Shown: piece after piece, positions 1 to 64,000 of the stretch
Layout of the letters: every line of letters begins with the position of its first letter
Position numbering within the stretch: the stretch's first letter is position 1
Origin: Actinomycetes bacterium
GTDB lineage: Bacteria; Actinomycetota; Acidimicrobiia; Acidimicrobiales; Palsa-688
Assembly (NCBI GenBank): GCA_021787365.1
Contig: JAJYMB010000027.1
Coordinates: forward strand, 30,833-94,832
Direction: 5' to 3'
DNA: 64,000 bases
Notes under the pieces: model-generated
Database searches by the model: none
Told to the model about the DNA's origin: nothing
The model's input: the letters and a program-made list of their open reading frames with translations, nothing else
Position numbers and translations under genes: made by a program

Positions 1-658
1 CCGCCTCTTCCAGGCGCAGGGGGACGGCTTCGGCATGGCGGGTCCGGCAGTCGAGGAACACCGCCGAGCCCCCTTCGCCGAGCAGGGACGCGCTCTGGTC
101 CATTATCCCGGTGGGCGCCCCCACCACCTCGTTCTCGGCCCGCTGGCCGGCGAGCGCCAGCGAGGGGCGGTCGAGGCCGAGGCCCCACAGTTCGTCCAGC
201 GCGCAGGCCACCGCGCACTCGAGGGCGGCGGACGAGGACAGGCCCGCACCGACGGGGACGTCTGAGTCGATGAACAGGTCCACGCCCGGGAGGCTTGCGA
301 GCGGCCTGGCGCTCGACAAGGCCCAGGCCACCCCTAGCACGTAGGCGCCCCAGCCGGCGTCCTTCCCTGGTGCGATCTCTGCGAGCGCGGCGCCGGCGGG
401 TTCGGAGGAAAAGGTCGACCGAGCCCGCACCGAATGACCCGGGGAGAGCGAAGCGGCGACGGCGGTGCGGTGCTGGATGGCAAAGGGCAGCACGAAGCCC
501 TCGTTGTAATCGGTGTGCTCGCCGATCAGATTGACCCGGCCGGGGGCGGACCAGACCCCCTCTGGTGGCTTCCCGTAGGTCCGCACGAAGCCCTCGGTAG
601 CCGAGCCGGGGAGGTCGCGGCCGCCACCGGGACGAGGGCGGGCGGCGTCAGAGAGCAC
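1..658 (-). CDS. galK: Galactokinase, partial (C-terminus beyond window edge)
   Basis: Minus-strand translation gives VWSAPGRVNLIGEHTDYNEGFVLPFAIQHR...GAGLSSSAALECAVACALDELWGL...GAPTGIMDQSASLLGEGG, the GHMP kinase/galactokinase signatures; GTG start at 658 overlaps the galT stop. Confidence 0.93.
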   Translation of the reverse strand, partial: MLSDAARPRPGGGRDLPGSATEGFVRTYGKPPEGVWSAPGRVNLIGEHTDYNEGFVLPFAIQHRTAVAASLSPGHSVRARSTFSSEPAGAALAEIAPGKDAGWGAYVLGVAWALSSARPLASLPGVDLFIDSDVPVGAGLSSSAALECAVACALDELWGLGLDRPSLALAGQRAENEVVGAPTGIMDQSASLLGEGGSAVFLDCRTRHAEAVPLRLEEA

Positions 659-1580
659 GTCTCAAGCGGTTGGCCGCGTCGTCCGGGTCGACGGGATTGA
701 ACATGACCCCGGCGCCCAGTTCCCCGGAGGCCACGAAGCGCACTACACCCTTGGCCCTGTGGGTGGGGGCCACATGAAAGTGGGCGTGAGCCGCCGGCCA
801 TCTCCCGCCGTCGGTGGGTTTTTGGTGGCACCACAGCATGTAGGGCATGGGCTCGCCGAAGAGGTTGTCAAGCGCCCCGAGGCCCGTTCGGAGCACCTCG
901 GCGAGGCCGTCGTGGCCCGGCGCAGTAGGCAGGTCGCCGGCGTGCTCCTCGGGAGCGACCAGGAGCTCGAAGGGGAAGGTCGGTGCCCACACGGTCCAGG
1001 TCTGCCACCCGCCGGCGGACGCCACGACCCGCTTCTCATGGGAAGCACCTGCCGGGCCTTTGCCCGAGAGCTCCTGGCAGATCGCGCAGTGCTCGTTGGC
1101 CAGCTCCGAGCCCGGTACCGGTGGTACGAAGTCGAAGGCGAATATCTGGCCGTGGGGATGGGGGATAGTGGCGCCGACCTCTGCCCCCCGGTTTTCGAAC
1201 AACAAGACGTAGTCGATGTCCGGGCGCGACCCGAGCGCCAGCGTGCGTTCGGCCCACAGTTCGACGACTGCGAGCATCTGAGAGTGGGGGAGCGAGCCGA
1301 GGCTCTGGTCATGCTCAGGAGAAAAGAGGACGATCTCGGCCCGGTCGTCGGGCAGGGGGGGCCAGCGGTTCTTGAACCAGCGGACTATGTACGGCTCGGG
1401 CGCCTCCAACCCCCCGGGGCAAAAAGGGCACTCCTCACGTGGGAGGTCCACCCTCAAGTTGGGCCGGCCCTGGCGCTGTTTCACTATGACGACGGGCGTG
1501 CCCGTCAGGGGGTCGAAGCGCAGGTAGGTCGACTTCGGCTCGCCGTCGTCGCCCGCAGGTCTTTTGTGCGTAGTCGTCAA
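648..1580 (-). CDS. galT: Galactose-1-phosphate uridylyltransferase
   Basis: 310 aa; CPFCPG zinc motif and active-site HPHGQ; adjacent to galK. Confidence 0.95.
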   Translation of the reverse strand: MTTTHKRPAGDDGEPKSTYLRFDPLTGTPVVIVKQRQGRPNLRVDLPREECPFCPGGLEAPEPYIVRWFKNRWPPLPDDRAEIVLFSPEHDQSLGSLPHSQMLAVVELWAERTLALGSRPDIDYVLLFENRGAEVGATIPHPHGQIFAFDFVPPVPGSELANEHCAICQELSGKGPAGASHEKRVVASAGGWQTWTVWAPTFPFELLVAPEEHAGDLPTAPGHDGLAEVLRTGLGALDNLFGEPMPYMLWCHQKPTDGGRWPAAHAHFHVAPTHRAKGVVRFVASGELGAGVMFNPVDPDDAANRLRRAL

Positions 1581-1627
1581 GGCAGCGCAGCTTAGTGGGC
1601 TCGCTCCTACCGGCTCGCTTCTTCCGG

Positions 1628-3862
1628 CTAGGGCCCCTCTCGTACCACGTGCCAGAGGCTCGCCTGTTCGGGCTGGAGGAAGGGTACGTGGGCGCCGGCG
1701 GCCATCAGTGCCCCGCCTGTCATGTGGAACTCAACTGGGGGGAGGTTGGGGGCGTCGTGGCCCTCGGGGGCCTCGCCCGGGACCGCCACGCGCTGCAGGC
1801 GGTAGTGGGCGGAGTGGTCGAGGCCGGCCAGGCGGAGGTCGGTGTTGCCCCAATAGGGCGATGTATGGCTCCGCACCAGCGCGAAGAGGCCTTCGGAGCG
1901 GTCTTGCGCCACCACGCCAAAAAGGGACGTGCTCGGGTCACGGGGGCGCTCTCCTCGGACCAGTTGTCCGGTGTGGATGAGCGGCCGGAAGTGCTTGACC
2001 ATGGACACCCACTCCGCCAATGCCCGGCGCTCTTCGGGGGAGGTGGTGCTTATGTCCCACTCGATCCCTTGGTGCCCGAAAAGGGCGACTATCAGCCGCA
2101 ACGGTAGGTCGTGGTGGCGCGCCGTCGTGTTGCTGCGAGGCGACGCCACGTGGGTGCCGATCATTTCCAGGGGCAAGAGGGTGGCCAAGCCGGGCACGAT
2201 CCGCGACCTTTCGATGGGGTCGATGCAATCGCTCGCCCATATCCTCTGCGTGCGCGCCAGGATCCCGAGGTCCACCCGGGCGCCGCCGGAGGAGCAGGAC
2301 TCTATCTCGAGCGCCGGGAACCGTTCGTGCAAGATGTCCATCAAGCGGTAAGTGGCGAGCGTGAGGTCCCTGATCGCCGGCCGCCCGGCCCTGGGGCCGG
2401 AGCGGTGCACCGGATCCGCGAGGTCCCGGTTGTGGTCCCACTTGATGAAGTCGATGTTGTACTCGTCGACCAGAGAGGAGATCCTCTCCAACAGGTACTC
2501 GAAAGCCCCGGGGAGGGACACGTCGAGGACCTGTTGGTGCCGTTGAGGTGGCGGCACGCGGCCTGGGGTCCCGAGCACCCAGTCGGGGTGTGCCCGGGCG
2601 AGGTCGGAGTCGAGATTGACCATCTCGGGCTCGAACCACAGCCCGAAGTCCATACCGAGGGACCGGACGTGCTCGACTATGGGGCCGAGCCCGTCGGGCC
2701 AGACATCTTTTGAGACGTACCAGTCGCCCAACCCCGAGGTATCGTCGCGACGAGAACCGAACCAGCCGTCGTCGATGACGAAGCGCTCGACCCCGATCTC
2801 GGCTGCGATGTCGGCCAGTTCCGCGATGCGGGCGAAGGACTGGTGGAAGGTCACCGCCTCCCAGATGTTGAGCACGACGGGCCGGGGCTTGTGCGGGTAG
2901 GCCGGGCTGCGGCGCACCAGGGAGTGGAGCCGGGCCGAGATCCCGTCGAGCCCTGCGTCGGAATAGGCGGCGTAAGCCCAGGGCGTCGTGACCTTCTCGC
3001 CAGGCCCGAGGACGACTTCGCCGGGGGCGAGGACCTCGCCCACCCCGACCAGCGTGGCCCCGGTGTTGAGGCGTTGGGCCAGGTAGCGCTGGTCCCCCGA
3101 CCAGCCGAGGTGGATGCCCCAGACCTCGCCGTGGCGGGTGCCGAACCCTGTCGTGCCGGCGCACAATACAAGCGGGGTGTCGGCCCCCGTGCGCCCCCTC
3201 CGCTGCTCGTGGAGCCACGTCCCCTGGGCCAGCTCTCGGCGCTGGGGCTGCGCTTCGTTGCCCCAGCGCCCGGCGAAATCGAGCACCTCGGTCACGTAGT
3301 CGGCCACCGGTAGGAGCGTCGGCAGGTCGTCGACCTCGTAGGGCGGCGCATCGCTCGCTGACGTGCTCGTCAGGGTCTGACGGTGCTTCAGGACGCCTTC
3401 GGGCGTGAGGCGGAGCTCGCCCTCGAGGGCCAGGCCGGCGGCGCCGTCGCGCCCCCGGTAGGAGAGGACCGCGCTGGCGTCGTCGCCCTCCGACACCTCG
3501 GCCCTCTCCAGTTCAAAAAGGGGCTGGCTGGCTTGCCCTGCCCTGTGGCCGGACAGCCCCGGCCAGCCGGCCCAACCCTGCGCCCTCGTCGGAGACAGCG
3601 AGAGGACAGCAGCTGGGTCGCGCTGGCGCTGGCCCTTTTCCAGCCGGGCCGCCAGGGGCAGGGCGGCCATTTGCCTTTCGGTGAGCTCACCGAGGTCCCT
3701 GCCCCAGTAGACGATGACGGGCAGCCACGGCCCGCCGGCCTCGGCGACCACCATCACGCCACCGCGGCGCAGGCAGAGCCAGCGCCCGGCCCGGGATGGC
3801 CCGCCCACCCGGTCTTCGGGGCCTGTGCTAGGCACCTGCCGCCTGGAGGTCGTGGTTGGCAA
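1628..3862 (-). CDS. Alpha-galactosidase, GH36 family
   Basis: 744 aa with FVIDDGWFGSRRDDTSGLGDWYVSKDVWPDGL, GLWFEPEMVN and DFIKWDHNRD motifs typical of GH36. Confidence 0.92.
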   Translation of the reverse strand: MPTTTSRRQVPSTGPEDRVGGPSRAGRWLCLRRGGVMVVAEAGGPWLPVIVYWGRDLGELTERQMAALPLAARLEKGQRQRDPAAVLSLSPTRAQGWAGWPGLSGHRAGQASQPLFELERAEVSEGDDASAVLSYRGRDGAAGLALEGELRLTPEGVLKHRQTLTSTSASDAPPYEVDDLPTLLPVADYVTEVLDFAGRWGNEAQPQRRELAQGTWLHEQRRGRTGADTPLVLCAGTTGFGTRHGEVWGIHLGWSGDQRYLAQRLNTGATLVGVGEVLAPGEVVLGPGEKVTTPWAYAAYSDAGLDGISARLHSLVRRSPAYPHKPRPVVLNIWEAVTFHQSFARIAELADIAAEIGVERFVIDDGWFGSRRDDTSGLGDWYVSKDVWPDGLGPIVEHVRSLGMDFGLWFEPEMVNLDSDLARAHPDWVLGTPGRVPPPQRHQQVLDVSLPGAFEYLLERISSLVDEYNIDFIKWDHNRDLADPVHRSGPRAGRPAIRDLTLATYRLMDILHERFPALEIESCSSGGARVDLGILARTQRIWASDCIDPIERSRIVPGLATLLPLEMIGTHVASPRSNTTARHHDLPLRLIVALFGHQGIEWDISTTSPEERRALAEWVSMVKHFRPLIHTGQLVRGERPRDPSTSLFGVVAQDRSEGLFALVRSHTSPYWGNTDLRLAGLDHSAHYRLQRVAVPGEAPEGHDAPNLPPVEFHMTGGALMAAGAHVPFLQPEQASLWHVVREGP

Positions 3863-5198
3863 GCGCGTAGGACCGTTGGAGGACCGAGGTCACGCTGGAG
3901 AGGCTCTCGGAGCCCAGCCATATCGGCCCCATCGTGGTGCCCATGTCCGTCAGGGCCTGGTTCATCCCCGGGGTGTTCGGCCAGTTGACCACGTTGCCAT
4001 GGGCCTCTTCGAGGAACGGGGCCATGTTTATCCCCTTCTTCGCCCAGTACTGCGCGAACAGTGGGTCGAGGCTCTTCACCGCCGGCCAGATGTAGCCGCC
4101 GGCCCCCATGATCTTCTGGGAAGCGGGTGAGCCGAGCCAGCGCTCGAGCTCGAGGGCCTGCTTCAGGTTTTTGGAGTGCGGGTTCACGCCGTCGATCAGG
4201 CCATTGAACACGCTCCAGCGCCCCTTCGGGCCCGCAGGCAGCGGCACGACGCCGATCTTGAACTTCTTGCCGACGATTTCGGCCACAGGTGTGGTCTCCC
4301 AGTCACCCGCCATCATCATGGCCACCTTGCCAGATGCGAAAAGCGCCTGGTCCTGGGAGTTCGGGACCGTGCCGTTGGAGCCGAGCAGGGTGCCGGGAGC
4401 GGCCACGTGCCACTTGTACATGAGCTGGTTCAAGAAGTACGTCGTCTGGTAGCAGGGCGTGCTATTGAACGACACATGGCTGGCCCAAGCGGCTGGGATG
4501 ACGTGGCAGCCGTCCATTTGCCAGAAGTTCTCCCAACCGGTCTGGGCGGCGTTGGGGACCGTCACAGCGTAGGTTGCCACGTTGTTGCCGTTGAACTTGG
4601 GCGACGTGGCGTTGACGCCGTTTTTGTCGGTGGTCGCCTGCTTCAAGAACTGGAGGAAGGTGCCACCGTTGGTCGGGTTCCAGGTCCACTTGGAGGGCAC
4701 GGTCAAGTGGTGGGCCTTCATATACGTTTCGTTGACGAAGAAGGCGATCGTGTCCCAGTCTTTGGGTATCCCGTAGATGACGCCCTTGTACTCGTGCAGT
4801 TTCACTAGCGACGGGTAGTACATCGAGAGGTTGACGTGCCAGGCTTTCAGGTACTTGTTGAGCCCGAGCAAGTAGCCGTCCTTGATCCAGGTGGACAGCC
4901 ACGGCGTGTTGACCCAGAAGAGGTCGGGCCCGGTACCCGACGAGAACTCCTCTTGCAGCTTGGTCTGGTAGGCGGGGTAGGCGATGTCGTTGACCGTGAC
5001 CTGGATGCCCGGGTGGGTCTTTTCGAACTGGCCTATGGAGGCCTTGTAGCCGATCTCTTCGTGGGGGTCCCAAAGGTCGTACGTGAGGTGGACCGTGGAG
5101 GACGCGCTGGCGGGGGGCGCGATAGCGCCAGTAGCCGCAAACGTCCCAGCCAGCATGCCGGCCGATGCCACGAGCGGCAACCATTTCCTTTGATTCAT
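3828..5198 (-). CDS. Sugar ABC transporter extracellular substrate-binding protein
   Basis: 456 aa, N-terminal signal peptide, family-1 SBP pattern (ITVWDPHEEIGYKASIGQFEKTHPGIQVTV-like; FASGKVAMMMAGDWE). Confidence 0.9.
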   Translation of the reverse strand: MNQRKWLPLVASAGMLAGTFAATGAIAPPASASSTVHLTYDLWDPHEEIGYKASIGQFEKTHPGIQVTVNDIAYPAYQTKLQEEFSSGTGPDLFWVNTPWLSTWIKDGYLLGLNKYLKAWHVNLSMYYPSLVKLHEYKGVIYGIPKDWDTIAFFVNETYMKAHHLTVPSKWTWNPTNGGTFLQFLKQATTDKNGVNATSPKFNGNNVATYAVTVPNAAQTGWENFWQMDGCHVIPAAWASHVSFNSTPCYQTTYFLNQLMYKWHVAAPGTLLGSNGTVPNSQDQALFASGKVAMMMAGDWETTPVAEIVGKKFKIGVVPLPAGPKGRWSVFNGLIDGVNPHSKNLKQALELERWLGSPASQKIMGAGGYIWPAVKSLDPLFAQYWAKKGINMAPFLEEAHGNVVNWPNTPGMNQALTDMGTTMGPIWLGSESLSSVTSVLQRSYALANHDLQAAGA

Positions 5199-5222
5199 GT
5201 TTATTGCTCCCTCTCTCTTTGT

Positions 5223-6134
5223 TTATTTGCCTGAGGTCAACTGGATCGAGCGGACGATGTAGCGGTTGAACACGACGAACAGCACCAGCATCGGCACGAG
5301 CGTGATGAGCGCGCCGACCATCTCGAGGTTGAGGTAGCCCGCAGCGCCCGGCCCGGCGTTGAAGTTGGCCAGGCCGTTTGTAAGGAGGTAGTGGGACTGC
5401 GACCCCATTATGACAAGAGGCCAGAGGAAGTTGTTCCAGCTGAAGACGAAGGCGATCAGCCCTGCCGTGATGAGCACGGGGCGCGACAGGGGCGCCACCA
5501 CCCGGGTGAGCACCCCGAAGTCGCCGGCTCCGTCGATCCTCGCCGCGTCTATCACTTCTTGGGGGATGTTCTTGAAGAACTGCCTCATCAAGAAGATCGT
5601 GTAGGGTGTGCCGAGGGAGTAGGGCAGGAACACCCCCCAGTACGTGTTGACCATGTGGAAGTAGTGCATCTCGGTATAGAGGGGGATGATCGTCACGATG
5701 TTGGGCACCATCAAGGTGGCGAGGTAGACCCAGAAGATAGCTTCGCGGCCCGGGAACCTCAAGCGGGCGAACCCGTATGCGCCCAGCATGCTGAAAAATA
5801 CCTGGCCGGTCGTCAGGGCGACCGTGACGATGGCCGTGTTGAGCATGTAGCGGCCAAAGCCGGTCGCCACCTCGGGGTCGCTCAAAAAGGCGTTGGGGTA
5901 GTTGGACCACGCCGGGTGCATGGGCGGCACCCAGGGCGGCGTCGTCAAGATGGAGCTCTCGGGCTTGAGCGAGCCGAAGACGGCGAAGATGTACGGCACG
6001 ATGAAGGCGAGCCCGACGATGGTGAGGACGCCGTAGAAGACAGTGAGCTTGCCGGCCTGGAACGCCTTTCGGGCGAGTTGTGACCTCGGAGGGGTCGCGG
6101 CCTGTGCGGGTGCGGGAATGGCAACGGTGGTCAT
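5223..6134 (-). CDS. Sugar ABC transporter permease, MalG-like
   Basis: Starts MTTVAIPAPAQAATPP at 6134; EAA loop EVIDAARIDGAGDFGVLTRVVAPLSRPVL; the longer ORF 5223..7148 is an open-frame artefact. Confidence 0.9.
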   Translation of the reverse strand: MTTVAIPAPAQAATPPRSQLARKAFQAGKLTVFYGVLTIVGLAFIVPYIFAVFGSLKPESSILTTPPWVPPMHPAWSNYPNAFLSDPEVATGFGRYMLNTAIVTVALTTGQVFFSMLGAYGFARLRFPGREAIFWVYLATLMVPNIVTIIPLYTEMHYFHMVNTYWGVFLPYSLGTPYTIFLMRQFFKNIPQEVIDAARIDGAGDFGVLTRVVAPLSRPVLITAGLIAFVFSWNNFLWPLVIMGSQSHYLLTNGLANFNAGPGAAGYLNLEMVGALITLVPMLVLFVVFNRYIVRSIQLTSGK

Positions 6135-6136
6135 GG

Positions 6137-7093
6137 CTAGTACTCGTAAGTGGTCCGGTTCTTGAAGAACAAGAACTGCCCGACGCTGAACACGAGGATC
6201 ACCCCGAACAAAAGGACCGAGAGCGCGGCCGCTTCCCCGTAGCGCGTGCCCTGGAAGCCGACGTTGTATATCTGGATGCTCATCACCTGGGTGGATGTCC
6301 CGGGGCCACCGGAAGTGAGCACGTAAAGGGTGTCGAAGACCTGGAACGAGCCTATTACGTCGGTGATCAGGACGAAGAGCATGGTGGGGTTGAGCAGGGG
6401 CAGGCTGATCCGCCAGAACTGGCTCCACTTGCTGGCGCCGTCGAGCTGGGCCGCCTCGTAGAGGGAGGGCGGTATCCCCTGGAGGCCGGCGTAGAAGAAC
6501 AACATATTGAAGCCGAGGTACTGCCAGATGTTGACCGCCGCCACCACCGGCATGGCCCAGAGGCTGGACTCGAGCCAGGCGGGGCCGGTGATCCCGAACA
6601 GCCCTAGGAAGCGGTCGGCCGCGCCGGACTGAGGCTGGAAGACCCAGAACCAGATGAGCGCCATGGCGACAGGAGTGGACAGGTACGGCGCCACGTAGAG
6701 CACGCGGAAAAAGGCCATGCCTCGGCGCTTGCGGTTGAGCATGACGGCGAGGCCCAGTGCCAGCACGGTCTGGAGCGGGATGTTGAGCAGCACGTAATAA
6801 GCGGTGACACCGAGGGAGTGGGCGGCGTTGTCGAACTGGAAGATGCTGGTCCAGTTTTGGATCCCTGCCCAGGTGAACGACCCCGCTCCGCTCCAGCTCA
6901 TGAACGACAGCACGAACACGAAGATGACCGGGACCACGAGGAACAAGGCCACGCCCACCATGCTCGGGCCGATGAAGGGGAGCGCCTTCGCGAACTGGCG
7001 CGCCCCACTGCTTCGCGGCCGTGCCCCTGGGCCCTTGGAGACCCTGGCCCCCGGCTCGGCGCCGACACCGACGGTAGCTAACGCCATCCTCAC
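6137..7093 (-). CDS. Sugar ABC transporter permease, MalF-like
   Basis: 318 aa; six-TM permease with EAAQLDGASKWSQFWRISLPLLNPT. Confidence 0.9.
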   Translation of the reverse strand: MRMALATVGVGAEPGARVSKGPGARPRSSGARQFAKALPFIGPSMVGVALFLVVPVIFVFVLSFMSWSGAGSFTWAGIQNWTSIFQFDNAAHSLGVTAYYVLLNIPLQTVLALGLAVMLNRKRRGMAFFRVLYVAPYLSTPVAMALIWFWVFQPQSGAADRFLGLFGITGPAWLESSLWAMPVVAAVNIWQYLGFNMLFFYAGLQGIPPSLYEAAQLDGASKWSQFWRISLPLLNPTMLFVLITDVIGSFQVFDTLYVLTSGGPGTSTQVMSIQIYNVGFQGTRYGEAAALSVLLFGVILVFSVGQFLFFKNRTTYEY

Positions 7094-7188
7094 TCTCCTC
7101 GCGGCGACCCGTCCGGGCTCGCCCCTTGCGGGTGGTGGTGAGCCTCATCCAACTTGCACTGAGCCGGTACCTTGACCAGCTCGAGTTA

Positions 7189-7202
7189 GTTTACTCGGTC
7201 AA
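7189..7202 (-). promoter_or_regulatory. Candidate -35/operator motif TTGACCGAGTAAAC for the alpha-galactoside operon
   Basis: Same 14-bp motif (one mismatch) found on the plus strand at 7317-7330 in front of the divergent ROK gene. Confidence 0.55.
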
Positions 7203-7316
7203 CCCTGGGGTGTCAAGGCGGCTCCAGGGGCTGTTGGCGATTAGAGGGAAAGCATGTGAACAAGCCATAAAGCCTCCTTGGGTTGGCCCCGTCGAGGTCG
7301 CCCTCCGAATGCTCTA

Positions 7317-7330
7317 TTGACAGAGTAAAC
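7317..7330 (+). promoter_or_regulatory. Candidate -35/operator motif TTGACAGAGTAAAC for the ROK regulator
   Basis: TTGACA followed 17 nt later by TTATAT; the GAGTAAAC extension is shared with the divergent promoter. Confidence 0.55.
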
Positions 7331-7371
7331 CGCTGTCCCTTATATCATCATGTCAGGACGTAGGAGACCGG

Positions 7372-8538
7372 ATGGCGAAGCAGGAGCTCCCGAGCGTGGC
7401 CTGGGGCCGCATGACGCCTTCAACGCGGGCGATAGTCGCGGAGTTGATCCTGCACGGGCCGCTGGCGCGTGCCGAGCTGGCGAGGCGCCTCTCGCTGTCG
7501 CCGGCGAGCCTCACGAAGTTGACCCGCCCACTGGTCGCGGAGGGCTTGCTGAGCGAACAGGGGGCGCGCCCGCTGGCAGAGACGGGCCGGCCCGCGCTGC
7601 CTCTCGAGGTCGCGCCGGGGCGGGTTCAGGTCATAGGGGTGAAGCTCAACCCCGACAACTTGTTCGCCGTGCGGACCGACCTGCAGGCCCATGTCCTCGA
7701 GGAGTACGAGTGCAAGCTCGAGCGTCACGACCCGGCCAGCGTCGGCGAAGCGATCGGAGTTGCAGTCACGTTCCTCGACCCGTTGCGCCGCGTGGAGCGC
7801 GTGGGCGTGAGCCTGGCGGCCAGCATCCGGCCGGGTGACCAGGTCGTGCGCGAGGCGCCGTACATGGGCTGGTCGCAGGTGCCCCTGGCGGAGGCGGTGG
7901 CGCAGCGTACCGGGTGCCGGGCCGTGCTCGTGAACGACGTGAGGGCACTGACGGTCGCCCAGCACTGGTTCGGGGCGGGCAGGCAGAGCCGGTGCTTTGC
8001 GGTGCTCACTGTCGGCAAAGGGGTGGGCTGCGGCCTGGTCGTCAACAATGCCGTGGTCACCGGCTACGACGGCCACGCGGGCCTGGTGAGCCACAGCCCG
8101 GTCAACCCGGGCGGGCCTTTATGCCGGCAAGGGCACCGCGGGTGCGCGAGCGCCTATTTGACCTCGGGTTCGATTGTCCGGACACTGGCGGCCACCGACG
8201 GCTTCCGGGGTGCGACCTTCGAAGATGCGCTCGAAGAGGCCCGAGAAGGCAACCGGGCAGCGGTAAGGGTGTTCAGGGACGCGTGTTTCGCTCTCGGGGT
8301 GCTGGCGGCCAACATAGCCAACATGATCGGCCCCGACCGCATCGTGGTTTCGGGCGAGGGCGTGGGCATGTACGACGTGGCACCCGAGGCGGTGGACGAG
8401 GGCATATCGCGCCACCTGCATTGGAACGCGTCGCCCTTCGACCTCGACGTGGAGCCCTTTGCCTTCAGCGAGTGGGCGCGAGGCGCGGCCTCGGTCGCCG
8501 TGCAATCGCTCGTCTACGGGGAGCAGGCAGATAGCTGA
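7372..8538 (+). CDS. ROK family transcriptional regulator
   Basis: 388 aa; N-terminal winged HTH (ARAELARRLSLSPASLTKLTRPLVAEGLL), sugar-kinase-like fold, ROK zinc region PLCRQGHRGCASAYLT. Confidence 0.9.
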   Translation: MAKQELPSVAWGRMTPSTRAIVAELILHGPLARAELARRLSLSPASLTKLTRPLVAEGLLSEQGARPLAETGRPALPLEVAPGRVQVIGVKLNPDNLFAVRTDLQAHVLEEYECKLERHDPASVGEAIGVAVTFLDPLRRVERVGVSLAASIRPGDQVVREAPYMGWSQVPLAEAVAQRTGCRAVLVNDVRALTVAQHWFGAGRQSRCFAVLTVGKGVGCGLVVNNAVVTGYDGHAGLVSHSPVNPGGPLCRQGHRGCASAYLTSGSIVRTLAATDGFRGATFEDALEEAREGNRAAVRVFRDACFALGVLAANIANMIGPDRIVVSGEGVGMYDVAPEAVDEGISRHLHWNASPFDLDVEPFAFSEWARGAASVAVQSLVYGEQADS

Positions 8539-8604
8539 GGACCGGCCGGACGTCGTAGGACGCCGGTGAGGTGACGGAGCGTAATTGAGCCTCCGTTCGC
8601 GTTC

Positions 8605-10350
8605 TTGTTCGCTTTCGTCGCCTACCCGCTGTGGCAGGAGCTCTGGGGCAGCTTCTCGAAGTGGTACCAGCTGAAGCCGGCAGGCTTTGGTGGCCTCAGC
8701 AACTACAAGGCCCTCTTCAGGGACATAGACGTCAGCGCGTCGGCGTTGCACACGGTCGTCTACGTGCTGCTGACTGTGCCGGTAGAAATAGGGCTCGGTC
8801 TGGGGGCGGCCTGGGCCACCTTGCGGGCCAGCCGGGGGCGGGCGCTGCTGGCCGTTGTCTTCCTCCTTCCCCTGGCCGTACCTTGGGCGGTGGCGGGCTC
8901 GTTCTTCAACGGGCTCTTCGGCGTCAACGGGTTGGCCGACCAGTTGAGCCAGCAAGTTTTCGGCACCGGCAGGTCTTTGGTGTGGTTGGACCATCCGCGC
9001 TTGGCCTTCGGCATCATCGTCGTGTTCGGCGTCTGGAAAGGGGCGCCGTGGTGCTACCTGCTCCTGCTGGGGGCGCTCAGCGGGTGCCCGGAAGACGTTT
9101 TCGAAGCCGCCCGGGTCGACGGTGCCCGAGGGGTCACGTTTTGGTGGCACGTCGTGCTTCCCTCCGTGCGGCCCATGCTCGCCTTCGTGATCGTGCTCCG
9201 TGTGATCGCCGAGGCACAGACCTATTACTCGGTGGCCCTGCTGACCAATGGCGGCCCCGGTTTCCCGGGGGCGACCGAACTGGTCGGGTTCTACGACAAC
9301 GTTTTGGCTTTCGGCTTCCAGAACTTCGGCGAAGCTAGCGCCCTCGGGGCTCTCGTGGGAGCCGTCCTGATCGCGGTGGCGTTGGGCGGATGGGCGCTCG
9401 CTCACCCGCGGGCTGGGCCCCGGCGCCCCTATCTGGCCGATCCCTACCTGGATGAGCCCGGTCTGGTGCCCGCCGGGCCCTGGCGAGCCCGCCTGATGGC
9501 GGCGGCCCACGTTGCCTCGTACCCAGTGCGGGCACTGGCCGCAGCCCGTGCCTTCGTCCGCGCTCCTTCCGGCTGGGGCCGTACCGCGAGCCGGAGGCGC
9601 CGGGCGGTCGTCCGCCGAGCGCGGTGGTTGTTCCTGGCGGTTTCGGTGGTGGCCGTGCTGCTCCCGTTCGCCGGCGAGGCCTCGGGTTGGCTCGGGCGCT
9701 CGGAGTTTGCCGGCACGAACTGGCCGGCGGTGGGGACCGGGTTGCTGAACACGCTTTTGATGAGCGCCGCCACCGTCGTCGGTACGCTGGTGCTGGCGGT
9801 GCCGGCTGCGTACGTCCTCGCCTACAAAAAGTTCCGCCTGCGGGGCGCACTTTTCATGTTCGTCCTTTTCACCCTGGCCATCCCGGGCGTCATATTCATA
9901 TACCCCCAGTTCCAAGAGATCGTCTGGTTGGGCCTGGTCAACACCCGTGTGGGTATGCTCGCCCTCTATGTCACTTCGAACCTTCCTCTGGCTGTCTTTT
10001 TCCTCCGCCCGGCCTTCGGCGGCGTCCCCGTGCCCCTGGTGGAGGCCATGCGGGTCGACGGTGCCTCAGGCGTCGGGATCCTGAGACGCTTGGTCCTGCG
10101 CTACTCGGCTAGCACCATCGTCGCCCTGAGCGTGCTCGTCGTGATCTGGGTCTGGGGCGAGGTTCCCATCGCCCTGGCCGTCCTCAGCCCGAACAACGTT
10201 CCCAGCTTCACCCTGCCCCTGCTCGTGGCTGAGGGCCAGGTCCCCAACCCCAACGCCGTGTACCTGCTGTCCATAGCAGTGCCGTTGCTCTTGTTCCTGG
10301 CCACGCAGCGGTTCTTCCGGCGTGGGTTGGTCAGCGGGTCGTTGCTCTAG
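8605..10350 (+). CDS. Fused ABC sugar transporter permease (MalF-like + MalG-like in one chain)
   Basis: 581 aa with two EAA loops: EAARVDGARGVTFWWHVVLPSVRPML and EAMRVDGASGVGILRRLVLR; start codon uncertain (TTG at 8605 or ATT at 8584). Confidence 0.85.
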   Translation: MFAFVAYPLWQELWGSFSKWYQLKPAGFGGLSNYKALFRDIDVSASALHTVVYVLLTVPVEIGLGLGAAWATLRASRGRALLAVVFLLPLAVPWAVAGSFFNGLFGVNGLADQLSQQVFGTGRSLVWLDHPRLAFGIIVVFGVWKGAPWCYLLLLGALSGCPEDVFEAARVDGARGVTFWWHVVLPSVRPMLAFVIVLRVIAEAQTYYSVALLTNGGPGFPGATELVGFYDNVLAFGFQNFGEASALGALVGAVLIAVALGGWALAHPRAGPRRPYLADPYLDEPGLVPAGPWRARLMAAAHVASYPVRALAAARAFVRAPSGWGRTASRRRRAVVRRARWLFLAVSVVAVLLPFAGEASGWLGRSEFAGTNWPAVGTGLLNTLLMSAATVVGTLVLAVPAAYVLAYKKFRLRGALFMFVLFTLAIPGVIFIYPQFQEIVWLGLVNTRVGMLALYVTSNLPLAVFFLRPAFGGVPVPLVEAMRVDGASGVGILRRLVLRYSASTIVALSVLVVIWVWGEVPIALAVLSPNNVPSFTLPLLVAEGQVPNPNAVYLLSIAVPLLLFLATQRFFRRGLVSGSLL

Positions 10351-10444
10351 CGCTGCGCCGAGGTACCGAGGCCCGTTCCGGACGGGCGGCAGGTGGCTCG
10401 GGAGCTACGAGCCCGGGAGGCTGCCCTCGCGCGAGACTGGCCCC

Positions 10445-11932
10445 ATGGAACGGCTCAACCTCACTAACCTGGCCACGCTTCCTGAACGGTGGCGCCCGCT
10501 GGTCGACCCCCGGGAAGTTTCCATTGGTGTCGTACACCTCGGGATAGGGGCGTTCCACCGGGCGCACCAGGCGCTCTACACCGAGAAGGCCATGGCCGAA
10601 GCAGGGGAGGCCGGCTGGGGGATCTGCGGGGTGACGCAGAGGAGCGAGGCGGTAGGCGAGGCCCTCGTCCCGCAGGACTGCCTTTACAGTGTCGTTGAAA
10701 GCTCGCCGGCGGGAACCGAGCTGCACGTGGCCGGCGCCGTGCGGGAGGTGCTCTTCGCCCGCCGGCAGGCAGCCGAGCTCACCGAGCGGATCGCCGCGCC
10801 GGCGACCAGCGTGGTCACACTTACCGTTACGGAGAAGGGTTACCGGTATAACCCCGTTACAGGTGAGCTCGATGTGGGGGACCCCGAGGTCGGCGCCGAC
10901 GTGGCTGGGCGCCCTCCAGAAACGGTGCTCGGGCAGCTCGTGGGCGGCATCGAGGCGCGTATGCGCGCGGGTGGGCCACCCCTCACGGTCGTCTGCTGCG
11001 ACAACCTCCCGAGCAACGGGCCGACGCTCCGCCGCCTCGTGCTGGGTTACTGCCGGCTCTTGCCCGGAGCCCGGGCGAGGGCCGTGGAGGACTGGGTCGA
11101 GGCCAACGTGACCTTCCCGGCCACAGTGGTCGACCGGATCGTGCCTGCGAGCACCGACGCGGACAGGGCCAGGGCGGCCGAGCTTCTTGGCTTGCTGGAC
11201 CAGGCGGCAGTGGTGACCGAGCCGTTCTCCCAGTGGGTGGTGGAGGACCGTTTCGCCGGCCCCCGCCCAGCCTGGGAGCGGGCTGGCGCCGAGCTCGTCG
11301 GCGACGTGGCCCCTTATGAGGAGATGAAGCTCCGGCTCCTCAACGGCAGCCACTCGGCGCTCGCCTACCTAGGCGCACTTGCCGGCCACGACCTCATCGC
11401 CCACACCGTTACCGCCCCGGGGTTCACGGCTTATGTGCGCGCCCTCATGGACCAAGACATGACCCCGACCCTTTCGCCGCCGGCGGGCTTCGACCTCGAA
11501 GCTTACAAAACGGCGTTGCTCGGGCGCTTTGCCAACCCCGTGCTGCGTCACCGGACCACCCAGGTGGCCATGGACGGCACGCAGAAGCTGCCTTACCGTC
11601 TTCTCGCGCCCATAGCGGCGCGCTTGGCCGAAGGCGCCGAGCCCCGCCACGCCTGCCTGGCGGTCGCGGGCTGGATGCGCTACGTGAGCGTCAGGGAAAG
11701 TGAAAAGGGGGCCCCGCTCCCACTCGAGGATCCCCTGGCAGAGAGGCTGCGCGCCCTCACCTCGGGCGCGTCCACGGCCGCCTCGGTAGTGGAGGCCCTG
11801 CTCGGAATGAGGGAGGTCTTCCCCGAGCCCCTGGCCGAGGACGCGAGGTTCCGCAAGCTCCTCGTCGAGGATCTGGACGCCCTCAGCCGTAAGGGCGCCG
11901 GCGCCGTGGTCGCATCCTGGCCGGCGGCGTGA
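10445..11932 (+). CDS. Mannitol dehydrogenase / D-mannonate oxidoreductase family protein
   Basis: GIGAFHRAHQALYTEKA N-terminal motif, NLPSNGPTLRRLV and KLRLLNGSHSALAYLG; ATG at 10445 within ORF 10322..11932. Confidence 0.88.
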   Translation: MERLNLTNLATLPERWRPLVDPREVSIGVVHLGIGAFHRAHQALYTEKAMAEAGEAGWGICGVTQRSEAVGEALVPQDCLYSVVESSPAGTELHVAGAVREVLFARRQAAELTERIAAPATSVVTLTVTEKGYRYNPVTGELDVGDPEVGADVAGRPPETVLGQLVGGIEARMRAGGPPLTVVCCDNLPSNGPTLRRLVLGYCRLLPGARARAVEDWVEANVTFPATVVDRIVPASTDADRARAAELLGLLDQAAVVTEPFSQWVVEDRFAGPRPAWERAGAELVGDVAPYEEMKLRLLNGSHSALAYLGALAGHDLIAHTVTAPGFTAYVRALMDQDMTPTLSPPAGFDLEAYKTALLGRFANPVLRHRTTQVAMDGTQKLPYRLLAPIAARLAEGAEPRHACLAVAGWMRYVSVRESEKGAPLPLEDPLAERLRALTSGASTAASVVEALLGMREVFPEPLAEDARFRKLLVEDLDALSRKGAGAVVASWPAA

Positions 11933-12014
11933 CCTCGAGCACCTGCGGAGCGAGCGCGCACGACCTCCACCGCCTGAGGTCCTGCCACCTGATGGGCACG
12001 GGCCCGGCGACCGC

Positions 12015-12030
12015 CTTGTACCGGTACAAG
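12015..12030. promoter_or_regulatory. 16-bp perfect palindrome CTTGTACCGGTACAAG, candidate LacI-family operator
   Basis: Perfect dyad with central CG upstream of a transporter operon that carries its own LacI regulator. Confidence 0.5.
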
Positions 12031-12087
12031 ATCACGCCCTCCACCGCTGGCGCCTCATGCGGCCGCCAAGAATGTGCGAGGGGCGCC

Positions 12088-12116
12088 TTGACAGCCCACC
12101 CCCGGGTTGGTACGGT
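12088..12116 (+). promoter_or_regulatory. Candidate promoter TTGACA-N17-TACGGT upstream of the oligosaccharide/peptide SBP
   Basis: Consensus -35 with 17-bp spacing to an acceptable -10. Confidence 0.45.
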
Positions 12117-12278
12117 GCCAGTCAGTCCCGGTACGTACCAGGGGCCCTCGAGAGGGGGCCGGTCGGTCGTGACCGAGATGTCGAGGGGGTTTTGATAGGC
12201 AACGCCGTCACAAGCGGCGGCTTTGCGCCTTATAGAGACGCGAGGGACACTCAGAGCCTCAGGGAGGGCAACAAAGAA

Positions 12279-14351
12279 ATGAAAGGGGTAAAAACTAAGG
12301 CGCTCGCGGGCGCGGCAGTCATCGGGATGGTCGCGGTCCCCTCGGCACCGAGCTGGGCGAGCCAACACGGTGCCCGGTCGACCAAGGCAGTGTCGTCTTT
12401 TGTGCCCACTGTCCCGATAGTGGCAGCGGCACCGGCGGTCCAGACGCTGGACCCGTCCGACTGGGCGGCCCAGATCCTGGTGGACCAGGGCACGTTGATG
12501 GAAGGCCTGTACGGCTACAGCCCGACAGGCCAGATCGTACCCAAGATAGCCACTCATTACACAGTTTCCGATGGAGGCCTCGTCTGGACCTTCTACCTGC
12601 GCCACAACGCCAGGTGGTCAAACGGCGCCCCGGTCACGGCACAGGACTTCTACTACTCCTGGATGCGCACGGCGTCGCCCAAGAACAGCTCCGACTCCAT
12701 GTGGGCGAGCGTCATGAACTACGTCTCCGAGTCCTACCCTTACCACGACGGCAGCGCGCCGGCGAGCGCAGTCGGGGTCAAGGTGATCAACCCGTACGAG
12801 ATCCAGCTCAGGCTCTCGGCGCCGCACAACATCTTGGGGGAGATGCCGATCACCGGCTCGATGCCCCTCTACCCGCCTTCGGTCGAGGCGCACCCGACCA
12901 CCTGGTACCTGCCCAAGTACTTTGTTGGGGACGGCCCGTACATCTTGAAGAGCTTCACGCCGAGCGAAGGGATGACCCTCGTCCGCAACCCCGACTACGT
13001 CGGGGCCCCAGGTGAGCCCAACGTCGGCAACATCAACGAGATGAAGCTCGTCACCCAGTCGAGCGTCCCCGTCGAGGACTACCTGGCGGGCAAGTTGGAC
13101 ATTGCAGATGTCACGACGCCGTCGGACTACAAGTACGTGCTCGACCACCCCAGCTTGAAATCGCAGCTGCACGTGCAGACTGACAACCAGGTCGAGTACC
13201 TCCAATGGGACAAGTCCACGGAGGACTCCCCGCTCGAAAACCTGAGCGTACGGAAGGCAATCGCGATGGCGGTCGACCGCCAGCCCATCGTGAACAGCGT
13301 GCTCGCTGGCATGGCCGGGCCAACCAACGTCTTCGGGTACAAGGGCTGGCCCACGTACTCGCTGCAGCACCCGCTCACCTACAACGTGCAAAAGGCCCGC
13401 CAGTTGCTGGCCCAGGCGGGGTACCCGGGGGGCAAGGGCTTCCCGACCATAGAAATCTACGCCGAGGTGGCGAGCGTCAGCCCCAACAGCGTGCCCATCG
13501 CCGAAGCGGTCGCCGCGGAGCTGAAGCAAAACCTCGGGATCAACTGCCAGATCACGCCGGAAAACGCGACCCTGTTCGGTGACATCACCTACGCCGGGCT
13601 CAACTCGTTCGTGAAGCCCGGCTATGTCATCGGTGGCGGCACGCCTAACTGGGTCGACGTGACAAGCCTGCCGATCGAGTCCAACCAGGACCTGTACAAC
13701 TACGGGACCGTCGGGCCGCTTTCGTTCCGCCAGCACATGTCCGCTGCCTTCTACAATGCCTACGACCCGTCGGACGTGGCCCTGATGGGCAACCCCACCA
13801 ACACGAGCGAAGGGACGACGCCTGCTGACTGGGTACCGCTCGAAAAGGCGGCAAAGGCAGACATCGCCTACTTGAACGCCTGGAACGCCAAGCAGCCGGC
13901 TGCTTACCGCAAGACATACCTGGATGTCCCCGGCACGGAAACCAACCAGCAACTATGGAACGGGTTGTTGCAGGCCTGGCACCAGGCCAAGACACCCGCT
14001 GCGCTTCACACCGCGTGGGTGAACGCTTGGAAGTTCCTGGGCTCCTACAGCATCGGAAACGGTGGCGCCAACATCGGCTTGAACGAGAAGGTCTGGATCA
14101 AGCAGCACGAGACGGAGGCCATCCACAACGTCTACATGTGGAACCACGAGCTCGGCGGGACGGTCAACCAGCAGCAAGCGGACCACCTGGCAGCCAACAT
14201 CGACAACTACATGCTCCAGCAGGGCTACGGGATCCCGCTCTACTACTATGAGACCTTCCTCCTGGAGAAGCCCGGTCTCACCGGGGTCCTGGCCAACCCC
14301 TGGTCTTGGGGCGGCGTGTTCCAGATGCAATACCTCAACTACAACGGTTAG
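12279..14351 (+). CDS. ABC transporter substrate-binding protein, family 5 (Opp/Dpp type)
   Basis: ATG at 12279 after AGGGAGGG RBS; signal peptide; family 5 features (LDPSDWAAQ...LVWTFYLRHNARWSNGAPVTAQDFYYSW; VRKAIAMAVDRQPIV). Confidence 0.9.
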   Translation: MKGVKTKALAGAAVIGMVAVPSAPSWASQHGARSTKAVSSFVPTVPIVAAAPAVQTLDPSDWAAQILVDQGTLMEGLYGYSPTGQIVPKIATHYTVSDGGLVWTFYLRHNARWSNGAPVTAQDFYYSWMRTASPKNSSDSMWASVMNYVSESYPYHDGSAPASAVGVKVINPYEIQLRLSAPHNILGEMPITGSMPLYPPSVEAHPTTWYLPKYFVGDGPYILKSFTPSEGMTLVRNPDYVGAPGEPNVGNINEMKLVTQSSVPVEDYLAGKLDIADVTTPSDYKYVLDHPSLKSQLHVQTDNQVEYLQWDKSTEDSPLENLSVRKAIAMAVDRQPIVNSVLAGMAGPTNVFGYKGWPTYSLQHPLTYNVQKARQLLAQAGYPGGKGFPTIEIYAEVASVSPNSVPIAEAVAAELKQNLGINCQITPENATLFGDITYAGLNSFVKPGYVIGGGTPNWVDVTSLPIESNQDLYNYGTVGPLSFRQHMSAAFYNAYDPSDVALMGNPTNTSEGTTPADWVPLEKAAKADIAYLNAWNAKQPAAYRKTYLDVPGTETNQQLWNGLLQAWHQAKTPAALHTAWVNAWKFLGSYSIGNGGANIGLNEKVWIKQHETEAIHNVYMWNHELGGTVNQQQADHLAANIDNYMLQQGYGIPLYYYETFLLEKPGLTGVLANPWSWGGVFQMQYLNYNG

Positions 14352-14392
14352 GCACGCAAGCACAAGGGCCCGTTGTAGGTGAGCTCCGAGAT

Positions 14393-14470
14393 GGCGAGCA
14401 GTGTCGCGAGGACCGTTGGTGCCAGGGTCTTTCTTGGACCGCCCTGGCCCATCCCTCGGCACTGCTCGCC
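14393..14470 (+). other. Long imperfect stem-loop between SBP gene and lacI-type gene (terminator/attenuator candidate)
   Basis: 11-bp perfect outer arms GGCGAGCAGTG (14393-14403) / CACTGCTCGCC (14460-14470) with inner GCCAGGG/CCCTGGC stem. Confidence 0.5.
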
Positions 14471-14485
14471 TAGCCGGTACCGAAG

Positions 14486-15559
14486 ATGACCGCACGCAAA
14501 CCAAGGCCTGAAGGACCGAAGCCGGAGGCGGCGCGTCTCACCGTGCGTGAGATGGCTTCGCAGGTCGGAGTCTCCCCGATGACGGTGTCGCGAGTCCTGA
14601 ACAAGCGGCCCGACGTGGCGCCGCAGACGCGCGAGAGGGTGGAGCGCATGATCGCGCAGTCAGGGTTCGTGCCTGCGCGAGCGGCCAACGCCAGGCGGGA
14701 GGGCCGCCACGGGCTGATCGACTTGGTGGTCCCGGCGCTCGACACCGGGTACTCCCTCGAGATCGCGCGAGGCGTTGAAGCGGCACTGGAGCCGACTGGT
14801 TACCGCTTGGTGCTTTCCTGCACCTATTCGTCGAGCCGCGATCCGGCCAAGCAGGAGCGGACGTGGCTGGCCAGGCTCTCCCAGGGCAAGACCGACGGCG
14901 CCATACTCGTCCTCTACGCAGACCAATCTCGGAGGCTCGAGGCGCTACGGCGCCGGCACATCCCCTTCGTCATAGTCGACCCCGTGGGGGACCTCGGGCC
15001 CGACGTCCCGTCGGTCGGGGCGACCAACTGGGCGGGGGCGAGGGCCGCAACCGAGTACCTGCTGTCGCTCGGCCACCGGCGAGTCGGTTTCATCGGGGGC
15101 CCGCCGTCGTTGCTTTGCGCCGAGGAGCGGTTGTCCGGCTACCGGTCCGCGCTCGAGGCGGCCGGTACCAGGGTGACGCCCGAGCTGGTGCGCCCGGGCA
15201 ACTTCATGGACGACGTGGGCTACAAGCAAACGCTCGCTTTGATGGAGCTGGCCGAGCCTCCGACTGCCATCTTCGCGGGGAGCGACAGCCAAGCTCTCGG
15301 CGCGTACGGCGCGCTCCGCCAGCTCGGTAAGTGCGTCCCCGATGACGTGAGCGTCGTTGGTTTCGACGACACGCTGGTCGCGCCGCTGGTTACGCCGGCC
15401 CTCACTACCGTCCGCCAGCCGCTTGCTGAAATGGGCCGGTTCGCGGTGCGCAACCTTTTGCGGGTCATCGAGGGGAGGCCTCTATCGAGCATGCGTGTGC
15501 AGTTGGCGACGACGCTGATCATCAGGGGTTCCTGCGCTCCGCCGGGGCAGGGCTCATGA
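14486..15559 (+). CDS. LacI family transcriptional regulator
   Basis: 357 aa; TVREMASQVGVSPMTVSRVLNKRPDVAPQTRERV HTH; periplasmic-binding-like domain. Confidence 0.93.
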   Translation: MTARKPRPEGPKPEAARLTVREMASQVGVSPMTVSRVLNKRPDVAPQTRERVERMIAQSGFVPARAANARREGRHGLIDLVVPALDTGYSLEIARGVEAALEPTGYRLVLSCTYSSSRDPAKQERTWLARLSQGKTDGAILVLYADQSRRLEALRRRHIPFVIVDPVGDLGPDVPSVGATNWAGARAATEYLLSLGHRRVGFIGGPPSLLCAEERLSGYRSALEAAGTRVTPELVRPGNFMDDVGYKQTLALMELAEPPTAIFAGSDSQALGAYGALRQLGKCVPDDVSVVGFDDTLVAPLVTPALTTVRQPLAEMGRFAVRNLLRVIEGRPLSSMRVQLATTLIIRGSCAPPGQGS

Positions 15560-17112
15560 TGGCGCCCACGACAGCCGGGACGGCAGAGGAAGTAGCATTC
15601 GACGCGAGGTTTGCCGGGACGGTGCTGGCACCGGTGTGGAAGAAGTGCGTAGGTGCCGGCCGGGCGGCCGAGGCGCTCCGTGCGGACTTCCAGCGCCACT
15701 TGGAGGTCGCGCGGAAAGAGATCGGCTTCGAGTACCTCCGCTGCCACGGGCCGCTCTGCGACGAGATGATGGTCTACCGGGAGGAAGGCGGGAAGCCCGT
15801 CCACAATTGGCAGTACCTCGACATGGTGTACGACCACTGGCTGTCCGTGGGCATCCGCCCGTTCGTCGAGTTATCGTTCATGCCCTCCGACCTGGCGAGC
15901 GGGGACGAGACATGCTTCTGGTGGCGAGGCAACATAACGCCACCCAAGGACTGGGCGCGGTGGGAAGGGCTCGTGAGGGACATGGTCGTCCACTTCGTCG
16001 ACCGCTACGGCCTCCCCGAAGTGAGAAGGTGGTACTTCGAGGTCTGGAACGAGCCGGACCTCTCCTTCTTCTGGAAAGGCGCTGACTTCGACGCCTACCT
16101 CGAGCTCTACGAGCGGACGGCGAGGGCCGTCAAGTCGGTGGCCCCCGAACTGCGCGTTGGCGGCCCGGCCACCTCCGGCGCAGAGGGTTCGACGGCAAGG
16201 AAGCCGACCTTCGCGGAGCGTTTCCTAGCGGCCTGCGCCGAGCGCGCGCTCCCACTCGACTTCTTTTCCACCCACCCGTACCCGACCTTCCACGCGCTCG
16301 ACGTCGCTGGCGACGGCGCCATGGGATGGCTCGGCCCCGACAGGCTCGGGACCGACCTCGAGCGGATAGACAAACTGCTTGCCGACAACGGTTACGCGCA
16401 CCTGGAACGGCACCTCACCGAGTGGAACTCGAGCCCGAGCCCGCGCGACCCCTCGCACGACACGGCTTTCATGGCGCCCTTCATAGTTCGGAACAACTCG
16501 AGTGCCCGCGGCCGGGTGAGCGCGCTGTCCTTTTGGGTTGTGAGCGACATCTTCGAGGAGGCCCGGCTGGGCGACGGGCCTTTCCATGGGGGCTTCGGCC
16601 TATTGAACGCCCAGGGCCTGAAAAAGCCGTCCTTCCACGGCTACTGGTTCCTCTCGCGGCTCGGGCCGGCCGAACTTGCGAGCGGCGACTCTTTCGTGGC
16701 CACAAGGCGCGAAGATGGTGCGCTCGCGATTGTCGTGTGGAACTACTGCCACTACCGTGGCGACGCTCGCCTGGAGCGCGACGTCGACGACCCCTACGAG
16801 CTGTTCGAGCCAGGTCGGCCCAGGCGCTTCGAGCTGTCCATCGCCGGGGTCGAAGGGCCCGTTCGCGTGGCCACGACTCGCTTCGACCGCTCCCACGGCA
16901 GCGTTTACGACGCCTGGGTGGAGATGGGCAGGCCCGTGCACCTTTCCCGCGAGGACGTCGAGGTGTTGCACGCTCGCGCCGAGCTCAGCACCAAGGTCGA
17001 GCACGCAACGCTTCAAGACGGGGCGCTCCGGCGCGGGGTGGTCGTGGAGCCCCACGGCGTCGTCCTCGTCGAGGTTAGCTCGCTAGGGGGGAGGGCGCCG
17101 TGGGCCTCGTGA
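15556..17112 (+). CDS. Glycoside hydrolase, GH39-like (beta-xylosidase family)
   Basis: 518 aa; FEYLRCHGPLCDEMMVY, WYFEVWNEPDLSFFW acid/base motif; ATGA-type overlap with lacI. Confidence 0.85.
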   Translation: MMAPTTAGTAEEVAFDARFAGTVLAPVWKKCVGAGRAAEALRADFQRHLEVARKEIGFEYLRCHGPLCDEMMVYREEGGKPVHNWQYLDMVYDHWLSVGIRPFVELSFMPSDLASGDETCFWWRGNITPPKDWARWEGLVRDMVVHFVDRYGLPEVRRWYFEVWNEPDLSFFWKGADFDAYLELYERTARAVKSVAPELRVGGPATSGAEGSTARKPTFAERFLAACAERALPLDFFSTHPYPTFHALDVAGDGAMGWLGPDRLGTDLERIDKLLADNGYAHLERHLTEWNSSPSPRDPSHDTAFMAPFIVRNNSSARGRVSALSFWVVSDIFEEARLGDGPFHGGFGLLNAQGLKKPSFHGYWFLSRLGPAELASGDSFVATRREDGALAIVVWNYCHYRGDARLERDVDDPYELFEPGRPRRFELSIAGVEGPVRVATTRFDRSHGSVYDAWVEMGRPVHLSREDVEVLHARAELSTKVEHATLQDGALRRGVVVEPHGVVLVEVSSLGGRAPWAS

Positions 17113-18065
17113 AGTTCCTCGCCAAGCGCATTGTGGCGATCGTCGTTACGATCTCGCTCGTCGTTGGCGTCGGGTACGTCTTGATTTACATTTCGCCCGG
17201 GACGTTCTATAGCGCTGCCAACATGGGGCAGGGCTTGAGCCAGCTGCAGGTATCGGACCCGGCGCTCTACAACCAGTACTTGAACAGCCTGAACAGCCGT
17301 TACGGGCTCAACCAGCCGCTCATAGAGCAGGTGGGGAAGTACGTCTGGCACTCGCTCACCTTCAACTTCGGCACCTCGTTCGAAAACCCCTCCATCCCTA
17401 TCATCCACCAGCTTGCCCAGGCCGTGCCCATCAGCTCCATCCTCGCATTTGGCGCCATCGCCCTGGCCGTCGTCTTGGGCGTGCCCCTCGGTGTGCTGGC
17501 GGCTCTCAAGCGCAACACGTGGCTGGACTCGGCGCTAACCACGCTGTCGATGGTGGGCCAGGCCATCCCGTCGTTCGTGCTCGCCGTGCTCCTCGTGCTC
17601 TTCTTCGGCGTTTGGTTCCCCGGGATCTTGCCGGTGAACGGTTGGGGCACGGTCGGTGAAGCAGTCTTGCCCATCGTGGCGCTGTCGGCAGGCAACGTAG
17701 CCGCCGTGACGCGTTACACGCGGGGGAGCATGGTCGAGGCCCTGCGCCAAGACTACGTCCGGACCGCGGAGGCCAAGGGCGTCCCGTGGAGGCGCGTCGT
17801 CCTCCGTCATGCCCTGCGCAACTCGCTCGTCGCGGTCGTCACGGTCATCGGCCCCACCTTTGCGTTCACGATCATCAGTACCCTTTGGGTCGAGCAGATC
17901 TTCACGATCCCCGGCCTCGGGACCCTCCTCGCACAGGCCTTCCCCAACAAAGACGTGCCGATGGCGATCACCTCGATATACGTGCTGTGCCTGCTCGTGA
18001 TGGGGATGAACCTCCTGGTCGACCTGCTCTACCGCGTCCTGGACCCCCGAGTTAAGCTGCAATGA
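17100..18065 (+). CDS. Opp/Dpp-type ABC transporter permease (DppB-like)
   Basis: 321 aa; EALRQDYVRTAEAKGVPWRRVVLRHALRNSL. Confidence 0.92.
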   Translation: MGLVKFLAKRIVAIVVTISLVVGVGYVLIYISPGTFYSAANMGQGLSQLQVSDPALYNQYLNSLNSRYGLNQPLIEQVGKYVWHSLTFNFGTSFENPSIPIIHQLAQAVPISSILAFGAIALAVVLGVPLGVLAALKRNTWLDSALTTLSMVGQAIPSFVLAVLLVLFFGVWFPGILPVNGWGTVGEAVLPIVALSAGNVAAVTRYTRGSMVEALRQDYVRTAEAKGVPWRRVVLRHALRNSLVAVVTVIGPTFAFTIISTLWVEQIFTIPGLGTLLAQAFPNKDVPMAITSIYVLCLLVMGMNLLVDLLYRVLDPRVKLQ

Positions 18066-18102
18066 GGCGCCTGCCCGCGGCCGTGGAAAGGGAGGGTGCG
18101 CA

Positions 18103-19071
18103 GTGGCCGTTATAACCGCACCGGGAGCGATAGCCGTGCGCACCCCGAGGCACCACTCCCAGTTGTGGCTTGCCTGGCGGCGCTACAAGCGCAACAAGCT
18201 GGCCGTGACGGGTGCCGTCGTGGTGTTGATCTTCGTCGTCATTGGCGTCATCGGCCCATGGGTCGCCCCCCAGAACTACGCGCAGGCCAACTTCTTGTAC
18301 GCGAACCACGCTCCCTCGCTGCGGTTCCCCTTCGGCACGGACGGGCTCGGCCACGACATGCTCTCCCAGGTGATCTGGAGTTTCCGCAACGCCCTCGAGA
18401 TAGCCTTCGGTGCGTCATTGGTGTCCTTCCTCATCGGTCTCGCCCTCGGGCTTTGGGCGGGCCTGCGCGGTGGCCTTGCCGACATGGCCGTCATGCGCCT
18501 GGTGGACTTCATGTTCGCTTTCCCCAACTATTTCCTGAGCCTCTTCCTCGTCGTCGCCATGGGGCGGAGCTTGTTGCCGATATTGCTCGCTATAGCCATC
18601 CCGGGTTGGGCGGGCTACGCACGCCTCGTCAGGGGCCTCGTGCTCGGGATGCGCAACGGGGAGATGGTAGAAGCCGCTCGTGCCCTCGGGGCCACGCAGC
18701 GCCACATTGCACGCAAGTACCTCCTGCCCAACGTGACCAACAGTATTTTCGTCGCCATCGCGTTCGGTGTGCCTTTCGACCTGCTCGTGATGGCCAGCCT
18801 CTCGTTGGTCGGCCTCGGCCTCCGCCCTCCGCTGCCGTCCTTCGGCAACATGATCGCCCAGGCCGGTGCCAACGTGCTCGGCTACCCGTGGCTCATGTAC
18901 TTCCCGGCGGCCATATTCGCCGTCATATTGCTGGCGTTCTTGTTCGTCGCGGACGGGCTGCAGGAAGCGCTCGACCCCAAGGCAGGTGAAGGCGGTCGGG
19001 TGCCGCGCTCGCGCCGGCTCTTGCAGATTGCCAGGGGAAGGTCACCCGCAGTCGGAGGCGCAAGGCTGTAA
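18103..19071 (+). CDS. Opp/Dpp-type ABC transporter permease (DppC-like)
   Basis: 322 aa; FPFGTDGLGHDMLSQVIW; EAARALGATQRHIARKYLLPN. Confidence 0.92.
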   Translation: MAVITAPGAIAVRTPRHHSQLWLAWRRYKRNKLAVTGAVVVLIFVVIGVIGPWVAPQNYAQANFLYANHAPSLRFPFGTDGLGHDMLSQVIWSFRNALEIAFGASLVSFLIGLALGLWAGLRGGLADMAVMRLVDFMFAFPNYFLSLFLVVAMGRSLLPILLAIAIPGWAGYARLVRGLVLGMRNGEMVEAARALGATQRHIARKYLLPNVTNSIFVAIAFGVPFDLLVMASLSLVGLGLRPPLPSFGNMIAQAGANVLGYPWLMYFPAAIFAVILLAFLFVADGLQEALDPKAGEGGRVPRSRRLLQIARGRSPAVGGARL

Positions 19072-20093
19072 TGGCCGACGAACTGCTCTGCGTCGAGGAC
19101 CTCCACACGGAGTTCTGGCGCGGCGACGGCACGGTCTACGCCGTCAATGGTGCCTCGTTCTCCGTGGCGCCTGGTGAGACCCTCGGCATAGTGGGGGAGA
19201 GCGGCTCGGGCAAGTCCGTCTCGGTCCTGTCGATAGTGGGCCTCGTGCGGGGCAACGGCCAGGTGACGGGTGGGACGGCGAAGTTCATGGGCAAGGACCT
19301 GCTGAAGCTGCGCCGTCGCCAGCTCGAGGACATCCGGGGGCGCGACATAGGGATGATCTTCCAAGACCCCATGTCCTCGCTCAACCCGACGATGCGCATC
19401 GGCGACCAGATCATGGAGGGGATGCTTTCCCACCAGTACACCAACCGCAAAGGGGCGTTCAACCGGACGCTCCAGCTCTTGGACGAGGTGGGCATACCGG
19501 AGGGTAGAGCGCGCTTCCGGAGCTACCCGCACGAATTTTCGGGGGGCATGCGCCAGCGGGCCATGATCGCGATGGCCGTCGCCTGCGAACCGCAGTTGCT
19601 CATTGCCGACGAGCCCACTACCGCCCTCGACGTCACCGTGCAGACCCAGATCCTCGTGCTGTTGCAGGAGCTCCAGCAAAAGCAGAGGATGAGCATCGTC
19701 TTGATAACGCACGACTTCGGTGTGGCGACCAACGTGTGCGACCGCATCATCGTCATGTACGCGGGCAAGGTGATGGAAAGCGCCTCCGTTGCCGAGTTCA
19801 TCGCCCGCCCTGCCCATCCCTATACAATCGGCCTGAAGCGCTCGGTCATCGAGGTGGGCACGCAAGCTCACCAACTGAAAGCGGTCCCGGGGGTTGCGAC
19901 GACTCTTATGGCCCCGCCGCACAACTGCCCCTTCGCCGACCGCTGCCAGTTTGTTACGGACCGCTGCCGGGCAGAGGTCCCGGAGTTGCGCCCGCTCTCC
20001 GAGGGCCACTACGTGGCGTGCCACCGGGCCGAAGAGGTGCTAGCGGAGGCGGGTGCCACCGCTGTGGAGGGGGCAACAGCAGATGTCAGATGA
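19071..20093 (+). CDS. Opp/Dpp-type ABC transporter ATPase (DppD-like)
   Basis: Walker A GESGSGKSV, signature FSGGMRQR, Walker B LLIADEPTTALD, C-terminal Cys cluster. Confidence 0.93.
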   Translation: MADELLCVEDLHTEFWRGDGTVYAVNGASFSVAPGETLGIVGESGSGKSVSVLSIVGLVRGNGQVTGGTAKFMGKDLLKLRRRQLEDIRGRDIGMIFQDPMSSLNPTMRIGDQIMEGMLSHQYTNRKGAFNRTLQLLDEVGIPEGRARFRSYPHEFSGGMRQRAMIAMAVACEPQLLIADEPTTALDVTVQTQILVLLQELQQKQRMSIVLITHDFGVATNVCDRIIVMYAGKVMESASVAEFIARPAHPYTIGLKRSVIEVGTQAHQLKAVPGVATTLMAPPHNCPFADRCQFVTDRCRAEVPELRPLSEGHYVACHRAEEVLAEAGATAVEGATADVR

Positions 20094-21111
20094 ACCGATC
20101 TTGAAGGCGGAGGCCGTCTCCAAGTACTTCAAGGTCCAGGGCCGCACCCTGCGCGCCGTCGAGCGGGTGTCGTTCGAACTGGGCGCCGGCCAGACCCTTG
20201 GCCTCGTAGGGGAGAGCGGCTCGGGCAAGTCGACGCTCGGCAGGGTGGTGCTCCGGCTGCTCGAGGCCGACGAGGGCAAGGTCGTCTTCCAGGGCCAGGA
20301 CCTGGCGAAGCTCTCGGGCCGCGAGCTCCGCCTCCGCCGGCGCGACATGCAGATAATCTTCCAGGACCCCCTTGCGTCGCTGAACCCGCGCATGACCGTC
20401 GGCGCCGCCATCGAAGACGCGATGGTGGTCCAGAAGATAGGTGGTTCTGCCGCCGAACGGCGCCAGCGCACCAGGGAACTGCTGGAGCGTGTCGGCTTGC
20501 CCGTGTCGGCGGCAGAGGCCTACCCCTTCGAGCTGTCCGGTGGGCAGCAACAGCGAGTGGGCATTGCCCGTGCGCTGTCGGTCGGGCCGAAACTGGTGGT
20601 CTGCGACGAGCCGATATCGGCGCTCGACGTTTCGGTACAGGTGCAGATCATCGAGCTACTGCGGGAGCTGCAAAAAGAGCTCGGCATTACTTACATCTTC
20701 ATCTCGCACAACCTAGGTGTGGTGCAGCTTCTCTCCGACACGGTGCTCGTCTTGTACCTCGGCGAAGTGGTCGAGCGGGCGAGCGCCGAGGGCCTCTTCC
20801 AGCGGCCGGCGCACCCCTACACCCAAGCGCTCATGCGCTCGGTCCTGAAGGTGCCAGAGGCCGCCGAAAAAAGGGTGCCCCTAGTGGCGCTGCCAGGCGA
20901 GATCCCCTCCCCGCTGTCGCCGCCGGCCGGTTGCCCGTACCACCCGAGGTGCCCCCTCGCGGCCGACCGGTGCAGGGTGGAAAAGCCAGAGCTGCGAATG
21001 GTGTCGGACGGCCACATGGCGGCGTGCCACTTCGCGGAGGAGGCAGCCATCGGCGGCGTCAACGGGGCGGCAGCATTCGGGGCTTCGCCCGAGTTGGCCG
21101 CGTCGTCCTAG
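20083..21111 (+). CDS. Opp/Dpp-type ABC transporter ATPase (DppF-like)
   Basis: Walker A GESGSGKST, signature LSGGQQQR, Walker B LVVCDEPISALD. Confidence 0.93.
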   Translation: MSDEPILKAEAVSKYFKVQGRTLRAVERVSFELGAGQTLGLVGESGSGKSTLGRVVLRLLEADEGKVVFQGQDLAKLSGRELRLRRRDMQIIFQDPLASLNPRMTVGAAIEDAMVVQKIGGSAAERRQRTRELLERVGLPVSAAEAYPFELSGGQQQRVGIARALSVGPKLVVCDEPISALDVSVQVQIIELLRELQKELGITYIFISHNLGVVQLLSDTVLVLYLGEVVERASAEGLFQRPAHPYTQALMRSVLKVPEAAEKRVPLVALPGEIPSPLSPPAGCPYHPRCPLAADRCRVEKPELRMVSDGHMAACHFAEEAAIGGVNGAAAFGASPELAASS

Positions 21112-21268
21112 ATGGTCCTCTGGCGAGCTTTCTCCTCCCGGCACCGCCCCGACCACAAGCCATGGACAGATGATCACCTGGCCGCGTTCGCTCGAGCCGG
21201 GAACTCGACGCTCGTGACTCTCGAGCGCGACAAACTGGGGTGGCAGGCTCGGCGTACGCTTCGTCCCC

Positions 21269-22264
21269 ATGAACGAAGCCACGAAGGACCTGGGCGGCGG
21301 GCAGCGGATGGTCATAGAGTCTGGCGTGCTGCCCTGGCCGGCCGTTGCCGTGCACGGTGGCGCTGGGACCTTCAAGGTGCTCCGGGAGGGCGGGGCACAA
21401 GCGAGGGCCGCGCTCGAGGCCGCGTTGGAGGTGGCGCTCCGCTCCGGCTGGGCAGTGCTGTCGGCTGGGGGAGCGGCGCTGGAGGCTGCCGTCGAGGCGG
21501 TCGCGGCGATGGAGGACAGCGGCCTCTTCAACGCCGGCCGAGGGTCAGTGCCGACTACGGCGGGAGCGGTCGAGACAGACGCCGGCGTCATGGACGGCGC
21601 GACCGGGAGGGCCGGGGGGGTGTGCGCTTTGACGTGGCCGGCCAACCCGGTCCGAGCCGCGCTCGCAGTGGCTCGGCTCACCGGTGACCCCGTCCCCATC
21701 CTTTTGGCCGGTGCCGGCGGGGATGAACTGGCCAAGGCGGAAGGGCTTGCCGGCATGCTCGTGGACGCCAGAGGAGCCGAGGCGTCGGCGGCGGGTACCG
21801 GGGCGTCGGCGGCGGGTACCGGGGGTGGTACCGGGGGTGGAGAGGTCGCCGGCGGTCGCATTTCGGGTAGCGGCACCGTCGGCGCGGTGGCTATCGACGC
21901 CGCGGGGCACCTGGCCGCCGCCACCTCAACCGGAGGGCTGGCGGGGCAGAGGCCGGGCCGGGTGGGGGACAGCGCCATTCCCGGCGCCGGTACCTGGGCT
22001 GACGACACGACGGCCGCCGTCTCGGCCACGGGGACAGGAGAGGCGATCTTGCTCGCCGGCCTCGCCCATCTGGTTGACCGTTCGCTGCGTGAAGGTGCCG
22101 GCCTTGACGCCGCGGTCGAGGCGGCGCTCGATGCGGTCCTCCAGCGCGGGGGCACCGGCGGCGCCATCGCGCTCTCGCCCCGCAGCGAAGTGGCCTTCGC
22201 TTTCTCGACGCCGGCGATGGCCCGGGGCTGGCGATCCGGCGACCGCCTCTCGGTGAAGATCTGA
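21269..22264 (+). CDS. Isoaspartyl peptidase / L-asparaginase (Ntn-hydrolase)
   Basis: VAVHGGAGTF N-term; autocleavage motif GTVGAVAIDAAGHLAAATSTGG. Confidence 0.9.
   Translation: MNEATKDLGGGQRMVIESGVLPWPAVAVHGGAGTFKVLREGGAQARAALEAALEVALRSGWAVLSAGGAALEAAVEAVAAMEDSGLFNAGRGSVPTTAGAVETDAGVMDGATGRAGGVCALTWPANPVRAALAVARLTGDPVPILLAGAGGDELAKAEGLAGMLVDARGAEASAAGTGASAAGTGGGTGGGEVAGGRISGSGTVGAVAIDAAGHLAAATSTGGLAGQRPGRVGDSAIPGAGTWADDTTAAVSATGTGEAILLAGLAHLVDRSLREGAGLDAAVEAALDAVLQRGGTGGAIALSPRSEVAFAFSTPAMARGWRSGDRLSVKI
21781..21840 (+). repeat. In-frame tandem repeat (21-bp x2 plus 12-bp unit) in the isoaspartyl peptidase linker
   Basis: GGCGTCGGCGGCGGGTACCGG repeated at a 21-nt interval; encodes GASAAGTGASAAGTGGGTGGG. 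Confidence 0.85.
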
Positions 22265-22320
22265 GGCAGCCCACTTCGGTGCAGGCGACTGCCTGCCCAC
22301 CACGTTCCCGGTTCGGGAAT

Positions 22321-22339
22321 TTACGTCACAGTGACGTAA
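22321..22339. repeat. 19-bp palindrome TTACGTCAC-A-GTGACGTAA upstream of vapBC
   Basis: 9-bp perfect arms, 1-bp centre; related copy at 23226-23240. Confidence 0.8.
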
Positions 22340-22479
22340 TTGGGCGAGGCCCGCAGGGCGGGGGACGACGAGCCCCGGTGGCCGCCGGGCGCCGCAGCCG
22401 AGGCTGACAGGACGGCAGGTCGGTACTCTCGGGCCACGAAGATATATATGAACTGGTCCGAGTATATACTTTTGGAGTC

Positions 22480-22674
22480 ATGTCGAAACACTTGGTGGAC
22501 ATCGACGAGGAGGCGCTGGCGGCGGCCCAAGTCGAACTGGGAGCCGCCAGCATGAAAGACACCGTCAATGAAGCCCTGAGGCGGGCCGGCGCCGGCAGGA
22601 AAGCCAAGGTTCGCGAGGCGCTGGACCGTCTCGGGCGGCGACGCCTGGCCCCTCGCGAACAAGCGTGGCGCTAA
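22480..22674 (+). CDS. vapB: VapB-like antitoxin
   Basis: 64 aa, MSKHLVDIDEEALAAAQVELGAASMKDTVNEALRRA pattern; overlaps downstream PIN gene. Confidence 0.85.
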   Translation: MSKHLVDIDEEALAAAQVELGAASMKDTVNEALRRAGAGRKAKVREALDRLGRRRLAPREQAWR

Positions 22675-23078
22675 CCCACCTCGTCGATACGAGCGTGATC
22701 AGCCGCCTGGGCGAACCGGCTGTGCGCGCTATCGTCGAGCCTCTGACGGCGGCCGGTCACGTAGGCCGATCTGGGATCACCGACCTCGAGGTTGGCCACG
22801 GGAGCCGCAACGCCCGGGAGTGGGACCAGGACATGGCCGACCTATCGGTGTTCAAGCTGGTCGAGACCACCGCCGAGCACGTCCGGCGCGCCCGACAGGT
22901 CCAGCGGCTTCTGGCTTCACGCGGTCAACGGGGCCGCAAAATCCCCGACCTGCTGATTGCCGCTGCCGCGGAGCAGGACCGGCTCGTCTTACTTCACTAT
23001 GACTCGGACTTCGACCTGATCGCCAAGGTCACGGGCCAGCGGTGCGAGTGGGTGGTGCCCGCAGGGACCATTGATTGA
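22665..23078 (+). CDS. vapC: VapC-like PIN-domain toxin
   Basis: 137 aa; LVDTSVISRL, GITDLEVGHG, IPDLLIAAAAEQ, LLHYDSDFDLIA: PIN acidic residues. Confidence 0.9.
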   Translation: MALTHLVDTSVISRLGEPAVRAIVEPLTAAGHVGRSGITDLEVGHGSRNAREWDQDMADLSVFKLVETTAEHVRRARQVQRLLASRGQRGRKIPDLLIAAAAEQDRLVLLHYDSDFDLIAKVTGQRCEWVVPAGTID

Positions 23079-23122
23079 GCACGGCCTGAAGTCGACCGCC
23101 ACCGGTCAGGGCCGTCCGTGCT

Positions 23123-23167
23123 CTGCCCCTAACGCCCATAAGGGCCGTTATGTAAAGTTAGAGGCAG
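23123..23167. other. Stem-loop region downstream of vapC
   Basis: CTGCCCCTAAC / GTTAGAGGCAG arms (one mismatch), with alternative inner TAACGCCC-ATAA-GGGCCGTTA hairpin. Confidence 0.5.
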
Positions 23168-23225
23168 GGGTGCCGGGAGGCCGGTCTGCCCGCAGCGAGG
23201 AGCCCGTGTTGTGTGCTTATGCTGA

Positions 23226-23240
23226 TTACGTCACTGTGAC
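23226..23240. repeat. Second TTACGTCACTGTGAC copy, downstream of vapBC
   Basis: 15 bp identical to the reverse complement of the 22321-22339 palindrome. Confidence 0.8.
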
Positions 23241-23290
23241 AAAATAGCGACCTTAGCCGAGCCGAGTGTGCACCCTAGGATGCCTTTGGC

Positions 23291-23452
23291 ATGCGGAGAG
23301 GTCGTTGGTACAAGTGGACGGGCGTGGTGCTCTGGGCCGCCCACGTCGTCATGGCCAGGTTGGGCGTGTACCGCTGCCCTCGCTGCAAGGGAAAGCTCAA
23401 CTACCGTTGGTGGTGCAAGCAATGCGCGAGGTACCGGTTACCGAAGCGCTGA
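23291..23452 (+). CDS. Small (53 aa) zinc-ribbon protein, not in the supplied ORF track
   Basis: ATG...TGA translates to MRRGRWYKWTGVVLWAAHVVMARLGVYRCPRCKGKLNYRWWCKQCARYRLPKR with two CxxC knuckles; no obvious Shine-Dalgarno. Confidence 0.45.
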   Translation: MRRGRWYKWTGVVLWAAHVVMARLGVYRCPRCKGKLNYRWWCKQCARYRLPKR

Positions 23453-23462
23453 GCCCTGCCGC

Positions 23463-24533
23463 CTAGCCGTCGGCATGGAGGCGCCGGAGCAACTCGGACT
23501 TTATCGCCGGCCGGCTCCCGAACACGAGCAACACGCTCGCTTCGCGGGTCGAACGCTCAGCGACGTCGCCGGCCAGGGCAGCCCTGCTACCGCGGCTGAC
23601 AGCCACGGCATGGGCGGCTCGCACCGCTAGTTCGCAGGCAGCGGCCCGCGCCGCGGGCATGTCCTCGGCGCTCGCGGTGTCGAGCTGTTCCCGGCGGGCG
23701 AGGAGCTCCGAGTCGAGCTGAGAAGGGCCGAGTAGCCGGCAGCAACGTTCGGCCACGCCCAAAGCAAACGAACCGTTGAGCCGCAGGCCCTCCGATGCCT
23801 GACGCGCCTCCTCGTACGGACGGACGCCCAGCACCTGCTCGGCACCCATGGCGACACCGTCGAAGCGCAGGCTCACGGTGCTGGTGGCGTTGAGGGCGGA
23901 GAGCCGGGCCGGCGCCACGGAGAGCCCGGGGTGCTCGCGGGCTTCCATGTCAAATTCCACCGTCGTACTGTCCGGCCCCCGTGCTACCACGAACAACCTG
24001 TCGACGATCCCCCAACCGCTCACCCACGGGGCCTCGCCGCGCAGGCGCCAGCCATGGCCCTCGGGTTGAGCGGCCAGCCGCACCGGCCCCGGCATGAGCC
24101 CGGTCAGCACTACCCCACCCTTGCGGCGGCCCGATATGACCTCATCACGCACTTGTTCCCGCCAGGGCGCTGGGGTTTCTCGGCTGAGGACGGCGCCGAG
24201 GAGGCGGAGGTGCTGCGCCCAGAGGAACGTGCTCGCCACGCACCCCGCAGCCAGTTCCTCGACGACCGCACAGACCTGGCCGTAGCCGAGGCCGAGGCCG
24301 CCTTCGTCTGCTGGAGCACAAACGCCGTACAGGCCGGCCTCTGCCAGGGCGTTCAGGTGCGAAGCCGGCACCACCTGGGCGGCATCCACGGCGCCGGCTT
24401 CGCGCCAGAAGCGCTCCGAGAGCTCTCTTATCCTGGCCAGGGGGGCCGGGGGCAGGCTGGAAAGGGCGGGGGCGTCGAGGTCCGGCCGTACCGCCAGCGC
24501 CCCGACAGTGGGGGCGAGTGCTCCCTCGGGCAT
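23463..24533 (-). CDS. Acyl-CoA dehydrogenase family protein
   Basis: 356 aa; LNALAEAGLYGVCAPADEGGLGLGYGQVCAVVEELA; FVVARGPDSTTVEFDMEAREHPGL. Confidence 0.85.
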   Translation of the reverse strand: MPEGALAPTVGALAVRPDLDAPALSSLPPAPLARIRELSERFWREAGAVDAAQVVPASHLNALAEAGLYGVCAPADEGGLGLGYGQVCAVVEELAAGCVASTFLWAQHLRLLGAVLSRETPAPWREQVRDEVISGRRKGGVVLTGLMPGPVRLAAQPEGHGWRLRGEAPWVSGWGIVDRLFVVARGPDSTTVEFDMEAREHPGLSVAPARLSALNATSTVSLRFDGVAMGAEQVLGVRPYEEARQASEGLRLNGSFALGVAERCCRLLGPSQLDSELLARREQLDTASAEDMPAARAAACELAVRAAHAVAVSRGSRAALAGDVAERSTREASVLLVFGSRPAIKSELLRRLHADG

Positions 24534-24583
24534 TCCACCAACCTAGGGGAGGCGTTGCTCGCCCCGATATGCCAACGGAGGGC

Positions 24584-25588
24584 CTACGCGCGCCCGGGCA
24601 GTTGCCTGGCGAGAGCTTGCACGGTGCGGCTCGGGCTCGGCCGGCCGAGTTGGCCGGCGAGCCACAGGCTCGTCTGCGCCAGCGCGACGAGGTCCACCCC
24701 GGTCCAAACCCCGAGCCCGTCCAGCGCCCACAGCAGGTCTTCGGTGGCCAGGTTGCCGCTCGCGCTCTTGGCGAAGGGGCACCCTCCGAGCCCGCCCGCC
24801 GACGCGTCCACCGTGGTCACCCCCGAGCGCAGGGCCTCGAGCGTGTTGGCGAGCGCTTGGCCGTAGGTGTCGTGGAAATGGACGGCGAGCTGGCTCGGGG
24901 CCACGCCGGCGCCGCCCAGCACTTCGATCAGCCGCCGGACCGCTCCAGGGGTCGCCACCCCTATCGTGTCGCCGAGGGAAAGCTCGCGACAGCCCATGGC
25001 CAGCAGTTCGTGGGCCACCGCTACCACCTCGTCGGGGTCGACCTCGCCTTCCCAGGGGTCGCCGAAGCACATCGATATGTAGCCGCGGACTGCCATCCCC
25101 CGCTCCCCCGCCCGCCGGGCCACTTGGGCGAAAGCGGCGAGGCTCTCGCTCCGGCTGCGGCCCAGGTTGGCCCGGGCGAAAGACTCCGTCGCGCTCGCCG
25201 GCAGGGAGACCTCACGGACGCCGAGAGCAACGGCCCGTTCGAACCCCCGCAGGTTGGGCACGAGGACGGGCTGGCGTACTCCGGGCATGGGCGGCAGGCG
25301 GGAGATGAGCTCCTCCGCGTCTGCCAGCTGGGGCACGGCCTCGGGACGGGCCAGGCTCGTCACCTCGACGACCCCGAGCCCGGCCGCCACCAGACGCTCG
25401 ATGAGCTCGAGCTTGGTCTCGACGCTCACCAGACCGGGCTCGTTTTGCAGGCCGTCGCGTGGCCCGACTTCGTAAACGGTCACCCGCTCGGGGAGGCCGG
25501 CTAACCCGACGGGAGCGCAACGCACGGCCGCCCGCCGGCCCGTGCCCGGGGCGCCCTCCCCGGGGCTCGGGGCCACGGGCTCGGTCAC
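24584..25588 (-). CDS. Hydroxymethylglutaryl-CoA lyase
   Basis: 334 aa; EVGPRDGLQNEPGLV; VAVHFHDTYGQALANTLEAL-like; GGLGGCPFAKSASGN. Confidence 0.92.
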   Translation of the reverse strand: MTEPVAPSPGEGAPGTGRRAAVRCAPVGLAGLPERVTVYEVGPRDGLQNEPGLVSVETKLELIERLVAAGLGVVEVTSLARPEAVPQLADAEELISRLPPMPGVRQPVLVPNLRGFERAVALGVREVSLPASATESFARANLGRSRSESLAAFAQVARRAGERGMAVRGYISMCFGDPWEGEVDPDEVVAVAHELLAMGCRELSLGDTIGVATPGAVRRLIEVLGGAGVAPSQLAVHFHDTYGQALANTLEALRSGVTTVDASAGGLGGCPFAKSASGNLATEDLLWALDGLGVWTGVDLVALAQTSLWLAGQLGRPSPSRTVQALARQLPGRA

Positions 25589-27624
25589 CCCTCCCCCACT
25601 CTTTCAGCCGGGACCAGTTCGAACAGGAGGTCGCCCCGTTCGACATGTGCCCCGGCACCGAACCCGACCCGCCCCACTTTGGCGTCGAAGCGGGCTTGGA
25701 GCGCGTACTCGGTTTTCATCGACTCGAGCATCCCGAGCACGTCGCCGGCCCGGACCTCGTCGCCGGCGGCCACGAAGATGGCTACGAGCGTGCCCGGTAG
25801 CTGTGCGATCACATGTTCTTCCCTCGGGGGGCGCGCCCGGTCGGTCGCGCCCGCAAGTTCGAAGCGGTGCGTCGACCCTTGGTGGGCCACCAGCAAGGAC
25901 GAGCCCTGGTCGGCGACCACGAAGCGCTCGAGCGACCCGTCCAGCTCGACCACCAAGGAAAACGGGCCGATGCGCTCTCGCCCTCCTGAGGCCGGAACCT
26001 CCGACAGCTGGGCCAGGCGCACGTGCACCCAGGGTTCGGTGCCGTCGATGGACACCGCCCAGGCCCCGTTGTCGCGCCCCCCGACCGGCGCGCCCGTGAT
26101 GTCGCGGCCGGCGTGGACCAGCACCTCGTGATGGGCGCCGTCGACCCAGAACGACAGCCTGGCCGGGGCCGGCGGGGCGCCGAGCCGGAAGCCGTCGCGC
26201 CCCAACGGATCCCTGGCGTCCTCGGCGACGGCGCGCTCTGCCAGTAGGACGGCGGAGGCTACGAGCCCAGGTCGCCAGTCGGGGCTGCCGAGGTCGCTCG
26301 CGTGCTCGTCGAGCCAGTCCGTCGTGACCTCGGCCCGGGAGAAGCGCTCCGAAGCGACCAGCCGGCGGAGGAACCCGAGGTTGGTCGTGAGGCCGAAGAT
26401 GGCCGTCCGGTCGAGGCCGTCGATGAGCTTCCGCCGAGCGGCCTCGCGGTCGGGCCCGTCAGCCACCAGCTTGGCGATCATGGCGTCGTAGTGCGTGCCG
26501 ACTTCCTGGCCCGCTTGCAGGGCCGCCTCCACCCGCACGCCGGCGGGCCAGCGCACGTACGTGGCCCGGCCAGCCTGGGGAAGGAACCCGTTGTCGGGGT
26601 CCTCGGCGTACACTCGCGCCTCTATCGCATGGCCCGAGAGCACGATGTCTTCTTGGGACAACCGGAGCGGTCGGCCGGCGGCCAGGCACAGCTGCAACTC
26701 GACCAGGTCGGTGCCGGTGACGGCCTCGGTGACCGGGTGCTCGACTTGGAGGCGGGTGTTCATCTCCAAGAAGTAGACCTCGTCGCCGGCCGCCAGGAAC
26801 TCGACGGTCCCGAGGCTCCGGTACGAGACATACGCGGCGATGCGGACCGCGGCATCGATGGCGGCCTGGCGCGCCGGCCAAGGGTTGATGGAGGCGGGCG
26901 CCTCCTCGACGACTTTTTGGTGCCGGCGCTGCACCGAACAGTCACGGTCGAAAAAGTGCACCACTTTCCCCGCCCCGTCGCCCACCACCTGAACTTCGAG
27001 GTGCCGGCCGGCGGGCACGTAGCGCTCGACCAGGAGCGCCCCGTCACCGAAGGCGGCGAGGGCCTCCCGGCCGGCGCCGGCGAGCGCCGCACCCAGTTCC
27101 CCCGGCCCGCTCACGAGCCTCATCCCCTTGCCTCCTCCGCCGGCCACCGCCTTTACGAGGCAGGGGAACCCGACCTCCTCCCCGGCCCGGCGTGCCAGCT
27201 CGCCAGGGGCGGCCCCTTCGACGGCGGGGAGCACCGGGGCTCCGGCCTCGTGAGCCAGGCGGCGCGCCCGGTCCTTGCGGCTCATGAGCTCGATGACTTC
27301 TGGCTGGGGGCCCACGAAGACGAGCCCGGCGGACTCGCAGGCGCGGGCGAAGCGAGCGTTCTCGGCCAGGAACCCATAGCCAGGGTGGACCGCGTCTGCT
27401 CCCGCCCGCTGCGCCGCGTCGAGCAGCGCCTCGACCGACAGGTACGACTCGGCGGCCGGCGCCGGCCCGATACGCAGGGCCTGGTCCGCCTCGGCCACAT
27501 GGGGAGCCTGGCGGTCGGCGTCGGAGTAGACAGCCACCGAACGCATGCCGAGGCGGCGCGCCGCCCTGATCACGCGCAGCGCGACTTCGCCCCGGTTGGC
27601 GACCAGCACCGTCCCGACGGCCAC
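25585..27624 (-). CDS. Acyl-CoA carboxylase alpha subunit (biotin carboxylase + BCCP; methylcrotonoyl-CoA carboxylase type)
   Basis: 679 aa; VLVANRGEVALRVIRAARRLG, KAVAGGGGKGMR, FLEMNTRLQVEHPVTE, C-terminal biotinyl site MLESMKTEY. Confidence 0.93.
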   Translation of the reverse strand: MAVGTVLVANRGEVALRVIRAARRLGMRSVAVYSDADRQAPHVAEADQALRIGPAPAAESYLSVEALLDAAQRAGADAVHPGYGFLAENARFARACESAGLVFVGPQPEVIELMSRKDRARRLAHEAGAPVLPAVEGAAPGELARRAGEEVGFPCLVKAVAGGGGKGMRLVSGPGELGAALAGAGREALAAFGDGALLVERYVPAGRHLEVQVVGDGAGKVVHFFDRDCSVQRRHQKVVEEAPASINPWPARQAAIDAAVRIAAYVSYRSLGTVEFLAAGDEVYFLEMNTRLQVEHPVTEAVTGTDLVELQLCLAAGRPLRLSQEDIVLSGHAIEARVYAEDPDNGFLPQAGRATYVRWPAGVRVEAALQAGQEVGTHYDAMIAKLVADGPDREAARRKLIDGLDRTAIFGLTTNLGFLRRLVASERFSRAEVTTDWLDEHASDLGSPDWRPGLVASAVLLAERAVAEDARDPLGRDGFRLGAPPAPARLSFWVDGAHHEVLVHAGRDITGAPVGGRDNGAWAVSIDGTEPWVHVRLAQLSEVPASGGRERIGPFSLVVELDGSLERFVVADQGSSLLVAHQGSTHRFELAGATDRARPPREEHVIAQLPGTLVAIFVAAGDEVRAGDVLGMLESMKTEYALQARFDAKVGRVGFGAGAHVERGDLLFELVPAERVGEG

Positions 27625-27633
27625 CTGTCCTTC

Positions 27634-29226
27634 CTACATCCGGAACACGCCGTAGCCGGTGCGGCCCGCCGGGGCGCGAGAAGGTGCAGAGGCGGCGAGA
27701 GCCAGCCCCACGGCCAGCACGCGCCGAGTCTCCAGCGGGTCGATCACCCCGTCGTCCCAGAGGCGCGCCGTCGAGTAGTAGGGCGATCCTTGCTGCTCGT
27801 AGCGCTCCCGGATGCGTCCGGGGTCAGGGTCGCTGCCTCCGCCGCGGCCCCGCCCGACGACTTCGAGGACCGAGGCCGCCTGGTCGCCGCCCATGACCGA
27901 GATGCGCGCGTTCGGCCACATAAACAAAAAAAGCGGGTCATAGGCACGCCCGCACATGGCGTAATTACCTGCACCGAAAGAGCCCCCGATTATGACCGTC
28001 AACTTCGCTACGGACGAGCAGGCGACTGCGTTTACCAGCAATGCGCCGTCTTTGGTTATGCCCCTCTCCTCGTACTCGCGCCCGACCATGAAGCCATTTA
28101 CGTTCTGCAAGAACACGAGCGGGATCCGGCGCCGGTCGCACAGCTGCACGAAGTGGGCGCCCTTCCTCGCGGACTCGCCGAAAAGGATGCCGTTGTTGGC
28201 GACCACGCCAACGCGGTAGCCGAAAATATGGGCGAAGCCGCAGACGAGCGTCTCGCCGTAGTCGGCCTTCCACTCCGAAAAACGCGAACCGTCTACGGTC
28301 CTGCGGAGGACTTCGTGTACGTCGTAGGGGCGCCGGACGTCCGCCGGCACGATGTCGTAGATCTGAGAGGGGTCCTCCGCCGGCTCTTCGGGCTCGGCGT
28401 CTTGGCCTTCGCCCGCCGCGGGCGCCGGCGGCAGGGTCTCGACCATAGAGCGCAGGACCGCGAGGGCCTCGGCGTCGTCGCCGGCCAGGTGGTCCACCAC
28501 GCCGGAGCGCCGGGCGTGCATTTCCCCGCCGCCTAGTTGTTCTGCGGTCACGACCTCGCCCGTGGCCGCCTGGACGAGAGGCGGCCCGCCCAGGAATATC
28601 GTCCCCTCGCCCCGCACGATGACAGTTTCGTCGCTCATGGCGGGCACGTAGGCGCCCCCGGCAGTGGAAGAACCCATTACCGCGCACAGCTGGGGGATCC
28701 CCGCCGCCGACATCCTGGCCTGGTTGAAGAAAATGCGGCCGAAATTGTCCCGGTCGGGGAAGACTTCGTCTTGGAGGGGCAAATAGGCTCCGCCCGAGTC
28801 CACGAGGTAACAGCAAGCTAGCCGGCAGGCGGCGGCGACCTCCTGAGCGCGCAGGTGCTTTTTCACGGTCACCGGGAAGTACGTGCCGCCCTTCACGGTG
28901 GCGTCGTTGGCAACGACCATGCAGGGCCGCCCTGCCACCTTGCCGATCCCCGTCACTATCCCGGCAGCAGGGACGTCCTCGCCGTACATCCCCCAAGCGG
29001 CGAGCGGCGACAATTCGAGGAAGGAAGCGCCCGGGTCGAGCAGCCTGTCGACCCGCTCCCGGACGAGCAGCTTGCCGCGTTGGGTATGGCGCCGGCGTGC
29101 CCGTTCGTCGCCGCCTTGGCGGACGGCCGCCAGCCGCTCACGCAGCTCCGCCACCAGTTCGGCCAGAGTGGGCGCTGCCGGCGGAGACATCTCGTGACCG
29201 AGGTTAACATCGCCGCGTGCCACCAA
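27634..29226 (-). CDS. Acyl-CoA carboxylase beta subunit (carboxyltransferase; methylcrotonoyl-CoA carboxylase type)
   Basis: 530 aa; [58 protein letters not shown]. Confidence 0.93.
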
Positions 29227-30026
29227 TTGACGGGGTTTACGTGAGGCTCGAGCACCACCACGGGGGGATGGTCGCGGAGCTGGTCCTCGACCGGCCCGGA
29301 GCGTTGAACGCGCTGTCCAGCGCCATGGCGGACCAGCTGGTGGCTGCCTGTGGCGAGCTCAGCCGGGAGCCGGCGGTGCGCGCTGCGGTCGTGTCTTCCA
29401 GTTCCGAGCGGGCCTTCTGCGCGGGCGCCGACCTGAAAGAGCGCGCCCGGATGAGCGATGCAGAACTGGTCGCGCAGCGGCCGGTCATGCGGGCGGCCTT
29501 CGAGGCCGTGCGGGCGATCGAAGCGCCAGTCATCGCAGCGGTCGCCGGCTACGCGCTCGGTGGCGGCCTCGAGCTGGCCCTGTCGTGCGACTTGATAGTG
29601 GCCGACGAGACGGCCGAGCTGGGCCTGCCCGAGGTGGCGGTCGGCTTGGTGCCGGGGGGAGGCGGCACGCAACTGCTCTCGCGTCGCGCCGGGCCAGGGC
29701 TTGCCGCCGACCTGATCCTAACCGCCAGGCGTATGGCTGCGGCCGAGGCGCACCGGCTCGGCCTCGTGGACCGCCTGGTCGGAGCGGGAGGAGCGCGCTC
29801 GGCCGCCCTCCAGCTGGCAATGGAGGTCGCGGCCAACTCGCCGACGGCCGTCAAGGCGGCCAAGCGGGCCCTCCGCCTCGGCGCCGACGCCGGGCTGCCC
29901 GCCGCCCTGGAGGTCGAGGACGCCGCTTGGCGGGCCGCAGCCGCGTCGGCCGAGCGCGCCGAGGGCATCAGGGCCTTCGCCGAAAAGCGCCGGCCGAGCT
30001 GGCGCCCCGCCGGGCCGGCCGGGTAG
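29217..30026 (+). CDS. Enoyl-CoA hydratase/isomerase family protein
   Basis: 269 aa; [41 protein letters not shown]. Confidence 0.93.
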
Positions 30027-30060
30027 CCGGCACCGCCCGGTAGCCCGACGCGCGCTGCCG

Positions 30061-32787
30061 TCAGCCGGCGAGCGGCGCCGGCAGGAGCCCTGCGAAGCTG
30101 GCCCGCCGCTGCGCCGGCCAGGCCTCCACCCAGGCCTCGAACTGGGGCACGGGCAGGGGCCTCGCCAGGTAGAAGCCTTGGGCTGCGGTGCAACCGAGGC
30201 TGGCCAGGCGCTCCAGGGTGGCCTCGTCCTCGACGCCTTCGGCGGTGACCGTCCGGCCGAGGGAGCGCGCCAGCTCGATGGTAGAGCGCACGATGGCTTC
30301 GTCGCCCCGGTCGGCCACTATGTCTTTCACGAAGGAACGGTCGATCTTCAAGTCGTCGAAGGGCAACCGCTTCAAGCGGCTGAGCGAAGAAAAGCCGGTG
30401 CCGTAGTCGTCGATCGCGAGGCTGACGCCGAGCTCGGCCAGCTCGCTCACCGCCGTCTCGGAACGCGGGGCGTCGCGCATGGTGCAGGACTCGGTGAGCT
30501 CCAAGGTGAGCGCCCGGGGCGGCAGCCCGTAGCGCCGGAGGGCTGTCTCCACTTTGTCGGCCACCGAGCCGCTGGCCAACGAACGGGCCGAAAGGTTCAC
30601 CGACACAGCCAGGCTCGGCATCCCTTGGCGCCAGCGCACCAGCTCGGAAAGGCTGCGCTCCAGCACCCACCAAGTGATCGGGTCGATCAGGCCCGAGCTC
30701 TCGGCTACCGGCACGAACTCGGTCGGCGAGACCGGGCCGAAGCGTTCGTGGTGCCAGCGGAGCAAGGCCTCACACCCGACCACATGCCCGGTGGCCAGCT
30801 CGACGACGGGCTGGTACCAGAGATCGAGGCCTTCGGTTTCGACAGCCCGGCGCAGCTCTGTCGCGAGGGTGAGGCGCCGGACGCTCATCTGGTCCTCGGC
30901 GGGGGTGTAGAAGCGAGTGCCCCCACCGCCGGACTTCGCCAGGTACATCGCCACCTCGGCGTGGCGCATGACGGTGGTGGCGTCGCGCGAGCCCCCGTGC
31001 GGTGCGGCCGTGGCGACCCCGACGCTCGCGTGGAGGTCCAGTGAGAGGCCCTCCACGAGATAAGGGCGGGAGAGGACTTTCAGGACTTCGTTGCACGCTT
31101 GTTCGAGCTCCACCGTGCCGGGCCTAACGAGCAGCAGGGCGAACTCGTCGCCGCCGAGCCGCGCGGCGGGTTCCTCGCCAGGGGCCTTGGCCATTTTCCT
31201 CCAAAAGGAGGTGCCTTCCCCCTCGAACCATGCTGCCGTCCCGACCTCCGAGTGCTCCCGCCGCCTCGAAGCGGCATCGTCGGCAAAGGCGGGGCCCAGG
31301 ACGGCCTCGGCCAGCCATGGGAGGGCAGAGGTGCCCGGTGCCCCCAGGTCTTGGAGGCGTCGTGCGACCTCGACCAGGACCGCGTCACCGGTCAGGTGGC
31401 CCAGGGTGTCGTTCACCTCTTTGAACCCGTCGAGGTCGACCAGCACCCCGGCGACAGCGCTCAATGGACGGGACTGGAGGACGTGCTCCACGTTGTGCAG
31501 GAAGTGTTCCCGGTTGGGCAACCCGGTGAGAGGGTCGTGCCTGGCCTGGTACCGGCGAGTGGCGAGCTCGCGACGGAGGCGTTCCATCGCTTCGCTGCTG
31601 CGCAGGGCCGTGCCGAGCGTGGCCGCGAGCGCCTCGAGGAAATGGAGGTCCTTGTCGGTGAAGCTGTAATTGTGGTACGCGGGGTCGGAGACGAGCAGGT
31701 ACCCGCAACCCTTCTTGCCGGGTTCCAGTGACGCCGCCATGGCGTCCGAGAAACCCTCCTCGGCGAGCGCGGCGGAAAGGCCGGTCACTTCCGAACCGGC
31801 TCGCTCACGGAGCGGGAGGGACTCGTTCACGAGCAGGTCCCGGGCCGAGAGGCCGTCTTCTTCGTCGAAGGCGAGCCGGCGCCCCCGGCCGAGAGAACAC
31901 CTGACCGCGATGGGGCCGGCCCCCGTCGCCACCGGCAGCACGACTTCGGTACGGTCGGCATGGGCGAGCAAGCTGGCGCGCTCCAGAGCGGTCGACATCA
32001 CGTCACGGGTGCTCGTGAGCGCAAGGAGCTCTCGCGTCAAGTTGTAGAGGTTGGCCACGTCCGAGTACCGCTCGTGCGTGGCGCGTGTTTCCTGGAAGGC
32101 CCGGTTGGCGCCGGCTACGACGAGGGAGAACAGAAGCGCCGTCCAGGGGTTGACCCATATGAGCAGGACCGCCATCATGGCACCCACGTAGCAGGCGGCC
32201 AGCGAGCCCAAGCTGTAGACGACGAGCGCTCGGACCGGGGGTACCCACCAGTGGAGCTCGTGGACCGACGCCGCCGCCAGCGCCAGCACCGTGTCCGCGG
32301 CCAGGACCATGAGCAACGCGAGGCCGGCTGCCGCCCAACCCTGCGGAGTTCCCGGTGCCGCTCCCGCCAGCAGGTGGTCGTAGACGATGATCCCGGCCCC
32401 GAGCGCGAGCGTGTAAGCGCCCCCCGAGACGACGGCCTTGCTGGCCTTCCGGCCCACATAGGCGCTCGCGGCGAGCGACCCGCAAAGAACGGCCGACAGT
32501 GCCAGCAGGGGCGACAGGTACACGACGCCGACGAGGGCCGGCAGTTCGGTGAGGCCGAGGGACAGGTTGACACGACGGCTGTGGAGCTTGACCGGGTTGG
32601 AGTCGCCGGCGAAGGCGCCGAGCGCGATAAGGGGCCACAGCTCCCAATAGTCGGGGCCGGCGGGGCGCAACGCCGCCAGGTGGCTCAGGTAGAGCCAGGC
32701 GGTGGCGGCGAACAAGCCCGCGGCCACCAGGCCGGCGCGCACCGACGCTGCTGTGGTTAGCTTGTGCCTGGACGCTTCCTTGCTCAA
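30061..32787 (-). CDS. Membrane-associated GGDEF-EAL protein with GAF-like region
   Basis: 908 aa; N-terminal TM segments; DPLTGLPNREHF, ARLGGDEFALLL, CEALLRW, LELTES, DDYGTGFSSL, DLKIDRSFV, AEGVE. Confidence 0.92.
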   Translation of the reverse strand: MSKEASRHKLTTAASVRAGLVAAGLFAATAWLYLSHLAALRPAGPDYWELWPLIALGAFAGDSNPVKLHSRRVNLSLGLTELPALVGVVYLSPLLALSAVLCGSLAASAYVGRKASKAVVSGGAYTLALGAGIIVYDHLLAGAAPGTPQGWAAAGLALLMVLAADTVLALAAASVHELHWWVPPVRALVVYSLGSLAACYVGAMMAVLLIWVNPWTALLFSLVVAGANRAFQETRATHERYSDVANLYNLTRELLALTSTRDVMSTALERASLLAHADRTEVVLPVATGAGPIAVRCSLGRGRRLAFDEEDGLSARDLLVNESLPLRERAGSEVTGLSAALAEEGFSDAMAASLEPGKKGCGYLLVSDPAYHNYSFTDKDLHFLEALAATLGTALRSSEAMERLRRELATRRYQARHDPLTGLPNREHFLHNVEHVLQSRPLSAVAGVLVDLDGFKEVNDTLGHLTGDAVLVEVARRLQDLGAPGTSALPWLAEAVLGPAFADDAASRRREHSEVGTAAWFEGEGTSFWRKMAKAPGEEPAARLGGDEFALLLVRPGTVELEQACNEVLKVLSRPYLVEGLSLDLHASVGVATAAPHGGSRDATTVMRHAEVAMYLAKSGGGGTRFYTPAEDQMSVRRLTLATELRRAVETEGLDLWYQPVVELATGHVVGCEALLRWHHERFGPVSPTEFVPVAESSGLIDPITWWVLERSLSELVRWRQGMPSLAVSVNLSARSLASGSVADKVETALRRYGLPPRALTLELTESCTMRDAPRSETAVSELAELGVSLAIDDYGTGFSSLSRLKRLPFDDLKIDRSFVKDIVADRGDEAIVRSTIELARSLGRTVTAEGVEDEATLERLASLGCTAAQGFYLARPLPVPQFEAWVEAWPAQRRASFAGLLPAPLAG

Positions 32788-32952
32788 GGGGGTTGCCTCT
32801 CGGGAGCTCTTCGGACCAACTCAAATGGTCGGCCTGTAGGCAGGAGCCCTGTAGAAGGCCTGGTCATGGCTGGCCTCAGGGGTGAGAACGACCCGCAAAA
32901 GCGGAAAAAAACGACGGGCCTGGCCCGGGAGCGGAGGTGCTAGGTTCGGCCC

Positions 32953-33144
32953 GTGCACACGACCTACCTGGCCACCATTTCCAAGCACGACATCGCCGGC
33001 ATAGTCCTCGCCGTCGCGGCTGTCGTCCTCATCTTGTGGGGAGGCATACGGTTGGCGGCGAAGGCGGCCGAAGCTTCGCTCCTCCTGCTCGGGGCGGTGG
33101 TGGCGGCGGTGGTCTCGGTGCTCATGTTCACCAGGGCCATCTGA
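32953..33144 (+). CDS. Small hydrophobic membrane protein
   Basis: 63 aa with two predicted TM stretches; GTG start; short spacing to enolase. Confidence 0.5.
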   Translation: MHTTYLATISKHDIAGIVLAVAAVVLILWGGIRLAAKAAEASLLLLGAVVAAVVSVLMFTRAI

Positions 33145-33179
33145 GCCCCGCGGCCGCCTCGGGCTAGGGTCTAAGCCCG

Positions 33180-34457
33180 ATGGCCTACAAAGTCTCCAAC
33201 GTCCATGCCCTGGAAATCCTCGACTCCCGAGGGAGGCCGACCCTCGAGGTCACGCTCCAGTTAGACGGCGGCGCCACAGGAGTAGCGGGCGTGCCCTCAG
33301 GTGCTTCCACGGGTAGCCGCGAAGCAGTCGAGCTGCGCGACGGCGACTCGAAGCGCTGGAAGGGCGCCGGCGTCACCAAGGCCGTCGCCAACGTGAACGG
33401 CGAGATCAACAAATTGGTCGCAGGACGCTCGTGGAAAAGCCTCGAAGAGCTGGACCGCGCCGTCATCGAGCTCGACGCCACGCCCAACAAGAGCCGCCTG
33501 GGGGCCAACGCCACCGTAGGGGTGTCGATGGCTGCGGCCCGCGCCATGGCCGTGGAGGACGGCCAGCCGCTTTACCGTTGGCTGGCCACCGACGAGAGCT
33601 TGATGCGGCTCCCGGTCCCCCATTTCAACGTCGTCAACGGCGGCGCCCACGCCCAGAACGAGCTCGAGTTCCAAGAGTTCATGCTCGCCCCCCTCGGCGC
33701 CCCGAACATCGCCGAGGCGGTGAGGGCGGGGGCGGAGATCTACCAGGCCCTCCGGGGCATCCTGCACGCCAAGGGCCACTCCACGGGCCTCGGTGACGAG
33801 GGGGGTTTCGCACCCGCGCTCGCCACCCCCGAAGATGTCCTCGACCTGCTCGTGGAAGCGATCGAGGCATCGGGGTACACGCCGGGGCGCGAGGGGGTGG
33901 CGCTGGCGCTCGACCCGGCGGCCTCGGAGATGCGCGAACCGGACGGCACCTACCGCTATTCGACCGGCACCCAGCTGAGCACCGACCAGATGATCGACCG
34001 CTACGAGGAGCTGACCAGCCGTTACCCGATCTGGTCGGTCGAAGATGGCCTCGGGGAGGACGACTGGGAGGGATGGGAAAGGCTGACCGCTCGCCTCGGC
34101 AGCCGGGTACAGCTGGTGGGCGACGACATCTTCGTCACCAACCCCTCCATAATCCGTGAGGCGATCGCCCGCAAGGTCGCCAACTCGGCGCTCATCAAGG
34201 TCAACCAGATCGGCACGGTCACCGAGACCCTGGAGGCGATCTCGGTGTGCCGGGGGGCGGGCTACACCCAGTTCATCTCGCACCGCTCCGGCGAGACACC
34301 CGACACCTTCATAGCCGACCTGGCCGTCGCCAGCGGCGCCGGCCAACTGAAGACCGGCGCCCCCGCTCGCGGGGAGCGTGTGGCCAAGTACAACCGCCTC
34401 ATAGGCATCGCAGCCGAGAACCCCGCCCTGGCCTACGGGATGCCCGGCCGGCGCTAA
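33180..34457 (+). CDS. eno: Enolase (phosphopyruvate hydratase)
   Basis: 425 aa; ALEILDSRGRPTLEV, GDDIFVTNPSII, LIKVNQIGTVTETLEAI, SHRSGETPDTFIADL. Confidence 0.98.
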   Translation: MAYKVSNVHALEILDSRGRPTLEVTLQLDGGATGVAGVPSGASTGSREAVELRDGDSKRWKGAGVTKAVANVNGEINKLVAGRSWKSLEELDRAVIELDATPNKSRLGANATVGVSMAAARAMAVEDGQPLYRWLATDESLMRLPVPHFNVVNGGAHAQNELEFQEFMLAPLGAPNIAEAVRAGAEIYQALRGILHAKGHSTGLGDEGGFAPALATPEDVLDLLVEAIEASGYTPGREGVALALDPAASEMREPDGTYRYSTGTQLSTDQMIDRYEELTSRYPIWSVEDGLGEDDWEGWERLTARLGSRVQLVGDDIFVTNPSIIREAIARKVANSALIKVNQIGTVTETLEAISVCRGAGYTQFISHRSGETPDTFIADLAVASGAGQLKTGAPARGERVAKYNRLIGIAAENPALAYGMPGRR

Positions 34458-34571
34458 CCGCCGCGCTGGTTTCCGCGGCGGCCTGGTCCTGCGCCGGCCT
34501 GGTCCCGCGAGGCCTGGTCCCGCGACGGCCTGGCCCTGCGACGGGAGGCCCTGCGGCTGGCGGCGTGGCGG

Positions 34572-34919
34572 TCAGCCGGCGGAGCGGAGGCGCTGGCTGG
34601 CGCCGACGAGCGGCTTGGCGGCCTCCAGGAGCCAGTCCAGGCTGCGCTTCAACTGGTCCGGCGAACTGTCCAAGGCGAGGTCCCCCTCGATGTCGGAGAT
34701 GGCCCAGGCGAGCACGAACAGGAGGTCGTCGAGCCCCTCCACGGCCTTACGGGCCACTATCAGGTCCGACTCGGCGAGGCCGAGCTCGCGCGCACGTTTC
34801 CGGGCCTCGAAATCCCGCTGGCGGCAGCTGCGCCGGCAGTAACGGCGGGGGCGGCCAGCCCCGGTGGCAGGAGGAAGGTGTGCGCCGCACCAGGCGCACA
34901 CGGCCTCACGGTCCCTCAC
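34572..34919 (-). CDS. Hypothetical protein with N-terminal zinc-finger-like motif
   Basis: VRDREAVCAWCGAHLPPATGAGRPRRYCRRSCRQRDFEARKRA; GTG at 34919; divergent from 35009 gene. Confidence 0.65.
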   Translation of the reverse strand: MRDREAVCAWCGAHLPPATGAGRPRRYCRRSCRQRDFEARKRARELGLAESDLIVARKAVEGLDDLLFVLAWAISDIEGDLALDSSPDQLKRSLDWLLEAAKPLVGASQRLRSAG

Positions 34920-35008
34920 CGCGCTGAAACTAGCCGAGCTGAAACCAACCGGGCCGGCTCGCCGATAAGTGAATTTGCCCAGGCGCGCCGAAGTTGTAGC
35001 TTGGTGCG

Positions 35009-36781
35009 GTGGCACGCCGCTTGGAGATCGAGCTGACGAGCGCGCGGCCGGACGGCACCTGGACTTGGCGTGCCGCCGGCGCCTTGGAGCCGCGTGGGTC
35101 GCTTGACGCCTCGCTCCTCTACGAAGGTGCCAAGGCGGGCGACGTGGTCAGGGCCGAGACGGAGTTCGGGATCGAGGGCATCACGGTGATCGGTGTGGAG
35201 CCTCCCCGGGCACCCGCGACCGAGGACCAAAGCCGCATAGAGATACTGGCGCGCCCTGCCGCACCCGGCGTCACGACACAGCTGGCGGGCCGGGGCCGGC
35301 CCCTCGGAGAAGAACGGCGCCGGGAAGACCGTGGTGGGCGGGAGCGGGCGGCACGCACCCGGCCGGGCGGCCGGCCGCCGGGCACACCACTTCCAGGCGC
35401 CACACCACTTCCAGGCGCACGGCGTGCTGGGGAGCGGGTGCCCGGGAGCGAGGCAGGACGGCGCAGCCGGGCAGAGCATGCGCCCGAGGAGGCCTCTCAC
35501 CAGGACCAAGTAGCTGAGGCGACCCGGGAGGGCCGCAGCCGAGGTCCCGAAGCTCAAGCCAGGCGGGGCAGGGCCAAAGAAGTTGAGACTGCTGCTAGGG
35601 CGCACCCGGGACGGCGGGCGGAGGGCAAGCAGGAAGGTGCAGGGGCGCGCCGTGAAGCCGGTGGCCCGCAGCACCAGCGCCGGCTCAGCCCGGCCAACAC
35701 CCACCGCAATGCCATGCTGGAGAGCCTCCCCCCGGAGCAGAGGCCCATCGCTCAGCAGCTCCTTCGAGGGGGGATACCCGCAGTACGGACCGCCCTTTTC
35801 TTCGAGCGAGAGCGGGCGAGGGAGGAAGGGCGGCCCGAGCCGAGCACCGAGGGCGTCATTGCTATCGCAGAGTCGCTCGTGAGGAAGGTAAAGGCGGCGG
35901 AGTGGCGCGACCGTGCCGAGGCCGCAGTGGCGACAGGTGACGCCCTCGCGACAAGGGACCTTCGGGCCCTCGTCAATGGCTCCGATGTGGCCCGCGACGA
36001 GGCTTCGAGGGAACTGGTCGTCGCTTTGCGTGAGATGCTCGAACACCGGGTCGAGGCCAACCGCCAGGCCTGGGCGGAAGAGGTGGCCCGCCACCTCGAC
36101 GCCGGACAAGTGATCAGGGCGCTGAAGCTCTCCTCCCGGCCCCCTGACCCCGGGGCCCGGTTCTCGGCGGAGCTCGCCGTACGCCTTCGCGACGCCGCCA
36201 GCGAGGCGCTTTCGCCGGCGCTCACCCCCGAGCGGTGGCTAGCCCTGCTCGCCGTGGTGAGCGAAAGCCCCGTCCGCCGGACGGTCAAGCCCCAGGGCCT
36301 GCCCCCCTCTCCCCCACCCGAGCTCCTCGAGGCTGCGCGTCAGCAGTGTGGCCGTATCCCTGCGCTCGCGCCGCTGCTCGGGATCAGCGTTCCCCCGCCG
36401 CCCGGGCCACTCCGGCCCAGCGTCCCCACCAGGGCGCGAGGCCGGCGCCCTTCGCGCCCTTCCAGGCCGCTGCCCTCGCGGGCAAGCAAAAGTCCCTCGC
36501 CCACTGGAGCTCCGCCGGAGGCAACCCCGCCCGCTGAGGCGGCGCCCATAACCTCCACGCCCGCTGACGAGGCGACCCCAGCCGCTGAAGCGGTGCCGGC
36601 GGCCCCGCCCGCTGAAGCGGTGCCGGCGGCCCCAGCTGCTGAGGCGACACCCCCGGTTGCCGACCCCGAACCGCCTGCCCTCGCCCCCGGTCCGTCCGAA
36701 GCTCTCTCACCGCTCGACGGCTCCACGGAAGAGAAAAATGGCGCCGCCCTCAACGAGGCCGGCGCGGCTCAGCCGTCCTGA
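35009..36781 (+). CDS. Hypothetical protein; N-terminal compact domain, helical central domain, low-complexity linkers
   Basis: 590 aa with consistent frame and structured blocks (ARRLEIELTSARPDGTWTWRAAGALEPRG; NAMLESLPPEQRPIAQQLLRGGIPAVRTAL). Confidence 0.7.
   Translation: MARRLEIELTSARPDGTWTWRAAGALEPRGSLDASLLYEGAKAGDVVRAETEFGIEGITVIGVEPPRAPATEDQSRIEILARPAAPGVTTQLAGRGRPLGEERRREDRGGRERAARTRPGGRPPGTPLPGATPLPGARRAGERVPGSEAGRRSRAEHAPEEASHQDQVAEATREGRSRGPEAQARRGRAKEVETAARAHPGRRAEGKQEGAGARREAGGPQHQRRLSPANTHRNAMLESLPPEQRPIAQQLLRGGIPAVRTALFFERERAREEGRPEPSTEGVIAIAESLVRKVKAAEWRDRAEAAVATGDALATRDLRALVNGSDVARDEASRELVVALREMLEHRVEANRQAWAEEVARHLDAGQVIRALKLSSRPPDPGARFSAELAVRLRDAASEALSPALTPERWLALLAVVSESPVRRTVKPQGLPPSPPPELLEAARQQCGRIPALAPLLGISVPPPPGPLRPSVPTRARGRRPSRPSRPLPSRASKSPSPTGAPPEATPPAEAAPITSTPADEATPAAEAVPAAPPAEAVPAAPAAEATPPVADPEPPALAPGPSEALSPLDGSTEEKNGAALNEAGAAQPS
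35383..35418 (+). repeat. 18-bp x2 in-frame tandem repeat
   Basis: CACACCACTTCCAGGCGC repeated exactly; encodes TPLPGA TPLPGA. Confidence 0.85.
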
Positions 36782-36841
36782 GCCTCCCGGGCCCGTAGCC
36801 GTCCTGAGCCTCCTGTCCCGTTCCTAGGCCGTTCCTAGGCC
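36771..36841 (+). repeat. Tandem duplications at and beyond the stop codon of the 35009 gene
   Basis: AGCCGTCCTGAGCCTCC at 36771 and 36797 (first copy contains the TGA stop), then CGTTCCTAGGC x2. Confidence 0.8.
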
Positions 36842-36873
36842 GGGCAGACACCTCCTCCTCTGGCCAAGTGGCG

Positions 36874-37437
36874 CTACCGGAGCGGGCGGTGCATGACGAG
36901 CAGGCGCGCTGTGAAGCCTTCGCCTTCGAAGAAGCTCTTCACTGCACGGCTCCCGGGCAGCGCCTTGGCATCTACCCCCGTACAGCCACGGGCTTGGCAC
37001 CACTCCAGCAGCGACGCGGCGACCGCGCTCCCGACGCCGGTGCGGCGCGCCTCGGGCTTGACGTAGAGCTCTTCGATGCAACCGAGGAGCTCGTCGCCTG
37101 CCATCTCGTAGGTCCGGCAGGTCCCATAGCCGGCTGGCCCGCCGGTGAGAGGTGCGATGAAGCCGGCGACTACGTGCTGGGCCGGGTCCGAGAGCTGCGC
37201 GCTGAACGAGCCGGCGACATCTGTCGGCCGGGCCCCCAGGCCCAAGAGCACGCGGCCACCGCGGGCCGTCACCAGTTCCGCGTACGCGGCCGAGTACAGT
37301 TCCGCCAACTGGGGGATATCGCTTACGGCCGCGACACGCACACTGACGTTGGTTCCCGAAAGGCCCGCCGGCACCTCCCCTGTCGGGCCGGGCTCCCCGT
37401 CCCGCCCGGGCTGGGGTGCCGGGGGTGGTGCGGTCAA
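36874..37437 (-). CDS. GNAT family N-acetyltransferase
   Basis: 187 aa; CIEELYVKPEARRTGVGSAVAASLLEWCQARGCTGVDAKALPGSRAVKSFFEGEGF. Confidence 0.85.
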   Translation of the reverse strand: MTAPPPAPQPGRDGEPGPTGEVPAGLSGTNVSVRVAAVSDIPQLAELYSAAYAELVTARGGRVLLGLGARPTDVAGSFSAQLSDPAQHVVAGFIAPLTGGPAGYGTCRTYEMAGDELLGCIEELYVKPEARRTGVGSAVAASLLEWCQARGCTGVDAKALPGSRAVKSFFEGEGFTARLLVMHRPLR

Positions 37438-38015
37438 GCGAGGAGCTGCTCGGCGCGCGCCAGTATCGTGCGCCGGCCACGCGTTGCTGCCTCGTAGCGG
37501 CGCACGGCCTCGACCTCCTCACGGGACAGGCCCGCTAAACGCTGCACCACCTGGGGGGCCGAGAGGGAGTCGTAACTGGGGATCGCCAAGTCGCCACTGT
37601 GTGGCGCTCCTCCGCGCCTGGCCGTCCCCGCGCCACCTTCGGCGGGGCGAGAACCAGGGGCCCGCTCGACGTGGATGGAGCTCCGCTCCGTGGTCGCGCC
37701 GGGGCGGCCGCCGCCGGCATCTCGGCCTCTCGCTCCGTAGCTCCTTCGGGCCCACGGCACGGCTCCGCCCAGGCGTCCACCTGCCCCGGCCAGAAGGTTG
37801 CCAGGAACCTCGCCGGCCAGGTTGGTGACTTGCCGGTAGCCCCGCTGCACGGCGAACTGGCCCACCGTCCGGGCCAACCCGATGCGGGGCACGAGCCGGT
37901 CCCGGCCCTTCCTCGCGAGCTCCGGGATGGCCTCCGCGGCCGTGATGAGCAACCCCAAGGGCGCGAAAACCGTTACGTCAACCAAGAGCTCGGTACCCGA
38001 CCTGCGCTGCGCCAC
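37434..38015 (-). CDS. Hypothetical protein
   Basis: 193 aa; 4-bp overlap with the GNAT gene; hydrophobic N-terminus then charged tail. Confidence 0.55.
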   Translation of the reverse strand: MAQRRSGTELLVDVTVFAPLGLLITAAEAIPELARKGRDRLVPRIGLARTVGQFAVQRGYRQVTNLAGEVPGNLLAGAGGRLGGAVPWARRSYGARGRDAGGGRPGATTERSSIHVERAPGSRPAEGGAGTARRGGAPHSGDLAIPSYDSLSAPQVVQRLAGLSREEVEAVRRYEAATRGRRTILARAEQLLA

Positions 38016-38042
38016 GTGCCCAACCTACTGCGGGAGAAAGGC

Positions 38043-38528
38043 TTATACGCAGTCCCGGCACAGCTGGCGCTCGCGGTCTGCCAGCTGGCTCTGGTTCTTC
38101 ACGAGGAAGCAAGACTGGCAGACGAACTCTCCGGGCTGTTTCGGTAGGACCCGCGTCGCGGTTTCACCCCGCTCGTCGCCCTCGGGCTCTTCTTCCTCGT
38201 CTTCGTCCTCGTCCTCGTCTTCGTCGTCGGAGACGACGAGGCGCGACTTCAAGATGACATCCAGGCTCGCCTCGACGTCGTCGTTGTCCTCCTCGTCCTC
38301 TTCTTCGAAGTCCTCGTCCTCTTCGGTGGCCGGGGCGCTGCTGGCCTCGTCATCGACCTCTTCGACCTCAGCCTCGTCGGTGTCCTCCAAGTCCTCGTCG
38401 TCCTCGAGGTCATCGTCGGACAGGTCGTCGGGCTCTAGCTCGAGGTCGTCCTCGTCCAGGTCATCGGGCAACGACGGCCCCTCGCCGAGCATCGGGTCGT
38501 CGAAGTCGTCGTCGTCATCGTTTGGCAT
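38043..38528 (-). CDS. DUF4193-like protein with extended acidic N-terminus
   Basis: C-terminal RVLPKQPGEFVCQSCFLVKNQSQLADRERQLCRDCV (two CxxC); about 110-aa Asp/Glu-rich N-terminal region. Confidence 0.75.
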   Translation of the reverse strand: MPNDDDDDFDDPMLGEGPSLPDDLDEDDLELEPDDLSDDDLEDDEDLEDTDEAEVEEVDDEASSAPATEEDEDFEEEDEEDNDDVEASLDVILKSRLVVSDDEDEDEDEDEEEEPEGDERGETATRVLPKQPGEFVCQSCFLVKNQSQLADRERQLCRDCV

Positions 38529-39000
38529 GTGTTTGGTTCCTTCGGCAAGCATTTCAAGCACACAGGATGGCACGCGCCGCGCCGTAGCGGCGGGGCATGC
38601 TAAACGACGCGCCCGGTATCCCACCAATCGCTTGGTGGCCGGGCCCGGAGAGCCTTTGGAACCGCCAACGCACTGAAGCGGGGCTGGGCCAACCGCAGTG
38701 CAGAAGTCGTTGTCTACTCGGCTCCCCGGGCACCTGGCCCGGCGCTGGGGCTCGGAAGATTGGCGGCCCGCAGCGACTGTCGGGGACCATACTGGCCCAC
38801 TCGCGGGCCGCTGGCAAGCGCCGGAGCAGGTCCCGGAGCAGCACTTTTAGGCAACGGCCCTGGTCCCCGAGCCGGGAAAAAGTTCTGGGCCCCGGCTTGC
38901 CCGTGGCCGAGGGCACGGGCAACGTTCGTAGATTGCGTGAGGCGAGCGCCGGCTAAGAGCGGCTCGCGGCGCCGGCAGGCCCGCCGGCCCGCCGGCCCGG

Positions 39001-40695
39001 TCAGCGGCGCCGGCGTACCTCCGCCCGCAGTTCCGCTTCGAGGCGGCCGAGGTCGTGGTCAGCCGGGCCTGAGTGGTCGACGAAGCTCATCATGGTGGCG
39101 AGCGCCCTGTGCCCGGCCTGTTCGGCGATCAGCCGGTGCATCTGTTGGCAGACCTCGCGGTACTCGGCATGACCCTGGGGTGTGGTCCGCAACTCGATCA
39201 TGTGCATGGCTTCGCGGGCGTTCATCTGGACCACGTAGCGCACTCTGTGCGCCAGGGTCACCGCGTACGCGGCCAGGTTCGGCCCGAGCCGCCGGTCAAG
39301 TGCCTCGTAGAGGCTCGCCGAACGCTCCATCGCTTCGACGTAGGCGTCCCTCCCCCCCGCCTCGGCCACGGCTGCCGGCATCGAATAGCCGAGATAGGGC
39401 GTGAGGCGCTGCCACTCGATAGTGAGCATGCGGTGCCGTTGGAGGTCCCGGAACGCCCCGTAGTCCGACACGACCTCGAAGCGGTAGCTGCAGCGCTCGA
39501 GGGCGCGTCCAGGCCGGTGCCGGCGGTTGCCGCGCTCGCCCGCGTAGGCCGCCATCACCTCGAGGCGTTCCTCGGCTGGCATCGCCGCTACCCGGGCAGC
39601 AATGTCTTGCTCGGGAAGGTCCGAGAAGCGGTACAACATGGCCGTCACCACTTTGGCTTCAGCGTCTCGGTCGTAGTCGAGGAGGCGGACCAGAGGCCGG
39701 GCGGCCCCGGCGGTCTCGCCCGCCTCCTCGTTGCCGCCGGCGCCGTGGGCCGGAGCGCCACCGAGGAGGCGCGGCGTGAGCTCGGCCATGGCGGCTTCGT
39801 TGCGCTGCAAGTAATCGGACCATGCCCCGCCCCGGTCGGGGACGTCGACCCGCCTCACCCAGGACGGGATGACCTTTCGCAACTCGGTGAGCATCAGGTC
39901 CGCGTAGAGGCGCGCCTCGGGCAAGGGATGGGCCCTCATGCGCAGCAGGAGGGCCTCGTAGCCCTGGCCGGACCCATAGATGCCGACGTTGGAGGCCGAA
40001 GCTGCGGGGAGCAGCCCGCGAAGGGCATCGAAAGCCTTCGCCCGGAGCGCTCTCCGGTAGGCGAGGTCGCCGGCCTCCCCCTTCGTCTCGGCCCCCCCGG
40101 CGGGGCCGGGTAACTGGCGCCCGTACCATTCGTAGAGGACAGGCCTCAACTGGGCGTAGGTGTCGAAGATGCGGTCCATGTCCCCGACGTACCTGGCGCC
40201 GAGCGACGACGCGAGGATCTCGGGGCTCCGATAGTAGCGGTAGTGCCCGCTCGGGAGGCGGCTGTCGTAGGCGACGTACCGGGTCGACTTTTCCATGTAA
40301 GACATGAGCCGTCCGTGCTCGAGGACCTTCGTGAGCAGGTTGGAGGCCTGCTCGCAGGCGAGGTGGACGCCGCCCAGCTGGGCCACCGAGTCGTCTCCGT
40401 ACTCGTAGAACACCCTCTCGTACAGCTCCTCGGCCCGCGCTAGGCCGACCGTGGCGTCGATGCTGTGGTCCCCGCTCACGTCGAGGTCGCGCACGAACTC
40501 GTCGAGGAACAGCCGGCGCAGGCTCTTGCCGGAGCGCGAGTAGCGGGCGAAAAGCGCCCCCTTCACCACTTCCGGCAGGTTGACCAGGGCGAAGACCGGG
40601 CCGTCGAGGTTGGTGAAGTAGCGCCGGAGGATGCTCTTCTCCTCCTCCGTCCAGGTCTCGCTGGCGTAGGCGACGTCGAGGGCGTGCGTGCTCAT
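39001..40695 (-). CDS. Two-domain FAD-dependent thymidylate synthase (ThyX)-like protein
   Basis: 564 aa; N-half LMSYMEKSTRYVAYD and C-half FRDLQRHRMLTIEWQRLTPYLGY resemble split or degenerate ThyX motifs. Confidence 0.7.
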   Translation of the reverse strand: MSTHALDVAYASETWTEEEKSILRRYFTNLDGPVFALVNLPEVVKGALFARYSRSGKSLRRLFLDEFVRDLDVSGDHSIDATVGLARAEELYERVFYEYGDDSVAQLGGVHLACEQASNLLTKVLEHGRLMSYMEKSTRYVAYDSRLPSGHYRYYRSPEILASSLGARYVGDMDRIFDTYAQLRPVLYEWYGRQLPGPAGGAETKGEAGDLAYRRALRAKAFDALRGLLPAASASNVGIYGSGQGYEALLLRMRAHPLPEARLYADLMLTELRKVIPSWVRRVDVPDRGGAWSDYLQRNEAAMAELTPRLLGGAPAHGAGGNEEAGETAGAARPLVRLLDYDRDAEAKVVTAMLYRFSDLPEQDIAARVAAMPAEERLEVMAAYAGERGNRRHRPGRALERCSYRFEVVSDYGAFRDLQRHRMLTIEWQRLTPYLGYSMPAAVAEAGGRDAYVEAMERSASLYEALDRRLGPNLAAYAVTLAHRVRYVVQMNAREAMHMIELRTTPQGHAEYREVCQQMHRLIAEQAGHRALATMMSFVDHSGPADHDLGRLEAELRAEVRRRR

Positions 40696-40736
40696 GCGAA
40701 GCGCGAGCCTACGAGGCCGGCCATGCCGGGTGTGGG

Positions 40737-41414
40737 ATGCTGTGGGCCATGGACGACCACCTCTGGCGACACGTCGACAGCTACCTTCAGGCCCAGCTCG
40801 CGGTGGAGGACGAAGCGCTCCAAGCGGCGCTGGCCAGGAGCCGTGAGGCTGGGCTCCCGCCTATAAACGTCACCGCTCTGCAGGGCAAGTTCCTGCACGT
40901 GCTCGCGCGGCTGGTCGGCGCCCGCAACGTGCTCGAAGTCGGCGCGCTGGGCGGCTACAGCGGGATCTGGCTCGGGCGCGCGCTGCCCCCGGGAGGAAAG
41001 CTGGTGAGCCTCGAGATCGACCCCCGTCACGCCGAGGTGGCGCGGGCCAACCTCCACCGGGCCGGGCTTTCCGCCACGGCCGAGGTCCGGGTAGGCGCGG
41101 CGCTCGACCTCTTGCCGAGGGTCGCCGAGGAGATGGGCGAGCGCTCGTTCGACCTCGCCTTCATCGACGCCGACAAGCAAAACAACGTGGCGTACTTTGC
41201 GTGGGCGCTGCGCCTCGTCCGCCCCGGAGGCGCCGTGGTGGTCGACAACGTCGTGCGCCAGGGCCGGGTCGCCGACGAAGGCTGCGAGGACGCCGACGTA
41301 GTGGGCACCCGGCGGTTGTTCGAGGCGATGGCGGCCGCCGGCGTAGCGGCCTCCGCCCTCCAGACCGTGGGCGACAAGGGCTACGACGGCCTCGCCCTTG
41401 CCATCGTGGGCTAG
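40737..41414 (+). CDS. SAM-dependent O-methyltransferase (COMT-like)
   Basis: 225 aa; ARNVLEVGALGGYSGIWLGRALPPGGKLVSLEID; DLAFIDADKQNNVAYF. Confidence 0.88.
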   Translation: MLWAMDDHLWRHVDSYLQAQLAVEDEALQAALARSREAGLPPINVTALQGKFLHVLARLVGARNVLEVGALGGYSGIWLGRALPPGGKLVSLEIDPRHAEVARANLHRAGLSATAEVRVGAALDLLPRVAEEMGERSFDLAFIDADKQNNVAYFAWALRLVRPGGAVVVDNVVRQGRVADEGCEDADVVGTRRLFEAMAAAGVAASALQTVGDKGYDGLALAIVG

Positions 41415-41700
41415 TACGGGGCCAGTAGGGCCAGGGCCCTCAGGCTCGCTCGGCTCGCTAGCCGGCCAATAGTGTTGCCGGCTGGCCACCATGCACACCG
41501 ATGGCGGGCTGAGTGGCCTTTGGACCGGCTGGGCCGGTGCCACCCGGAGGAAGGCGCGCCACGGCTCTGATGGACGTGGTCGCCGGAGGGGCGCATCCAT
41601 AAGGAACATGCGCAGTTTTTTGCACCAGAACTGATGGATCCGCCCTTCTCGCTTTTACGTCCGTCAGTTCCGGGTCGCTCTGCCTCGGACGCCCGCCGGC

Positions 41701-41735
41701 CAAGCCCCGCCGGCCAAGCCCCGCCGGCCAAGCCC
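41701..41735. repeat. 14-bp tandem repeat (CAAGCCCCGCCGGC) x about 2.5 downstream of the dehydrogenase gene
   Basis: CAAG starts at 41701, 41715, 41729 (14-nt spacing); non-coding 3' flank. Confidence 0.8.
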
Positions 41736-41748
41736 CGTTCGCCTCCGG

Positions 41749-42741
41749 CTAGTGGCGCAGCACCAGCTTGCCGAACTGTTCGCCGGCCCGGAGCCGGGCG
41801 AGCGCGACTGGGTACTCACCGAGGGGGTAAGTGCTGTCCACCACGACTGGGAGGCCGCCGGCGACAAGCCGAGTCAACTCGTCGAACTCCGAGAAAGTCC
41901 CCATCGTCGAGCCGATCAGCTCGTAGTGGCCGAAAAACAGCCTGGGGAGGTGCAGGTCGACCCGCCCTCCACCAGTACCCCCGCAAACGGCCAGACGGCC
42001 CCCCTTTTTCAGCGCGCCGAAAGACGATGCCCACGTCGGCTCGCCCGAGTTGTCGACCACGACGTCGCACTTCACCGGGATCTTCTCTCCTGAGGGGAAG
42101 GCCCCGGCCGCGCCGAGGGTGAGGGCGCGCGCCCGCTTCGCCTCGTGGCGCGAAGTGACGTAGACAGTGGCGCCCATGCGCAGGCCGAGGGCGAGCGCGG
42201 CGGTCGCCACCCCACCGCCGGCGCCGGCCACGAGCAGGTCCTCCCCGGCAACGAGGCGGGCGCGCCGGAGCATCCTGTAGGCCGTGAGGCCACAGAGGCC
42301 ATAGGCGCCACATTCCTCCCAGGTGTGGCCTTCCGGCCGGCGCACGAGGTTGGCCTCGCCTACCACCACGGACTCGCCGTGGCTGCCCCACTGGTGCTCG
42401 CCGAGGATGCCCCAAGACGCGCAGTAGACCGAACGGCCGGCCAGGCACTCAGGGCAGTGCCCGCAGGCGAGTGACGGGTTCACTACCACCTCGTCGCCTA
42501 CCGCCCACCCGGAGACCCCCTCCCCCACCTCGGCCACCACGCCGGCGGCATCGCAACCGGGCACCATGGGCAGGAGCGGGGGCTTGGGCATCCCGAGGGC
42601 CAGCCAGAGGTCCATGTGGTTGAGGGCACTGGCCACTACCCGGACGCGCACTTGGCCGGGGCCGACAGCCTGCTCTCGGACGTCCCCGTAGCGGTAGTCA
42701 CCCGGGGACTGCTCCAGCACCCAAGCTCGCACCGCTCGAAC
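41749..42741 (-). CDS. Zinc-type medium-chain alcohol dehydrogenase family protein
   Basis: MVPGCDAAGVVAEVGEGV, CGHCPECLAGRSVYC structural zinc, GAGGGVATAALALGLRMGA Rossmann motif; start taken as GTG 42741. Confidence 0.88.
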   Translation of the reverse strand, partial: VRAVRAWVLEQSPGDYRYGDVREQAVGPGQVRVRVVASALNHMDLWLALGMPKPPLLPMVPGCDAAGVVAEVGEGVSGWAVGDEVVVNPSLACGHCPECLAGRSVYCASWGILGEHQWGSHGESVVVGEANLVRRPEGHTWEECGAYGLCGLTAYRMLRRARLVAGEDLLVAGAGGGVATAALALGLRMGATVYVTSRHEAKRARALTLGAAGAFPSGEKIPVKCDVVVDNSGEPTWASSFGALKKGGRLAVCGGTGGGRVDLHLPRLFFGHYELIGSTMGTFSEFDELTRLVAGGLPVVVDSTYPLGEYPVALARLRAGEQFGKLVLRH

Positions 42742-42833
42742 GCTATTGCCCGCGACCTCTTGCGCGCGCCCGCTGAACCGGATAAGCAATGGGCTGGCGG
42801 AGTAAAACGCCTAGCGAAGGGAAAGGGGACGCC

Positions 42834-44561
42834 ATGTTCGCTGGTAAGACAAATCTCGCCCGTAGCCATGCGCGGGCGCGCTCGATGGCAACCGCAGCGG
42901 GTCTCGCGGCCCTTTTGGTGGCCGTGCCGGCCGGCGCCAGCGCGCAACCGAGCGGCCCGCCGAGCCTCCCTCCGACCGTCGGGCCGCCGCCGCTGCCCGG
43001 CCCGTCCGGCCCACCTGCCGGCCCACCCGCCGGCCCACCCGCCGGCCTCCCCGCCGTCCCTCAGTACGCCGGCCCGCCGGCCACGGTCGGCCCCATCGCG
43101 CTCGGGCTCAACACGGCACCTTGGGACTACGAGTACGCCGCGCCGGTCTCCCAGGGCGGCGGCGAGGACGTCATCCAAACGCTCTTGCCGGCGGCGGGCA
43201 TCGACCTCATGCGCTACGGCGGCGGCTCCTACGCCGACTACTACGACTGGCAGACCAACACCGACATCCAGAGCTGCATCTTCGACAGCTTCACACCGCC
43301 GGCGTCTTCGTGGCCCTATGACACCACGGCGCCCTTCACGGGTGCCGCCTGCGACGGCCACGACTCGCTCTCCTTCGACCAGTTCTCGGCGCAGGCGAAG
43401 GCGGTTGGTGCCCAGAGCTTCGTCACGGTCAACTACGGCTCGGGGACGCCCGCCCTGGCTGCGGCGTGGGCCGCCCACGCCCAGTCCACCCCGGGCGACA
43501 GCGTCGCGCTCTGGGAGGTCGGGAACGAGAACTACGGCTGCTGGGAGGTGAACAACTGGCTCTCCGGTTACCCTGAGTACTTCCAGGGCTACAAGCCCAA
43601 CGACTACGTAAACGGCGTCAACGCCACCTGCCCTCAGACCGTGCAGGGCGATGCGACGGGCACCCAGACCCTCGCCACTTCCTACGCCGTCAACGCCAGG
43701 CCCTTCATGTTGGCGATGAAAGAGGCCGACCCGTCGGCGCAGATCGGCGTGCCTTGGGCTTTCGGCAACGGCGTGGGGGGCGCGGCCGTGCCCGACAATT
43801 CGGAGTGGAACGACACCGTCCTCGGCCAGGACGGTGACCTCGTCTCCTTCGTCGACGCGCACTACTACCCCTTCTCCTTCTACGGCAGCACCGGCGGTAC
43901 CAACCCGTCCGACCATCAGGTCCTCCAGGCGCTCATGTCGGTGCCGGCCCTCTATGAGCAAATCAAGAGCACCCTCGCCACCTACGACCCGAAGGCCCAG
44001 GTGGTCGTGGGAGAGACAAACGTCTCCAACAACGAGACGACGACGGTCTGCACGCCGGCGGGCGCCTTGTTCGCGGCCGGAGACGTGCTCTCCTGGCTGG
44101 CTGCAGGGGCAGAGAGCGTTGACTGGTGGGACATGAACAACTACGGCAATACCGGCAGCACCTGCACGAGCCCCGACTATGGGATGTTCTCCTCGGGCGC
44201 CCCGCCCTTCGCCGAGACGCCCTACTACGGCTACGTGCTGGCCTCCATCTTGGCGAAGCCAGGCGCGCGGCTCCGCTCGCTCGCCACGTCCGACCCCGCC
44301 GACGTAATGGCGTGGCAGTCCCGGCTCCCCCGAGGCGGCGAAGCCGTTGCGCTCCTAAACACCAACACCTCCGCGTCCGAGACCGTGACCTTTGGCCCGG
44401 TGCCGCCTCTCGTGGGCCAGCTCGAGACCTGGAGCTACAGCGCCGGCGTGCAGAACTCCACCGACTCCGAGGTAGTGAAGGGCACCACCAGCGCGACGTC
44501 GCTGGCGAAGGGCCTCACCCTTCCTCCCGAGTCCCTGGTCGTGCTGGAGGCGTCACACTAG
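42834..44561 (+). CDS. Secreted glycoside-hydrolase-like protein (clan GH-A/arabinofuranosidase-like)
   Basis: Signal peptide, Pro/Gly-rich (GPPA)n linker, ALWEVGNENYGCWEVN and VVVGETNVSNNE as putative catalytic Glu motifs. Confidence 0.7.
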   Translation: MFAGKTNLARSHARARSMATAAGLAALLVAVPAGASAQPSGPPSLPPTVGPPPLPGPSGPPAGPPAGPPAGLPAVPQYAGPPATVGPIALGLNTAPWDYEYAAPVSQGGGEDVIQTLLPAAGIDLMRYGGGSYADYYDWQTNTDIQSCIFDSFTPPASSWPYDTTAPFTGAACDGHDSLSFDQFSAQAKAVGAQSFVTVNYGSGTPALAAAWAAHAQSTPGDSVALWEVGNENYGCWEVNNWLSGYPEYFQGYKPNDYVNGVNATCPQTVQGDATGTQTLATSYAVNARPFMLAMKEADPSAQIGVPWAFGNGVGGAAVPDNSEWNDTVLGQDGDLVSFVDAHYYPFSFYGSTGGTNPSDHQVLQALMSVPALYEQIKSTLATYDPKAQVVVGETNVSNNETTTVCTPAGALFAAGDVLSWLAAGAESVDWWDMNNYGNTGSTCTSPDYGMFSSGAPPFAETPYYGYVLASILAKPGARLRSLATSDPADVMAWQSRLPRGGEAVALLNTNTSASETVTFGPVPPLVGQLETWSYSAGVQNSTDSEVVKGTTSATSLAKGLTLPPESLVVLEASH

Positions 44562-44575
44562 CTGGACTTGACCGC

Positions 44576-47176
44576 TCACTCGCCGGCGCCGTTCACGACC
44601 GAGGAAGCCGCCACCACGCCCCTGAAAAGCGCCTCCGTGGCCTTGTGGGCGCAAGCGGCCCCCTCCTCGTCTTCGAGCACGCCGGCGAGCTGGCGGAGCA
44701 AGTCGGTCAGCTGCTTTATGTTGCGCACGAAGTCGCCCGCCGACACGTCCCCGAGGAGCCGGGCCAGTTCTTTTCCTCTCGCCCACCCGTAGGCGAGGCG
44801 GGCGAAGCCAGCGTCGGGCGGCCGGGTTAGGGGGAGGCCGGCCTCTCCCTCGGCCCCCGCGAGCTCGGCGGCTGTAGCTTGTACCGCTCGCCAGCGCTCG
44901 CCGAGGCGGCGGGTGGGCATCTCGGGGCCCAAGGGTTCGGGCGGGAACGGCCCCCTCGGTTCGTAAGTGAAGACCGAAACGAGCGCCGCCATCTCCGCCG
45001 GCGCCAGGGAGGCGAAAAGCCCCCTCTCGGCGCACTCGGTGACCAGGAGGTCCAGGGGGTGGTAGATGCGGGCCAGGCGCTCGCCGGCGACAGACAGCGA
45101 CCACCCTTTTACGTAGCCCCAGCACCCGAGGAGCCCGAGGACCCTGTCGAACTGCCGGCCGAGCGACTCGGAGCGCCCCGCCACCTGCTTCTCCAACCGC
45201 TCCACCTGCCCGGTGAGCCTTCCCACCCGGGCGGCCGCCCGCAGGTGCAGCCGCAGGTCCGGGCACGAGGCGACAGGGTGGGACGGACGTTGCTCGCGCT
45301 GGCGCCGGCCCGCCGGCGGGCGCGCCGCGGCCAGCGTGAGGGCGACTTGGCGCTGGAAACCCCGGTCTCGGGGCGCGAAGGGGACGGGGAGCTCGACGCG
45401 CCCGAGGACAGCTGGAGGGGCCTTGAAGTCGCGCGGGCCCAGCCAGACCACACGGCGCTCCGCGGTTATCGCTCTCACACCGATGACGCCCCCTTTCCTT
45501 TGCGCAATGGAAAGGACGGCCGCCGCGTTACCGGGCCTAGGCACCCCCCGTTTGGCCGGAAGGCTGAGGACGTCCCCCGGCTTCAGCCCCTCCATGGCTT
45601 CCACGACCTCGCCCGGGCGCGCCGGCGGGCTCGGTTGGTCGGCGAGCTTCATGTACTCGAAAACGTCGCCCAGCTCGCAGCGCGCCGATGCGGTGGCTGA
45701 CGCCAGCTCGCGCCTCGCCCGGTCGAGCTGGCTCTCCAGGCGCACGATGTCGGCGTCGGCGCGGTACTGGGCGAACGACAAGTTGAGCAGGTGATGAGCC
45801 TGCTCGGGGCTGCAGCGGCGCACGAGGTTGGTGGCCATGTTGTAGGTAGGCCTAAAGCTCGACGTGAGGGTGAAGGTTCGGGCGCCGGCCAGCGAGGCCA
45901 CCTGCTCGAAGGTGACCTGCGGGGCATAGAGGACGACCGCGTAACCCTCCTCGTCGATGCCCCGGCGCCCGGCCCTGCCGGTGAGCTGGGTGTACTCGCC
46001 GGGGGTAAGGGGTTCGACGCGTTCGCCGCCGAACTTGGCCAGCTTCTCGATGACCACCGAACGTGCCGGCATGTTGATGCCGAGGGAAAGTGTCTCGGTG
46101 GCAAAGACCACCTGCACCAAGCCGAGGAGGAAGCAGCGTTCGACCGCTTCTTTGAACGGGGGCACCATGCCGGCGTGGTGCGCCGCGAACCCAGCCTCGA
46201 GGCTCGTCAACCAGGTCCCGTAGCCGAGGGCGTCGAGGTCGGCGTCGGAGAGGTGCCTCGCCGCTTCCTCGGCTACCTCGCGGATCTGCCGGCGCTGCTC
46301 GGGGCTCGTGAGCGGGCGGCATGCCGACAGGCACTGGCGTACTGCCTCGTCGCAACCAGCCCGGCTGAAAATGAAGTAGATGGCCGGTAGGAGGCCCTCG
46401 CGCTCCAGTGCCTCGACGGTCTCGGCCCTCCCCGGCACGAAGAGCCGGGACCGCCGGTGGGCGCGCCAACCGTCGCCGGCGCCGGCGGTGAGCGCGGCAC
46501 CGCGGGGGTTGGGGTTGCCGCCGACCAGGGTCGGCAGCATCACGAGCTCGTCTGTTCGGCGGTCGCCGGCCAAGAAGAGGTTGTGGAGGGGGACGGGGCG
46601 GCGTTCCTCTATCACGGCGCGAGTGGAGCCCCGCACGGTGCCCACCCAGTCGGCCAGCTCCTCGGCGTTGGAGACGGTGGCGGACAGGCAGACCAGGTCG
46701 ACCTCCGGGGCCAGGTGGATGATGACCTCCTCCCACACCGGCCCGCGGTAGGGGTCCTGGAGGTAATGGACCTCGTCCAGGACCACGTAGCGGAGGCCCG
46801 CCAAGGTCGATGAGCCGGCGTAGACCATGTTCCGCAGCACCTCGGTGGTCATGACCACGACCGGCGCCTCGCCGTTCAGCGAGTTGTCGCCAGTGAGGAG
46901 CCCCACCTTGGCCGAGCCGTAGCGCCGGCAGAAGTCGGCGTACTTCTGGTTGGAAAGAGCCTTCAGGGGGGTCGTGTAGAACGCCTTCCCGCCGGCCGAC
47001 AGAGCCAGTTCGACCGCGTACTCGGCCACCAGGGTCTTGCCCGAACCGGTCGGGGCGGCCACGACCACGCTGTGCCCCTCGTCCAAGGCGTCGATGGCCT
47101 TTATCTGGAACGGGTCGAGCTCGAAGCCGGCGTTCGCAATGAAGGCCGCCCGCGCTGCGGCCGGTCCGCGTCGCAA
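44576..47176 (-). CDS. Ski2-like DExH helicase (HelY-like)
   Basis: 866 aa; APTGSGKTLVAEYA, LDEVHYLQD, LSATVSNAEELADW, TGRAGRRGIDEEGYAV. Confidence 0.92.
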   Translation of the reverse strand: MRRGPAAARAAFIANAGFELDPFQIKAIDALDEGHSVVVAAPTGSGKTLVAEYAVELALSAGGKAFYTTPLKALSNQKYADFCRRYGSAKVGLLTGDNSLNGEAPVVVMTTEVLRNMVYAGSSTLAGLRYVVLDEVHYLQDPYRGPVWEEVIIHLAPEVDLVCLSATVSNAEELADWVGTVRGSTRAVIEERRPVPLHNLFLAGDRRTDELVMLPTLVGGNPNPRGAALTAGAGDGWRAHRRSRLFVPGRAETVEALEREGLLPAIYFIFSRAGCDEAVRQCLSACRPLTSPEQRRQIREVAEEAARHLSDADLDALGYGTWLTSLEAGFAAHHAGMVPPFKEAVERCFLLGLVQVVFATETLSLGINMPARSVVIEKLAKFGGERVEPLTPGEYTQLTGRAGRRGIDEEGYAVVLYAPQVTFEQVASLAGARTFTLTSSFRPTYNMATNLVRRCSPEQAHHLLNLSFAQYRADADIVRLESQLDRARRELASATASARCELGDVFEYMKLADQPSPPARPGEVVEAMEGLKPGDVLSLPAKRGVPRPGNAAAVLSIAQRKGGVIGVRAITAERRVVWLGPRDFKAPPAVLGRVELPVPFAPRDRGFQRQVALTLAAARPPAGRRQREQRPSHPVASCPDLRLHLRAAARVGRLTGQVERLEKQVAGRSESLGRQFDRVLGLLGCWGYVKGWSLSVAGERLARIYHPLDLLVTECAERGLFASLAPAEMAALVSVFTYEPRGPFPPEPLGPEMPTRRLGERWRAVQATAAELAGAEGEAGLPLTRPPDAGFARLAYGWARGKELARLLGDVSAGDFVRNIKQLTDLLRQLAGVLEDEEGAACAHKATEALFRGVVAASSVVNGAGE

Positions 47177-47180
47177 GGTG

Positions 47181-47639
47181 CTAGTTGAGCGCCGGGTCGT
47201 CAGGAAGGGGCAGGTCGGTGGGCTCTACCGCCGCCCATTCGCCCGAGCCGGCCGCCCTGGCCGCCAGGCCGGTGGTGCCGTCGCCGGCCCCCAGGTCACC
47301 CGGAAAGACGCCGGCAGCCCCGGCAGCCCCGTCTTCTCCGCTATCGAGCGCGGACTGGTCGCCCCGGGGCTTCGACATGGCGTCGATGTAGCGGAGCGGG
47401 CTGCGCAAGCTCGCGAGGTCGGCCAGGTCTTCGAGGCCGGCGTCCTGCAACCCCGACCGCACGGCCGCTCGTGGCTCGGCCAGCACCTCTTCCATCTCTG
47501 CTCGGGCGGTTGCTGTGTACTTGCGGAGCTCCGCCAGGCCACGGCCCATGCTCCTAGCCATCTTGGGCAGCCTTTCGGGCCCGAGCACGATGAGGGCGAT
47601 AACGAACAACACGAGCAGCTTTTCGGGGTCTATGCCCAT
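47181..47639 (-). CDS. Sec-independent protein translocase subunit (TatA/TatB family)
   Basis: MGIDPEKLLVLFVIALIVLGPERLPKMARSMGRGLAELRKYT. Confidence 0.88.
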   Translation of the reverse strand: MGIDPEKLLVLFVIALIVLGPERLPKMARSMGRGLAELRKYTATARAEMEEVLAEPRAAVRSGLQDAGLEDLADLASLRSPLRYIDAMSKPRGDQSALDSGEDGAAGAAGVFPGDLGAGDGTTGLAARAAGSGEWAAVEPTDLPLPDDPALN

Positions 47640-47681
47640 TACCCACCAGCGTACCCACGCAGCTTGCCGGCGCCAGCCTCC

Positions 47682-47849
47682 TCAGCCGGGTGTGTGCCTG
47701 CTGCGGCGGGCTTCGTCGCGGACTTCGGCCAGGCGGAGCCGGGAAAGGGCGACCCGCTGCCCTTCGCGCGCCAGGGCGTGAGCCACCCGGGCGAACAAGC
47801 CCGCAGCCACCGCCCCGAGGGCGAGAGGCGCCAGCCAGGCCCAGCTCAC
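47682..47849 (-). CDS. Small membrane protein, not in ORF track
   Basis: GTG start; VSWAWLAPLALGAVAAGLFARVAHALAREGQRVALSRLRLAEVRDEARRSRHTPG* with one TM stretch. Confidence 0.5.
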   Translation of the reverse strand: MSWAWLAPLALGAVAAGLFARVAHALAREGQRVALSRLRLAEVRDEARRSRHTPG

Positions 47850-47859
47850 GGCGCGGCCT

Positions 47860-48225
47860 TCAACGGGAGCCGAGCGGGCCCCCGCCCGCGCCCATGACCT
47901 GGTCCAGCCAGTCCTTGGAGTCGAGCTCGAAGTGGAAGGCGAGCAGGTCGTCGTAGGTGATCGGCGGGCCGCTCTTCTGCTCGTACAGCTCCCCCGGCAG
48001 GTCCCAGTTGACCACCTTCACGCCGGCGGAGACCAGCAGTTCGATGACCCGGGCCTCGGCCGGTTTGTTGACGATCAGGCGGCAAGTGGGGCACAAGAAA
48101 GAGTACGTCCCCTCCTCGGTCGCCGAGCACACCTGCACCTTCACGTCGCGCGTGGTCAGCTCGACGTCTCCACAACCCGGACAGCTCGCCCTTACAGTCG
48201 CCACCTTCAGCGCTCCTTTACCCAC
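47860..48225 (-). CDS. Hypothetical zinc-ribbon protein
   Basis: 121 aa; CPGCGDVELTTRDVKVQVC...YSFLCPTCRLIVNKPA. Confidence 0.75.
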   Translation of the reverse strand: MGKGALKVATVRASCPGCGDVELTTRDVKVQVCSATEEGTYSFLCPTCRLIVNKPAEARVIELLVSAGVKVVNWDLPGELYEQKSGPPITYDDLLAFHFELDSKDWLDQVMGAGGGPLGSR

Positions 48226-48309
48226 CGGGCCCGACGCTCTGGGCCCGCCAAAACACCCATGTCAGGTATCGGCGCGCGGCGGCCTTTCTTGAGCCCGGCC
48301 GGCCACCTG

Positions 48310-48945
48310 TCAAAGGAGGCCGATGCGCCCGACCGGCCAGATGCGTACGAAAGCACGCCCGACGATGTAGCTGTCCGGCAGGGCTCCCCAATAGCGCGAG
48401 TCGTAGGAGTCGCGGCGGTTGTCGCCCATCACGAAGACGTAACCCTTGGGGACTTTGTAGGGGTTCGGGAAGTTGATCATGCCGGGTTGGTCCCAGGTCG
48501 TGCAGTACTCCGAGAAGGGGTTCTGCCAGCCCTTGGGGAGGTACTTCTGGGCTTCTTCCTTGCCGTTTACGTAGATCCCGCAGTTCTTCACCTGCATGGT
48601 CTCCCCGCCCACGGCCACCACCCGCTTGATCAGGTCGTCTATGCCCGGCGTGGTGTCCTTGGGCGGGCGCCGGAAGACGATGACGTCGCCCACGTGGATC
48701 TTGTGGAAGTCGTAGGACAGCTTGTTGACCAGGACCCGGTCACCCACGTGCAAGGTGGGGTACATCGAAAGGGAAGGGATGTAAAAGGCCTGTATGGCGA
48801 AAGTCTTGATGAGCAGGGCCGCGACCAGGGCGACCACTATGATCACGACCCACTCGACTAGGGCCTGGCGCCGGCTTCTCGGTTTTTCCTGTTCCGCCTG
48901 CCCGCCCGTGTGCTCGTGGGTCGCCTCTTCGCCTGCCAGGGTCAC
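48310..48945 (-). CDS. lepB: Signal peptidase I
   Basis: YIPSLSMYPTLHVGDRVLVNK, DLIKRVVAVGGE, FVMGDNRRDSYDSRYWGALP. Confidence 0.95.
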   Translation of the reverse strand: MTLAGEEATHEHTGGQAEQEKPRSRRQALVEWVVIIVVALVAALLIKTFAIQAFYIPSLSMYPTLHVGDRVLVNKLSYDFHKIHVGDVIVFRRPPKDTTPGIDDLIKRVVAVGGETMQVKNCGIYVNGKEEAQKYLPKGWQNPFSEYCTTWDQPGMINFPNPYKVPKGYVFVMGDNRRDSYDSRYWGALPDSYIVGRAFVRIWPVGRIGLL

Positions 48946-48955
48946 CCCTTGGAGG

Positions 48956-50017
48956 TTACCGTGCGCGTTCCGGCGCCTGGGGTAGCCCCCCCCGCCCCGA
49001 GGCCGTGGCCGCAGCCCCGCCGGCCGCAGCCCCGCCGGCCCCAGCCCCGCCGGCCCCAGCCCCGCCGGCCCCAGCCCCGCCGGCGTAGCCGTAGATGGCG
49101 AGCACCCGTCGAGCGGCCTCGGCCGCTACGCCCTCGGCGCCCGACACCACGGTGGTCGCCGGCCCCGCCCGCAGCAAAAGTCTTTCCAGCCAGGCACGTG
49201 AGCTCACCCGGAGCCGCACGCGCAACCGGCCGCCAGCCAGTTCCTCGGTGCCCTCGTTGGGGTAGCGGGCCGCCACCCAGCGCGCCTCGGGGGCGAGGTC
49301 GAGCACCACCACCGGGTCCTCGGGCCTGGCCTGGTACACATCGAGCGGGCCGAGGTCGCCCGGTGGCTCGAAACCCTCCTCGAGCACGGTGGCCGAGCGG
49401 GCACGGTCGACCCGGAAGAGCCGGCGGCCTTCGACGAGCTCGCACCAGGCGAGGAGGTACCAGTTCCCCTCGGAGGAAAAGACCTGCCAAGGGTGCACGA
49501 CACGCTCGGTCGTCTCGTCCCGCCCGAAGGAGTAGTAAAAAAGCCGGACCTTGCGCCTGTCCCGGGCAGCGGCCTGCAAAGTGGCGAGGACCGGACCGGC
49601 GGCGGTCCCCGGTTCCACGGCTAGAGCACCCTCCACGCCCGTCCCGAGGGCGCGTTCCAACTTGGCCACAGCGCTGGACAGGGACGCCACGCCGGCGCCG
49701 GCCGGCGTCGCCAGGACCGCCCGTGCGGCAGCGAGCAGGGCCAGGCCCTCGGGGGCGGTCAACCGTAGAGGCCGGCGGAACCAGTCCGCAAAGCGCACCC
49801 ACACCCTCGCACCCTCGATGTCGACCTCGATCAAAGAGTCAGGGGTAAACGGGTAAACCCCGCACATAAACAAAAGCTCGAGGTCTTGCACCAGTTCTTC
49901 CTCGGGCACGCCGAAGCGCTCCGAGACCTCGGTGAGGAGCGGCCCGTCCTGGGCGACGACCCAGGGGACGATCGCCAGCAAGCGGGCGAGCCGCTCGCCG
50001 GCGCCAGCCCGGCTCAC
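48956..50017 (-). CDS. pafC: Proteasome accessory WYL-domain protein PafC
   Basis: WYL-domain protein (VRLFYYSFGRDETTERVVHPWQVFSSEGNWYLLAWCE) directly downstream of pafB; GTG start overlaps pafB stop. Confidence 0.88.
   Translation of the reverse strand: MSRAGAGERLARLLAIVPWVVAQDGPLLTEVSERFGVPEEELVQDLELLFMCGVYPFTPDSLIEVDIEGARVWVRFADWFRRPLRLTAPEGLALLAAARAVLATPAGAGVASLSSAVAKLERALGTGVEGALAVEPGTAAGPVLATLQAAARDRRKVRLFYYSFGRDETTERVVHPWQVFSSEGNWYLLAWCELVEGRRLFRVDRARSATVLEEGFEPPGDLGPLDVYQARPEDPVVVLDLAPEARWVAARYPNEGTEELAGGRLRVRLRVSSRAWLERLLLRAGPATTVVSGAEGVAAEAARRVLAIYGYAGGAGAGGAGAGGAGAGGAAAGGAAATASGRGGLPQAPERAR
49011..49085 (-). repeat. 15-bp x5 tandem repeat in pafC 3' end
   Basis: (G/C)CAGCCCCGCCGGCC units; encodes (GGAGA)n. 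Confidence 0.9.
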
Positions 50018-51084
50018 CACGGCGCCCCACCTCGTTTCGCGCCCTCGCCGGCCGCAGCGCCCTCGCCGGCCGCAGCGCCCTCGCCGGCCGCAGCGCCCTC
50101 GCCGGCCGCCCCGCCCGGCCCGCCCCCTGCCGCCTGGGCGCCGGCGATGGCCTGTAGCCACGAGACGAGCGCTTCCCGGGCGTCGGGCGGGGAGAGCACT
50201 TCGGCGTGGTCGAGCAGGCCCAGCACGAACCCGCGGAAGCCCTCCCAGTTGGTCACTTCCAGCCGGAAACGCGTTGCACCGCTCGGCTCTTCGCGGGCGA
50301 CGGCTTCTTCGCCCGCGAGGCGGCGCACCCAGGGTGCCTGGCTGGCGTCGACGAGCAGTTCGACGACGACCGGTGCGTCCTCCCCCAGCCGCCAGGGCGG
50401 GGGTGGCCCTGCCGGCGTGCCTTGGGGGCGCGCGAACGCCCCGGGCTTGCCCTCGAGCTTCACCTCCCCCTCCAGCCGGTCCACCCGGAAAAGCCGCTCG
50501 GCGCCACGGGAATGGTCGAAGCCGGCCACGTACCAGCGGCCGTCACGGTAAGAGAGCCGGTAGGGGTCGACTTGGCGCACCACGCCGTTGTAGGCAAAGC
50601 TCACGGACTGCCTGTCGGCCAGGGCGGAAAACAGCGTCGCCACCTCGGCCGAGAGGGGCACGTCGGCCACCGGCCCGGCCTGCAGGGCGGCAGGGGCACG
50701 CCCCAGCTTGCGCAGGGCGCTGGAGGCGCCGTCCCCGGCACCCTCCCCGCGCAACTCGACGAGCGACCCCGCCAGCGACAGGGCCATCAGTTCCTCCTCG
50801 TCGAGACCGGGGTCGTGCATCTCGTAGAGCTCCCGGGGGACCCAGTAACCGGTCTGGTCCTGAGCAGCTCCGGGGTGGAGCGGCTCCGCCAGCACCGGGA
50901 TGCCCATCTGGCGCAGGAGTTCCTTGTCCCGCTCGAAGTTCCGCCGGGAGCTGGCGGGGTCCTCGCTGTAACCGCCCACCCGCTCACGGAGCTCGTCGCG
51001 CGAGAGGGGGCGGCGGGTGTCGAGAAGGGCGACCAAGAGGTTGACGAGCCGTTCGAGGCGGTCTGGAGCGTTGCGCCCGCTCAC
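50014..51084 (-). CDS. pafB: Proteasome accessory WYL-domain protein PafB
   Basis: Starts [39 protein letters not shown]-type [43 protein letters not shown]; the longer ORF to 52236 is artefactual. Confidence 0.9.
50041..50112 (-). repeat. 18-bp x4 tandem repeat in pafB 3' end
   Basis: GCCCTCGCCGGCCGCAGC units; encodes (AAAGEG)n. Confidence 0.9.
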
Positions 51085-52439
51085 AGGGACGCGATCAGCT
51101 TCTCGACCCGCTCGTCCCTGGCCTTGAACGGGTCCTTGCACAAGACCGTGCGCTGGGCCTGGTCGTTCAGTTTGAGGTGGACCCAGTCCACGGTGAAATC
51201 GCGCCGGCGTTCCTTGGCGCGGCGGATGAACTCCCCGCGGAGCCTCGCCCGGGTGGTCTGGGGCGGCTCGTCGAGGGCGCGCTCGATCTCTTCGTCTGTG
51301 ACGACGCGTTCTACGAGGCCGCGCCGTTCGAGCCGGTAGTAGAGGCCCCGCCGGCGGTTGACGTCGTGGTACTGGAGGTCCATCAGGGCCACCTTGGGGT
51401 GCGTGAGCGGGATGCCCTCGCGCTCGCGATAGGCCTCGATCAGGTTGTGCTTTATGACCCAGTCGCACTCCCGGTCGAGGGACCACGGGTCCTTCTCCAG
51501 GCCGGTGAGGCAGTGCTCCCACATCTGCAGCGCCTTTTCCTCGAGCGGGGAGAGCCCTTTTTGTTGTTGGTAGCGCTGCGCACGTTCGAGGTACTCGCCC
51601 TGTATCTCGAGGGCGCTCGCCTCGCGGCCGTTGGCGAGCCTCACCTTGCGCCGGCAGGTCACGTCGTGGCTTATCTCCCTGATGGCGCGGATGGGGTTTT
51701 CGAGGGTCATGTCGCGCATGACGACCGAGGAGTCCTCGAGCATCCGCAGCATGATGCTGGCCGCGCCCACCTTCAAGAACGTGGCGTACTCGCTCATGTT
51801 GGAGTCCCCCACGATCACGTGCAGGCGCCGGTAGCGCTCGGCGTCGGCGTGGGGCTCGTCCCTCGTGTTTATGATCGGGCGGCTCCGGGTCGTCGCTGAC
51901 GACACGCTCTCCCATATGTGCTCGGCCCGCTGGCTGATGCAGTACTGCGCACCCCGAGCCGTCTGGAGCACCTTGCCGGCGCCCGCATAGATCTGGCGCG
52001 AAATGAGGAACGGGATCAGCACCTCGGCGTAGTGGGTGAAGTCGTCGCGCCGGGTGGTGAGGTAGTTCTCGTGGCAGCCGTAGGAGTTGCCGGCGCTGTC
52101 GGTGTTGTTCTTGAAGAGGAAGATGACCCCGCGGATCCCCTCCTCCCGGAGGCGCGCCTCGGCGGACACGACGAGGTGCTCGAGGATCCGTTCGCCGGCC
52201 TTGTCGTGGATGACGAGGTCGGAGATGGAGTCGCACTCAGGCGTGGCGTACTCGGGGTGCGAGCCCACGTCCAGGTAGAGCCGGGCCCCGTTTTCCAGGA
52301 ACACGTTCGAGCTCCTGCCCCAGGACACGACCCTCCGGAAGAGGTAGCGGGCCACCTCGTCAGGGCTGAGCCGGCGCTGGCCGCGCAGCGTGCAGGTCAC
52401 GCCGTACTCGTTTTCGAGCCCGAAGATTCGTCGTTCCAT
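51081..52439 (-). CDS. pafA: Pup--protein ligase PafA
   Basis: [69 protein letters not shown]. Confidence 0.97.
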
Positions 52440-52490
52440 ACGTCTCCTGTTGGGGCAGGCTAGTGCCCGTAGAGTAGCCTTCAGTCAGGT

Positions 52491-52847
52491 ATGCGGATGG
52501 TCCACCTCCGGACGGTGCCCGACTTCTGGGAAGCCAACGTGCTGGCCGCCCGTCTCGGGTCCGAGGGCTTCGTGACGGAGCTGCGGGCCAACCTGTGCCG
52601 CCCGTACGCCTTTGGCGACGTGAGCGTGCTCGTCGCCGAGCCCCAGGCCGAAATGGCGGCCGAGCTCCTGCTCGCCGACGAGGTCGAGGCGGCCTTCGCC
52701 GGCGACGCGACGGCTGCCGGGGCCGGCGAGGCGGAGCCGGGGACGACGGCTCTCCGGGGCCGCTGGGCACGCTACCGGCGTCTCTTGGCCGCGGTGGCCG
52801 CCCTGCTCGTGGCGGGTGCCCCGGTGCTGGCGCATTTCATCGGCTAG
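52491..52847 (+). CDS. DUF2007-like small protein with C-terminal TM
   Basis: MVHLRTVPDFWEANVLAARLGSEGFVTELRANLCRPYAFGDVSVLVAEPQAEMAAELL; opposite strand to pup cluster. Confidence 0.65.
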   Translation: MRMVHLRTVPDFWEANVLAARLGSEGFVTELRANLCRPYAFGDVSVLVAEPQAEMAAELLLADEVEAAFAGDATAAGAGEAEPGTTALRGRWARYRRLLAAVAALLVAGAPVLAHFIG

Positions 52848-52887
52848 CACTGCCGGCGACCGCGCTCCTCCGAGCGAGCCAGGCTGA

Positions 52888-53706
52888 TCAGGCTTCGTCC
52901 CCATCTGCTGGCGCTTGCTCCGCCGGTGTTGCCTCCGCCGGTGTTGCCTCCGCCGCTGTTGCCTCCGCCGGCGTTCCCTCCGCCGGCGTTCCCTCCGCCG
53001 GTGCCTCGGCGCCAGCGCCTTTTTCCTCGGGGCGGCCGAGCAACGCAGCGATCTCGGGCCCCACGATGCGCCGGAACGCACGCCGGCCGTTGCTCCGCTC
53101 GAGCACCGCCACCTCGAGTTCCCCCGGGCCGATCGGGCGCCCGCCCCCCAACGCCGCCACCGACGCCGTCAAGGCCTCGGGGAGGGGCCAACCAGCCCGG
53201 AAGGCGCGCTCCATGCGGTCACTTATCGCGTCCGACTCACCCCCGAGAGCGGTGAAACGCTCCTCGTCCACTACTGTCCCGTCGTAGAGGATGTGGAACA
53301 GCTGGTCCTCCCCTGCTCGCGGCCCCACCTCTGCAACCAGGATCTCGACCTCGAGCGGCTTCATTTCGTGGGTGAACACGTTGCCCATGTAGCGGGCGTA
53401 GAGGTTGGCGAGGGAGCGGGCGTCCACGTCCTCCCGGCTGAACTGGTAGCCCCTCAGGTCCGCCGCCTGCACCCCCGAGACCCGTAGCTGGTCGAACTCG
53501 TTGTACTTGCCCACGCCGGCAAAAGCGATGCGGTCGTAGATCTCGCTCACCTTGTGGAGCGAGCGGGAGCTGTTCTCGCCGCAGATCAGCACGCCTCGGT
53601 CGTAGACGGTGCCGACCAGGGGGCGGCCCCGGGCGATGTTCTTGCGGGCAAAGTCGGCCTTGTCCTTCATGAACTGCTCGGGGGCTACGTAGAAGGGCAT
53701 GGTCAT
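52888..53706 (-). CDS. prcA: 20S proteasome alpha subunit
   Basis: MTMPFYVAPEQFMKDKADFARKNIARGRPLVGTVYDRGVLICGEN; adjacent prcB. Confidence 0.96.
   Translation of the reverse strand: MTMPFYVAPEQFMKDKADFARKNIARGRPLVGTVYDRGVLICGENSSRSLHKVSEIYDRIAFAGVGKYNEFDQLRVSGVQAADLRGYQFSREDVDARSLANLYARYMGNVFTHEMKPLEVEILVAEVGPRAGEDQLFHILYDGTVVDEERFTALGGESDAISDRMERAFRAGWPLPEALTASVAALGGGRPIGPGELEVAVLERSNGRRAFRRIVGPEIAALLGRPEEKGAGAEAPAEGTPAEGTPAEATAAEATPAEATPAEQAPADGDEA
52921..52995 (-). repeat. 15-bp x5 tandem repeat in prcA 3' end
   Basis: CGCCGG(T/C)GTT(G/C)CCTC units; encodes (EGTPA/EATPA)n. Confidence 0.9.
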
Positions 53707-54524
53707 GGCTCGTCCTCCCTGTGGACCTCGGCCACGGACAGGGTGGCGATAACCCTCTCGAACGCCGTCGCCACCTCGACCTCGGGCACGCGCTGGAACC
53801 CATCTTTGGTTATGGTCGCCACGGTCGGGTAGATGCCGCGGACGGCGTCCGGCCCACCCGTGGCCGAGTCCTCGTCGGCGGCCTGCCAGAGCGCCCGGAC
53901 GCACAGCTCCACTCCCTCGTCACGCGAGAGGTCGTCTTTGAAACCGAGCTTTATGGTCGTGCGGGCGTCACGGCCGCCCGAACCCTCGGCGTGGAAGTCG
54001 GTTTCCTCGTAGCGGCCCCCGGTCGGGTCGTAGGTGTAGATACGGCCCCTGTCGCGACGCAGGTCGTAGCCGGCGAAGAGCGGGACCACGATCAGGCCTT
54101 GCAACGCCATGGCGAAGTTGCCCCGCACCATCTGGGAGAGCTGGTTGGCCTTGCCCTCGAGGCTCAGCTCCTGGCCCTCCACTTTCTCGTAGTGTTCGAG
54201 CTGGAGCTGGAAGAGGCGGACCATTTCCAGCGCCGGCCCCGCGGCGCCGGCGATGGCCACGCCGCTGTGGGCGTCTGCAGGATGGACCTTTTCCATGGTG
54301 CGATGGGCTATGGCGGAGCCGGCGGTGGCACGGCGGTCCCCCGCCATGATCACCCCGTCGCGGTAACGGACCGCGCAGATGGTGGTGCCGTGTGCAACTT
54401 GGAACGGTGGCGCCGACGCACCCCGAACCGCTTGGGCCGCGAAAGGCGAGAGCCCCATCCGCTCGAGGAGCCCGTGGAAGTCGGGCCCGGGGTCGTGTTG
54501 GGGCGGGAAGACGGGAAGAGTCAT
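53703..54524 (-). CDS. prcB: 20S proteasome beta subunit (with propeptide)
   Basis: Propeptide then AHG-TTICAVRYRDGVIMAGDRRATAGSAIAHRTMEKVHP. Confidence 0.97.
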   Translation of the reverse strand: MTLPVFPPQHDPGPDFHGLLERMGLSPFAAQAVRGASAPPFQVAHGTTICAVRYRDGVIMAGDRRATAGSAIAHRTMEKVHPADAHSGVAIAGAAGPALEMVRLFQLQLEHYEKVEGQELSLEGKANQLSQMVRGNFAMALQGLIVVPLFAGYDLRRDRGRIYTYDPTGGRYEETDFHAEGSGGRDARTTIKLGFKDDLSRDEGVELCVRALWQAADEDSATGGPDAVRGIYPTVATITKDGFQRVPEVEVATAFERVIATLSVAEVHREDEP

Positions 54525-54754
54525 AAGTGCCTACCGACCATAGCGGCCGGGATGGTGGCCTGGCGCACGGGTGGCATCGCCGGCGCGACGCCAGGCACGT
54601 GGCCGGCGAACCGGCCTTGGCACCAAGGCCCACCAAGGCCCGCCGTTCAGTGCACGGCCGTCCCGCCGAAACCTAGCCGTCGCCGGCCGGGACAGGGGCC
54701 CCCATCCGACGACGCCGGCGCGCCCGCCGCGAGCCGGCTGGCAACGCCCCCTTA

Positions 54755-54952
54755 CTACTGGCCACCCTTTTGGACGTAGGACTTGACGAACTCCTCCGCG
54801 TTGTCCTCCAAGACCTCGTCGATCTCGTCCAGCAGGTCGTCCAGTTCGGCTTTCAGCTCCTCGCCTCGCTTCGAGCCGGCGGGGATTTCTTCGACTTCTT
54901 CGGTTTCCTGACGCGGAGGTGCTTGCTTTTTGATCTGCTCTCTTTCAGCCAT
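54755..54952 (-). CDS. pup: Prokaryotic ubiquitin-like protein Pup (ends GGQ)
   Basis: 65 aa; [30 protein letters not shown]. Confidence 0.98.
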
Positions 54953-54967
54953 CGTTGACGTCCCTCC

Positions 54968-56461
54968 TCATGCGCCGAGCTGCTCCAATAGCTCGGCCGG
55001 GGTGTTGCAGCGTGCCAGGAGCTGGTCCACGTGGGCCGCCGTCCCTCGGAGCGGTTCCATCATCGGCACCCTCCGTAGGGGGTCGTGCCCGAGGTCGAAC
55101 ACAAGCGAGTCCCAGTTGGCGGCCGCTATCGCCTGGGGCCAGCGCTGAAGGCAACGGCCCCGGAAATAAGCCCTGGTGGTCGTGGGTGGCTCGGTCATGG
55201 CCCGCTCTATGTCCTCTGGTCGCAGCAGCCGCTCCATGCCCGCGCGCGAGTAAAGGGAGCGCTCCGGGCGCACGTCGTGGTACTGCAGGTCCATCGCGAG
55301 CAACTTGGGGTCGCGCCAACCAAGCCCATGACGCTCACGGTAGCCGCTCACCATGCGGTACTTGCCCACCCAGTCCAACTTATTGGCGAGCGACATCGGG
55401 TCGGCTTCCAGCCCGGTGAGCACCTCCTCCCAACGCTGGAGGACGGCCTTTCCAACCTCGTCGCCCCCTATTGCCGCCAGCCCCTCGTCCTCGGCGTACT
55501 TGCGGGCGAGGTCCAGGTGTTCCCACTGCATCTCGAGGGCGGTCATCTGCCGGCCGTTCGCCAGCGGGAGCGGCTGGGAGAGCGACAGGTCGTACGAAAC
55601 CTGCCGGAGGGCGCGCACCGGGGCGGCGAGGGTGTAGTCGCGGCCCTGGCGGGTGAACCAGTCGTCCTCGATCATTGCCAGCACGAGAGCCGTCGTGCCG
55701 ACCTTCAAGAAGTCCGCCACCTCGGAGAGGTTGGCGTCGCCCAGGATCACGTGCAGGCGCCGGTACTTCTGGGCGTCGCAGTGGGGTTCGTCGCGGGTGT
55801 TGACGAGGGGCCTCTTCAACGTCGTCTCGAGGCCCACCTCCTCCTCGAAGAAGTCGGCTCGCTGGGTGAGCTGGAAGTTCACGCCCTCGGCGCCCGGCAC
55901 CTCGGCCCCTACCTTGCCCGCCCCCGTGTAGATCTGGCGGCTCACGAAGTGCGGGATCACGTGCTGGACCACCCGGGCGAAGGGCACTGACCGGTCCATC
56001 AGGTAGTTCTCGTGGGCCCCGTAGGAGTTGCCCTTGCCGTCCGAGTTGTTCTTGTAGATGCTGATCTGCTGGCCCGGCTGCAGTAGTTGGGCGGCCGCCT
56101 CCACCGAGCGGGCGAGGATGGCCTCCCCTGCCTTGTCGTAGAGGATGGCCTCCCAGACATTGGAGCACTCCGGGCCCGAGTACTCGGGGTGGGCATGGTC
56201 GACGTAGTAACGGGCCCCGTTGGTGAGCACGGCGTTGACCAGGTGAGTCTCGACCTCGGGGGCCAGTTGGGACTCGCGCACAAACCCGCGGGCGTCCCGG
56301 GCCGGCGACTCGTCCTGGAAGTCCCACTCGATGCGCCGGGCAAGCGAGGCGACATAGGCGTTGATCAGCGCAGACGACGCCGCGATCGGGTTGGGCTCAC
56401 CACCCCCGCGCACGATGATGCCGTACTCGGTCTCCATCCCGAGGACCTTCACTAGGGCCAC
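54968..56461 (-). CDS. dop: Pup deamidase/depupylase Dop
   Basis: 497 aa; LGMETEYGIIVRGGGEPNPIAASSALINAYV. Confidence 0.97.
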   Translation of the reverse strand: MALVKVLGMETEYGIIVRGGGEPNPIAASSALINAYVASLARRIEWDFQDESPARDARGFVRESQLAPEVETHLVNAVLTNGARYYVDHAHPEYSGPECSNVWEAILYDKAGEAILARSVEAAAQLLQPGQQISIYKNNSDGKGNSYGAHENYLMDRSVPFARVVQHVIPHFVSRQIYTGAGKVGAEVPGAEGVNFQLTQRADFFEEEVGLETTLKRPLVNTRDEPHCDAQKYRRLHVILGDANLSEVADFLKVGTTALVLAMIEDDWFTRQGRDYTLAAPVRALRQVSYDLSLSQPLPLANGRQMTALEMQWEHLDLARKYAEDEGLAAIGGDEVGKAVLQRWEEVLTGLEADPMSLANKLDWVGKYRMVSGYRERHGLGWRDPKLLAMDLQYHDVRPERSLYSRAGMERLLRPEDIERAMTEPPTTTRAYFRGRCLQRWPQAIAAANWDSLVFDLGHDPLRRVPMMEPLRGTAAHVDQLLARCNTPAELLEQLGA

Positions 56462-56854
56462 GCGCCGACGTTACCGTGCCAACGGAGAAAGAGGGCGGCC
56501 CCCCCCGCCGGCCCGGCCCCGCACCCGGGCTGATCCGCGTCGTTTCCGCTGCATGCGCTCCATCCCACGCCGACCGGGCCTTCCGCCGCCCCGATAGCCG
56601 TGTGCCGCCGGGCCGCCCGGTGCACCGAGAACGCCGGCGAGCACCTAACCGGGTGCACTCCCGCATACCCGGTGCACTATGCGTCCCCAGAAGGCGGCCC
56701 ATGGCACCCGGAAACAAGAAGTGCACCCAGAATGCGACTACCCAGCCTCTGCCGGCGCCGTTTGGCGGGCGCGAGCGCGGTTCGGCCCAGCGCCCGGCGC
56801 CGGCCCACCCAGGGCTGGCGCCCAGAGGGCTCAGGGGTACTGGCCGGTGGGTGC

Positions 56855-56966
56855 CTACAGGTACTGGCCTACAGGTACTGGCCTACAGGTACTGGCCTAC
56901 AGGTACTGGCCTACAGGTACTGGCCTACAGGTACTGGCCTACAGGTACTGGCCTACAGGTACTGGC
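56855..56966. repeat. 14-bp x8 tandem repeat (CTACAGGTACTGGC) overlapping the arc 3' end
   Basis: Eight exact units, read directly; each reverse-complements to GCCAGTACCTGTAG, and the last unit contains the arc stop codon. Confidence 0.95.
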
Positions 56967-58716
56967 CGGTGGCGACCCGCTCTATGGAGCGGCCGCCTCG
57001 GGTCTCGTCTCCCTGGGAGGTCACCGTGCGGATGTAGACGATCCGCTCGCCCTTCTTCCCCGAGATCTTCGCCCAGTCGTCGGGGTTGGTGGTATTGGGG
57101 AGGTCCTCGTGCTCGCGGAACTCTTGGCGGATCGAGTCGATCATGTCCTGGGTGCGGATCCCTCGGCCCTGGCCGGCGATCTGGCGCTTGATGGCCAGCT
57201 TCTTCGCCCGCCGGACGATGTTCTCGATCATGGCGCCGGAAGCAAAGTCCTTGTAGTACATGGTCTCTTTGTCACCGTTTTGGTAGGTGACCTCCAAGAA
57301 CTTGTTGAGCTCGTCGTCGCGGTACATCTCCTCGACGGTCCGCTCGATCATGAGCCGCACCGCCTTGTCCCGGTCACCGCCCCCGAGCCGCTCCACCTCC
57401 TCTTCGTCGAGGGGCAGCGCCGACGTCAGGTAGCGCGAGAAGATCTGGGCGGCGGCGCTCTCGTCGGGGCGCTCGATCTTTATCTTCACGTCGAGGCGCC
57501 CGGGGCGCAGGATCGCCGGGTCGATCAGGTCCTCGCGGTTGGACGCGCCGATCACGATCACGTTTTTCAGCGCCTCGACGCCGTCGATCTCGGCGAGCAG
57601 CTGGGGCACGATCGTCGACTCCACGTCCGAGGAGATGCCGCTCCCCCGGGTGCGGAAGAGCGAGTCCATCTCGTCGAAGAACACGATCACAGGCACGCCC
57701 TCCTCGCTCTTCTCCCGTGCCCGCTGGAAGACGAGGCGGATCTGGCGCTCGGTCTCCCCCACGTACTTGTTGAGCAGCTCAGGGCCCTTGATGTTCAAGA
57801 AGTAGCTCCTCGCCAGGCCGTCCCCGCTGCGCTCCGCCACCTTTTTGGCGAGCGAGTTGGCCACCGCCTTGGCTATGAGCGTCTTGCCGCACCCGGGCGG
57901 CCCGTAGAGCAGGACCCCCTTGGGAGCCGGCAGCTTGTGCTCGGCGAACAGCTCCCGGTAGAGGAACGGCAGCTCGACGGCGTCGGTGATCTGTTCGATC
58001 TGGGGGTCGAGCCCGCCGACATCGTCGTAGGAGATGTCGGGCACCTCCTCCAGCACTAGGTCTTCGACCTCAGGGCGGGGGAGCTTCTCCAGCAACAGGC
58101 CCGAACGGACGTCCATCAGCAACGAGTCGCCCGAGCGCAGCTTCTCGTCCAAAAGGGAGTCGGCGAGCTCGACGACGCGCTCCTCGTCGGCACGCGCCAC
58201 CACGATCGCCCGCCGCTCGTCTTCGAGCACCTCTTTCAGCGTCACGACCTCGCCCTGGAGGTCGCTGCCGCGCGCCAAGACCACGTTCAGCGATTCGTTG
58301 AGCACGACCTCCTGGCCCCGCCGGAGCTCGGCCGACTCGATGCCGGGGTGGAGTGAGACGCGCATTTTGCGGCCACCCGAATAGACGTCGGCGGTGCCGT
58401 CCTCGTTGAGGGCGAGGAAGGTCCCGTACGCCGAGGGGGGCTGGGTGAGCTTGTCCACTTCCTCGCGCAGAGAGGCGATGTGCTCGCGCGCTTCGCGCAA
58501 GGTGTAAGTGAGGCGTTCGTTCTGAGATAGGGCCTGCTGAAGCTGGCCCTTGGTCTCGAGCAGCCGCTCTTCTAGGGTACGGACCCTCTTTGGGGCGTCG
58601 GCCAGGCGCCGGCGGAGCGCGGCCACCTCTTCCTCGAGCGCTGCCACCTGCTCCACTGCCGAACGCGCTTCAGCACGTAGCCCGGCGAGTTCGTCTGGTT
58701 CGGCCAAGCGGACCAC
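56953..58716 (-). CDS. arc: Proteasome-associated AAA ATPase ARC/Mpa
   Basis: 587 aa; N-terminal coiled coil, OB region, [36 protein letters not shown]-terminal ATGQYL. Confidence 0.97.
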
Positions 58717-58903
58717 CTCCTAATCATCCATTCGTCCCGAAGGCCGCCCGGGTGAAGCGCCAAACTCGACCCGACGATACTGCGTGCCGGCGTCAACTTG
58801 GCGGATAGGCGCGCTGCCTATCGTTGACACTTAGGTCAGCCCGCCGGTAACTTGGAGGATACCGGACGCGCGTCCCTACACGAGGAAGGTGCCACAAAAC
58901 AGT

Positions 58904-59137
58904 ATGAAGGTCTGGATCGACCAGGATCTTTGCACCGGTGACGGGCTGTGCGAGGAGATCGCACCCGCAGTGTTCACCTTGCTCGACGACGGCCTCTCCT
59001 ACGTGAAGGAGGGGGACAAAGTCTTCAGCGACCCTGGTGGGCACGCTGGCTTGGCGCTCGTACCCGAAGACATGGAGGACGCCACCCGGGAGGCTGCCGA
59101 GGAGTGCCCCGGGGAGTGCATCTTCATCGAGGAGTGA
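58904..59137 (+). CDS. Ferredoxin (3Fe-4S type)
   Basis: MKVWIDQDLCTGDGLCEEIAPAVF...EAAEECPGECIFIEE. Confidence 0.88.
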   Translation: MKVWIDQDLCTGDGLCEEIAPAVFTLLDDGLSYVKEGDKVFSDPGGHAGLALVPEDMEDATREAAEECPGECIFIEE

Positions 59138-59197
59138 CGCCGCTGGGCTAGCCCGCGAGTCGTCGCTAGCCTGCTGGCACGGGGTCTTGGCCCCGGA

Positions 59198-60388
59198 TCA
59201 GCCTTGTACGCATGCCTCGGTCGAGACCACGCTCGAGTGGGCCGAGCCGAGGAGCGGGGCCAGTTCGGCGGGTGCATCGAGAGCGTACGAGGTAGTCGGC
59301 CTGTCGGGTGCGATCGCGAAAGCTATCCCGACCACCTGGCCCTGTTGGTCGACCAGGGGGGCACCCGAGTCGCCGTAGGTGAGACGGGCTGCGAGGACGA
59401 GCACGCGACGCGTGGTCCTGTGGGTGCCGTAGAGGTCCTCCCCCACCGCCGTCACCTGGTTGGCGATGGTCGCCGGCTGGACCGCAAGGGCGTCCTGCCC
59501 GTTTGGGTGGCCGAGCACGGCGCCCTTTTCGCCGGCGGAAGGGGCCGCCAGCCCGAGCGGCGTCTCGCCCAGCCCCGGCACCTTGAGCAGGGCCAGGTCG
59601 ACGTCAGGGTTGTAGAGCACGACCGACGCCGGCAACCGGGCCCCGTCGGGGAGCAGGACATAGGTGGCGCCGGCCGGTTCCCCGGCGACAACGTGGGCGT
59701 TGGTCACGACGAGGTCGTTGCCCGCCGTCCAGCCGCTCCCCTCCTGGATGCGGCCGCAGGCTTGGCCCTCCACCTTCACCGTGGAAGCCTCCGCTGCGCT
59801 CAGCACGCCGGCGGGCAGCGGGTCGGTCGCCGGCGGCCGGCCTGCGTCCTGGCTCGGCCCGAAGGTCGTGAACACTTGCGGGAAGCCGTCTTCGCCCACC
59901 AAGCGCCGGAGCGCTTGAAGGGTGTTGGGAGGGTCGAGGCCGACGCGGCGGCTCTCGTTGCTCACCCAGCGGGCGATGGCCGAGCCCGTCGTCAGCTGGG
60001 AGACCGAACCTGGCACGGCTGCGAGCGAGGGGGCCAGCAGCCAGACCAGCGCCAGGATCCCGACGACGCCAAGCAGCGCGCCGACCAGCCTGTCGAAGGC
60101 CCGCACCCCCCCGAAGGGCAGCACAGAGTGGAGCCTCGAACCCACCATGAGCCCGATGCCCTGGCCTATGAAGGCGAGCACGAGGAGGACGGCTATGGCG
60201 AGGGCGACCCGGGCGACTGACCCGGAGACGTCGAAGAAGCTCACGATCCTCGGCAGGTAGCGGACGGCGAAATAGATGCCGGCGCCGAGGCCCAGCCAGG
60301 AGAACACCCGGGCGAGGAACCCCATCCGCCACCCGCCCAGGGCCGCCAGGGCCGCGGCTACCAGGATGCCGATGTCGAAGTCGTTCAT
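59198..60388 (-). CDS. MarP-like membrane serine protease (CvpA-type TM domain + trypsin-like domain)
   Basis: Four N-terminal TM segments; VTNAHVVAGE, NPDVDLALLKV, YGDSGAPLVD catalytic triad motifs. Confidence 0.88.
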   Translation of the reverse strand: MNDFDIGILVAAALAALGGWRMGFLARVFSWLGLGAGIYFAVRYLPRIVSFFDVSGSVARVALAIAVLLVLAFIGQGIGLMVGSRLHSVLPFGGVRAFDRLVGALLGVVGILALVWLLAPSLAAVPGSVSQLTTGSAIARWVSNESRRVGLDPPNTLQALRRLVGEDGFPQVFTTFGPSQDAGRPPATDPLPAGVLSAAEASTVKVEGQACGRIQEGSGWTAGNDLVVTNAHVVAGEPAGATYVLLPDGARLPASVVLYNPDVDLALLKVPGLGETPLGLAAPSAGEKGAVLGHPNGQDALAVQPATIANQVTAVGEDLYGTHRTTRRVLVLAARLTYGDSGAPLVDQQGQVVGIAFAIAPDRPTTSYALDAPAELAPLLGSAHSSVVSTEACVQG

Positions 60389-61281
60389 CTTGAGGTTGGC
60401 GACCGGCCGTCCTCGGTCATGTGGCTCGCTCCTCGTCCCCCCGACCTGGCGGCCGTCAGGAACCCGGTATGGGCCACCATCCGGTGCTCCGGCCGCACGG
60501 ACTGGCCCTCGACGTGCCAGGGGCGCTGGAGCACCTCGATGGTCTCCGCCAGCGCGAAACCCGCCTTGGGGAGGGCCTCGCGCAGGGCCATCACCTGAGG
60601 GACGGTAGGCAGGTACGAGACGAGGATGCCGCCAGGGCGCAGGGCGGCGGATGCGTGCTGGACCGCATGCCAGGGCTCGGGGAGGTCGAGCAGCACCCTG
60701 TCGAGGTCCTCCTCCCCGATCCCCTGGTACACGTCCCGCACCTCGACGTGGTAGCGGCCGAGCACGCCCTCGCCGAGGAAGCCGGTCACGTTGGAGATGG
60801 CGCGGGCGGCGAAGTCCTCCCGGAGTTCGTAGCCGGTAACGTCGGCGCCTGCACGAAGCAGGGCCATGGACAGCGCCCCCGAGCCGAGCCCCGCCTCGAG
60901 GACCCTGGCGCCGGGGAAAATGTCGGCCATGATGAGCAAAGGGCCCAGGTCCTTCGGGTAGATGACCTGTGCCCCCCTCGGCATCTCCAAGACCAACTCG
61001 GCGAGCGTCGGGCGCACGGCCAGGTAGCGGGCGCCGTGGCTCGAGCGCACCGTGCTCGCTTCCTCCAAGCCGAGCAGGCCGTCGTGGTCGACCACGCCGG
61101 CGTGGGTATGGAACTGCCCTCCTGGTCGCAGCGTGAGCAGGTGCCGGCGGCCCTTGGAGTCGACGAGCAACACCTTTTCGCCGGCGACGAACGGCCGGGC
61201 AGCCCCCCGGCCACGGGAGCCGCTGCCCGCCTCCTGGCCGGTCGCGTCCAGGGCTGCGCCGGCCGAGGGCACGGCGCTCAC
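60385..61281 (-). CDS. trmI: tRNA (adenine-N1)-methyltransferase TrmI
   Basis: GEKVLLVDSKGRRHLLTL, IYPKDLGPLLIMADIFPGARVLEAGLGSGALSMALLRA; GTG at 61281 overlaps upstream stop. Confidence 0.92.
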   Translation of the reverse strand: MSAVPSAGAALDATGQEAGSGSRGRGAARPFVAGEKVLLVDSKGRRHLLTLRPGGQFHTHAGVVDHDGLLGLEEASTVRSSHGARYLAVRPTLAELVLEMPRGAQVIYPKDLGPLLIMADIFPGARVLEAGLGSGALSMALLRAGADVTGYELREDFAARAISNVTGFLGEGVLGRYHVEVRDVYQGIGEEDLDRVLLDLPEPWHAVQHASAALRPGGILVSYLPTVPQVMALREALPKAGFALAETIEVLQRPWHVEGQSVRPEHRMVAHTGFLTAARSGGRGASHMTEDGRSPTSR

Positions 61282-62315
61282 GCCCCGCCCTCCCGAGCTG
61301 ACGCAGGCAGGGCTGACGCAGGCAGAGCTGACGCCGGCAGAGCCGACGCCGGCAGAGCTGAGGCCGGCAGAGCCGCCGCCGCCGGCGATGACACCGGTAT
61401 GCGCCGGCCAGGATCTCCCCCGGCCCGGCGTACCAGCCTGCAAAAGGCGCAGACCTCACCGACGGTGGGTGCGCCGCAACTCGGGCAGGGGTGGAGGCCG
61501 TCGCGCTCCTCGCCGGCCACCTCCGCCCCGAGCATGCCGCCGTGCTCCAAGAAGCCGTGGTAAAAGGCGGCTTTGGTGCCCGGGGAGCGCTCTTCGATGG
61601 TGTTGAGGGCGTCCTTGTAGCCGAGGTGCTTGTTGCCGGCCGACATGGGGCACTCTTCGACTTGGTAGTCGATCCCCCTCAGCACGCAGTACGCCGCCGT
61701 CTCGCGCTCGGCCAGGCGCACGAGGGGCTTCACCTTCCGGGGGAAGCCGTCCCCGCCCGGCAGCACCGGGCGTTGGCGCGCCAGGTAGGCCACGTCCCAG
61801 CGGAGCAGGTTGCCGAAGAGGACCGCCGCCTCGTCATCTAGGTTGTGGCCCGTTACGACCACGTCGTAGCCGCCCTCCAGGGCGGCGCGGTCGAAGATGT
61901 GGCGCTTGGACAGCCCGCAGGCCGAACAGGGCACCCTGTGGTCGGCGGCGGCCCCGCTCCGGACGTCGTAACCGTAGTCGCGCGGGAGGTCCACCTCGAC
62001 GAGGCGTGCTCCCCGCCGCTCGGCGAACGCTCGGGCGTACTCCCCCGACGGCTCGCTGTACCCGGCGATCCCGAGCCCGATGTACAGCCCGTCGGCCTGG
62101 TAACCGAGGTCGAGCAGGAGGTCCCACAAGGCGAGGGAGTCCTTGCCCCCCGAGACCGCCACCAGGGCGCGCTCGCCCGGTGCGATCATCTTGTGCTCCT
62201 CGATGGCGCGGGTCACCTGGTTGCGGCAGTAGGTGATGAAACAGTCCGGACAAAAGGCCGCATTGTGCCGCCGCAGCTCGACCACCGCCCGGGCGCGGCA
62301 GCTACGGCACTTCAC
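61278..62315 (-). CDS. TtcA/TtuA-like tRNA thiolation protein (adenine nucleotide alpha hydrolase)
   Basis: N-terminal MKCRSCRARAVVELRRHNAAFCPDCF, PP-loop VAVSGGKDSLAL, PCSACGLSKRHIF, C-terminal CPSCGAPTVGEVCAFC. Confidence 0.88.
   Translation of the reverse strand: MKCRSCRARAVVELRRHNAAFCPDCFITYCRNQVTRAIEEHKMIAPGERALVAVSGGKDSLALWDLLLDLGYQADGLYIGLGIAGYSEPSGEYARAFAERRGARLVEVDLPRDYGYDVRSGAAADHRVPCSACGLSKRHIFDRAALEGGYDVVVTGHNLDDEAAVLFGNLLRWDVAYLARQRPVLPGGDGFPRKVKPLVRLAERETAAYCVLRGIDYQVEECPMSAGNKHLGYKDALNTIEERSPGTKAAFYHGFLEHGGMLGAEVAGEERDGLHPCPSCGAPTVGEVCAFCRLVRRAGGDPGRRIPVSSPAAAALPASALPASALPASALPASALPASAREGGA
61297..61371 (-). repeat. 15-bp x5 tandem repeat in the ttcA/ttuA-like 3' end
   Basis: GCTGACGC(A/C)GGCAG(A/G) units; encodes (ALPAS)n. 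Confidence 0.9.
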
Positions 62316-62587
62316 TCGGCGCCACCCTGGCCCGCGGGGACCGCACAGTCCCGAGGAGCTCCGGTGCCTTCGGCCGGCCCGAGCGCCCCGCCCGACACGA
62401 CGGGGCGGATCTCGACTTCGGAGCCCTCTGCGATCATGATGTCGCCTGTGACGAGCGTGCCGTCGACTATGACGAGGACGGCCTCCCGCCGGAGCGCGAG
62501 CTGGCGCAGGAGCGCCTGCACGCCGACGGGGCCGGCGACCTCGACTTCTCGCCTAGGGTTGCGGAGCAGGACTTTCACTTCGCCCAT
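62312..62587 (-). CDS. MoaD/ThiS/TtuB-like beta-grasp sulfur carrier with C-terminal extension
   Basis: MGEVKVLLRNPRREVEVAGPVGVQALLRQLALRREAVLVIVDGTLVTGDIMIAEGSEVEIRPVVSGG followed by 26 residues; overlaps start of the thiolase gene. Confidence 0.75.
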   Translation of the reverse strand: MGEVKVLLRNPRREVEVAGPVGVQALLRQLALRREAVLVIVDGTLVTGDIMIAEGSEVEIRPVVSGGALGPAEGTGAPRDCAVPAGQGGAE

Positions 62588-62786
62588 TGTGGCGCACTTG
62601 GCTGATGACCAGCCGCTCACCGGTGCGAAGCTTCCCCGAGTAGACGACCTCGGGCTTCTTTCGGAACGCCCTCACGGCGAAACAGGCCAGCAGTGCTGCC
62701 CCTCCCACCGCCACCCATTTGGTGTCGCCCCCGAGGACCCCTTGCCTTAGGGCCCGCCTCAACAGCCTGGAGAGCAGCCTGTCCAT
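62553..62786 (-). CDS. Small hypothetical membrane protein
   Basis: 77 aa; WVAVGGAALLACFAVRAFRKKPEVVYSGKLRTGERLVISQ. Confidence 0.5.
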   Translation of the reverse strand: MDRLLSRLLRRALRQGVLGGDTKWVAVGGAALLACFAVRAFRKKPEVVYSGKLRTGERLVISQVRHNGRSESPAPQP

Positions 62787-62791
62787 CGAGG

Positions 62792-63046
62792 CTATACCCG
62801 GCGGATCTCGACAAAGGTGGAACGGCGCCGGCCGCTCCGCCGCCCCAGCAGGAACGCTGCGACCGTGACCGCCACCACCGCGCCCGCTGCCGCGTAAGTG
62901 ACCAAGGGCAGCTTGGAGCGCACCTGGCCCTCGACGCCGGCCACGAGTTCTTGCGCCTTGGTGCGGATGTCGTCGGCCGTTATCTTGCCGTTGGGGCCGC
63001 TCCCAGACGGCCTCCCGTTGCCCGAGATGTTGCGGACCACCTTCAT
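62792..63046 (-). CDS. Small hypothetical membrane protein
   Basis: 84 aa, MKVVRNISGNGR...LPLVTYAAAGAVVAVTVAAFLLGRRSGRRR. Confidence 0.6.
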   Translation of the reverse strand: MKVVRNISGNGRPSGSGPNGKITADDIRTKAQELVAGVEGQVRSKLPLVTYAAAGAVVAVTVAAFLLGRRSGRRRSTFVEIRRV

Positions 63047-63795
63047 CGTTTGGCTCCTCTTACGATCCTTGTCACGCAAAAGACGGCCACCAGCACGCAC
63101 AAAAGCGCCCCTCCCATGTAGGGCACCCAAGACCAGTTGCCCGAAAGGGGGTGGCCGCTGCCGTAGGGGTTAGGGCCGGCACTGCTGGCCACGAGCGTCG
63201 TCGGGACGCCGCGCCCCGAACTGCTGGGCGACGTCGTGGCGACGGGCGGGGGGGACACCGCCCGGACTGCGGTCGTCGTGGGAAGGGAAGAAGACGGGCG
63301 AACGGTAGTGGCCGGCGAGGTCGTGGCCACCGTGGTCTTGGACACTGTGGTCGTGGACACTGTGGTCGTGGCCACTGTGGTCGTCGTGGGTGAGGTGCCA
63401 GTCGTGGCCGCCGTGCTCTTTACTGAGGCCGTGGTCTTTGCTGAGGCTGTGGTCTTTGCTGAGGCCGTGGTCTTTGCTGAGGCCGTGGTCCGTGCTGGGG
63501 CCGTGGTCTGGGCTGGGGCCGTCGCTACCGGGGTGGCCGGGCCCGGGTCGCCGCCGGCGGCCGTCGTGGCGGACGTGCTGCCGAACTGCGCCTGCAGCGC
63601 CCGCAGGAAGCCCACGGCGAGCAGCACCGTCCCGATCGAGAGGACAACGGCGCCGGCGATGCCCTTCCCGAGCGTCTTCGCCTGGCGGACAACCGGGTCG
63701 ATGGTCTCCTGCTTGGCGTAAGCGACGATGTAGTCGAAGAGCTCGGACGGGCCGTCCTTTCCCCGCTTGGCGCCGGCAGGCTTTTGACCTGGCAT
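63043..63795 (-). CDS. Holin-like/membrane protein with Thr-rich repetitive extramembrane region
   Basis: N-terminal SELFDYIVAYAKQETIDPVVRQAKTLGKGIAGAVVLSIGTVLLAVGFLRALQ, then Thr/Ala/Lys repeats, C-terminal TM. Confidence 0.65.
   Translation of the reverse strand: MPGQKPAGAKRGKDGPSELFDYIVAYAKQETIDPVVRQAKTLGKGIAGAVVLSIGTVLLAVGFLRALQAQFGSTSATTAAGGDPGPATPVATAPAQTTAPARTTASAKTTASAKTTASAKTTASVKSTAATTGTSPTTTTVATTTVSTTTVSKTTVATTSPATTVRPSSSLPTTTAVRAVSPPPVATTSPSSSGRGVPTTLVASSAGPNPYGSGHPLSGNWSWVPYMGGALLCVLVAVFCVTRIVRGAKR
63425..63514 (-). repeat. 18-bp x5 tandem repeat in the Thr-rich protein gene
   Basis: GAGGCCGTGGTCTTTGCT units; encodes (AKTTAS)n. Confidence 0.9.
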
Positions 63796-63885
63796 CCCAT
63801 AGAAGCTAACCGCTCGGGCGCGCCCGCGCACACTAGCCTGGACTCCCACGTAGGTTTTACGGGCTAACACAACGGCGGCCCGGGG

Positions 63886-64000
63886 TCAACCAAAGGCCAG
63901 CCTGAGCCTGCGCCCTCCCCACCAGGGGACCGGGACGTCGGTCTCGGCGAACCCGGCGGCGAGCACGTACGGGTTGTGGGCTCGTTTGCCGAAGCGCACT
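63886..64000 (-). CDS. Partial CDS, C-terminus only, unknown function
   Basis: ...VRFGKRAHNPYVLAAGFAETDVPVPWWGGRRLRLAFG* reading in from the window edge. Confidence 0.5.
   Translation of the reverse strand, partial: VRFGKRAHNPYVLAAGFAETDVPVPWWGGRRLRLAFG

Follow-up and report, generated by a model that had tools for sequence, protein, structure and literature searches.

We examined a window of 64,000 nucleotides, the whole stretch of DNA analyzed, from an actinomycete of the order Acidimicrobiales, and within it a small toxin-antitoxin locus. On the left lies an Asparaginase_2 (isoaspartyl peptidase) gene (21269-22264, + strand), followed by the antitoxin gene vapB (22480-22674, +), recognized by a weak match to Pfam PF09957 that falls below the cut-off, and by the PIN-domain toxin gene vapC (22665-23078, +; PF01850, E=2e-13; NF047959 below cut-off). 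To the right an acyl-CoA dehydrogenase-like gene (23463-24533, - strand) is preceded by a small gene (23291-23452, +) whose 53-aa product (MRRGRWYKWTG...) carries two CxxC motifs, gave no match in a Pfam search and is conserved beside dif in the same family. The toxin-antitoxin pair is enclosed by two copies of a palindrome, just as the original prediction had claimed. The left copy, TTACGTCACAGTGACGTAA (22321-22339, no strand), is a perfect 19-bp palindrome of the form TTACGTCAC-A-GTGACGTAA, is conserved beside dif in relatives, and stands 140 bp before the vapB start (22480). The right copy (23226-23244, no strand) reads TTACGTCAC-T-GTGACaaaA, with one arm decayed, and includes a 15-bp match, TTACGTCACTGTGAC (23226-23240), 147 bp beyond the vapC stop (23078). 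Both spacings agree with the roughly 140 and 150 bp first described, and the enclosed genes do encode a weakly matched VapB and a PIN toxin. The two copies form a 20-bp repeat, 85% identical. When up to three mismatches are allowed the window holds five palindrome matches against 1.1 expected, a count reached in none of 100 shuffles. The only exact copies in the whole 4.56-Mb genome are the two in the window. One further genomic match with a single mismatch is at chance level (the reversed control also gives one), and the gap-tolerant pattern WTWCGTCAN{0,5}TGACGWAW has its sole match in the genome at 22321-22339.

The palindromes also bracket an element that the original prediction did not contain. 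The dif site is the 28-bp sequence at which XerC and XerD resolve chromosome dimers, and AACGCCCATAAGGGCCGTTATGTAAAGT (23131-23158, +), located between vapC and the right palindrome with the XerC arm to the left and the XerD arm to the right, is the dif site of this chromosome. A 6-bp centre lies between two inverted arms, each about 11 bp long, and the whole matches the phylum consensus; the sequence is single-copy in its own genome and aligns both with the corresponding sequences of seven relatives and with the dif reported for Frankia (F. alni; PMC3025954). Of 198 genomes in the class, 105 contain a corresponding pattern, nearly always once; in the Mycobacterium/Corynebacterium-type family, 113 genomes out of 121 have the actinobacterial version, a single time each. 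The position is marked by a strand switch as well. Architecture-imparting octamers have been used for locating dif in Corynebacterium aurimucosum (PMC2830990); counted in a shortened form (GGGGGAG/TGGGGGA), these polar motifs are distributed over the two strands as 18:0 to the left of dif and 5:26 to its right (Fisher P=2.9e-9), with the best switch point at 22.0-24.0 kb. GC skew is broadly consistent with dif at this place, forming a plateau with its maximum at 36 kb, and the flanking genes converge on the site, ABC-transporter and asparaginase genes (+) from the left and acyl-CoA genes (-) from the right. A search of the genome for XerC/XerD gave as best match an XerD-type protein (329.2 bits vs a cut-off of 329.6), and several further tyrosine recombinases are encoded. 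In sequence, copy number and position the element is like other actinobacterial chromosomal dif sites. An Xer-integrated element (IMEX) or pdif module does not fit, as there is one dif-like site only, not two flanking a cargo. The site falls inside what had been described as a structured 3' element: the sequence is real and its content is dif, but the fold is not unusually stable (z = -1.6), and with no Rfam match either, we reject a reading as RNA family or terminator. As a separate observation, one genome (G559, L315-L320) carries, besides one ordinary dif, 11 dispersed dif-like copies (GCCGCCCATAAGTGCCGTTATGTGCGGC and similar), which have the look of a repeat family of hairpins that mimic dif.

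How far the palindrome accompanies dif was assessed in two ways. A scan for the exact 19-mer TTACGTCACNGTGACGTAA across 84,980 species returned 39 loci, nearly all from actinobacteria; at the majority of them a dif-like site stood less than 1 kb away, at distances of about 50 to 950 bp. So that the palindrome itself played no part in the choice, we also assembled an unbiased sample of 110 loci picked by dif alone, which spans 28 genera but draws on related genomes, so that its counts are not fully independent. Of the 110 loci, 72 have an exact CGTCAC-N0-2-GTGACG no farther than 600 bp from dif on the XerC side, and 94 have one if a single mismatch is tolerated. Within 1 kb, 87 exact sites lie on the XerC side and 0 on the XerD side, where base composition alone predicts 0.08, and 12 permuted half-site controls gave no exact occurrence at the same loci. 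Sites lie at a median of -328 bp, with quartiles of -381 and -292; this one-sided placement, about 330 bp to the XerC side, is that of the Mycobacterium/Corynebacterium-type family. Outward of the palindrome there is a symmetric A/T preference over about four positions; the half-site TGACGWAA is constant and the spacing differs by clade, some clades having one base less or one base more between the half-sites at an unchanged position. Unsupervised k-mer counting in other families of the same class recovered ATTTCGTCATGACGAAAT-like palindromes at -264 to -656 bp. Phylum-wide, the exact pattern ACGTCACNGTGACGT yields mostly scattered matches without AT flanks or dif, which indicates that the AT flanks and the spacing variants matter. 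Any one gene family is found at 10 of these loci at most, so the palindrome follows dif and not a gene. The association has exceptions: no palindrome was found near dif in family f22 nor in several other samples of the phylum, family f32 has it on the XerD side only, and the window itself, with its left copy at about -815 bp from the dif centre (XerC-arm side) and its right copy at about +88 bp (XerD side), departs by the latter from the rule of the larger sample. Overall, we put at about 70% the probability of our main reading, in which the palindrome is a conserved companion of chromosomal dif in many, though not all, Actinomycetota, bound by a putative dimeric protein, and vapBC has inserted beside it; the companion element itself is brought out by the computations. 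None of the dif descriptions found includes such an element, nor did the open-access literature that we searched mention the motif or any palindrome linked to dif in actinobacteria; an earlier description is possible. By the tests made it belongs to no known family, although what it does could turn out to be a variation on something known.

The palindrome is also met away from dif. A second location is the neighbourhood of parB, where 14 or more genomes from several genera have a copy just past the 3' end of the gene or in the parA-parB interval. Part of the Mycobacterium/Corynebacterium-type family has the parB copy alone and none at dif. Per genome there are one to three palindromes clustered within about 1 kb of dif, and another may stand beside parB. 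Matches on plasmids and phages are few, weak by E-value, and suggestive. On a Nocardia plasmid the palindrome lies about 185 bp from a dif-like site, on the XerC side, and Mycolicibacterium plasmids (M. crocinum and M. chubuense) likewise carry it near dif-like sites. In Corynebacterium sp. CNJ-954 a dif-like site and the palindrome stand 312 bp apart on a 4.4-kb contig, possibly a plasmid; the assembly also has a chromosomal dif-palindrome pair. In Mycobacterium phage Jeeves the palindrome is near replication genes and parA/parB-like genes. For several of the plasmid and phage copies a dif-like site could not be recognized, and seven exact matches in viral contigs, mostly in coding sequence, are uninformative except for that of Weasels2. 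Rhodococcus phages Weasels2 and Grayson and Corynebacterium phage P1201 carry palindromes in long non-coding or divergent-promoter regions. On M. chubuense plasmid pMYCCH.02 (2570-3023) the end of a PIN-domain gene coincides with a palindrome copy, about 415 bp from a dif-like core, TATAATCGTCATTATCCATGAAA. In genome G019 (L037, near 1503 and 1899) the palindrome and a perfectly symmetric Xer-like site, GAGTTACGGATAACTGTGATTATCCGTAACTC, are about 400 bp apart and may belong to a plasmid or integrated element.

What the palindrome does we infer from this arrangement. Because its half-sites are constant, its spacing is variable and its placement is at the level of the replicon (dif, parB, plasmid Xer-like sites), it is most likely the binding site of a putative dimeric protein that would work with XerCD/FtsK or in chromosome segregation. 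Such a sequence-specific protein would bind the palindrome and act with XerCD/FtsK at dif, for example by controlling dimer resolution or by holding or marking the terminus, and through the copy at parB it could operate on the origin side as well. The original prediction had considered operator sites for an external regulator; sites for an external protein are still the likeliest general idea, but they would be tied to dif rather than to vapBC. In its widest form, the palindrome and its putative reader would make up a second sequence-defined layer of the terminus in actinobacteria, matching the parAB copy near the origin, with plasmids and phages using the signal for their own maintenance, a proposal for which we see even odds.

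More specific roles are each tentative. The palindrome may be an accessory site for Xer recombination, at which a host protein, some 330 bp from the XerC arm, would shape or license the XerCD-dif synapse, much as ArgR and PepA do at cer/psi, whose accessory sequences are likewise protein sites on the XerC side of an Xer site. The strict XerC-side placement in the 110-locus sample (87:0, the window having one copy on the XerD side) favours accessory Xer control, and so do the copies beside dif-like sites on the Nocardia, M. crocinum and M. chubuense plasmids and on the 4.4-kb Corynebacterium contig. Unlike the cer/psi sequences, however, the palindrome serves a chromosomal dif, lies farther off, differs in sequence and recurs at parB without any dif-like site; its distance is variable (about 50 to 950 bp), and chromosomal dif is normally under the control of FtsK alone. 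To the same limited degree we can envisage a mark that organizes segregation or the terminus in the manner of matS/MatP, where a putative protein would bridge or anchor the terminus, and also the region of the origin by way of the copy at parB. The parB copy favours this terminus/origin organization, as dif and parB copies occur in the same lineages, and the copy near the parA/parB-like genes of phage Jeeves fits as well. In Escherichia coli, matS (GTGAC-RNY-GTCAC) is bound by MatP at many sites over hundreds of kb of the terminus macrodomain. The palindrome resembles it in being palindromic and terminus-specific and in its GTGAC/GTCAC parts, yet the half-sites come in reverse order, and the one to three sites per genome cluster within about 1 kb of dif, with another beside parB. 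Identity with matS is rejected on both counts, as the GTGACRNYGTCAC motif is absent and there is no broad domain of many sites. The palindrome shares with the ParB site parS an inverted repeat and a TCAC/GTGA core, one variant even having a CACGTG centre; but the outer bases are CGTCAC and not TTTCAC, the spacing is variable and the location is at dif, so that it does not appear to be parS (TGTTTCACGTGAAACA).

We regard it as unlikely that the palindrome is a conventional operator, bound by a transcription factor with targets that are near dif and parB by coincidence. An 18-19 bp palindrome is typical of dimeric regulators, and some phage copies sit in probable divergent promoters; however, no conserved gene adjoins dif, which makes an ordinary operator less likely, the side and distance relative to dif stay constant while the genes change, and a genome has just one or two copies. 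An operator at promoters genome-wide, which had been raised at the outset, does not fit the two copies in this genome. Binding by XerD itself is very improbable. In Bacillus subtilis, XerD-unloading sites are extra sites near dif, and like them the palindrome is close to dif and could be a target of XerD, its half-site ATTACGTCA resembling the XerD arm ATTATGTCA at 8 of 9 bases. Yet the half-sites are oriented opposite to the dif arms, and they do not track a diverged XerD arm: in several Corynebacterium genomes the arm is ATTATGACA and the palindrome still CGTCAC, an arm change that is not mirrored and on which we reject an XerD-bound site.

The vapBC genes are most simply explained as an insertion between the left palindrome and dif, a bystander, because relatives lack them, homologues elsewhere are confined to the operon, and their removal restores an ordinary spacing. 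In two same-genus relatives (G001 and G002) dif and the palindromes are present at this locus and vapBC is absent. In G001, a fragmented assembly, 61% complete, in which a single contig spans the dif locus, the asparaginase gene is missing as well as vapBC, and dif and the right palindrome, in a fuller version (TTACGTCACTGTGACGAAA), are kept; in G002 other DNA lies between the asparaginase gene and the palindromes. Homologues of vapBC at other loci share 81%, 78% and 74% DNA identity, with homology stopping at the vapBC block and neither palindrome nor dif beside it; the palindrome is absent from 11 homologue-bearing loci, which does not fit a vapBC operator. The block measures 643 bp, and without it some 170 bp would separate the left palindrome from dif, in line with the -213, -243 and -246 bp of relatives. 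An insertion here would create the illusion that the palindromes bracket vapBC. The original proposal that they are the ends or target sites of a compact mobile vapBC cassette is hardly tenable: although vapBC is missing here in same-genus relatives and two palindromes of the M. crocinum plasmid enclose a toxin-antitoxin pair, the repeat neither travels with the cargo elsewhere nor is missing from the empty, vapBC-free sites, where the breakpoints do not fall at the motif, since G001 lacks both the asparaginase gene and vapBC yet keeps dif and the right palindrome. On that plasmid (NZ_CP092363, 3001-3861) the pair is of RelE/ParE-Phd type and a symmetric dif-like site, GGATAATCTACATTATCC, follows about 70 bp past the second palindrome, a second example of toxin-antitoxin genes adjoining the palindrome element. 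A toxin-antitoxin pair bracketed by repeats may, as a caution, be a mere bystander.

The dif site is among the best-studied sites of bacterial chromosomes, and a conserved, one-sided partner seems to have escaped notice in the very phylum to which Mycobacterium, Corynebacterium and Nocardia belong. The palindrome offers a ready bait for the putative binding protein, and through it the organization of the terminus in actinobacteria becomes directly testable in model species that are not pathogenic. If our reading of the palindrome as a protein-bound companion of dif is true, it would represent a new kind of control element for chromosome segregation or dimer resolution.
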